Positions 1-34,349 of a DNA stretch of 34,349 bases are shown in pieces. Below the pieces are notes generated by a model, which searched no databases, was not told the origin of the DNA, and saw nothing but the letters and a program-made list of their open reading frames with translations. Position 1 is the stretch's first letter, and each line of letters opens with the position of its first letter. Source of the DNA: a virus. The stretch lies in IMG/VR virus record IMGVR_UViG_3300020466_000014, positions 1 through 34,349 of that record; one strand, written 5' to 3'. A program made the translations under genes and the position numbers.

Positions 1-609
1 CCAGACATTGTTATCGTCATAGGCTCCGAAGTCATTTTGGGTCAAACCTTGACCATCAATCCAGTAGTACTCAGCAAGGTAAAAATCGCAAGGGTAAGAA
101 CTGCGAGCGCCAATTTCATGCTCTATTGTGGTATTAACTTCTGAGATATTTCCTGTAATCAAACTACCCCAATAAGTTGCATAATCGAGGGGAGATTCCA
201 CACCATTAACCCACAACTTGAGTCTATCAGCATTAGTAGTACCAGCTGATGAATCTACAGAAACAACAATGTGATACCAAGCACTAGGGTCTCTAAACCT
301 TGCTTGCGAAGTTGCAATTACAGCCCAACTAGACCCATCTGGTGCATAAAGAGCAATATTAAGTTTATCGCCAGATGTAAAATTAATATAAAATGATGTA
401 GTTGTCCACATCAAATACTCGTAAGTCGTTGAAAGACTGCGTTTAACCCAAGTACTTAAAGTGAAAGCCGATTGACTACCAGCTGTTGTGGGAGTTCTAG
501 TTAAGCTGGCGTCTGCATCTTTTTTAAAACGTAGGCTCTTTTCAATTACAAAGCCACCACCACCCTGACCGGAAGCACCGGCCAAAGCGTTACTTCCAAT
601 CACACTCAT
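1..609 (-). CDS. LamG-like (concanavalin A-fold) tail-associated protein, 3' end cut by window
   Basis: The reading frame starts at the ATG at 609-607 and is still open at base 1, giving 203 residues of an incomplete protein. After a Gly-rich linker (about residues 10-20) the sequence looks like a laminin-G/ConA-type lectin fold: a strand with FTLSTWVKRS near residue 50, a DPSAWYHIVVSVD strand near 110, and LKLWVNGV near 130, the usual succession in LamG_3-type domains. Its start overlaps the stop of the preceding fibre gene as ATGA, so translation is probably coupled. Position after the tail fibre genes suggests a virion adhesin that binds host-surface glycans; that role is inferred. The missing C-terminus could hold further domains. 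Confidence 0.7.
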   Translation of the reverse strand, partial: MSVIGSNALAGASGQGGGGFVIEKSLRFKKDADASLTRTPTTAGSQSAFTLSTWVKRSLSTTYEYLMWTTTSFYINFTSGDKLNIALYAPDGSSWAVIATSQARFRDPSAWYHIVVSVDSSAGTTNADRLKLWVNGVESPLDYATYWGSLITGNISEVNTTIEHEIGARSSYPCDFYLAEYYWIDGQGLTQNDFGAYDDNNVW

Positions 610-1316
610 GAGTAGTTACCTGTAAATACGGTGTGGATAGAAGTAGAACTGCGAACGACATAGTCCACGCGATCAACAGCGTTAGCATCGGTCGTAAGCG
701 TGGGTGCGGCACCCGCAGCAAAGTCCCAGTAAGAACCCCAGGCACCTGTGCGGCTCCCGGTGCCATCTTGCACAATGAAGATGGAACCAGACTGTCCAGC
801 GGTCAGGTTGGTTGGGTTAGCAATTGTCCTGTTACCACCAAGGGTGACAGTAAAGTTATTAGCTGTTGCAAAGTCAGGAGTAATTGTTGCCCCGTCAGTC
901 AGGGTAGAGATAGTGCCCCGTTGTGCTGCAGTAAAGGTCTGAGCAGTGTCAGTCTTTGCAGTGTCGGCGTCATACGCCTGGATGGTTGTACCGATGTCAG
1001 AAGTATTAGCTTTACCGCTGATGTCAGGTACTGCAGTCGTTACAAAAGCAGTAGTAGCAATCTGAGTAGTGTTAGTTCCAGCAGTAGCAGTAGGCGCTGC
1101 AGGAGTGCCAGTAAAGGTAGGAGATGCAATATTTGCCTTACCAGAGATGTCAGTGGTAGAGGCATCTACAAGGCTGCTACCCTCTTTTACATATAGTTTA
1201 TCTTGGTCAGTTGCGTAGCAAATCTCCCCTTCCTGGATGTCAGAAACAGAGGAGTTAAGGTTAGAGTAAGTACCACGTGCAACACGCACGGGAGTTCTGT
1301 TAGTAGGTGTAGGCAT
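606..1316 (-). CDS. Tail fibre-like protein with Phage_fiber_2-type repeat
   Basis: A 236-residue Ser/Thr/Ala-rich protein. The N-terminal 50 residues (RGTYSNLNS, then EGEICYATDQDKLYVKEGS) match the start module seen in many phage fibres and tropism determinants. Residues about 55-100 contain DISGKAN repeated twice around SPTFTGTPAAPTA and TNTTQIATTAFV, the signature of phage tail-fibre repeat modules. The C-terminus (from about 130) is beta-rich and may be the receptor-binding tip. The gene joins the upstream fibre gene as TAATG and the downstream LamG gene as ATGA, so the three are probably translated together. A distal or accessory fibre subunit is the best reading; exact attachment is unknown. 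Confidence 0.75.
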   Translation of the reverse strand: MPTPTNRTPVRVARGTYSNLNSSVSDIQEGEICYATDQDKLYVKEGSSLVDASTTDISGKANIASPTFTGTPAAPTATAGTNTTQIATTAFVTTAVPDISGKANTSDIGTTIQAYDADTAKTDTAQTFTAAQRGTISTLTDGATITPDFATANNFTVTLGGNRTIANPTNLTAGQSGSIFIVQDGTGSRTGAWGSYWDFAAGAAPTLTTDANAVDRVDYVVRSSTSIHTVFTGNYS

Positions 1317-2623
1317 TAGTCGAAAGATCCTCCGTCGTAAGTTTTAGAAGTTGTAACAAGTGAACCGCCAGTATTAAAGTTTCCAGCATCAATAGTTGGT
1401 GCACCAGCGTCAGCCCAAGAGAGCACACCAGACCCATCAGTAGTCAAGGCTTGATCTGCACTACCTGTGTTAACAGGAAGGGTCAACGTATAAGTTGCTG
1501 CTGCACTATGTGCTGGACCTTTAATAGTTACACCGTGAGTATTTACCTCACAGTTCAAAGTAATTTGACCAGAACCATTTGTTGAGTCACCAGTAACCAC
1601 TGGTACGTTCTTAGTCAAATAACGGGTTTCACTGTCATTAGCGAAATAGCTCATCCAGACCCAACTGGTAGCTGAGCTGTCGTACCGCAGACGGACGGTA
1701 AGACCAGAAGCTCCTACAAACCCACTAGGAAGCCCTGAGAGAGGTGTAAAGGACTCAATGCCTGTACTGTTACCAATCTCGATGTAATCGTTGTTAGAAG
1801 GGCTTCCAGGAATAGATGCTACGTTAGTAACAAGCGTAAACAGCACAGCATTTGACACAGCAGCACTAGCTGCATTAGCGGTGCTAAGCGCTGTCGAAGC
1901 ATTGGAACTTGCAGTATTAGCGGTAGAAACTGCAGAAGTTGCGCTGGTGTTTGCACTGTTAGCTGTCGTCAAAGCAGTGTTTGCTTTGTCAATTGCGCTA
2001 GTAAAGCCACCGCTACCGTCTGACTCACGAGAGTTTGTCAGAGCAGTATTAGCGGTTGTAGTAGCAGTCGTAGCTTTGTCAATAGCACTTGTAAAACCGC
2101 CAGAACCATCAGACTCACGCGAGTTGTTGAGAGCTGTGGTTGCGTTTGTACTTGCAGTGTTAGCTGTGGTAACTGCAGAACTGGCATCGGATGCAGCAGT
2201 AGTAGCTGTTGCCGACGCGGCATTAGCAGTGGTAGTTGCTGAGTTTGCAGTTGCAATTGCAGTGTCAGCTGTGGTTTTTGCTGTGTTAGCTGTGGTGTTG
2301 GCGGTATCTACATCAAACTCACTTTCTTGCGTGACATAGAGGTTTTGGGTGAAGTTGTTGTTAAGGTCCGACGACCTGATGGCAGAACCCGGATAGAAGG
2401 TAGCTTGTAGGTTGTCGGAACTTGTCTGCCGATAAATGCGTATCGCTACTCCGCTAGCCGGAGCAGTGGTGAAGGATACAGTTGTAGCATTAGACAATGT
2501 GTATGCAGTTGTGTCTACAGCATCAAGGCTTACCTTAATGTCTGTAGTTTCAAGATATGGAAATGTAAAAGAAAAGGCAGTAGTACTGCCATCTCCTGTG
2601 TATGTATTTTGTGTAATTGCCAT
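1316..2623 (-). CDS. Tail fibre protein, T7 gp17-like N-terminus
   Basis: 435 residues. The first 150 (AITQNTYTGDGSTTAFSF, IRIYRQT, ATFYPGSAIRSSDLNNNF) match the T7 gp17 N-terminal domain that fixes the fibre to the tail. Residues about 105-265 form a low-complexity Thr/Ala/Asn run (TANT-like heptads), expected to be a trimeric coiled shaft, interrupted by two identical 18-residue modules. The C-terminal 170 residues look beta-rich and hold a second fibre-like segment (GDSTNGSGQITLNCEVNTHG). T7 gp17 is 553 residues, so this fibre is shorter, and the two following genes may add the distal part. The ATG at 2623 lies 19 bases after the core-protein gene. Confidence 0.88.
   Translation of the reverse strand: MAITQNTYTGDGSTTAFSFTFPYLETTDIKVSLDAVDTTAYTLSNATTVSFTTAPASGVAIRIYRQTSSDNLQATFYPGSAIRSSDLNNNFTQNLYVTQESEFDVDTANTTANTAKTTADTAIATANSATTTANAASATATTAASDASSAVTTANTASTNATTALNNSRESDGSGGFTSAIDKATTATTTANTALTNSRESDGSGGFTSAIDKANTALTTANSANTSATSAVSTANTASSNASTALSTANAASAAVSNAVLFTLVTNVASIPGSPSNNDYIEIGNSTGIESFTPLSGLPSGFVGASGLTVRLRYDSSATSWVWMSYFANDSETRYLTKNVPVVTGDSTNGSGQITLNCEVNTHGVTIKGPAHSAAATYTLTLPVNTGSADQALTTDGSGVLSWADAGAPTIDAGNFNTGGSLVTTSKTYDGGSFD
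1982..2125 (-). repeat. Two 18-codon modules encoding an identical peptide inside the tail-fibre shaft
   Basis: Positions 1982-2035 and 2072-2125 each encode NSRESDGSGGFTSAIDKA, exactly 90 nt (30 residues) apart. The peptide is identical in both copies while about a quarter of the bases differ, all synonymously, including a Ser codon that is AGC in one and TCT in the other. Confidence 0.9.
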
Positions 2624-2641
2624 TAGCTAAGTGTCAAAAAA

Positions 2642-5600
2642 TTAGTCTTGGACTTGGTCAATCTTGACTTGATATGCTTCACCAACTTTACGAGCCTCTT
2701 CAACCTTGCCTTGACCAAGTAAATGCTTGATCATTTGCGCACCTTCAATCTTCATTTCGATTGGTGGGTTACGCAGAAGCAGTTGCATTTCAGCAGTCTT
2801 TTGTGCATCTTTAATAATAGAATTGAGATGCCTATAAACATTCAAATCTTTAGCACGCATGTCTGCATAGCTAAAGTTAACGTTATCGGCACGGGCACGA
2901 CGAAGGGCATCAAGTTCGTTGTTATATCGGTCACTCTTACTGATCTCCTCAACCTTCTTCCAGAGACCCATTTTGCCCATGATCTTATAAAGCTCTTCAC
3001 GCTCAGCAGGGGTGTATTCGTATTTCCCAGTGCTGTCTTTACGAAGCATACGCATACCATCCCAGCCACTTCTAAGCAGCCACTGACGCCACGGTTCACC
3101 ACCATCGCTGATGGGAACAGGGTTGAAGGCGTTCAAAGCACGAAGCCAAGGGTTGTCGATATCGTTAATGGGTTTACCAGTCCACACATCAATACGTTCA
3201 GGTAGAAGCGTATTAAAGCCAGGCACACGATTAGCGACATAACCCATAATGTCATCGTGAATGTCCTTTTGGGAGGAAGAGATAGCGTTTGCAAAGACGC
3301 CAACAGCTCCTGACATAGGAACCATCGTCCGGAACTCATTAGCTGCAAGCCTTGCAAATTGTGTTTCATCACCATGTAGAAGCTTGATAAGTGGATCAAG
3401 CCCAGCCATAAAGGTTTTGTTTGTGAAACCAGCTGCAAAGGACCAAAGGAGCTTCTTCTCGAAATCCTCTAGCATGTTTGATCCGATATCTGTTGCGTAG
3501 TAAGCAAGATCAGCAATCGGGGTAAGCAGACTGTCAAATGGTTCAACACCAGCGTAAGAGACCCATTTATTGCCAACTTTGATGTGCTTAGGCTTCCAAC
3601 CGTAGTTGTCACGCATAAGCTTACGTTCAGCAGCATTAATAGGACCGTTGCCTCTGATGTTGCCACCTAAGGCATAAGCAAATCCACTAGAAAGGATCAA
3701 ACCACCAAGAGCCATACGACCCTTGTATTCAGCCTTAAGGTTCTCAAAGATAACCATGGCGTTAGGATCAGTACGCTTTACACCGTGTTCTGCAAGAGCT
3801 TCAAAGATCTTTGCTTGGTCCGTTCCAGCATTAAGGATTAAAGCCATCCTTCCAGAACCAGGGATAGCTGCAAAAGGTGTATAAGTAAGACCCAGTTTTA
3901 CAGCATTGACACCAGTCCTAGGGAACATAAACAGCGGCTTAAGTGCAGGGACTGCATTCAAACCATTGTTAAGGAACGTAGAGATTTGATCGTCTTGGTT
4001 CAAAGCAAGTTCAGAAGAGCTCTTTTTAACGGCCTCATCTGTGATAACACCGTTCTTATCAAACATTTTGGCAAAGTGCTTTTCTTCAGCTGCACGTAGC
4101 AACTCTTTATTGACCTTACCTCCAGTCTGTTCAAAGACCTCTTCATAAGCCAACATGCGTGACTTATGGGTAGCAAGAGTAACGTTGACATATTGGTCAG
4201 CGCCGATCATTGCATTTGTACCCCAACGCATATAGCGACTGTTGGCTGCATCATTATTAAACTTAGTCCAGTTCCAAAGGAACATTTTGCCTTTATTGCC
4301 TTCGACATTCCATTTGTTATTGGCAATGTCTTCCATAAGCGTAAACTCAGCAGCATCACGAGCTACATAACGGTCCTTACGCATAAGGTCCATAAAAGCT
4401 TGTGGATCATCAGAAGAACGCTTCCAAGCATCCCAAGCGTGTTGTGCAGCTCTACGGTTAGTTTCATAGAAAGCACCATGGATATACAAAGCACGCTTTA
4501 AGTTTCTGTAGTCACCACCTTTAAGTGTGCCTTCGATACCATGACCAAGCACAGCAGTAGTGCTTTTAAGAATCAAGCTCGTAGTGTTACCAATTCCAGC
4601 ACGTAGTGCCGAAAGACCAGAAAGAACGTTGTTATACCTGACAGCCCAAAGACCTTGTGTGAGCATATTGATTTGGCGTCTACCGTCAATAGTCGGTGAC
4701 ACAAACAAACCACGCAAAGACATTTGCTTGTTTGCCCACTTCATCATCTTGTCAAGGCTGTTGATGTCACCATTGGACATCGTAAAAGCATCAATGAAAG
4801 GTTTGACCATTGCACGGTCTTCCTTCCAAAGAGTCTCCAGGTTGTTGCGGAACTCAAGTGATTGGGCAGCTTTTTGAACACGAGCATCATTGAGTTCATC
4901 CATGATCTCTCTAACAAGAGAATCACTTTCAGAACCACCTCTGATTGCTTGCTGGATGCGCTTTTTGTTTTGCAGAGCAAAGCCAGAGACAAACTTGTTA
5001 AGTGCATGCTCAGACATTAGGATCTGCATACGATCCAAAATCATTGACTGGATACGTGTATCAGATGCGTTGTTGGGGAACTTGACCGCACCTTCTGCAA
5101 TGGTTTGCAGTTCACGTGCAGTGGTATCCATAACACGAGCAGATGCCAAGGCAGTGCTCTCACCCAGATACATGTCAGTCAGGTTTTTAATACCGACAAG
5201 AGCAGCGGCTGCTGCATCCTCACTGGCGTATTCAAATGACTGTCCACCAACAACCATACGAGATGGATTCTGATAGAAAACATCCTTAACTTGGTTAGGA
5301 GGAACCTCCATGACCTGGGTCCAGATATCTCTTGCAGCAGTATCCATTTGGGATTTGCTGAACTCAAACCCTTTCATCAGACCAGCCCACTCACCAGATG
5401 CTTGGTAGTCAGCAGCAACGTCCATGACCAAGTCACGTGCGTCGGCATTGTCACCAGCAATAGCTTTAAGGGTCGGCTCAGTAACGATGGGGGCAGGGTT
5501 ACCAGAGCTGATGCCTGATTTGATCGCTGCTACATCCAAAGCATTACGTGCTACAGAAGCAGGAGGGACGCTTAGAACAGCGTTCTCAGCCTCTGAGACA

Positions 5601-6934
5601 AGCTTAGGAGTGATAGCAGGGTTGTATGATGTATTAGGTGGAGCTAGCTCATCATCAAGCATTTTTTGATACTTGGCTGCTTTATCTGAATAGACTTGAG
5701 CCAAACCTGATACATCGCCAGATTCGACCTGTTTAGCAGCATCATCCGTATATCGTTTAACTTGCCTACGAAGGACATCAGCACGAGATTGCGGATTAGC
5801 AGAGATTTGTTGCTTAGTAGCCTCCCATGCATCGCTGATATTTTGCCTATCTCTAGCGTTTTGTAGATTGACATCATCGCCAAGGAAAACAGCATCATCC
5901 ATCAACTGATTGACAGTCCCAGTTGAGGACATATCAAGCTCGAGCTGACGGACAGCAACCTCATCCATCTGCCATTCACGCAAAGATGATTGATTTCTTA
6001 CGTGAGCTTCAAAAGGAACCTCCCCAAAACGTAGGTCAGGTCCATAGTTAATAGTAGTTTTCTTGTAGGCTTCAGCAAGTTCGTCACCAACCTTGAACCA
6101 ACCCATGAAGTCAGGAGTCTTAGCTCCTTTCAGGGCTTTACCAAGGTTGATACCGTAACCCAGTACGTCACCAATAATGCTCAGTCCGACAGCTTCATAG
6201 GTGTTCTTCTTTTTCCGAACCTCAGTGGAGTCACTATCAAGTGTCATCCAAGAGTCAGGAATGTTGAGACTTCCACCTGTGAGGTCATCAAGACCACGCA
6301 GAAGGTTGTCGCCATCATCAGTGGTGTCACTCAGATAAGTAACGCCAGCATCGATAGCAGCAGCAGAACCAACGTGGGAGAGTGCGGCATATACCTTAGG
6401 AAGTTGCGCAGCCTTAATGGCACCTGACGCAGCACCAACACCCATCATGGTTGGCATGATGACACTGGATACTTCGCGGAATTTCTGAGCAACAGGATCT
6501 TGGAACTTAGTAGCTTCGTCGTAAGCATCGTCGATACCACCAAGACCAGGGATAGCTCCAATAGCATCCATACCAAAGTCAACACCACTGATAGGTACAG
6601 CAGCAGTGAACTCAAGTGCAGCTACAGGATCCTTGGCAATCGGCTCCAAGTCGGCACCAATACGCAAGGTCTTAAGCCGATACTTGTTCCATTCCTTTCT
6701 TGTGGCTCCAAGTTTCTTGTAGTAAGAAAAGTCCTTAGAACGATCAAAGGGTTTGCCTTGCAACCAATCAGCAGGTTTCTCTTCTTCCTTTTTCTCTTCC
6801 TCAGGCTTGATAACGTTAGTGTCTTTCTCAGGATCGTATTCAGCTGAAGTCTTAAAATCAGGTGTAGCCCGTTGGGGCTGAGATTGATAATCCTCAATTA
6901 GACTATCAATCTTATCGTCTCTTTCAGTACTCAT
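2642..6934 (-). CDS. Internal core protein, T7 gp16-like
   Basis: 1430 residues, the largest gene here; T7 gp16 is about 1318. The first 50 residues are charged and Lys/Glu-rich (PEEEKKEEEK). Later come Gly/Ala-rich hydrophobic stretches (FTAAVPISGVDFGMDAIGA about residue 110; ALGGLILSSGFAYALGG about 1090) that could enter membranes, and long helical segments. I see no transglycosylase motif such as the one at the N-terminus of T7 gp16; the wall-degrading domain sits in the preceding gene. The start overlaps that gene's stop as ATGA. By position and size this is the core protein ejected to extend the tail across the cell envelope; family membership comes mainly from synteny. Confidence 0.82.
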   Translation of the reverse strand: MSTERDDKIDSLIEDYQSQPQRATPDFKTSAEYDPEKDTNVIKPEEEKKEEEKPADWLQGKPFDRSKDFSYYKKLGATRKEWNKYRLKTLRIGADLEPIAKDPVAALEFTAAVPISGVDFGMDAIGAIPGLGGIDDAYDEATKFQDPVAQKFREVSSVIMPTMMGVGAASGAIKAAQLPKVYAALSHVGSAAAIDAGVTYLSDTTDDGDNLLRGLDDLTGGSLNIPDSWMTLDSDSTEVRKKKNTYEAVGLSIIGDVLGYGINLGKALKGAKTPDFMGWFKVGDELAEAYKKTTINYGPDLRFGEVPFEAHVRNQSSLREWQMDEVAVRQLELDMSSTGTVNQLMDDAVFLGDDVNLQNARDRQNISDAWEATKQQISANPQSRADVLRRQVKRYTDDAAKQVESGDVSGLAQVYSDKAAKYQKMLDDELAPPNTSYNPAITPKLVSEAENAVLSVPPASVARNALDVAAIKSGISSGNPAPIVTEPTLKAIAGDNADARDLVMDVAADYQASGEWAGLMKGFEFSKSQMDTAARDIWTQVMEVPPNQVKDVFYQNPSRMVVGGQSFEYASEDAAAAALVGIKNLTDMYLGESTALASARVMDTTARELQTIAEGAVKFPNNASDTRIQSMILDRMQILMSEHALNKFVSGFALQNKKRIQQAIRGGSESDSLVREIMDELNDARVQKAAQSLEFRNNLETLWKEDRAMVKPFIDAFTMSNGDINSLDKMMKWANKQMSLRGLFVSPTIDGRRQINMLTQGLWAVRYNNVLSGLSALRAGIGNTTSLILKSTTAVLGHGIEGTLKGGDYRNLKRALYIHGAFYETNRRAAQHAWDAWKRSSDDPQAFMDLMRKDRYVARDAAEFTLMEDIANNKWNVEGNKGKMFLWNWTKFNNDAANSRYMRWGTNAMIGADQYVNVTLATHKSRMLAYEEVFEQTGGKVNKELLRAAEEKHFAKMFDKNGVITDEAVKKSSSELALNQDDQISTFLNNGLNAVPALKPLFMFPRTGVNAVKLGLTYTPFAAIPGSGRMALILNAGTDQAKIFEALAEHGVKRTDPNAMVIFENLKAEYKGRMALGGLILSSGFAYALGGNIRGNGPINAAERKLMRDNYGWKPKHIKVGNKWVSYAGVEPFDSLLTPIADLAYYATDIGSNMLEDFEKKLLWSFAAGFTNKTFMAGLDPLIKLLHGDETQFARLAANEFRTMVPMSGAVGVFANAISSSQKDIHDDIMGYVANRVPGFNTLLPERIDVWTGKPINDIDNPWLRALNAFNPVPISDGGEPWRQWLLRSGWDGMRMLRKDSTGKYEYTPAEREELYKIMGKMGLWKKVEEISKSDRYNNELDALRRARADNVNFSYADMRAKDLNVYRHLNSIIKDAQKTAEMQLLLRNPPIEMKIEGAQMIKHLLGQGKVEEARKVGEAYQVKIDQVQD

Positions 6935-9900
6935 AATACGCTCCTACCGTGATGAAATTTGAAACGTCGTCCACTAGGAAGCTCAATAATCATCATGTCA
7001 TCACCTTCTGATGTACGGAAAGAGTTGACAACCTTGGCTGGGGGATTGATGTAAATACCCCTACCATCATGAATGCCGTAGTCGTAACCGTTAGAACCAC
7101 GCACAGTGTGAGACTCCCAGTTGCCAGTCATTGGCACATCAGGAAGAGGCACCATGCCTAACTCTTGGTCATCCACAAAGATATATTCTCTGATTTCAGG
7201 ATCGTTGTACTCGTAGTAAGCACCAGTTTCATCCTCAGGAGTATTTGGATTATCTACCTGTTTCATATCCAGGTGAGGACCTGATGAGTTCCGACCGAGG
7301 CTGTGTACGTTGTAGACATGCTGAATTGTTTTAGATGAATAGTTTGGATCCCGTGTTGGAGGTCCGTCGTATTCAATGAAGGGTTGATCCAGATCTACGC
7401 CTTGAGATCTGAGAATGTTTTCGATCTTTGTAGCATAATCAGTATCTTCTGCATAACGCTTATTTGCACCTTCAGTGAGTGCATAGATCATTTCACGTGG
7501 AGTTGTTGCCTTTTCAAAAAGCGGATAAAAACCACTTGAGGCAATAAACTTAGGAAAGTCAGCTACAGCTTGAGCAGGTGTGTCGTAGTTCCTGTAGTTA
7601 CCGTGAGCTGTTTTTGTGAAATCACCTTTCCACCTGTTATCGGCTTTGATATTAAATAGTGCATTAGAGCCGTGGACTTCCTTTCCCCATCCTGTTTCGT
7701 TTGCCCACATAGCAGCAATTACATGCGCTCCCTTTACTTTTTGGGAACGGGCAAGTGTAACGATGTCAGTAAACCCATCAGCATCTTTCCGAACAAAAGG
7801 AACTTTGTTACCAGTAAGCGATACAACACTATTGATGTTTTGAGCTGAAGGTGTGTTAAAGATACTAAAGATCTCAGGCGTTTCAGAAAGGCTGGATCGG
7901 ATGTTATCTACAAGGGTGGGTTCTGCTTTAGCATCCTTGATGCCTTGCAAATGAAGTTGATGGTTAATAATTTCATAAGCAGGATACCCAGTAACATCAG
8001 CAAGCTGATGAATATAAGTTGGTATCATATAAGGTTTACCAGATTTTATTTGTGTTGCAAGTTCTCTAGCTTTTCCTTCAGACATAACAGGACTATTCAA
8101 AACATAGTCATTGTCATCTCTGACTAATTCAAGAATCTCTGCAGGGGGACGACCTAATTCGGGACGGATGTACTCAGAACTTGCAGGGTCAAACTTGGCA
8201 AAATAAGCGTTATCAGAAGATACTCCCTTATTGACTACATAAAAAAGAGACCCTTCAGTTTGATTTTCGATCCGGGCAACAACAGCATCTAAAGCGTTAC
8301 GTTGTCGAGCAGCTGGATCAGAAGTGGGATCAGGAGCACCGAGATTAGAGTTATAAAGCTTTTGAGCATCAGCAAGTGCATACTTAAAACCAGTATCAAG
8401 TACTTTTTCGTAGTCAGCATCACCAAGAACTTTACGAAGTTCGTCGCTTAAAGCCTTTTCAACATCTTCATTATTAAGAGGCATTGCAGCAGCCTCTTCG
8501 ATGATTGCTTCGATATAAGGCTGATAACGATCAAGGATAACTTGATCTGTAATGCCATCAAGGTCAGCTGGCTTCAAAGTTCTATTCTTAACCTTTTCGT
8601 CAAGCAATGGAATCAGAACTCTTCGCTGAACAGCATCACTAGAACGGTTGCTAAGAACAGCTTGAACATCACTTGTATCAAGCCCCATCTCTCTGGCTTC
8701 AGCAATAAGTTCTTTCGAGTAGTTATTGTCAAAAGAACCTTCCTTTAGCCCAACAACAAACTTGAGCAAGTCATCTTGCATGCGTTGTTTTCGAGCCTGT
8801 TCTTCTCTCGCCTTGAAGGTTTTGGTTTCTTGGTCATAAGCCTCGATAGCAGCTCTGATCTCATATAGTCCAGAGTCACCTTTGTAGAGTGAACCGAATG
8901 GCTTGGCTTCTTGATCTTTAAGTGTGACAGGTGAAGTCTTCAACTCGTCTAACTTGTCATAAGCTTCTGGACCGCTACCCCACAGCCCTTCTCTAGCCAT
9001 CTCGGCATAAACCTTGAGCATGGTTTGTCGATCTGAACGAGGGTATTTGCTCTTAGCTAGAAAATTGAGGTTACTTGCGTGACCATCAGCATCAAAGAAT
9101 CGAGTCCTAAACCCTTCACGATGTTGGAGTTCATCTTCACGTTGGATTCTCCGCAGTTTTTCAGCAGCCTGACCACGTGCGTTGGCACGCTCAGCCTCTA
9201 TCATTTTCGGGTAGAGGTAACGAGCGACCATAGGGTCATCTTCTTTACCTTGGAACTGGGCAATGTAATCAGATCTGTTTCTAAGCTGCTGAGCCTCTAC
9301 CAGATCTTTGTATTGATCACCCATGGTCCGAGCTTGACCAAGAGTGATTTCACCTTCAGTGCCATCAGCTAGTAGAAGCGGCAGCGTTTCAAACTGAGAA
9401 AGGGCTTCGGGATAATCCAGAGCAGCGTTAACAAGCATGGTCTTTTGAAGACCATATGTAACGGAGGAGTTAGCATTCCTGATTTGGTTAATGATGTCGT
9501 TAGAAGCACCATTTTCAATCAGCCGTTTAACAATGTTTCGGTACTTCTCGTCGTTGGCAATGTGTGCCTTGTCAAGATCACGGATGTATTGAATGTCGGC
9601 ATAGCTACCGCCTGCAAGTGCAATGGTATTGGCTAGCTCTTCACCTTTCTTTTTACCAGACTCATCAGCACGTTCTTCTAATTTCATCGCAACCTTGCCA
9701 AGAGTGGGAGCAAGATCAGCTAATGCACGGTATGTTTGCTGAGACTTTCTGAGTTCAGTCTGATTGTTTTCGTTAATTGTTTTATTGTTTTCAACCATCC
9801 GAGCACGGATTTGATTCCGGTTCTCAGTTTCAAGGTCAAAAACAAATTGTCTATTCTGTTCCTCAACGCGGTATTTATCGTTGAGTGCATTAATTACAGC

Positions 9901-10044
9901 TTTTGTATTAGCCTGTTTAGCATCGAAAGTGGCTTGCATCTGACGTATCGTCCGCTGCCCTTCCTCTCGGATCTTTCGTGATGTATCAGGTAGCTGTATA
10001 TTTTTAAATCCAGATGATTGGGCGTACCCTTTGAATTTAGACAT
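6931..10044 (-). CDS. Internal core protein, T7 gp15-like, with glucosaminidase domain
   Basis: 1037 residues (T7 gp15 is about 747). Residues 1-130 are helical and Gln/Lys/Arg-rich, and the central part is helical and charged. Residues about 755-880 read as a peptidoglycan glucosaminidase (FlgJ/LytG-type): HVIAAMWANETGWGKEVHGS with the probable catalytic Glu near 783, then NALFNIKAD, a Tyr-containing NYRNYDTPAQAVADF, and the terminal TDYATKIENIL helix. The last 150 residues are beta-rich with GPHLDMK, DYGIHDGRG and RFKFHHGR, which loosely recall an M23 metallopeptidase, but I would not call that securely. It probably lies in the capsid core and opens the wall during DNA ejection. It overlaps the next gene by ATGA. 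Confidence 0.85.
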   Translation of the reverse strand: MSKFKGYAQSSGFKNIQLPDTSRKIREEGQRTIRQMQATFDAKQANTKAVINALNDKYRVEEQNRQFVFDLETENRNQIRARMVENNKTINENNQTELRKSQQTYRALADLAPTLGKVAMKLEERADESGKKKGEELANTIALAGGSYADIQYIRDLDKAHIANDEKYRNIVKRLIENGASNDIINQIRNANSSVTYGLQKTMLVNAALDYPEALSQFETLPLLLADGTEGEITLGQARTMGDQYKDLVEAQQLRNRSDYIAQFQGKEDDPMVARYLYPKMIEAERANARGQAAEKLRRIQREDELQHREGFRTRFFDADGHASNLNFLAKSKYPRSDRQTMLKVYAEMAREGLWGSGPEAYDKLDELKTSPVTLKDQEAKPFGSLYKGDSGLYEIRAAIEAYDQETKTFKAREEQARKQRMQDDLLKFVVGLKEGSFDNNYSKELIAEAREMGLDTSDVQAVLSNRSSDAVQRRVLIPLLDEKVKNRTLKPADLDGITDQVILDRYQPYIEAIIEEAAAMPLNNEDVEKALSDELRKVLGDADYEKVLDTGFKYALADAQKLYNSNLGAPDPTSDPAARQRNALDAVVARIENQTEGSLFYVVNKGVSSDNAYFAKFDPASSEYIRPELGRPPAEILELVRDDNDYVLNSPVMSEGKARELATQIKSGKPYMIPTYIHQLADVTGYPAYEIINHQLHLQGIKDAKAEPTLVDNIRSSLSETPEIFSIFNTPSAQNINSVVSLTGNKVPFVRKDADGFTDIVTLARSQKVKGAHVIAAMWANETGWGKEVHGSNALFNIKADNRWKGDFTKTAHGNYRNYDTPAQAVADFPKFIASSGFYPLFEKATTPREMIYALTEGANKRYAEDTDYATKIENILRSQGVDLDQPFIEYDGPPTRDPNYSSKTIQHVYNVHSLGRNSSGPHLDMKQVDNPNTPEDETGAYYEYNDPEIREYIFVDDQELGMVPLPDVPMTGNWESHTVRGSNGYDYGIHDGRGIYINPPAKVVNSFRTSEGDDMMIIELPSGRRFKFHHGRSVL

Positions 10045-10063
10045 TTAGCTAGTTAGTTTTTAA

Positions 10064-11260
10064 TTATTCCCAAACCCCACTTGTACTTTTATAGCCACTA
10101 ACCTGATTTGCGATACCGGCAAGGCCAGTCATAGCGTTCGCAGCAGTGGTCCAAGCGGATTGGGTCATAGGTGCATTCTTGACAGGCTTAGGAGGTTTAA
10201 TTGGTTTAAGAGGATCAAGGAATACAGACTCAGGAAGCTCAATAGGACGTGGAATCTCAGGACCCATAGAAGGTTCAGACAGACGGTTATAGTGAGCTTG
10301 CATATCAGCAGCTTGTTGATCACGATTGATCTTCATCATGTTGCTCTTGAATGCAGACTTAGCACTGTCCATAGAAGCTTGCAGTTCTCTCAAGCCTTGG
10401 TTGTATTCTTGACGCTTATAATCAATATCGTTATCAATCTTGGCAGATTGAAGATCAGACACATTGATCGCATTAATCATCGTGTGATCAATCGACCTTG
10501 CCTGGATTCGGAATTGATTTTCAGCAGTCGCCATGTTTTGTACGATCTGTGCCTGTGATCGACCAGCAGCTGCAAGTACACTTTGAATAGCCTTACCAGC
10601 ACTTCTACCAGTTCCACGTGCACGAGCTTGCCCTTCGCCTAGCAAAGCTTTGACGGCATTCTCTTGTGCTGCGAATGCACTATCAATAGACTTGACTTGA
10701 TATTCAAGTTCGTTACGCCTACGTTGATTAGCGGCATTGCCAATAGCGTAGTTACGTTCTCTATTTAGATCAGCCTTTTGAAAAGCAGAAGTATCAAGAG
10801 CTTGGTATAGATCACGTGTCATCCCTTCCTTTTGGAAGTTCATAGAGATCTGAGCTTCGTTAAAGGAACGTGTTGCCTCTTCCTGGGCAATAACTGAAGA
10901 AAGCGTATTAAGTGCAATTTGCTCCTCAAACTGCTCTTCAGATCTATTGAAAGCAGCGACAGCATTTTTGTATTCGTATTCACGAAGGTGGTTTTGATGC
11001 TGCCATGATTGTTCAGCCAGCTCAGTTTTGTATTGACGTACGTTTTCAGCTTGACGACGTTGAACGTCTACAGCTGTTTTTGAATACTCATACTTACGGA
11101 GAGATGATTCCCAATCAAATTCGTATAGTTTTTTGGCTTGCTCGTATTGTGCTTTAGCTGCTTTTTCAGCTTTATTGTTTGCGTCGTTAGCTCCTAAGAC
11201 ACCCATACCGATGCCAAGAACATTCAACCCAACACTAGCAGCAGCCCATCCAGCTGGCAT
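10064..11260 (-). CDS. Internal core protein, T7 gp14-like
   Basis: 398 residues. The N-terminus is a hydrophobic Gly/Ala stretch (WAAASVGLNVLGIGMGVLGA, residues 5-24) followed by about 300 residues of almost uninterrupted Gln/Glu/Lys/Arg-rich helix, then a Pro/Lys-rich linker (PLKPIKPPKPVK about residue 345) and a short hydrophobic C-terminus. A membrane-seeking N-terminus with a long coiled coil fits gp14, which inserts into the outer membrane at ejection. T7 gp14 is only about 196 residues, so this is a long version. It lies between tail tube B and the gp15-like gene in the standard T7 order, four bases after the former. Assignment rests mainly on synteny. Confidence 0.75.
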   Translation of the reverse strand: MPAGWAAASVGLNVLGIGMGVLGANDANNKAEKAAKAQYEQAKKLYEFDWESSLRKYEYSKTAVDVQRRQAENVRQYKTELAEQSWQHQNHLREYEYKNAVAAFNRSEEQFEEQIALNTLSSVIAQEEATRSFNEAQISMNFQKEGMTRDLYQALDTSAFQKADLNRERNYAIGNAANQRRRNELEYQVKSIDSAFAAQENAVKALLGEGQARARGTGRSAGKAIQSVLAAAGRSQAQIVQNMATAENQFRIQARSIDHTMINAINVSDLQSAKIDNDIDYKRQEYNQGLRELQASMDSAKSAFKSNMMKINRDQQAADMQAHYNRLSEPSMGPEIPRPIELPESVFLDPLKPIKPPKPVKNAPMTQSAWTTAANAMTGLAGIANQVSGYKSTSGVWE

Positions 11261-11263
11261 AAT

Positions 11264-13726
11264 TTACATTCTCCTATAAAATCTTGGGGAATAAGAACCT
11301 TCCCACATCATTGAAATTAGTGACACAGGAAAAGGTGTATCACTGTAAAGTCGAACAGAGACATTTTCCGACCTTTGGTGCAGCGGCACCGTAAATACGT
11401 TCTGTTCTTCTAGTGGTACGTCATCAGCAAGGTAGTAGTTGGCATCCAAAGATGGAATGACATCAGTCCACTCAGAACGACCCTTAGCTTTGATTTTGAA
11501 AGCAAGACCACTTGACTGACCAACTGAAAACTTCATCCTTGCAATAGTGACGTTAGCGGTGAAGTCTGTCTCTTTACCTTGTGGATCCATTGAAAAATAG
11601 ATGGTAGGCAACTCCACATCATAGGTAAATTTATAACCTACAATTACATCAGACGCCTGAGAAGTTAGATCTTTGCCAGGCACAAGGAAATAAGGACCTG
11701 TACCGTCAGAACCCCTAGTGGGGCTAATAGTAAAACCAGATTCTGTGACACCATTGAAGTTATTAGTACCACTACCTTTGATAATAAGTACAGGTGACAG
11801 AGACGTTAGATCGTCAAACGGCAAATAACACTTGGACTCCTTAGTAGAGGAGTCATAGGTAACAGAAGATGCAACAGCATACATGTCAACATAAGGGTTG
11901 ATTTGCTGCCCATCACTGTTGACAAGGATCTGATCTTCAGGTGTTTGTGTGAGGCTTGCAGTCAATAGGATGTACTTACCGCTGTCTTTAACGACGCAGT
12001 ACATACGATCATTATCAACAACAACGTTATGCACGGTGCCAGGTAGATACCAGCGATACCATGATTGAACAAGGATCTCTTGACCGTTTGTGTAAGTACG
12101 GTAGAACCAAATGTAATTACTAGAAGGACCATACAAAGCAATAAAGCTGTTGGACGGGCTAGCAATCATGTCTTCAACAGTGTCTGGCACCCACTCAGAG
12201 ACCACACGGCTGATGTCAACAACGATTGGATTCTCTTGAGAACCTCGTGTTTGCATGCCAAAGATACGTGAGTATCCAGGGGTCTTACTGATAAATGCCA
12301 AGCTATTGCCTACGTCAACAGGATCAATGTCGGGATCCATTTCATAGTTAGAGATACCTCTAATGATCGCTGATGTAGGTGTCAACACCTGATCATCAGA
12401 GAACATGATGAACTGCTGTGCTTTACTAAACAGAATCAGACCCTGAGCTGTAGGTGTTACAGCGTGGAGAACTGCAGGCTTGATGCTTGAACAGTTGATA
12501 TCAAGGGGGTCAGCATCAGTCTGAGCAAGAGCAGAGATGTGATAGAAGTTGAAGAATTCACCAGTCTGACTCATAGACACATTGTCTGAAGTCAGGAAGC
12601 CAAGCCTATTGTTGTGGAAGAATGCCTGTTGAATTTTGTTGTCTACAAAACTGGGATGACTATTCGTAGTGTCATCACCCACAAGGCGTGCTGTATAGGC
12701 TACGGGTTGGAAGACAAAGGTATTCAGAGCGGTATTAACCAGCTCGTGTGGCATCGTCGTGACATTAAGTCCATTTGACATTCCATAACCAAGAGTTTCT
12801 TCCCAAAACCCTGGACCCGAAGTGCCATCATTAGCTACAAACTTAGCGTAGTAAGTATCACTAGCAGACTCTGTATTGATAATTTTGACCAGTCTGTTTT
12901 GGATGGACTGCTCAGCAAGTTTACTTACATTCTCAACTTGATCGGAAAATGCTTGGAGAAGAGTTGAGTCTTTACCACCTATAGCTGTGACAGTGACAGC
13001 TGTAGTGCTCACCAATTCAAGACTGGTGTCAAGCCTAGTAACAGTCAGACCAGAGATGTTTAGGTTGTTGATACCTGTCTCTAGGTCAGTAAGGATATCG
13101 TCAGCAGCCAGTGCTTTGTTAGCACCAGTCGTACCAAAGTTATCAGCATTACGAGTTAGCTTCGTGAATGATTGACTGCCAATGGTAACTGTGTAGTTAG
13201 CACTGTATTCAACACCTGTCAGTTTGACCGTATGTTGAAGACCTGAGGTGTAGGCAGGGTCAGCATTCTTGGTTACAGTAAATGTCGAATTGGTGATGAT
13301 CGACGTGTCTTGTACGGTAAGTACGCTGTAATTTTTTTTGGTAGTATTTAGGTACGCTGTGGGGTTGTAATTACTGACGCCGTTGTTGGAGTAAGTAACT
13401 GTAGCTTTAACATAGTTACCGTTGCTATCAGCAATGGCATTCCAAATGTGGATATCAGTACCAGCAATACAACCAATGTATCGTTCATCATTGTCACGAT
13501 TGATGTAGAACCATTTAGCATTATCTAATGCTGTTGATGAAAAAGCAGAACCACCAGTGTCCTTTAGAACATCTAGATATTTAAAACCTGGACGTTTAAC
13601 AAGTCCAAAGGTTGGGTCAGGGTAAGCATTAAGACACTCACGTACCTGACCTGGAAGTTTCTTAGAATCAGGTTGGCGACTAACACCACCTAGAAAGTTG
13701 TTTATTCGTTGTGTTACTGCTGCCAT
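11264..13726 (-). CDS. Tail tubular protein B, T7 gp12-like (nozzle)
   Basis: 820 residues, close to T7 gp12 (about 794). The N-terminus, with NNFLGGVSRQPDSKKLPGQV then NAYPDPTFGLVKRPG, is the hallmark start of phage tail tube B/nozzle proteins. The rest is beta-rich. In the virion it forms the hexameric nozzle below the tail tube A gatekeeper ring. The gene is joined to tail tube A as TAATG, sharing position 13726, implying coupled translation. I see no truncation. Confidence 0.92.
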   Translation of the reverse strand: MAAVTQRINNFLGGVSRQPDSKKLPGQVRECLNAYPDPTFGLVKRPGFKYLDVLKDTGGSAFSSTALDNAKWFYINRDNDERYIGCIAGTDIHIWNAIADSNGNYVKATVTYSNNGVSNYNPTAYLNTTKKNYSVLTVQDTSIITNSTFTVTKNADPAYTSGLQHTVKLTGVEYSANYTVTIGSQSFTKLTRNADNFGTTGANKALAADDILTDLETGINNLNISGLTVTRLDTSLELVSTTAVTVTAIGGKDSTLLQAFSDQVENVSKLAEQSIQNRLVKIINTESASDTYYAKFVANDGTSGPGFWEETLGYGMSNGLNVTTMPHELVNTALNTFVFQPVAYTARLVGDDTTNSHPSFVDNKIQQAFFHNNRLGFLTSDNVSMSQTGEFFNFYHISALAQTDADPLDINCSSIKPAVLHAVTPTAQGLILFSKAQQFIMFSDDQVLTPTSAIIRGISNYEMDPDIDPVDVGNSLAFISKTPGYSRIFGMQTRGSQENPIVVDISRVVSEWVPDTVEDMIASPSNSFIALYGPSSNYIWFYRTYTNGQEILVQSWYRWYLPGTVHNVVVDNDRMYCVVKDSGKYILLTASLTQTPEDQILVNSDGQQINPYVDMYAVASSVTYDSSTKESKCYLPFDDLTSLSPVLIIKGSGTNNFNGVTESGFTISPTRGSDGTGPYFLVPGKDLTSQASDVIVGYKFTYDVELPTIYFSMDPQGKETDFTANVTIARMKFSVGQSSGLAFKIKAKGRSEWTDVIPSLDANYYLADDVPLEEQNVFTVPLHQRSENVSVRLYSDTPFPVSLISMMWEGSYSPRFYRRM

Positions 13727-14334
13727 TAGCGATACAAGGCTTGATAGGGTTTGTAACTGATATATGCGTTGTTACCTCTCGGATGTCCGAAGAAGGTGTA
13801 GTCACCTTGATTACATTCGTACTCCAAAGCCATCGCACGGTTGTACGCTTCCTTTTGGCTAAGCATTTGGAATTGAGTTGTATCTCCAACAATCCGAGAA
13901 GAAACAATTGAAGCAGCTCTAGCTACAATGTAATCTTGAATTGGTGTAGGAAGATCAACCCAATCAAACAACCAGACAACATCACACTTAACCTTATCTG
14001 TGAAGGCATACGTGTGCTCGACCTTATCGTAAAGCTTGCCGTTTCTCCGAACTACATCCATAGTTGTGTACTCGGGTGCAAGGTCTAGTTGCAGTACGTT
14101 GTTAGGAATTAGGATTTCGTTATTGGTGTCAGGGGTGAACTCGTAATCGTATTCAATGTTGTAGCTCCATCCTTCAGCCTGGACTTCTTGAGACACCTGT
14201 AAAAGGGTGCTATAAGCAATCGCAACGTCCGGGTTGGTTTGATCAAGAGTAGTCACAGGCGCTTGACCACATGACTGCAGTATTTGATTTACAGCAGGTA
14301 GTTCCTGTGCAGAATTAGTGGTAGGAAAAGCCAT
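13726..14334 (-). CDS. Tail tubular protein A, T7 gp11-like (gatekeeper)
   Basis: 202 residues; T7 gp11 is about 196. ELPAVNQILQSCGQAPVTTLD (read in two parts, residues 11-31) and the QVSQEVQAEGWSYN helix are typical of tail tube A proteins, as is YIVARAASIVSSRIVGD in the second half. It forms the ring between the portal and the tube B nozzle. It is the first gene after the capsid gene's terminator, so it must be read by readthrough or from another promoter. The stop shares a base with the tube B start. Confidence 0.93.
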   Translation of the reverse strand: MAFPTTNSAQELPAVNQILQSCGQAPVTTLDQTNPDVAIAYSTLLQVSQEVQAEGWSYNIEYDYEFTPDTNNEILIPNNVLQLDLAPEYTTMDVVRRNGKLYDKVEHTYAFTDKVKCDVVWLFDWVDLPTPIQDYIVARAASIVSSRIVGDTTQFQMLSQKEAYNRAMALEYECNQGDYTFFGHPRGNNAYISYKPYQALYR

Positions 14335-14340
14335 ATAATT

Positions 14341-14367
14341 AAAAAAAAGGGACCCCGAAGGATCCCC
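14341..14367 (-). terminator. Rho-independent terminator after the major capsid gene
   Basis: On the minus strand GGGATCC-TTCG-GGGTCCC (14366-14349, one G-U pair) is followed directly by eight T residues (14348-14341). A 7-bp GC-rich stem with a UUCG tetraloop and a U tract is a textbook intrinsic terminator. It lies between the capsid stop (14383) and the tail tube A start, the place of T-phi in T7, and would set a high capsid-to-tail transcript ratio. Confidence 0.92.
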
Positions 14368-14382
14368 ATAAAGAACGAATTA

Positions 14383-15507
14383 TCAGAATGCAGAAGGAGC
14401 AGTAGCACCGACATACAGTTCACAAGCGGCAGCAGGGTTCAGATAGTCTGCACCCATGGCCAAACGACCCAGAATCACGTCACCCTGATAAATCACGGAC
14501 ACGTCATTACTGGTTACTTGGACCTGAGGACCGATAGCTTCAACACAACCGGCTGCTTCCTTTTGGAAGATCAGACCAGCAGACACAGAACCGAACTCAG
14601 AGGCAGTTCCGTAGTCGTTATTGATGCCGGTAGTAGCACCGGAAGCATCTTCCACAGCAGGGTTCACGAAGTCACCAGTGTTACCAGGATCAGTCTGACC
14701 AGTCGTACCGCCGTACTTGGTGCCATAACGGCCAAGGAACGGGATGTTCATGGACTTGTAGATCTTGATACCAGCGATCTCGATGATGCCGTTGCCGCCC
14801 TGAAGAGCGCCACCCTGTGCATCACGGTTCACCAGTCCGTTGGAACCAACAGCCTGGATCAATTCGTAGTATTGACGTGGGTTGAGAACCCCCACACGCC
14901 CGTCCTGCGAGATGCCTTTCTCATCCATAGCAGCGGCAGCGTCATAGAACGCAGTAACCAGAGCAGAGGAGGAGAATGCATCAGATTCATTGGTAGAAGA
15001 ACCAACACGAATCTGAGTACCACCAGGCTCAACGAAGTTGGTCTTGGTGATAGGAGATGCCTGACGTGCACCGCGAGCAATAGCGCGGAAGATCAGACGA
15101 TCATATTTCTCAGCAAGTGCATATCCGATCTTACGAGATACTTCAGAGCGCAGATCATAGTGCGCCAGAGTTTCATCGAGATCATACAAAAATGCACTGG
15201 AGATGAGAAGATCATCAACGGTGATAGTCTTCTCAGCCACCGGGGGTGCACCGTCGGTGTTACCGAGGATTGCATTTCCGGGGGTGTGGTACTCAGCCGT
15301 CGTACGACCGGTGTAGATGAACTGAAGAGACTTACCATTCTTCAGCGTACGCTTCATGACAAGGTCACGAGCGATCGCATTTTGCTGGAAGCCTTTGAAC
15401 ATCTCGCCGGAAAACAGCTTGAGATATAGGGCACGAGAATCACCCGTGCTATTAGATTGACCTGGCCGTGTAAGATTAGTGACCAGAGTAGAATTTTGTT
15501 GTGCCAT
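14383..15507 (-). CDS. Major capsid protein, T7 gp10-like
   Basis: 374 residues (T7 gp10A about 345). The N-terminal LTRPGQSNSTGDSRALYLK and FSGEMFKGFQQNAIARD, the hexapeptide-like IYTGRTTAEYHTPG and the TITVDDLLISSAFLYDLDE helix are typical of T7-group HK97-fold capsid proteins. Residues 230-300 carry a Gly/Thr-rich insertion (GGTTGQTDPGNTGDF) that may be surface exposed. Its own structured leader lies upstream and a UUCG terminator downstream, so it is probably the most highly expressed late gene. The start is an ATG in TTAATGGC with no clear Shine-Dalgarno. Confidence 0.95.
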   Translation of the reverse strand: MAQQNSTLVTNLTRPGQSNSTGDSRALYLKLFSGEMFKGFQQNAIARDLVMKRTLKNGKSLQFIYTGRTTAEYHTPGNAILGNTDGAPPVAEKTITVDDLLISSAFLYDLDETLAHYDLRSEVSRKIGYALAEKYDRLIFRAIARGARQASPITKTNFVEPGGTQIRVGSSTNESDAFSSSALVTAFYDAAAAMDEKGISQDGRVGVLNPRQYYELIQAVGSNGLVNRDAQGGALQGGNGIIEIAGIKIYKSMNIPFLGRYGTKYGGTTGQTDPGNTGDFVNPAVEDASGATTGINNDYGTASEFGSVSAGLIFQKEAAGCVEAIGPQVQVTSNDVSVIYQGDVILGRLAMGADYLNPAAACELYVGATAPSAF

Positions 15508-15650
15508 TAATAGGAGTAAGTGTTTTTATAACCGACTCCAAGATCTTGGAAATTTTTTGTTGTGGTCTATCCCACCGTCTAGACGGCTAAGGGTATCCTC
15601 GTAAGGGCCAAAGCCAATACTGGCGGGAGGACTTGCACCTCCCTGTAAGC
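15508..15650 (-). promoter_or_regulatory. Capsid-gene leader with several dyads
   Basis: This 143-base gap before the capsid gene contains no ORF I can support. It holds a perfect 14-bp palindrome TCCAAGATCTTGGA (15537-15550), a perfect 12-bp palindrome CCGTCTAGACGG, a short GTGG/CCAC hairpin between them, an A6 run, and a TATAAA box near 15525-15530. A late phage promoter and 5' UTR are expected here by analogy with phi10 of T7, but I cannot identify the promoter consensus. Confidence 0.5.
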
Positions 15651-15663
15651 TTACTTAACCAGT
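15619..15663 (-). other. Compact folded element with a tRNA T-arm-like hairpin
   Basis: On the minus strand ACTGG (15663-15659) can pair with CCAGT (15623-15619). Inside lie a palindrome GTAAGCTTAC (15645-15654) and a 6-bp hairpin GGGAGG-TGCAAGT-CCTCCC (15643-15625). The 7-nt loop matches a tRNA T loop except G for the second T. No acceptor stem, D-arm or CCA end was found, so it is not a whole tRNA. It overlaps the stop codon of the 36-residue ORF. Confidence 0.45.
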
Positions 15664-15761
15664 TGTTTGTAAACTACACCACGATAACGAAGAGCATCAA
15701 CTTTATAGTTTTCTGCTTTCTTCTTAGCGTTTGCGATGTAGCGGATAACGATGTTGGACAT
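15651..15761 (-). CDS. Small conserved-looking protein with YRGV motif
   Basis: 36 residues: ATG at 15761, TAA at 15651. A Lys-rich helix (IANAKKKAENY) is followed by LRYRGVVYKQ. The YRGV-x-Y motif occurs in small cyanobacterial and cyanophage proteins of the DUF4278 type, so I think the ORF is real although very short. It lies between psbA and the capsid gene, where cyanopodoviruses often carry tiny genes. No function can be read. Its stop codon lies in the folded element at 15619-15663. Confidence 0.55.
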   Translation of the reverse strand: MSNIVIRYIANAKKKAENYKVDALRYRGVVYKQLVK

Positions 15762-15780
15762 AAGTTCGTACCTGAATAAA

Positions 15781-15804
15781 CCTAAGCCCCGTTCCATGCT
15801 TAGG
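15781..15804 (-). terminator. Hairpin, weak terminator candidate
   Basis: CCTAAGC (15804-15798) and GCTTAGG (15787-15781) form a 7-bp stem with a 10-nt loop, followed on the minus strand by TTTATTC. It lies between two small ORFs downstream of psbA. The U tract is short, so it could be an mRNA-stabilising 3' end rather than a terminator. Confidence 0.45.
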
Positions 15805-15807
15805 AGG

Positions 15808-15972
15808 TCATGCGTCCAACTCTGCCTCCAACACCATACGATTGAACTGTGTCTCTAAAAACTCAATATCAATCTGTTCTTGTGGACGACCACCAGACCA
15901 GTTTCTTTTGTATTCTTTTAAAGCGTCCCTGATAATACGGGCAGCACCATCGTCGATGGAGAGATCAAACAT
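15808..15972 (-). CDS. Small acidic protein downstream of psbA, unknown function
   Basis: 54 residues from the ATG at 15972 to TGA at 15808. Residues 1-25 (FDLSIDDGAARIIRDALKEY) and 33-54 (EQIDIEFLETQFNRMVLEAE) both look like amphipathic helices joined by a WSGGRPQ turn. It starts 20 bases after the psbA stop and is probably on the same transcript. I do not recognise a named family. The coding character (helical heptads, no odd codons) supports a real gene. Confidence 0.65.
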   Translation of the reverse strand: MFDLSIDDGAARIIRDALKEYKRNWSGGRPQEQIDIEFLETQFNRMVLEAELDA

Positions 15973-15992
15973 TGGATGAACGTACGAATTAG

Positions 15993-17069
15993 TTAGCCAA
16001 TGGCAGGTGCCATAAGTGCCACGGGAGTTGACTCCACGGATGCAAGGTCAAGCGGGAAGTTATGTGCATTCCGCTCGTGCATCACCTCAAAGCCGAGGTT
16101 GGCACGGTTGAGAATGTCAGCCCATGTGTTCACCACATGACCTTGACTCTCAGTAATGGATTGATTGAAGTTAAATCCGTTGAGGTTGAAGGCCATGGTG
16201 CTGACGCCGAGGGCGGCAAACCAGATGCCAACAACCGGCCAAGCTGCGAGGAAGAAATGCAGCGACCGAGAGTTGTTAAAAGATGCATATTGAAAAATCA
16301 ATCGTCCGAAGTAGCCATGAGCGGCGACGATGTTGTATGTCTCTTCCTCTTGTCCAAATTTGTAGCCATTGTTCAACGAAACAGTTTCAGTCGTTTCACG
16401 GACAAGCGAAGAAGTAACAAGACTTCCATGCATAGCCGAGAACAAAGAACCACCAAATACACCAGCAACTCCCAACATGTGAAAGGGGTGCATGAGGATG
16501 TTATGTTCCGCTTGAAAAACAAGCATGTAATTAAAAGTACCGGAAATGCCAAGAGGCATACCGTCTGAAAAACTACCTTGTCCAAAAGGATAAACAAGGA
16601 AGACAGCAGTCGCCGCAGCGACCGGAGCAGAGTAAGCAACACAAATCCAAGGGCGCATCCCTAGTCGATAGCTAAGTTCCCATTCGCGTCCCATGTAAGC
16701 AAAGACGCCAATGAGGAAGTGGAACACGACAAGTTGGTATGGACCCCCGTTGTAGAGCCATTCATTAAGTGTATTAGCTTCCCAAATTGGGTAGAAGTGA
16801 AGTCCGATGGCATTGCTGCTCGGAACGACGGCTCCCGATATGATGTTGTTTCCCCACATGAGGGATCCGGATACTGGTTCTCTGATTCCATCAATGTCTA
16901 CAGGTGGTGCTGCAACGAATGCAGTTACAAAACAAATAGTGGCAGCCAGCAAGCAAGGAATCATCAAGATTCCAAACCAGCCAACATAAAGTCGATTGTT
17001 AGTTGAGGTTACCCAGGAGCAAAACTCATCCCAGGTAGACCTCTGTTGTTGTTGAAGTACAGCGGTCAT
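15993..17069 (-). CDS. psbA: Photosystem II D1 protein
   Basis: Full-length D1, 358 residues against 360 in hosts. It carries the tyrosine-Z region ([15 protein letters not shown], Tyr160 here), the quinone and heme/chlorophyll-ligand helices ([14 protein letters not shown]), and the C-terminal manganese-cluster ligands in [13 protein letters not shown], followed by a 15-residue tail that the host protease CtpA would remove. The residue equivalent to position 130 is Glu ([11 protein letters not shown]), the high-light D1 form in cyanobacteria. Phage psbA replaces rapidly turned-over host D1 so that photosynthesis continues during infection. It lies between the hli cassette and the capsid gene and has a structured leader. 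No intron or frameshift is seen. Confidence 0.98.
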
Positions 17070-17071
17070 TA

Positions 17072-17116
17072 AAAGTGCGGGGTAAATGTTTCCAAAGGTA
17101 TGTATTTGAGCACTTT
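17072..17116 (-). promoter_or_regulatory. psbA leader hairpin abutting the start codon
   Basis: AAAGTGC (17116-17110) can pair with GCACTTT (17078-17072), a 7-bp perfect stem with a 31-nt loop whose 3' arm ends two bases before the psbA ATG. No Shine-Dalgarno is visible in front of the ATG. The layout recalls the published PhotoRC RNA motifs found upstream of psbA in marine cyanobacteria and cyanophages; membership is my inference. Confidence 0.5.
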
Positions 17117-17121
17117 AATGA

Positions 17122-17154
17122 AGCCCTCCCAAGGCTCACGTCCAGTGGAGGGCT
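17122..17154 (-). terminator. GC-rich hairpin between the hli cassette and psbA
   Basis: AGCCCTCC (17154-17147) pairs perfectly with GGAGGGCT (17129-17122) around a 17-nt loop. It follows the last small hli-cassette gene by 9 bases and precedes the psbA start-codon hairpin by 5. The downstream TTCATTAAAG is not a good U tract, so it may be a processing site or part of the psbA leader instead of a terminator. Confidence 0.5.
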
Positions 17155-17163
17155 GTAACTTAA

Positions 17164-17313
17164 CTACTTTTTCTTAGCAGTCTTAGCGGAGCGTTTAAAG
17201 TTCGCAGCCGTGGGTGCTCCTTTAGAACCAGGCTTCCTCATTTTTTCACCACTGCCAGCAGCGATACGCTTACGCTTAGCGTGGATGTTTGCATACAATC
17301 CTCGCTTAGCCAT
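17164..17313 (-). CDS. Small basic protein (YANIHAKRKR type)
   Basis: 49 residues, ATG at 17313 and TAG at 17164. It begins KRGLYANIHAKRKRIAAGSG and continues EKMRKPGSKGAPTAANFKRS with a poly-Lys tail. This pattern recurs in small phage and cyanophage proteins of unknown function. Strong positive charge suggests nucleic-acid binding or a virion role, but this is inference. It begins on the A of the preceding stop (TGATG), so it is translationally coupled. It is the last gene of a four-gene chain that includes hli. Confidence 0.75.
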   Translation of the reverse strand: MAKRGLYANIHAKRKRIAAGSGEKMRKPGSKGAPTAANFKRSAKTAKKK

Positions 17314-17423
17314 CAGTACTTTTTACCAGCAGGTTTTTTCGTGGACTTCTTTTTTTTAGCAGTGGCAGCAGCCTTCATACCAGCTTTGGTATAAGGATAC
17401 TTCTTGCCGTTAACCATGGGCAT
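17313..17423 (-). CDS. Very small Lys-rich protein (VNGKKYPYTKAG)
   Basis: 36 residues, ATG at 17423 and TGA at 17313. The VNGKKYPYTKAGMKAA start followed by a poly-Lys/Ala tail is a pattern I associate with tiny conserved cyanophage proteins. Both ends overlap neighbours as TGATG, strong evidence that it is translated in the chain beta-rich protein, hli, this ORF, 49-residue ORF. Function unknown; DNA or capsid association would fit the charge. Confidence 0.72.
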   Translation of the reverse strand: MPMVNGKKYPYTKAGMKAAATAKKKKSTKKPAGKKY

Positions 17424-17593
17424 CACCAGACTCCGGGGATAATTTGACCAGTTAGTGCATAAGCTCCAAGAGCTGCAATTACACCCAGCATTGCCAGGCG
17501 ACCATTGAGCATTTCAGCTTTTTCGTTATGTGTAACAGTTACGTCTTCCATGTACATGCGTGGTTCAGAGGGCCAGATTTGGGTATCGTTCAT
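17423..17593 (-). CDS. hli: High-light-inducible (Hli) chlorophyll-binding protein
   Basis: 56 residues with one transmembrane helix. The conserved EKAEMLNGRLAMLGVIAALG (residues 24-43) holds the Glu, Asn and Arg of the chlorophyll a/b-binding (ELIP/Hli) motif, and the C-terminus ALTGQIIPG is typical. Hli proteins bind chlorophyll and carotenoid, protect photosystem II and help repair D1; the phage copy works alongside psbA in the thylakoid membrane. Start and stop both form TGATG junctions with the genes on either side. Confidence 0.95.
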   Translation of the reverse strand: MNDTQIWPSEPRMYMEDVTVTHNEKAEMLNGRLAMLGVIAALGAYALTGQIIPGVW

Positions 17594-17934
17594 CAGAAGT
17601 TGTACTTAGCGCCAACCTTGGTGCCGTAGCTGTTGTCGTCATCGCCAGTGAGGAAAGAGAATTCTCCGTACACAGACAGTGCTTCGCTCACGGGGTAGCT
17701 ACCACCGATCTTTCCAGACAGTTCAACATCACCGTCACCTTCATCAGGTGCCAGCAGAGCAGGACCACCCTGCACGTACCAGTTATCACCTTCGTAACCA
17801 ACGTGGACATCAGTAGCGGTGCCACCGTAATCAGAACCGACGAAACCAGAGTTGGCTTCAACGTTTGCGTAGGGACCAGCAATAGCGCCTTGAGCGCAGC
17901 CGAGGAGGAAACCGGCAGCAATAATAGATTTCAT
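17593..17934 (-). CDS. Exported beta-rich protein, possible small outer-membrane barrel
   Basis: 113 residues. It begins with a clear signal peptide (KSIIAAGFLLGCAQGAIA, cleavage after AIA near residue 19; LLGC could also be read as a poor lipobox). The mature part alternates hydrophobic and polar residues in strands (DVHVGYEGD, WYVQGGPALL, VELSGKIGGSY, ALSVYGEFSFL) joined by Asp/Gly turns and ends GTKVGAKYNF, with the terminal Phe typical of BAM-dependent outer-membrane proteins. I associate similar proteins with marine cyanobacteria but cannot name a family. It heads the coupled chain that includes hli, so it is probably a host-derived auxiliary gene acting at the cell envelope. Confidence 0.75.
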   Translation of the reverse strand: MKSIIAAGFLLGCAQGAIAGPYANVEANSGFVGSDYGGTATDVHVGYEGDNWYVQGGPALLAPDEGDGDVELSGKIGGSYPVSEALSVYGEFSFLTGDDDNSYGTKVGAKYNF

Positions 17935-17952
17935 TGTAAGAATAAATAAGGT

Positions 17953-18699
17953 TTAGAAGTTAAGATCAGAACGATCGAGTTTGGAAAGAATGTCAGAGCG
18001 ATATGCAGGATCACTTTCGTATCGTGGATCACTCATTGCATTTACAAGCTCAGCTTGGCTACGGAAGACATCCTTAGATTCCGTTGCAGCACGACCAGTA
18101 AGCATCTGACCATCAGTGCCAACTGAATCTTGATAGCGATAACGAAGTGCCTGGATTGCGAAGAAAGCTGATTGTGCATCTCCGCGATCCATCACTGCGT
18201 CATACATCTCAATCTCTTGTTCACTAAGATTGTCTTTGGCCCAACCAAGCATTGCTTGATATTCTTTTTCACCACCAGCACTTTGGTGTAGCGAAGCAAT
18301 ATCTTCAGAAGAGAATTCTGTTGACTGTGTCGGTTGGGACTGCTCTACATTGTTTCTATATTCAAGATACATCTTTGCTAGTTCAGAAGCATCCATGCTT
18401 TGGAGCTTCTCTTGTGTAGCTTCAGAGATTTCATCTTGTGATTCAGTCCACAAGGTGTCAAGGAAATTAACTTCCTCTTGTGGCTCTTCAGTATCTTGAG
18501 GTTCAGGCTCAGTGGAGGATCCGAGTTTCTTTTGTAGTTCTAAGTATGCTGACTCAAGAGACTGAGCATCTTTGAATTTACCAGCCAGCAAAGAGTTTTG
18601 CTCGGCTTCCATCTGTTCGCCTACAGCCAAAGAGTCTTGCTCTTCAGCATTAAGCTCACCAGAATCTGACTCGGATGAGTCGTAAGTAAGGGTTGTCAT
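17953..18699 (-). CDS. Capsid scaffolding protein, T7 gp9-like
   Basis: 248 residues (T7 gp9 about 307), strongly acidic and helical, with Asp/Glu/Ser/Gln-rich segments (SSESDSGELNAEEQDSLAVG at the N-terminus; STEPEPQDTEEPQEEV about residue 60). The C-terminal end (SDPAYRSDILSKLDRSDLNF) alternates charged and hydrophobic residues as in the capsid-binding tail of scaffolds. It directly follows the portal gene. Unusually, the host-gene cassette and psbA separate it from the capsid gene. Assignment rests on composition and order. Confidence 0.82.
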   Translation of the reverse strand: MTTLTYDSSESDSGELNAEEQDSLAVGEQMEAEQNSLLAGKFKDAQSLESAYLELQKKLGSSTEPEPQDTEEPQEEVNFLDTLWTESQDEISEATQEKLQSMDASELAKMYLEYRNNVEQSQPTQSTEFSSEDIASLHQSAGGEKEYQAMLGWAKDNLSEQEIEMYDAVMDRGDAQSAFFAIQALRYRYQDSVGTDGQMLTGRAATESKDVFRSQAELVNAMSDPRYESDPAYRSDILSKLDRSDLNF

Positions 18700-18711
18700 T
18701 AGTAATAGATA

Positions 18712-20256
18712 TTATTCAGGCTGGTTTGCCATCGCAGCTTCTTCAGCCTTTTGGTCAACAGCAGCAAGTTGTCCTGCTTGTTTAGTAAGCTCCATACCCT
18801 GCTGTTGTTGCATCTGTTGTTGCATTTCTGCTTGCAACTCTTCTTGTGTCTTAACAAGGTTGAGAATGTCAATACCTTGTGAGGCAGCAAGACGTTTGAT
18901 GACTTCATCAGGATTGATGTAACGCATCAATGCTTCAGGACCAAGAGTCTGTGCAATGGTTCCCATGAACTGACCAAGACTTTCTCTGTCTTGACCTCTG
19001 CCCAATGCATTGATACCAGCAACAATAGTAGGTTTAACAATCCCCTTAGGGATCTTGGGAATCTCGCCAGTCTTTTGGAACACTGACAATTTACGATTGA
19101 GATATGGAACAAGGAAGTCAACAGTCAACAAGGAGAAGAGTCCCCCAAGTTGTTGTTCCAGTTCCATTTGTGTCATCCGCACCTCTTCCGCTGTAGTGCG
19201 CTCACTCTGACGTACAGAGAGAATCAAGAATGCTTCACTTAGACGACGTTCGAGTGTCTGTGCGAGTTGATAAGCAGTAGCAAAGTCTGCTGTCTTACCT
19301 ACTTGTACAACACCAATGTCATCGGGACGACCTTGAATGATTGCACCATTACCAGCTTGTGCAAGTGTGGATGGTTTAGTTGTGCTTGAGGGACTAACTG
19401 TAAAGACGACCTTAGCCGCTGCTGCCGAACCTTCGACAAGAGCTTGACTCAAGGATTCCATGGATTGAAGATCACCCATGAATTCCTCAACTCTGCCCCT
19501 GCCGTAAGGCTCAGCATCTACTGTGTTGAACCTCAAAGCGATCCAAGGGTTAGCATCCAGAGGAGCCTTACCTTGTGATCCAGGAAGTATCTTTCCGTAG
19601 ACTTCCTGATGCCAGACGAAACGATTGTTGTCTCGTCTTACGTGTGTGTAGATATCACACTGATTTGCTTGAGCGTTGTACTCATCTGATACACGATTAG
19701 GTTCTTCCTTAGGAAGTAGATCCTTAATCAGTGTCTTGTTGATTCGTTCCTTTGTGACGATTTCAATTACGTTGCCGTTCCCATCACGATCTATAACGTA
19801 GCGATTAAGAGGGTAGAGCTTCAGACCTTTCTTACCCATAAAGATCAAAGCGTTGCCAGTCACAACCAAATGCTTCAAAGCCTGATGCACGACAACGCGG
19901 TCATCAGATGCTGCAATTGATTCGAGAATGGTACGTTCGATCTTGGCAAACGAAAGGTCAAGCTCCGACTTAATAGAAGGATCACCACCCAACTCACCCA
20001 GCATTTGATCGTCCACTTGAAGCTTAAAGAAGCTTGTTTGTGGAGGGAGTAGTGCAAGCATCAATTTACTTGCAAGAGTCACAACACCTTTAGCACCAAT
20101 AGATTGCCAAGGTGTCTTGAGACTACGCATACCACCAGAGGGATCTTCTTCACCTCTGATCAAATAAGGAAGAGTAAGGTTACCTGCCTGTTCTGCTACA
20201 TCGAGAAATTGAGAACGCTCAGAACTTAAAACGTCATACCGCTTCTTTGCGTTCAT
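18712..20256 (-). CDS. Portal (head-tail connector) protein, T7 gp8-like
   Basis: 514 residues (T7 gp8 about 536). The N-terminus YDVLSSERSQFLDVAEQAG then LTLPYLI, the central PWIALRFNTVDAEPYGRGRV, and the VRQSERTTAEEVRMTQMELE segment are characteristic of T7-group portals. The C-terminus is Gln/Met-rich (EMQQQMQQQQGMELTK). Twelve copies form the vertex through which DNA is packaged. It overlaps the upstream small protein by 4 bases (ATGA-type) and is followed by the scaffold gene. Confidence 0.95.
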   Translation of the reverse strand: MNAKKRYDVLSSERSQFLDVAEQAGNLTLPYLIRGEEDPSGGMRSLKTPWQSIGAKGVVTLASKLMLALLPPQTSFFKLQVDDQMLGELGGDPSIKSELDLSFAKIERTILESIAASDDRVVVHQALKHLVVTGNALIFMGKKGLKLYPLNRYVIDRDGNGNVIEIVTKERINKTLIKDLLPKEEPNRVSDEYNAQANQCDIYTHVRRDNNRFVWHQEVYGKILPGSQGKAPLDANPWIALRFNTVDAEPYGRGRVEEFMGDLQSMESLSQALVEGSAAAAKVVFTVSPSSTTKPSTLAQAGNGAIIQGRPDDIGVVQVGKTADFATAYQLAQTLERRLSEAFLILSVRQSERTTAEEVRMTQMELEQQLGGLFSLLTVDFLVPYLNRKLSVFQKTGEIPKIPKGIVKPTIVAGINALGRGQDRESLGQFMGTIAQTLGPEALMRYINPDEVIKRLAASQGIDILNLVKTQEELQAEMQQQMQQQQGMELTKQAGQLAAVDQKAEEAAMANQPE

Positions 20257-20699
20257 GCCAGATTCAATGTGTTAATTTGCATGTTGGCATTACGTTGTGC
20301 TCTGTTGAGTGAACGTGTGCCTTTTGTGTTTTTACCTTTTTTAGATGCATCAGATCGTTTGATCTTGACGCCCTGTGCTGAACCACCAACTGCTGTACCT
20401 TCAGTGGTCAGAGCTTTGGGTTCAGGAACTGGTGGAGGAGTGTAAGCCGGTGGTGTGTAAGCCGGGGGCGGGGGCGGTTGCATATCTTTTGCAATTGCTG
20501 CTTGCATACGCCACCCAATACCTGGGAGTCCTGAACCAGCGAATGCATTGAGAATGGTCATTGGGTTGTATCCATCTTGCTTAAGTGCGCGATAAGACAT
20601 CATCCCAAGTCCACCATGTGGTCCTTGATATGCTGACAGCCAATTTTTAATAGGGTTCTTACGCTCGTAATCACCAATAGTACTTCTACCGTATGCCAT
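20253..20699 (-). CDS. Conserved-looking protein before portal, Pro-rich, unknown function
   Basis: 148 residues. The N-terminal 70 (GRSTIGDYERKNPIKNWLSA, then ALKQDGYNPMTILNAF) look folded. Residues 72-92 are a proline run with PPAYTPP repeated, and the C-terminus is basic (KIKRSDASKKGKNTKG then RSLNRAQRNANMQ). It sits immediately upstream of the portal, overlapping it by 4 bases, in the interval that in T7 holds small head genes (6.7, 7.3). A minor virion or head-assembly protein is plausible but not shown. Confidence 0.7.
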   Translation of the reverse strand: MAYGRSTIGDYERKNPIKNWLSAYQGPHGGLGMMSYRALKQDGYNPMTILNAFAGSGLPGIGWRMQAAIAKDMQPPPPPAYTPPAYTPPPVPEPKALTTEGTAVGGSAQGVKIKRSDASKKGKNTKGTRSLNRAQRNANMQINTLNLA

Positions 20700-20701
20700 A
20701 A

Positions 20702-21292
20702 TTAGAGATCGTATAAAGAATTAGTTTCTACAACTTCTGAGTAGTCTTGCAAGGAAATTGGTGAAGGTTTACCCGCGTATGCCGTTCCTCCAAAAGCCTT
20801 TTGTATAGTTTTTTCAGACTCAGGATATTTAGGTTCGTAAGTGAGATCCATTTCTACCGGAGTGTAGTTGAGCTGCTCTTCGTCTATGGTGGGTAGATTG
20901 CTGAAGTCATAAACACCATCAAAGATGTTATTATAATTTTCACCCAACCAGTTAACTACCTGATCAGCAGTTTCCTGGTCATTGACTTCAAATATGCCAA
21001 GACCTTTCATAGCAGCAAGGACTGGACCTTGACCCCATGCACGTAGAGAAGTGATGGAATTACGAACTATATCATCCTCAATAGTATCAAGAGGATCAAC
21101 AAATACGGTTACTGTTTCATCATCGTGTTGTCCCTGGCGAACACCCGAAGGAACGTCTTGTTCCTCTGGGTAGGGATTGTAATCTTGCCAATTTTGACCA
21201 AAGAAACTGTAGTCATTTACATCAGCCTGCCAATCCTCATGAATTACATTAGGGATTTGTGCATCATCCTCATTGATGTTGGTAAGGGGCAT
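20702..21292 (-). CDS. Highly acidic protein of unknown function
   Basis: 196 residues from the ATG at 21292 (MPLTNINEDD), chosen over the ATG at 21322 because GGAGA lies about 9 bases upstream and the longer start would run into the preceding gene. About 40 Asp/Glu against 8 Lys/Arg. The N-terminal 70 residues (HEDWQADVNDYSFF, YNPYPEEQDVPSG) look flexible; a helical middle (SLRAWGQGPVLAAMKGLGI, QETADQVVNWLGENY) may be folded. It lies between the reductase genes and the head genes, so it may be a virion or head-assembly protein. I recognise no family. Confidence 0.7.
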   Translation of the reverse strand: MPLTNINEDDAQIPNVIHEDWQADVNDYSFFGQNWQDYNPYPEEQDVPSGVRQGQHDDETVTVFVDPLDTIEDDIVRNSITSLRAWGQGPVLAAMKGLGIFEVNDQETADQVVNWLGENYNNIFDGVYDFSNLPTIDEEQLNYTPVEMDLTYEPKYPESEKTIQKAFGGTAYAGKPSPISLQDYSEVVETNSLYDL

Positions 21293-21294
21293 TG

Positions 21295-21474
21295 TTAAGT
21301 CTCCATGTTTTCTTTGATCCACTCAACGACACTTCGTTGACCAGACCGATACATAATTTTTTCAATTGAATCGTCCGGCGAAGGAGTGACGACAGGAAAG
21401 TTTTCATCTAGTTGGTGGATCAAAGCCCTGGCTTCCATGCCAAAGACTTCAAGCGTATTGAGGGAGGTTGACAT
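21295..21474 (-). CDS. Small conserved-looking protein after RNR beta
   Basis: 59 residues, ATG at 21474 and TAA at 21295. NTLEVFGMEARALIHQLDEN at the N-terminus is followed by PSPDDSIEKIMYRSGQRSVV and EWIKEN. The IMYRSGQRSVVEW segment resembles a motif in small phage proteins seen near early genes, so I consider it real. It overlaps the end of the RNR beta gene by 26 bases, and its stop lies 2 bases before the next ATG. Function unknown. Confidence 0.78.
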   Translation of the reverse strand: MSTSLNTLEVFGMEARALIHQLDENFPVVTPSPDDSIEKIMYRSGQRSVVEWIKENMET

Positions 21475-22165
21475 TGCTGTGCTCGAAGAATGCTGGCATC
21501 CGAGCAGCTTTGGTTTCAGAAAGTTCAGGTGCTTTACCTTCGTACATCAACCTATCGCTAGAATCCAGCCAAAATTTTTTGTCTAAATATTTGTCGGATG
21601 CACCAACCTTGAGAGGTTGCATCACCCAGTTGATTGTTGCTTTGCGGAGCTTGTCCAGAGAGGGGCTGATGTTGTAACCCAGCTCGGTGTGTGCCAGTGA
21701 GTTGACCGCCACGTGGATTTGCTCGTCTCGGCTGATATCCGCTGAAACGGTCCTCATGCCAGCGTCACCATTAAAGCGAAAGAATGGTAAAAGAACAAAG
21801 AAGATCGCACGTTCGGCCACCAATGCTTTGGTGATCGTGTGATCAGGATGTGTCTCCCACGCGGACTTAAGCCGTAGGGCTTCCGCCTCAGCTTGTTCAT
21901 CAACGCCGTAAGCATTGGCGATGTAACCAAGTGCGATGTCGTGATTTTGTTCGTCTTTGACGTTGGATACCAATACCTCCCGTGCGAGGCTTGGTACTTC
22001 AGAGGCCAGAGCATCACTAATAAAATCTCCCACAGGTAGTTCCATATGCCGCAAAGCAAGGGCACGGTGGATTGCTTTTTCCGCACCCTCCTTGCATGTA
22101 CCAGCAGTTGTCTGTACTGGTGTCCATTTTCTTTTTCGATTGAGAAGTTTTTCGTAAGGATTCAT
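21449..22165 (-). CDS. nrdB: Ribonucleotide reductase class I beta subunit
   Basis: 238 residues, short for a beta subunit (E. coli 376). A ferritin-like ligand set is visible: E42 (HMEL), E72 and H75 (KDEQNH), E118 (LVAERA), E148 and H151 (DEQIHV). The position four after H75, where class Ia has the radical Tyr (E. coli Tyr122), is Leu79. The C-terminal NLPQYA ends with a Tyr that could serve radical transfer to alpha. It overlaps the alpha gene by 4 bases. It would generate the radical for dNTP synthesis by an unusual route. From memory, the RNR of phage P-SSP7 was reassigned from class II to class I with such a beta; the Leu is seen directly here. Confidence 0.88.
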   Translation of the reverse strand: MNPYEKLLNRKRKWTPVQTTAGTCKEGAEKAIHRALALRHMELPVGDFISDALASEVPSLAREVLVSNVKDEQNHDIALGYIANAYGVDEQAEAEALRLKSAWETHPDHTITKALVAERAIFFVLLPFFRFNGDAGMRTVSADISRDEQIHVAVNSLAHTELGYNISPSLDKLRKATINWVMQPLKVGASDKYLDKKFWLDSSDRLMYEGKAPELSETKAARMPAFFEHSNVNLPQYA

Positions 22166-23550
22166 TCTTGACAGTCACATTGAGGTTCCAGCTCACCATC
22201 GTTGAATAGGGATGCAAGATAATCATCAACCTCAGCCTCATCAAGAGCAGCATAAGCATCAGTCTTATCTTGTACATCGCCCATCACTTGGAGCGAGTAA
22301 TACAGAGAAGTCTGGGGCGATTCAAGCCACTCTTCAATAAATGCTTCGTCATACGTGACCACATCGGACCACGAATTGAAGCTGTAACCGTGAAGAAGTC
22401 CAGTCTCATTAAGTAGAGTCATGATGCCATCGGCAACACGCTTGTAGGCTTCCCAGCCCACTTGAGAGGCGATCTCTACGTCGCCATAGTTATAGGTTTG
22501 TACACCGAACGTACCGCTATCACGGTCAACCGTCCGGCTGATAGGTGGTGCAATCTCAGGAGTGGCAGTGAAGCCATCCAGGTCTTTGCTGCGATAGCTG
22601 CAGCTGGCTGTAGGTGCAATTGCAAACGCACGCACCATGTTGTTTCTACGAGCAACACCCGCAGCAAGTTCAACACCAGAAGCGATCTGTGATACAAGCT
22701 CAAAGGCAGGGGATCGAATGATCTCACCGTTGTTGTATTGCTCTAGAGCGCGTCCAAATTGTTCGTAAGTTACGCCGTACCGCCGTAGGAGATTTGCCAG
22801 TCCGAGCATGCCGAGTCCGACTTGTCGGTCTGTGTCGCTTGGGAGATATTCCCCTGAATCGCCAACACCAGTTCGACCGTGGAGGGTGCACAACTCCTGC
22901 ATACCTTCAGAGAAAGCTCGCGGGATGTCGTCGAATTCACAGGAACCCAAGTTGACATGTTGCAACAGGCACGTTCCACGTGAGGGCAGGTATACCTCCA
23001 GGCAAACGTTGCCTCGGATTCGTTTTCCTTCATTGTCATACTTTACTTTGTTGAGCCAAATGTCACCCGATTTGATTCCGTAGAGGAGATCCTCCTTAAA
23101 CGAACACCCCTCCCACCATTCGGGGGTGATGTTGATGCATCGTTTGACCCACGGTAGTTCGGTTCTAGGAGTAAGAATAAAGTCGCGAGCATCAGGGTGG
23201 GATAAATCAAGATGGCAAACAATCGCACCGTTACGATAAGTGCCTCCACGCCGTAGAATTTCATTTAGCGTTGAATAGATTTTTGCAAACGAGACTGGAC
23301 CTGAGGCAATGAGTTTGTCATTTCCTTTAATTGACTCCGTTCCTTTGGGTCGCAGTTTCGACAGGTGAATCGCGCAGCCTGCTCCATTTCGTAGAGCATG
23401 GCTAGCAAATTTCCAGCTTGCTTCAATTCCATTTAGACCCTCCATTGAGTCTTCAACAGTGAATACCGTGCACGACACCGGCAGTCTGGACGTTGGATTA
23501 TCCATCCAAGATTGGACACGTCCCGTGCGAGAAATATATGATGTGGTCAT
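22162..23550 (-). CDS. nrdA: Ribonucleotide reductase class I alpha (catalytic) subunit, minimal form
   Basis: 462 residues, far shorter than E. coli NrdA (761) because there is no ATP-cone and the barrel is trimmed. Catalytic motifs are present: C27 (VSCTVF, as E. coli C225), N181-x-C183-x-E185 (thiyl site), C194 before HVNLG (as C462), the APTASCSYRS phosphate loop, a Tyr-Tyr pair 417-418 (SLYYSLQ, as E. coli Y730-Y731), and a redox tail C458/C460 (QCDCQE). The YY dyad and adjacent beta gene indicate class I rather than the B12-dependent class II. It converts ribonucleotides to deoxyribonucleotides for phage replication. It starts 4 bases inside the MazG-like gene's stop. Confidence 0.92.
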   Translation of the reverse strand: MTTSYISRTGRVQSWMDNPTSRLPVSCTVFTVEDSMEGLNGIEASWKFASHALRNGAGCAIHLSKLRPKGTESIKGNDKLIASGPVSFAKIYSTLNEILRRGGTYRNGAIVCHLDLSHPDARDFILTPRTELPWVKRCINITPEWWEGCSFKEDLLYGIKSGDIWLNKVKYDNEGKRIRGNVCLEVYLPSRGTCLLQHVNLGSCEFDDIPRAFSEGMQELCTLHGRTGVGDSGEYLPSDTDRQVGLGMLGLANLLRRYGVTYEQFGRALEQYNNGEIIRSPAFELVSQIASGVELAAGVARRNNMVRAFAIAPTASCSYRSKDLDGFTATPEIAPPISRTVDRDSGTFGVQTYNYGDVEIASQVGWEAYKRVADGIMTLLNETGLLHGYSFNSWSDVVTYDEAFIEEWLESPQTSLYYSLQVMGDVQDKTDAYAALDEAEVDDYLASLFNDGELEPQCDCQE

Positions 23551-23930
23551 GGATTAACTAGATCGTTCAAAATAGGTGGTTGATAGTTAGGTCCTTTCAG
23601 AACCTTGCCGTCTACACGGCGGATAGGCTTACCATCTAAGCCAAGTTTTGACATGTTTGATTTATGGACACGATCAAGTGCTTCCTCTAGATCCCATTCC
23701 ATATTTTCAGCGTATTGAAAACAAACATAAACAAGATCTGCAAGCTCTTTCAGTTCATTCTCGTAAGGTTCGTTGTAGAATGCACTACGGAATTCTTGGT
23801 ATTCCTCATCGATCAAAGTCAGTTGCATAGTCCGGTTGTCCGAACTGTTCTGAATCCCGTACGCTGAGCGGAACTGTATTGCTTGATCGCTCAGACTGTT
23901 CGAGGTGCAATGTTGTGTGGTGGAGTTCAT
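23547..23930 (-). CDS. mazG: MazG-like nucleotide pyrophosphohydrolase
   Basis: 127 residues from the ATG at 23930 (MNSTTQHC). A longer frame reaches 24023, but that part is not conserved-looking. The helix LTLIDEEYQEFRSAFY and the ELKELADLVYVCFQYA helix give the EEx(n)E...ELxDxx metal-binding pattern of all-alpha NTP pyrophosphatases. A C-terminal HKSNMSK...DGKP...DGKVLKGPNYQPP is typical of phage MazG-like proteins. It probably hydrolyses non-canonical or selected (d)NTPs during host genome recycling. It overlaps the DUF3310 gene out of frame by 125 bases and RNR alpha by 4. Confidence 0.85.
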   Translation of the reverse strand: MNSTTQHCTSNSLSDQAIQFRSAYGIQNSSDNRTMQLTLIDEEYQEFRSAFYNEPYENELKELADLVYVCFQYAENMEWDLEEALDRVHKSNMSKLGLDGKPIRRVDGKVLKGPNYQPPILNDLVNP

Positions 23931-24105
23931 TTTCAAGATAATGGATAGCCTTTTTAAGGTCTTCAATCTCTGTGTGAATACTTTTGAAACCGGCTCGGCA
24001 AATATATTTAATAGCATTGCCACGGTGATAACCTAGACCCTGATCTCTAATGAAGTCCCAGACTTCTATTTGACCTCGGGTGTAGTGGAGGGGTGATTGG
24101 GCCAC
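23806..24105 (-). CDS. DUF3310 family protein (T7 gp1.7-like core)
   Basis: 99 residues. HYTRGQIEVWDFIRDQGLGY then HRGNAIKYICRAGFK, with EDLKKAIHYLENEL, is the DUF3310 core (H-Y...I-E-W-D-x-I...GNAIKYxxRAG). The same core occurs in T7 gp1.7, a nucleotide kinase, though that activity cannot be assumed here. The last 35 residues (from HHTTLHLEQ) leave the family pattern and overlap the MazG-like gene. It overlaps the upstream small gene by 40 bases. The position among dNTP genes suggests nucleotide metabolism. Confidence 0.85.
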   Translation of the reverse strand: MAQSPLHYTRGQIEVWDFIRDQGLGYHRGNAIKYICRAGFKSIHTEIEDLKKAIHYLENELHHTTLHLEQSERSSNTVPLSVRDSEQFGQPDYATDFDR

Positions 24106-24296
24106 TTTGATACAAGATTAGATACGGTGTTAGCAAGGCAGAAGTTCTGCTTTTGCAAAGCAAGAAAGATAGTGATGATGTCTTTCTTATCTGCTTCGGG
24201 GAGAAGATCCTCAAGCCTGCGTAGCTTGAAGCTCTGCTCCATCGTTAGTTCTGTCACTGGCATCGGTAGGACACCAGGGGATGACTTGTCCGTCAT
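24066..24296 (-). CDS. Small protein downstream of exonuclease, unknown function
   Basis: 76 residues from the ATG at 24296 (MTDKSSPGVLPMPV); a further in-frame ATG at 24332 would deepen the overlap with the exonuclease and adds residues that do not look conserved. The helix LTMEQSFKLRRLEDLLPEAD then KKDIITIFLALQKQNFCLAN is a pattern I associate with small cyanophage proteins near the exonuclease. All-helical; no catalytic motif. It overlaps the exonuclease by 86 bases and DUF3310 by 40. Confidence 0.75.
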   Translation of the reverse strand: MTDKSSPGVLPMPVTELTMEQSFKLRRLEDLLPEADKKDIITIFLALQKQNFCLANTVSNLVSKWPNHPSTTPEVK

Positions 24297-24972
24297 ATTC
24301 TTTGTTGGTAAGGATCTTTGCCAGTCGTGCATTCATTAGTGCAACGTCTTCATCCAGATCTTTATCAGCAAAGGCTTTAACAACTGTGTCCCACGTGTAA
24401 CCGTGCTCTTCAAACAATGCAACAGCACGCTTGATGCCGATACCAGGAACACCGCTGTAACCATCTGTTTGGTCGCCAGCTAGTGTCTGAATGTAGTGCC
24501 ACTTCTCACCTTCTTCAGGCGTGATTGTGAACATCTCGTCCATGTTGTAGAGACGACCGGGGATTTGTTTCATGTCCTTGTCAGGACTAACGATTACATT
24601 GCCAGGGTGTTCAGTGGCATAGATACCCATGGCATCATCGGCTTCAAGCTCAGGCATACGAATAACTTCGTACATATCGCTGAGTGCTGAAATGACCCGA
24701 CGATATCCGCAGGGCTTCTTTCTATTTCGATGACCCTTGTAATCGGGGTAAATTTTTTTCCGAAAATTCTTGGAGTCACTAAAGAACAGCACCATTTCAG
24801 GTGTGTCCCACAGGAACTGTTGTTTGATTTTCGATAGGTCTTTCTGGACGTTATTCATCGCCTCAGAAAACTTGCTGACGACCATGATGACATCGTCACC
24901 CCAGTCAATATCCGTCTCAGCACCAGCACAAGACTTATAGACGATATAGTCAGCGTCAACTAATAGTTTCAT
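24211..24972 (-). CDS. 5'-3' exonuclease, T7 gp6-like
   Basis: 253 residues (T7 gp6 about 300). FEN/PIN-type features: KLLVDADYIVYKSC at the N-terminus, FFSDSKNFRKKIYPDYKGHR, ELEADDAMGIYA with paired acidic residues, VSPDKDMKQIPG, and the H3TH-type LAGDQTDGYSGVPGIGIKRA. These Asp residues bind the metals for nicking 5' ends. T7 gp6 removes RNA primers and degrades host DNA for dNTPs. The start (24972) shares a base with the polymerase-domain stop. Confidence 0.93.
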   Translation of the reverse strand: MKLLVDADYIVYKSCAGAETDIDWGDDVIMVVSKFSEAMNNVQKDLSKIKQQFLWDTPEMVLFFSDSKNFRKKIYPDYKGHRNRKKPCGYRRVISALSDMYEVIRMPELEADDAMGIYATEHPGNVIVSPDKDMKQIPGRLYNMDEMFTITPEEGEKWHYIQTLAGDQTDGYSGVPGIGIKRAVALFEEHGYTWDTVVKAFADKDLDEDVALMNARLAKILTNKEYDGQVIPWCPTDASDRTNDGAELQATQA

Positions 24973-26240
24973 TAGTGGACCTCCGACCAGTCTTTTCCTT
25001 GCTTGGCTTCAGCTTCGATGGGGACTCGTAAGTTGTAGTACTCGCCAGCCGCTGCAGCGCTATATACCAAGGATGTTGATAGGTCGTTTGCGTGGTCAGG
25101 GTGGCATTCAAATTGCAATTCGTCATGTATAAATGCGAGCTGTGCAGCGCACAAACCCGTCTGTTTAATTGTGTCGTCGTTGATAACCATCCACCGCTTC
25201 GCGACTACACCGGCTCCTGACTGGAGCAGGTAGTTCAAAGATTTGTGTGGACTATCAACCTTTATTTTGCGTCCATCTATAGACCGGATAAAGCCCTTCT
25301 TAGACGCCTCTTTAATTGCCTCAAGTAGTTCCGACAGTCCATCAATAGCAGATACAAACGCTTCCCTGATTTCCTTACCTTTAGTCTTAGCGGTACGGTC
25401 ATTTAAGGAAGAGTCATAGGAATGACCGATTTTGGCGTCTCCGGCACCATAGATGAAGGCATAGGTAATTGTTTTGATTTGCCGCCTAGAAACTCCAACC
25501 CGGTCAGCATTCTGTTGATGGATGTCGCCGTTGAGGAGAGTGTCGGCAAAAGAGTTAGACCACCGGCCAAGATAGTGACCAAGCATCCTAAGTTCAATAC
25601 CTGCAAGATCAGCACCCACCATAATTTGGCCTGGAGATGCTTTGAATAGTTTTCTGAATTCATGTTCACTTGGAGTTTGCCCCAGGTTTGGTTTACGGTG
25701 CGCACATCTGTGCGTATTTGTTGCAACTGAACAGTGGTGATGTATTCGATCAGCACTCGTACATAGCTTCAGCCATGCGTTCGTGCCTTCCGAGATCATC
25801 CCCAATTTCTTCGTAATATCGAGACACTTCAAGAAATCCATCGCAGTCGGTGTCCCAATATCCTTGAGAATCACTTCGTCGATGATGGGCTTCCCAGTAG
25901 GTGTCATCTGGGTTGGAGTCCAACCATGAAATGTTTGCAGGATCCATGAAATATGGTCGCGAGAGGTAGGGTTTAACTCTTTCAGTCTGGTGAATGTACA
26001 TCCGTCAACGTATCCAGAGGTTTTGTTATTTCGTTTAGGAGTGAACTCTGATCCTTGGACGAAAGGATGCCTGTTGCGTAGTATTTCACAAGTTTGTTCA
26101 AGCTCTTTTCTGAGAGAAGATGCAAGTTTCCATGCAGCCGTTGAGTCAAAACTCCATCCATGTAACTCCTGTTGTGTGAGTATTTGTGCAACCTTGTGCT
26201 CTAGAGCGACCCAGTCAGGTAGGGGTGGAAGTGATCGCAT
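24972..26240 (-). CDS. DNA polymerase family A, polymerase domain (C-terminal part, separate frame)
   Basis: 422 residues from the ATG at 26240; the frame is open to 26306, but residues before this ATG are not polymerase-like. Motif A is GADLAGIELR (Asp211), motif B is RRQIKTITYAFIYG (252-265), motif C is IHDE (372-374), as in T7 gp5 and Pol I. The sequence begins at LPDWVALEHKVAQ, equivalent to the T7 segment just after the exonuclease domain. The exonuclease domain is in the upstream frame, overlapping by 40 bases. Either the polymerase is made as two chains or one base has been lost in the CCCC run near 26224. Combined length is about 590 residues, a plausible whole cyanopodovirus polymerase. 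Confidence 0.93.
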   Translation of the reverse strand: MRSLPPLPDWVALEHKVAQILTQQELHGWSFDSTAAWKLASSLRKELEQTCEILRNRHPFVQGSEFTPKRNNKTSGYVDGCTFTRLKELNPTSRDHISWILQTFHGWTPTQMTPTGKPIIDEVILKDIGTPTAMDFLKCLDITKKLGMISEGTNAWLKLCTSADRIHHHCSVATNTHRCAHRKPNLGQTPSEHEFRKLFKASPGQIMVGADLAGIELRMLGHYLGRWSNSFADTLLNGDIHQQNADRVGVSRRQIKTITYAFIYGAGDAKIGHSYDSSLNDRTAKTKGKEIREAFVSAIDGLSELLEAIKEASKKGFIRSIDGRKIKVDSPHKSLNYLLQSGAGVVAKRWMVINDDTIKQTGLCAAQLAFIHDELQFECHPDHANDLSTSLVYSAAAAGEYYNLRVPIEAEAKQGKDWSEVH

Positions 26241-26716
26241 AATTTGGTTGTTACTTTTACATCTTGTATGCAGTAGTCCTGCATTTCTTGGGACCACTCT
26301 TGCCAATCGGTGTCTTTACCAAATGAGCCTTTGTACTCTCCTACTCGGTAACCGTATGACTCAAGTGAATGCCTCCCATAAAGCTGAGATGGCATACGTT
26401 TCCACTTGTGTTTCAGATCTCTTTCCAACATATCGTTGTGATACAACCTTGACAAAAGCAAGGTATCTACAACCAGGGCAGATGGCTCAAACCACGGGTA
26501 GATTTTTTGAAGGACAGGTATGTCATAACCGATGACATTATGTCCGCAGATAATTTCTGCCTCCTGGAGGAGTTGAACACCCCTGACAATTGGCTCCTGA
26601 TCCCCCTCGTCGTTGTAAACAAGGGTTTGGTTAGTGTCCGAGTCATGAATGACCAGACAGTGAATGCGGGTAACATCATCGTATAGACCGTCAGTCTCTA
26701 GATCGAATACGAGCAT
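26201..26716 (-). CDS. DNA polymerase family A, 3'-5' exonuclease domain (N-terminal part, separate frame)
   Basis: 171 residues. DEDD exonuclease motifs: Exo I VFDLETDGL (Asp5, Glu7), Exo II CGHNVIGYDIPVL (Asn and Asp), Exo III MQDYCIQDVKVTTKL (Tyr and Asp). The frame ends HFHPYLTGSL at a TAG inside the polymerase-domain frame; shifting by one base continues into LPDWVALEH, the expected next segment of a T7-type polymerase. The split therefore falls at the linker between proofreading and synthesis domains. All catalytic exonuclease residues appear intact. Confidence 0.92.
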   Translation of the reverse strand: MLVFDLETDGLYDDVTRIHCLVIHDSDTNQTLVYNDEGDQEPIVRGVQLLQEAEIICGHNVIGYDIPVLQKIYPWFEPSALVVDTLLLSRLYHNDMLERDLKHKWKRMPSQLYGRHSLESYGYRVGEYKGSFGKDTDWQEWSQEMQDYCIQDVKVTTKLCDHFHPYLTGSL

Positions 26717-26762
26717 TTTTCCAGTGGTAAGTTTTGTCTACAAATTGAGCACGCTTTACCAT
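26691..26762 (-). CDS. Possible 23-residue mini-ORF between helicase and polymerase
   Basis: ATG at 26762, TGA at 26691: VKRAQFVDKTYHWKNARIRS. The frame is open further upstream (NPPTPE precedes the ATG) and overlaps the start of the exonuclease domain gene. It would fill the 68-base gap after the primase-helicase and has a sensible composition, but it is too short to distinguish from chance. Confidence 0.2.
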   Translation of the reverse strand: MVKRAQFVDKTYHWKNARIRSRD

Positions 26763-26784
26763 CTCAGGCGTGGGAGGATTTGGT

Positions 26785-28377
26785 TTAGAAATCTGTTGTT
26801 GGATCGAATTCTTCGTCTGGTTCAGTTTCATTGAATTTGCAGGTGTCTAAGTCGTAAGTCAGTTGTGTTGCGATGCCAACTTCGCCTGAATATCGATTTT
26901 TAAGGACTCGCACAGTCGTAGAGCCTCGTTCAGGTCCACTCTGCTGATCTCGTTCCAGCGCAATAACGCCGTCGCTGAGCTGAGCGATAGCAGCAGATCC
27001 GCGGAGCTGTCCAAGCGTGACCCTAGCTCCCTCTTCATGGTTGACATCAGATGTTGTTCTCCGTAAATGTGAAACTAGAAAGAGAGATATGCCTGTCCGT
27101 TCAACCAATGACCTCAACTTAGTCATGGTTTTGTCGATCATTTGCCGTTCATCGCCGTCAAGGCCAGACAGCAAGATAGACAGGTGATCAAGGAAGACAA
27201 CACGGGTCTCAAGACCGGATGCCATATATTCGATCCGTTCGTAAATGTGATCCGGGTCGTATGACCCGAAGCCATCAAATAGGTGTAGATTCCATTTGTT
27301 GATAGTTTTGTCGAACGCATCAACTAGCTCAGATCGGTCGTGCTCTCCGAGGTGGAGACTTTTTCCAACTGCTGCGGACATAAGTCCGAGAGCTGTACGA
27401 CGATTTGATTCTTCAAGTGCCAGGTAACCGACCCGTTCTCCTTTGTTAAGAAGGTGAGCGCATAAGTCCCGACAGAAGGAGGATTTTCCAGCGCCAGAGC
27501 CTGCAGTAATCGTGACAAGCTCTCCGTACCGGATCCCGTGCAGCTTTCTTTGAAGTCCTTGAAAGGGGTACTCATGATCTGATGGAGGTGTTGGTGTAGT
27601 GATTAGGTCAAGTAAGTTTTTGGCATCAACGATGCCGTCAGGCTTGTATTGAGTGTGTGCATAGTTGCAAACAGCTCGTACAGCTTCACTGTCACCAGCC
27701 TGTAAAGCCTCTGAGGCGTCTTTGTAATCGTCTAGAAAGCCGATGTAAACCTTGCCGGGTGGTAACACACCAGCGGCTTCATTTGCAGCCTTCTGACCGG
27801 CTTCGTCGTTATCAAAGAATAGGACTACTTTGTCGTAGTAGTTGATCCATTCATAGTTATTTTGGATCGCTTTTTTGGCAGCAGGCGCACCATTCGGAAT
27901 AGAAACCACATCCCAATTGGGTTGCGCTTCCCAGACACTCATGGCATCCATCTCGCCTTCAACGATGACAAGTTTCTTTTGCTTAGAAGTCGTCTTGTGT
28001 TTGAAGAGGTTCATCCCAAATAGGGTTTTGACCTCTCCTTCACATTTGAACTGTTTGTCTGTTGATCTTACTTTTGCTCCGACAAGCGTTCCAGCGCTGT
28101 CGTAATAATAGTGGCGTAGGACCTTTCCATCTTTGTATGTTTTGAAGAGTTCAGCTGTCTTTTCAGAGATTCCTCGTGATTGCAACCTTCCGGCTGATCC
28201 TTGTAATCGTACATTTGACACGCGATGATTGTGAATAACGTCATTGTCGCCATGCGAATAGGCATGACATCTAAAACAAAAAGTGGAGCCATCAGAGTAC
28301 AAACTGTTCGCATCTGATGACCCGCACTGGTCGCAAGGCATGTGCCTTACAAATTCTGTGTCGCTCATGTGAGCCAT
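26785..28377 (-). CDS. Primase-helicase, T7 gp4-like
   Basis: 530 residues (T7 gp4 566). The N-terminal zinc ribbon has C15, C18, C34, C37 (CDQC...CFRC) for primer-site recognition. A TOPRIM primase follows (LVIVEGEMDAMS; VVLFFDNDEAGQKAA). The C-terminal RecA-type helicase has Walker A GSGAGKSS, Walker B VVFLDHLSIL, and GQLRGSAAIAQLSD. The acidic C-terminus (EPDEEFDPTTDF), like that of T7 gp4, would contact the polymerase. ATG at 28377 or 28368 are both possible; the first overlaps the endonuclease stop by 13 bases. It unwinds the fork and makes primers. Confidence 0.96.
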   Translation of the reverse strand: MAHMSDTEFVRHMPCDQCGSSDANSLYSDGSTFCFRCHAYSHGDNDVIHNHRVSNVRLQGSAGRLQSRGISEKTAELFKTYKDGKVLRHYYYDSAGTLVGAKVRSTDKQFKCEGEVKTLFGMNLFKHKTTSKQKKLVIVEGEMDAMSVWEAQPNWDVVSIPNGAPAAKKAIQNNYEWINYYDKVVLFFDNDEAGQKAANEAAGVLPPGKVYIGFLDDYKDASEALQAGDSEAVRAVCNYAHTQYKPDGIVDAKNLLDLITTPTPPSDHEYPFQGLQRKLHGIRYGELVTITAGSGAGKSSFCRDLCAHLLNKGERVGYLALEESNRRTALGLMSAAVGKSLHLGEHDRSELVDAFDKTINKWNLHLFDGFGSYDPDHIYERIEYMASGLETRVVFLDHLSILLSGLDGDERQMIDKTMTKLRSLVERTGISLFLVSHLRRTTSDVNHEEGARVTLGQLRGSAAIAQLSDGVIALERDQQSGPERGSTTVRVLKNRYSGEVGIATQLTYDLDTCKFNETEPDEEFDPTTDF

Positions 28378-28724
28378 TCAATGGGGATAGTCGCGAAGGA
28401 CGCCCATTTAATGCCGTGGCGTTCACACCACTTGGCATAGGTAGTCTTCGATTTTTTAGAGATAGTGTTGTAGGGTGCCTGAAAGACCATACGAAGATCA
28501 ATGTCAGGGTTTTGTTCGATGACTGACTTGACCTTCTTACGATCCGCACTGTCCCAGTAACCCTTACACTCAAGCCAAACTCCATTCGGAAGAATGAAGT
28601 CTGGTGTGTATGAGTGTTGGATTACATAGGGAACCTTTGTACTTTCATATTCGTATTTGACACCCAGCTCGACGAGAAGATCAGCGACCTTCTCCTCAAG
28701 ACCGGATCGGAAAGCCATACGCAT
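28365..28724 (-). CDS. Holliday-junction endonuclease I, T7 gp3-like
   Basis: 119 residues (T7 gp3 149). FRSGLEEKVADLL supplies the first Glu, and YTPDFILPNGVWLECKG contains the D...ExK metal site of this nuclease family (T7 D55, E65, K67). It resolves branched DNA and helps break down host DNA. ATG at 28724 and 28718 are both possible. The start region includes the left copy of the 19-bp inverted repeat, whose complement covers the start codon. Confidence 0.93.
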   Translation of the reverse strand: MRMAFRSGLEEKVADLLVELGVKYEYESTKVPYVIQHSYTPDFILPNGVWLECKGYWDSADRKKVKSVIEQNPDIDLRMVFQAPYNTISKKSKTTYAKWCERHGIKWASFATIPIEWLT

Positions 28725-28735
28725 GTGGATAGGTC
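28717..28735 (+). repeat. Left copy of 19-bp inverted repeat flanking RNAP-SSB
   Basis: ATACGCATGTGGATAGGTC on the plus strand, exactly the reverse complement of 31730-31748. It covers the endonuclease start codon and ends 2 bases before the SSB stop. The identity stops at both ends and no flanking target duplication is visible. Confidence 0.9.
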
Positions 28736-28737
28736 AG

Positions 28738-29304
28738 TCAGAAGTCTTCTTCAGGCTCACCTGCATCGTTCTGGACGTTGGGCTCATTTGCTTTGTAACC
28801 CTTGGTCGTGCCGAACAGAGCAGCCACGTCCGTGTCTTCCATATCTCCAACATCAACGCCAGCGGCGGATGAAAGGGACACAATCTGTACGCCAACCAAC
28901 TTCAGGCTGGTGCCATACGTGACACCGTCCTTGAGGATGTAAGGCTTTTGGTAAAAAGCGATCTTCACCTTACTACCGCTAAACAGTGGGATGCTTTCGT
29001 CAGTGATTTCAGTGCCCTCAGTGTCAACGATGCCAGGCTTAGCAGCATCATTCCAAGAGAACTTCACTTTGTACTTACCTTCAGACACCTCTTCCCAAGG
29101 CTCAGGCTTGAGAACAGAACGCTTCGGGTTCTTCAGTTTAGACTCAGCCCACTTGAGATTATCAGGACGCTCAGTTTCCAGCTGGTCAGCCATATCCTGA
29201 TCGATAATTGCAGAAAGGCTAAAGCCATACTTGCTTGGTTTCATTACAGCTTGATATCCCTCAAGGACAACAGGCTCTTCAGTTTTATAGATGGTACGTG
29301 CCAT
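28738..29304 (-). CDS. Single-stranded DNA-binding protein, T7 gp2.5-like
   Basis: 188 residues (T7 gp2.5 232). The body is an OB-like beta-rich fold (YKVKFSWNDAAKPG; VKIAFYQKPYILKDG; VQIVSLSSAAGVD). The C-terminal tail is acidic and ends GEPEEDF, the aromatic-ended tail that in gp2.5 contacts polymerase and helicase. It starts on the stop codon of RNA polymerase (TAATG), so it is coupled to it, and its stop lies 2 bases from the 19-bp repeat copy. Confidence 0.9.
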   Translation of the reverse strand: MARTIYKTEEPVVLEGYQAVMKPSKYGFSLSAIIDQDMADQLETERPDNLKWAESKLKNPKRSVLKPEPWEEVSEGKYKVKFSWNDAAKPGIVDTEGTEITDESIPLFSGSKVKIAFYQKPYILKDGVTYGTSLKLVGVQIVSLSSAAGVDVGDMEDTDVAALFGTTKGYKANEPNVQNDAGEPEEDF

Positions 29305-31646
29305 TAACAGAAAAAATAAGTAGATTCAATAACCGATGCGGGTTCTAGTGTGTTACACATCGGTGGTTCAGTCTCTGCTCCAATACATTGGGCAAAGGTA
29401 GTTAAGTAGTTATGCTCCGCAAAGAGGTGCATGTATGTCTCACGAACAATGGCTGATAAAACAGACATGTCAGTAGCACGACAAAGAACCGAGTCGTGTA
29501 TGAGGGATATCGGAGCGTCGAAGCGTAATGCAGATAGGTGTAAAAGGGATGCATCAAGTGAATGAATTAGATTCGGTGCGGTTGCATTTTTGTGGTGTGA
29601 CTTATCAACTTTGTCATCATCTTCTGTAGCGATTCTGATGTGACACCTGCCTAGAAGTTGAAGCTCAATCTCTTGAACCTTTTTCTTCATCAGCTTTTGT
29701 GTGACGACAAACCCAGAAGGTGTGACCCACTGAAGTTCTGTAGCACCACGATCAATGGCCGCGGCCACCTCTGATTCAATCCACCTCATAACCTGCATCG
29801 GACCAGGAACAATGACGTTCATGGCATCTCGCACTGCTTTAACAGTTGCAGTCAGGTCATCCTTTTCAACCTCAACACCCTTTTCCAACAACGCTTCACG
29901 GATGTAACCCCTGTTGCTGTAAGGCTTTGCGTTGTAAGGCACCGTCATCACGGTCCTTTTGGTCGTTTTCCTGTCCATGTACGGACGGATACACTCAGGT
30001 ACATGTGGTTTAGCTTCTTCAGCTATCACCTTGTATGCGTCCTGAGGTTTATCACTCGGAAGAACATTTACCAACCGAGCCGTAGATGCATCTCTTGCTA
30101 GTCCAGCAAGTATCTGCAAACCACTACATGTAGCGTCTACGGCAACAGGTAGTGAAGTATGAGTGCGATCACATTTGATAACACAGTGATAGTACTCATC
30201 ACATGCGGCAAGGAAAGTCCAAGGCTCTTCAGCACCTTCCCATTCAGGTCGATTACTAATTGGATCTTCTGCTATTCGTGAAATAAGGTTGTGATTTTTG
30301 GCTACCCAATCAAGACGATCAGACATTGTGTCCTTGTCTTTGCCGTATGTTGTTGCGACTTGAAAGGCAAGCCACTGCTCAGCTTCAGGAGTCATGAATG
30401 ACTGCTCATAAAACTTGAGTAGTGACTTACCAAAGTCTGTATCTTGTGGTGTCAAAAAGGCAGGGATTGGGTAAGCCCTACCTCTGTAGTCAAAGCTCCA
30501 AGGTATAAAGAATTTCTCTTTGTCCTTGAATACTTTCACTGCGTTCATGGTCATCCTTGTACGACATGACCGTTGAAACGCTTGTGCATTTGTGTTGTGT
30601 ACCTCCGCAGCCTTGCGGTTGTAGTCATGCCGAGCTTTTTTGTTCTCAGCAATGTCGTAAGGCTTAGGTGGTAGAGGTAACTCCACGATAGGGATGAACT
30701 TTCCTACCTGTATCCCTCGTTCAAGTAGTGTCTCTGCGACACCGACGATGAACGGGTTCAACGTGTAGCCAACCTTCTGGATCTTGTTCAGAAAATTGAT
30801 TGGTGTTTCTCCCTGTATACACCGGGGATCAGCACGCCGAACCATGTCATACCCACGCATGACTTCGTTCAGCAGGTATCCGCCTTGCCGTTCGTTGGTC
30901 CAGTCGTTCGGTTCGATCAGCATTGGCCAAGCCAACGGACTGAACAGCTCAGCAGTAGCCATCACTTCTTCCTTAATGGACAGGAAGTGCGTGCTTGGGA
31001 TGATGTAGTTGTGACGCTTGCGTCCCTCTTGCCTCATCTCACGGGTAAACCACCCGCTTGCTTCGATGATGCAGTCAATGAGCCAACTGCCAAGCTTGAT
31101 TCGGTTGGCTCGACCCCAGCACTCCCAGTGTGGTACGTCGTAGCGGTTCATCAGCGTCGTGATGACCTTGACCTTTTGATGCGTACCGATGGACCGGTGG
31201 AAGTAGTTTTCCTTCAGCGTGTGTAGGAGACCCGGCACTTTGCGTTCGTAGTGCCGCATCATGCACTCGTTTTCGACCGCCTGCCCTATCGCTTCCGTGA
31301 CGCTTTGGACTTGGTTGGCTTTGGGTTTGTTGCTGAACACCTTGTCAAAGGTGACCTTGCAAGCGATGGCAGCCGCAGCTTCAGGTTCAATGTCGGACAG
31401 GTACTTTTGGATTTCAACAAAGGAACGTCCATTTTTTCCTTTCTTTATCCGTTCAAGAGCAGTTTCCTGAATACGTCCGACCACAAGAGGCAGAAGCTGC
31501 TCAATAGAAGCCACGCCATACACACTTGCAGACGCATACTCTTTGTCCTCTAGTTTTCTTTGGTTGTCGTGTAGTTGCTTGAGTCCTTGGCGTATTTGCT
31601 CACGCTCAAGCTCCACTTGCTCGTGGATCTCTGCCTTAGTTGCCAA
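29304..31646 (-). CDS. Phage RNA polymerase, single-subunit T7 type
   Basis: 780 residues (T7 883). Motif A is VAVDATCSGLQ (Asp504), motif B is TKRTVMTVPYNAKPY with Lys563 and Tyr571, motif C is LIHDS (Asp718), and SFDYRGRAYP (384-393) matches T7 DWRGRVY. PNLIHSLDASLLHL is also conserved. The C-terminal YFFC resembles the aromatic foot of T7 RNAP. The start is TTG at 31646: an in-frame TAA lies four codons upstream and there is no ATG until about residue 129. It would transcribe the middle and late genes; its promoters were not identified. The gene lies inside the 19-bp inverted repeats. Confidence 0.97.
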   Translation of the reverse strand: MATKAEIHEQVELEREQIRQGLKQLHDNQRKLEDKEYASASVYGVASIEQLLPLVVGRIQETALERIKKGKNGRSFVEIQKYLSDIEPEAAAAIACKVTFDKVFSNKPKANQVQSVTEAIGQAVENECMMRHYERKVPGLLHTLKENYFHRSIGTHQKVKVITTLMNRYDVPHWECWGRANRIKLGSWLIDCIIEASGWFTREMRQEGRKRHNYIIPSTHFLSIKEEVMATAELFSPLAWPMLIEPNDWTNERQGGYLLNEVMRGYDMVRRADPRCIQGETPINFLNKIQKVGYTLNPFIVGVAETLLERGIQVGKFIPIVELPLPPKPYDIAENKKARHDYNRKAAEVHNTNAQAFQRSCRTRMTMNAVKVFKDKEKFFIPWSFDYRGRAYPIPAFLTPQDTDFGKSLLKFYEQSFMTPEAEQWLAFQVATTYGKDKDTMSDRLDWVAKNHNLISRIAEDPISNRPEWEGAEEPWTFLAACDEYYHCVIKCDRTHTSLPVAVDATCSGLQILAGLARDASTARLVNVLPSDKPQDAYKVIAEEAKPHVPECIRPYMDRKTTKRTVMTVPYNAKPYSNRGYIREALLEKGVEVEKDDLTATVKAVRDAMNVIVPGPMQVMRWIESEVAAAIDRGATELQWVTPSGFVVTQKLMKKKVQEIELQLLGRCHIRIATEDDDKVDKSHHKNATAPNLIHSLDASLLHLSALRFDAPISLIHDSVLCRATDMSVLSAIVRETYMHLFAEHNYLTTFAQCIGAETEPPMCNTLEPASVIESTYFFC

Positions 31647-31663
31647 TAAGAATGCGCGTTAGA

Positions 31664-31687
31664 TCCGGTATTTAGATCTATACCGGA
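31664..31687 (-). promoter_or_regulatory. 8-bp hairpin just upstream of the RNA polymerase start
   Basis: TCCGGTAT (31664-31671) and ATACCGGA (31680-31687) form a perfect 8-bp stem with loop TTAGATCT. It lies 17 bases before the TTG start, where a ribosome would bind. It could be an RNase III-type processing hairpin, as before T7 gene 1, or an operator. No U tract follows. Confidence 0.45.
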
Positions 31688-31729
31688 GTGGATCGATGAT
31701 TGTGAAAGAAAGGTCAGGCGTCTCAACCC

Positions 31730-31748
31730 GACCTATCCACATGCGTAT
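31730..31748 (-). repeat. Right copy of 19-bp inverted repeat flanking RNAP-SSB
   Basis: GACCTATCCACATGCGTAT on the plus strand, the exact reverse complement of 28717-28735. It lies 83 bases upstream of the RNA polymerase start and 13 bases from the tRNA-Leu-like attachment sequence. The two copies bound a 3,032-bp segment holding only RNA polymerase and SSB. Confidence 0.9.
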
Positions 31749-31761
31749 TTTAGACGCTCAG

Positions 31762-31803
31762 GAACCTGAAACTAGCGCGTCTACCAATTCCGCCACATCC
31801 GCG
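31762..31803 (-). other. Probable attP: 5' half of a tRNA-Leu gene
   Basis: On the minus strand, GCGGATGTGGCGGAATTGG (from 31802) then TAGACGCGCTAGTTTCAGG are the acceptor 5' strand, D-arm and CAG anticodon loop of a bacterial tRNA-Leu. Downstream of the loop the sequence cannot complete the anticodon stem and no T-arm or 3' acceptor follows, so it is half a tRNA. The 42-base length equals that reported for the tRNA-Leu match in phage P-SSP7 (from memory). It lies beside the integrase gene. Confidence 0.75.
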
Positions 31804-31812
31804 TGGGGATTC

Positions 31813-31849
31813 CAGCGATGAGACTCGCTGAGAACGTCGGCGTTCCGAC
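31813..31849 (-). other. Two tandem hairpins between integrase and attP
   Basis: CAGCGA/TCGCTG (31813-31818 and 31825-31830, 6-nt loop) and GTCGG/CCGAC (31836-31840 and 31845-31849, 4-nt loop) are perfect short dyads. No U tract follows either on the minus strand. They may terminate the integrase transcript or take part in recombination. Confidence 0.4.
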
Positions 31850-31885
31850 CGAGAAAAGGTAGCACAGCGCACCCGGTAGACACGC

Positions 31886-32746
31886 TTAGATCGCAGCCAT
31901 AGCCTCGTTTAAGGCTGAGTCCGTGGTCTTTGCGTAGCGAAGGGTGGTCTCGATTCGCTTGTGTCCCATGAGCGTCATCAGTGTTCGCATGGGTGTCCCT
32001 GCCTCTGCATGCCACGTGGCAAATGAATGCCTCAGGCTGTGAAAGACAAGGGAAGGATCCAAGCCTGCGTACTTACGTACTCGCTTGAACGACCTGAGCA
32101 ATTGGTCCTTGTCATTCCATTCATCCCCGAACACCCTCACGTTGGGTGAGAGGTACTCAAGACGCTCAGAGAGCAGCCCAGATATACGTTCGTGGACAGG
32201 AATGGCACGGTAGTTGCCAGGTTTGGTGCGTTGATCAGGGCGACCACCGACATGAATCAGACCTGCGCCTAAGTCAATGTCACGTGCCTTGATCTTCAGC
32301 AGCTCACCCTGTCGCATGCCTGTGTAGGCAGCCATGGCAACAATGTCTGCCACGTCCTTGCGATCGAACGGGTCAATCGCTGCGTGGATGAGCTGATCAA
32401 CCTCAGCTTTGGAGAACCAAGTGAGGCGTACTTCATCCTCCTTACGTTTTGTGAACGTCGGAGGTTTGTTGCACAACTCACGCCGATGGCAGTGGTTGAG
32501 CACAGTGGACACAGCAGACGTAACACGGTTGATCGTGGCGTCTGACTTGCCTTCCTCCTCAAGCTCAACACCAATGTCCTCCATGATGGTGACGTTGATG
32601 CGATTGCAAGGGAAGCTGAGTCCTTGGAGTCGGGTGAAGTGACCGCAGTTGATGATCGCTGGCTTGCGACCAGATCCGTTACGCCACGTTGGACGTGTTC
32701 GCAACGTTGTTTCTACGGCTTCACCCCAGGTGAATTGTTTAGCCAT
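31886..32746 (-). CDS. int: Tyrosine recombinase (integrase)
   Basis: 286 residues. The catalytic set is complete: Arg145 (TGMRQGELL), Lys175 (RTKPGNYRAIPV), His236 and Arg239 (HSLRHSFA), His262 (MGHKRIETT), and nucleophile Tyr271 (LRYAKTT). An N-terminal SAM-like domain (residues about 45-95) binds the core site, and the first 40 residues look like a short arm-binding region. It lies next to the tRNA-Leu half-gene, the probable attP. Stable lysogeny by cyanopodoviruses has seldom been shown, so its use is uncertain. The start overlaps the MarR-like gene by 8 bases. Confidence 0.95.
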   Translation of the reverse strand: MAKQFTWGEAVETTLRTRPTWRNGSGRKPAIINCGHFTRLQGLSFPCNRINVTIMEDIGVELEEEGKSDATINRVTSAVSTVLNHCHRRELCNKPPTFTKRKEDEVRLTWFSKAEVDQLIHAAIDPFDRKDVADIVAMAAYTGMRQGELLKIKARDIDLGAGLIHVGGRPDQRTKPGNYRAIPVHERISGLLSERLEYLSPNVRVFGDEWNDKDQLLRSFKRVRKYAGLDPSLVFHSLRHSFATWHAEAGTPMRTLMTLMGHKRIETTLRYAKTTDSALNEAMAAI

Positions 32747-33089
32747 AAATGATGGATTTCATTTGCTTGGCAAGTTGCTTGCCTTTAGGTGTGAGGCGAA
32801 GTCTTTGTCGCCTTCCGTCTTGCTCCTTTGTGATGAGCCCTAAGCCTTTGTGCTTAACACCCATCCGCCCATCACTCAGCCAATCTGTGTTGCGGCTGGA
32901 TGATGCGGTCGTGAAGTTCAGCTCCTGTTCCAACGCTTGCTTGTGACAGCCGTCGTGTGAGGCGATGTACAGGAAGGTGCTGACCAGTTGACCGGGGATC
33001 TCTCGATCAAGCAGACGCAGCATGTCAAAGGCTTGATGAACCTTGTCTAGGCGTGCGTCCGTGCACTGAATTGCGAGTGGATCGGGCAT
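32739..33089 (-). CDS. Winged-helix DNA-binding protein, MarR-like
   Basis: 116 residues. A helix (VHQAFDMLRLLDREIPGQLV) precedes TFLYIASHDGCHKQALEQEL, a plausible helix-turn-helix, then LGLITKEQDGRRQRLRLTPKG, which is a typical MarR wing with its LTxKG ending. MarR-like genes occur before the RNA polymerase in this phage group. It may repress its own promoter or host genes; the dyads at 33135-33162 are possible operators. The start is the ATG at 33089, and the gene overlaps int by 8 bases. Confidence 0.8.
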   Translation of the reverse strand: MPDPLAIQCTDARLDKVHQAFDMLRLLDREIPGQLVSTFLYIASHDGCHKQALEQELNFTTASSSRNTDWLSDGRMGVKHKGLGLITKEQDGRRQRLRLTPKGKQLAKQMKSIIYG

Positions 33090-33130
33090 GCCAAGGGCGT
33101 GTACCTGATAACTCTAGGCGTAATCTACCG

Positions 33131-33167
33131 ATGTGGATAGATATATCCAAAAAGGATTCCTTATCAA
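33131..33167 (-). promoter_or_regulatory. Possible sigma-70 promoter with overlapping dyads
   Basis: On the minus strand TTGATA (33167-33162) lies 16 bases from TATATC (33145-33140), close to the -35 and -10 consensus. GGATA-GATA-TATCC (33135-33148) overlaps the -10, and AAGGA-T-TCCTT (33152-33162) lies in the spacer and touches the -35. It would drive the MarR-like gene and int, about 50 bases downstream. ATGTGGATAG here is shared with the 19-bp repeats. Confidence 0.4.
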
Positions 33168-33181
33168 TGGTCACGTAAAGA

Positions 33182-33439
33182 TCAGGCAGGTGGATCATTG
33201 GTCTGGTTGAGTTCCTCGATTAAAAGTTCTTTTAGACGATAAGCGTTACTACCTACGGGATAGTTGCCAGACAAGAACATCGTTTGTATTTGGTTATCCG
33301 TTCTTACACGTTCGGCAAAATCCTCTTGAATCATTTTGTACACATAATCAGAAACGGTTACGCCCTTAAGTGCACATGCACTTTTGAGTAAGGCATGGCA
33401 TGGCTCTTGCATGTTGAAGTTGACTCGTTTTTGATTCAT
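33182..33439 (-). CDS. Ribbon-helix-helix (CopG/Arc-type) regulator
   Basis: 85 residues. KRVNFNMQEPCHALLKSACA then LKGVTVSDYVYKMIQEDFAE gives a beta-strand followed by two helices (residues 4-42), the ribbon-helix-helix fold; the strand residues would insert in the DNA major groove as a dimer. The C-terminal half is acidic and helical with no known motif. It lies at the start of the region before the MarR-like gene. It is probably an early transcription regulator; its target is unknown. Confidence 0.8.
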   Translation of the reverse strand: MNQKRVNFNMQEPCHALLKSACALKGVTVSDYVYKMIQEDFAERVRTDNQIQTMFLSGNYPVGSNAYRLKELLIEELNQTNDPPA

Positions 33440-33463
33440 CTAGGTGACCAATAACACCCTATC

Positions 33464-33589
33464 CTAGTAAGAACTGTTCTCGTCCGCGACCTGTTCACGC
33501 AGCAGTTGGATCAATTCCTCACGGTGCTCATGCATTTCGATCTCATGCATCAGCGTGTCAAGTCGAAAGTTAAATGTAGCTTTACTCAT
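33464..33589 (-). CDS. Small helical protein, unknown function
   Basis: 41 residues from the ATG at 33589 (MSKATFNFRLDTLMHEIEMH). The frame also reaches 33655, but that N-terminus would overlap the preceding gene by 74 bases and looks unlike protein. HEHREELIQLLREQVADE is an amphipathic helix. It overlaps the upstream gene by 8 bases (33582-33589). No family recognised. Confidence 0.6.
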   Translation of the reverse strand: MSKATFNFRLDTLMHEIEMHEHREELIQLLREQVADENSSY

Positions 33590-33902
33590 CGTCGTCAATG
33601 CGGTTGTTTGGGTGTACGTGGTGAATGGCTTCGTGGGTGCAGACAACGAACTCATACATTTCGTTTGCCATTAATTTGCGCACCTTGTTTTCAGCCGCAT
33701 GCTTACGTTTGTAAACATGCTCTTTGACTTTCTTTGTTTTGAGGTTTGTTGTGCGGATTAGACAGGACACATCAGCTGGTAGTTCCCATCCGGCAACCTT
33801 CCATTCCATGACCTCAATAAATGGATGAGGTTCAAATGCTTCTGAAGGTGCGTCCTTGAATAGCTTCCAATTGTTTGGGAAGTATGGTTTCTTACCATTC
33901 AT
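33582..33902 (-). CDS. Conserved-looking early protein, unknown function
   Basis: 106 residues. KKPYFPNNWKLFKDAPSEAF at the N-terminus, VAGWELPADVSCLIRTTN in the middle, and EFVVCTHEAIHHVHPNN near the C-terminus resemble small proteins seen in cyanophages. The latter His/Glu cluster (HEAIHHVHP) might bind metal but is not a recognised motif. It overlaps the next gene by 8 bases and the previous by 11, indicating a tightly packed early operon. Function unknown. Confidence 0.75.
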   Translation of the reverse strand: MNGKKPYFPNNWKLFKDAPSEAFEPHPFIEVMEWKVAGWELPADVSCLIRTTNLKTKKVKEHVYKRKHAAENKVRKLMANEMYEFVVCTHEAIHHVHPNNRIDDDE

Positions 33903-34101
33903 CGGTGAGTCTCACATCTACTAGTTTGAGTGACCTATCTTCGGCCAATTCCAAGGCATGCCATGCTGCTTCCTCAGAGTTTCGAGCGAGGATATAGATA
34001 GTTTCCCCACTAGATAGCGTCACGTTGTACTCACGCAGCCGTGATGATTGTGAAAGATCAGGGTGTGTCCTTGGTTGTAGGTTTTCTTCGTCGTGCTGCA
34101 C
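33892..34101 (-). CDS. Small early protein, unknown function
   Basis: 69 residues. The first 23 (QHDEENLQPRTHPDLSQSSR) look disordered; the rest, EYNVTLSSGETIYILARNSE then EAAWHALELAEDRSLKLVDV, alternates strand-helix-strand and looks like a small alpha-beta fold. The start at 34101 overlaps the previous gene by 44 bases; a shorter start could exist but no later ATG precedes the fold. Function unknown. Confidence 0.72.
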   Translation of the reverse strand: MQHDEENLQPRTHPDLSQSSRLREYNVTLSSGETIYILARNSEEAAWHALELAEDRSLKLVDVRLTDEW

Positions 34102-34258
34102 GTGGCTTTGGAGGATCGGGTTGTGGTTTAGTGTTAAAGCAATCTTTCTTGATCAACTCCTTATAGATAGGAGTCCACTTGTGTTCAGGAAAGTAATGCA
34201 ACCAACATGCGATTGCATTCTTGATGAAGTAAGTATCATCGAGAGATTTTGCGTTCAT
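34058..34258 (-). CDS. Small basic-tailed protein, unknown function
   Basis: 66 residues. LDDTYFIKNAIACWLHYFPE is an aromatic helix, followed by WTPIYKELIKKDCF and a Pro/Lys/Arg tail (PPKPRAARRRKPTTKDTP). The tail could bind nucleic acid. It begins inside the stop region of the membrane protein at the window edge. No family recognised. Confidence 0.68.
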   Translation of the reverse strand: MNAKSLDDTYFIKNAIACWLHYFPEHKWTPIYKELIKKDCFNTKPQPDPPKPRAARRRKPTTKDTP

Positions 34259-34349
34259 ACCTGTTAACTACTTTGTTTGCGCGTGAGTACACCGAGAGCG
34301 TGGCAAGTAAGCCAACGCACCCGATGACTGCAAGGATGATGTTTGTTTC
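34236..34349 (-). CDS. Membrane protein, C-terminal 37 residues only (5' end off window)
   Basis: The frame is open at base 34349 and stops at TGA 34238-34236. It reads one transmembrane helix (NIILAVIGCVGLLATLSVY) then a basic tail (SRANKVVNRYERKISR), expected to lie in the cytoplasm. It overlaps the next gene by 23 bases. The start lies outside the window. Confidence 0.5.
   Translation of the reverse strand, partial: ETNIILAVIGCVGLLATLSVYSRANKVVNRYERKISR

Follow-up and report, generated by a model that had tools for sequence, protein, structure and literature searches.

Genes and features around the phage RNA polymerase

The window, by which we mean the whole stretch of 34,349 nucleotides analysed, is a contig of a Synechococcus T7-like podovirus close to S-TIP37. 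A second IMG/VR contig, L002, is 99.94% identical to it over 12.5 kb, with 7 SNPs, and reaches 1.26 kb past the window's end. The genes of interest run in the order MarR-like regulator, integrase, attP, RNA polymerase (RNAP), ssDNA-binding protein (SSB) and endonuclease, all on the minus strand. PMC8776855 reports on attP function in S-TIP37. The features of the region are as follows.

28365..28724, minus strand: endonuclease I gene (PF05367, 9e-42)
28717..28735, minus strand: left repeat copy, reading GACCTATCCACATGCGTAT on the gene strand; a sense instance of the motif described below, PWM score 17.8
28738..29304, minus strand: ssDNA-binding protein gene (homology to annotated cyanophage ssDNA-binding proteins)
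29304..31646, minus strand: T7-like RNA polymerase gene (PF00940, 2e-66)
31677..31696, minus strand: site M2, TCGATCCACTCCGGTATAGA, in sense orientation; most integrase-plus relatives have it at -49 from the RNAP start
31704..31734, minus strand: terminator-like hairpin, AGGTCGGG...CCTGACCT then TTTCTTT, between attP and RNAP and overlapping the right copy
31730..31748, plus strand: right repeat copy (site M1), motif opposite to the genes, reading TATCCACATGCGTAT on the plus strand; PWM score 19.2
31762..31802, minus strand: core of attP, which matches tRNA-Leu in its 5' part (by blastn, against S-TIP28, S-CBP2 and bacterial tRNA-Leu)
31886..32746, minus strand: tyrosine integrase (PF00589, 1e-25)
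32739..33089, minus strand: MarR-like winged-helix regulator overlapping the integrase start (phrog_9665; homologue of PSSP7_011/pMarR); candidate site-binding protein

The sequence ATACGCATGTGGATAGGTC at 28717–28735 (plus strand) recurs as its exact reverse complement at 31730–31748. The first-pass annotation had described this 19-bp inverted repeat as above chance, and it is: the coordinates were confirmed, the window holds zero further copies at up to three mismatches, and 0.01 are expected in shuffles. The identical pair, identically spaced, is present in L002, and none of the SNPs falls in the repeats. The distances were also borne out, the left copy lying 2 bases from the SSB stop (28738) and the right copy 83 from the TTG start of RNAP (31646) and 13 bases from the tRNA-Leu-like attP, where homology to S-TIP28 and S-CBP2 begins (31762). 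The repeat had been said to bracket exactly the RNAP–SSB pair, which is correct as to these distances, but the left copy reaches into the endonuclease gene as well, overlapping its start (ATG at 28724), and RNAP and SSB sit within one co-directional operon.

Gene orientation and the two copies in related phages

Two readings of the repeat had been offered at the outset, an invertible or transposable segment and two divergently placed binding sites. In the former, recombination between the 19-bp copies would flip RNAP and SSB, and exact inverted repeats do flank this gene pair. No related locus has the inverted order, however; the orientation of RNAP relative to the endonuclease is constant in all 124 related loci and that of the integrase relative to RNAP in all 64, and L002 has the same gene orientation, so that a single orientation was found among relatives and assemblies alike. 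No transposase, invertase or other recombinase was recognised nearby except the attP integrase, and a flip would place RNAP and SSB antisense within their operon. Aligning the sites in relatives gave the pattern that the first-pass annotation had itself set against a mobile segment: the left copy is in none of those examined and the right copy is conserved. We therefore regard an invertible or transposable segment as extremely improbable, and an invertible RNAP cassette is removed as a false lead.

The left copy is absent from the SSB/endonuclease junction in every relative examined. In L021, L096 and others the two genes meet in a stop/start overlap (TTCTGATGGC), and in L014–L018 and L095 a small gene is inserted instead. 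The window has at this junction a 20-bp insertion, CTGACCTATCCACATGCGTA, lying after the SSB stop and before the endonuclease ORF, whose start codon it overlaps. The insertion has the same leading TTCTGACTG as L016 and L018, so the left site may have replaced the small gene. Judged by these alignments, the left copy came in as a 20-bp gain specific to this lineage. Its lack in relatives indicates that it was acquired recently and that the right copy is older and, being confined to this lineage, the left copy is without conservation support of its own.

The right copy is kept with 0–1 mismatch in seven relatives (L001, L015, L095, L096, L097, L101 and L102). The stretch from integrase to RNAP is mostly conserved among relatives whose integrase is 85–98% identical, with the layout attP, right copy, terminator-like hairpin and M2 (ATCCACTCCGGTATAGAT) at -49 from the RNAP start. 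The AGGTC end of the right copy doubles as the 5' arm of the hairpin. An exception is found in L098–L100, where the layout is kept but not the right-copy sequence. As far as the comparison of sequences goes, the right copy is a conserved, older site beside attP.

A dispersed family of sites and its candidate binder

The two copies are members of a pseudo-palindromic motif that recurs in intergenic DNA, approximately CTATCC-N6-GTATAG, with the consensus (C)TATCC-ACTNNG-GTATA and half-sites ~6 bp apart; in the window clade, 5 of 6 bases are symmetric. An unsupervised search of intergenic k-mers placed the motif among the leading repeats of the window phage (with L002), S-CBP1 and P-SSP7 (positions 1810, 5971, 14102, 40305 and 42058), and in S-TIP37 it found a coordinated variant, ACCTGTGC..GCA, at 566, 1427, 5040 and 41710. 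One S-TIP37 variant is a perfect palindrome, CCTGTGC-N6-GCACAGG. In symmetry and length the sites agree with palindromic MarR-family operators of ~16–20 bp. Further gene-strand sites were sought with the half-pattern TCCAC-N4-GTA(T), which in the same phage gave 415 and 747 of L002 and M2, and also matches in relatives. The 15-mer TATCCACATGCGTAT, which is part of the window repeat, also occurs in S-CBP1, where it stands at an early locus that is unrelated. The sites lie in short gaps, and most follow a stop codon within a few bases. They are seen at the left end, in the early gene region, at attP/RNAP and close to the right end, with ~4–7 recognised per genome; there are none before the capsid gene. 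Of the hand-curated noncoding sites, ~34 point along transcription versus 4 against it.

Some motif matches were set aside. Those at -391 before the integrase, within it (366/550) and near the 3' end of RNAP were taken as coding coincidences, at conserved peptides such as HxGRLRxE and VLSTLVRETYM. An RNA hairpin element was rejected, since folding is seen for M2 (z = -3) and not for most of the sites. DnaA boxes were rejected too; the left half resembles the DnaA box consensus TTATCCACA, but neither the GTAT half nor the S-TIP37 variant agrees with it.

Membership of both copies in this motif family supports the reading as two divergently placed binding sites, and the inverted repeat is probably a dispersed regulatory site that occurs here twice, once in each orientation. 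The exact identity then needs no segment bounded by repeats. For two members of the family, identity over 19 bases has a probability of ~2e-4 per pair of sites, far over the background rate for unrelated DNA and still small, so that the identity is somewhat striking and a recent copy event is possible. Such an event might have left a functionless scar of cassette exchange, the right site having been copied by templating into the SSB/endonuclease junction; the 20-bp insertion does lie where relatives gain and lose small genes, and its TTCTGACTG is common to L016 and L018. Yet the inserted unit is the full motif, which, as at the other sites, directly follows a stop codon and has the favoured orientation, and in G014 a site is found between RNAP and SSB, one gene further upstream; a scar of this kind is distinctly unlikely.

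As to which protein would bind the sites, three candidates are linked or nearby: the phage RNAP, the integrase and the MarR-like regulator. Sites were found only in phages with an integrase-linked MarR-like gene; in S-SBP1, S-RIP2 and S-CBP4 this gene is undetectable and there are no sites either. At an orthologous early position, the integrase-plus phages have a site and S-TIP37 its own variant, and in S-SBP1, which has neither integrase nor MarR gene, the flanks are conserved and only the site is missing. In L052 and L053 the integrase is only 27–32% identical to all others, and the L053 MarR protein shares 49–58% identity with its counterparts in the window, S-CBP1, S-TIP37 and L119. These two phages keep M2, sharing TCCACTAACGTACACA with S-CBP1, and have additional sites in other gaps. 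Partial Mantel tests on 25 phages, with S-TIP37 included, sites re-registered and recognition-helix distances used, gave r = 0.35 (p = 0.004) for site against recognition helix given integrase and RNAP, r = -0.12 for site against RNAP given helix and integrase, and r = 0.40 for site against integrase given helix and RNAP. In an earlier test, with whole-protein distances and without S-TIP37, the site–RNAP correlation equalled the site–integrase correlation and MarR added nothing beyond the integrase. The earlier test thus did not separate the candidates and the RNAP result changed with re-registered sites and S-TIP37, so that the Mantel outcome depends on the data chosen and is not to be leaned on alone. 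Taken together, the co-occurrence, the S-SBP1 locus, the swapped integrase of L052 and L053 and the covariation with the helix make MarR the best candidate.

The MarR-like protein matches phrog_9665 ('transcriptional regulator', 9e-36) and the BilQ model NF045593 at 1e-7, below the cut-off of that model; a Pfam search gave no MarR match, and the assignment is based on phrog_9665, which is a phage family, on weak matches in NCBIfam and PDB and on the homologue already published. Residues S66, R67 and G106, needed for pMarR function (PMC9692554), are invariant across the family. A winged-helix MarR-like regulator is thus present in the genome, presumably as a dimer by homology to the published pMarR. 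Three observations count against this regulator as the binder. The strong orientation bias of the sites is unexpected of a purely symmetric dimer. In the MarR-bearing L105–L108, L113–L116 and L127 the sites are strongly altered, or few can be recognised with this motif. The one published pMarR target, the MED4 rne Pi+, was located by coordinates in the 1,657,990-bp genome and scanned, giving no motif match. A scan of genome contigs gave chromosomal MarR relatives at 2 loci only.

A promoter function for the phage's T7-like RNAP (TATCCACTNNGGTATA then G) would account for the sense-strand bias and the placement after stop codons, for M2 at -49 of RNAP and the G014 site between RNAP and SSB, and for a degree of similarity to Syn5 ATTGGGCACCCGTAA and the predicted Era103 promoter; the left copy would then be a class II-like promoter before the endonuclease. 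The first Mantel test, with a partial correlation with RNAP, is mildly in favour; no such correlation is seen once S-TIP37 is included. S-SBP1, S-RIP2 and S-CBP4 have similar RNAPs yet no sites, S-SBP1 lacking precisely the site at a conserved locus, and L001, L097 and L101 differ in their RNAP specificity loops while M1 and M2 are identical or near-identical; no sites precede the capsid gene. Promoters are on this evidence unlikely. The integrase offers another reading, in which the copies would serve attP as arm-type sites, with the left one a stray duplicate. M1 and M2 do lie 14–85 bp from the attP core and covary with the integrase (r = 0.40 as above), and the nearness of the right copy to attP to which the first-pass annotation drew attention is real. 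However, sites occur kilobases away, the right end included, L052 and L053 keep theirs despite a replaced integrase, and beyond the core, on its P-arm side, the window has no match to the motif; the sites are thus neither confined to attP nor do they follow the integrase. Arm-type sites are accordingly very unlikely, and since the sites are genome-wide and kept with a replaced integrase, the right copy is not an integrase inversion site.

We conclude that the sites probably serve as operators for the phage's MarR regulator, which is homologous to pMarR of P-SSP7, in a stoperator-like layout; the binding and the direction of its effect are both inferred. The dimeric regulator, encoded directly upstream of the integrase, would bind the dispersed sites and modulate phage transcription. 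The placement of a site before RNAP suggests control of the switch to transcription by the phage RNAP, which this site could gate. The effect could be repression, or a stoperator-like roadblock, in the integrated state; alternatively, it could be activation with host RNAP recruited via the regulator, in the manner reported for pMarR and host rne. Through the new left site, the endonuclease and downstream replication genes would also come under this control in the lineage. More tentatively, integrating T7-like cyanophages may have a genome-wide stoperator-like network in which the integrase-linked MarR binds oriented sites, silencing or redirecting phage transcription. If so, a lysogeny-type switch would have been built on a MarR protein within an otherwise lytic T7 lineage, and phage-specific site alphabets would define immunity groups. 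According to PMC8776855, T7-like cyanophages integrate into their hosts and stable lysogens were not obtained. With a site alphabet before the phage RNAP that is missing from integrase-less relatives, the question of MarR/integrase control becomes directly testable by means of short DNA duplexes and laboratory phages; S-TIP37 is engineerable and P-SSP7 pMarR has already been purified.

Comparison with known systems

The integration modules of S-TIP37 and P-SSP7 (integrase, tRNA-Leu attP; PMC8776855) have the same order of integrase, attP and RNAP; the available part of that paper treats attP and the integrase, and M1, M2 and the dispersed sites were not found described in it. The promoters of the T7 and Syn5 single-subunit RNAPs (PMC3950665) are likewise short, directional and intergenic with an A+T-rich right half, but the presence of the cyanophage sites appears to follow the MarR/integrase module and not RNAP similarity. 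The P-SSP7 regulator pMarR (PSSP7_011, gp0.7-like) is a homologue lying beside the integrase with the same invariant residues. It is a dimeric DNA-binding regulator that activates host rne with an affinity of 320 nM and no defined site, and it is reported to bind the alpha subunit (PMC9692554). It differs in that we found no report of phage-genome sites in the literature and in that the rne Pi+ segment is without the motif.

The closest parallel in arrangement is with the stoperators of Cluster A mycobacteriophages (L5, Bxb1; PMC6550527), repressor sites that are dispersed and oriented with transcription and whose motif divergence tracks that of the repressor. The cyanophage sites are similarly multiple, dispersed in short intergenic gaps and of one predominant orientation. 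The L5 stoperators are 13–14 bp long, lack dyad symmetry, are bound by a monomer and number 20–30 per genome (PMC6550527), whereas the cyanophage sites are pseudo-palindromic, ~4–7 are recognised per genome and the candidate binder is MarR-like. Because of this pseudo-symmetry we do not file them as stoperators; they resemble them in layout, and a block to elongation would be by analogy with that system.

RNA polymerase leader and promoter

The motif site M2, upstream of the RNA polymerase (RNAP) gene, has a fold distinct from most other sites of the repeated intergenic motif (z about −3), and is followed by a hairpin in the RNAP leader:

31650–31700, M2 and the 7-bp hairpin CCGGTAT-N8-ATACCGG

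Inverted repeats that are similar yet different are found at the same position in other clades. The promoter of the P-SSP7 RNAP predicted in silico is AAAATTCTTCAAGTTTACAA (PMC11475235), which does not resemble the motif that recurs between genes in the P-SSP7 genome (L147). No validated promoter of this polymerase was found.

Surroundings of the integrase gene

Upstream of the MarR-like reading frame lies an unannotated small reading frame:

about 33090–33182, small ORF, conserved peptide HxGRLRxEW

Most integrase-plus phages have it ahead of their MarR gene. A motif-like match within it was rejected as chance mimicry of the site motif. For the integrase-carrying phages L118, L123 and L124, the region upstream of int yielded no MarR-like gene; in the last two the tRNA-Leu attP ahead of RNAP is also absent, an unrelated reading frame taking its place. 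Another clade (L069, L072 and L074) has a different integrase and a different tRNA-Leu core, with several TATYCAC-NN-GTGGATA-like repeats around attP, upstream of RNAP, which are possibly true integrase arm sites.

SSB/endonuclease junction and other genes

The SSB/endonuclease junction (28724–28738 in the window) is a hot spot where small genes are gained and lost (L014–L020, L095, L024), one example encoding a protein of ~60 residues with the C-terminal end EIVEEIIEKNIDD. In the window this junction carries no more than a 20-bp insertion. Two further features were recorded:

1890–2296, imperfect repeats (D1/D2), a 90-nt tandem pair among them, inside a tail-fibre-like gene (1316–2623)
24972–26306 and 26201–26716, DNA polymerase split into two reading frames that overlap, one for the exonuclease part and one for the polymerase part

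The DNA polymerase is likewise split in the annotations of S-TIP37 and P-SSP7.
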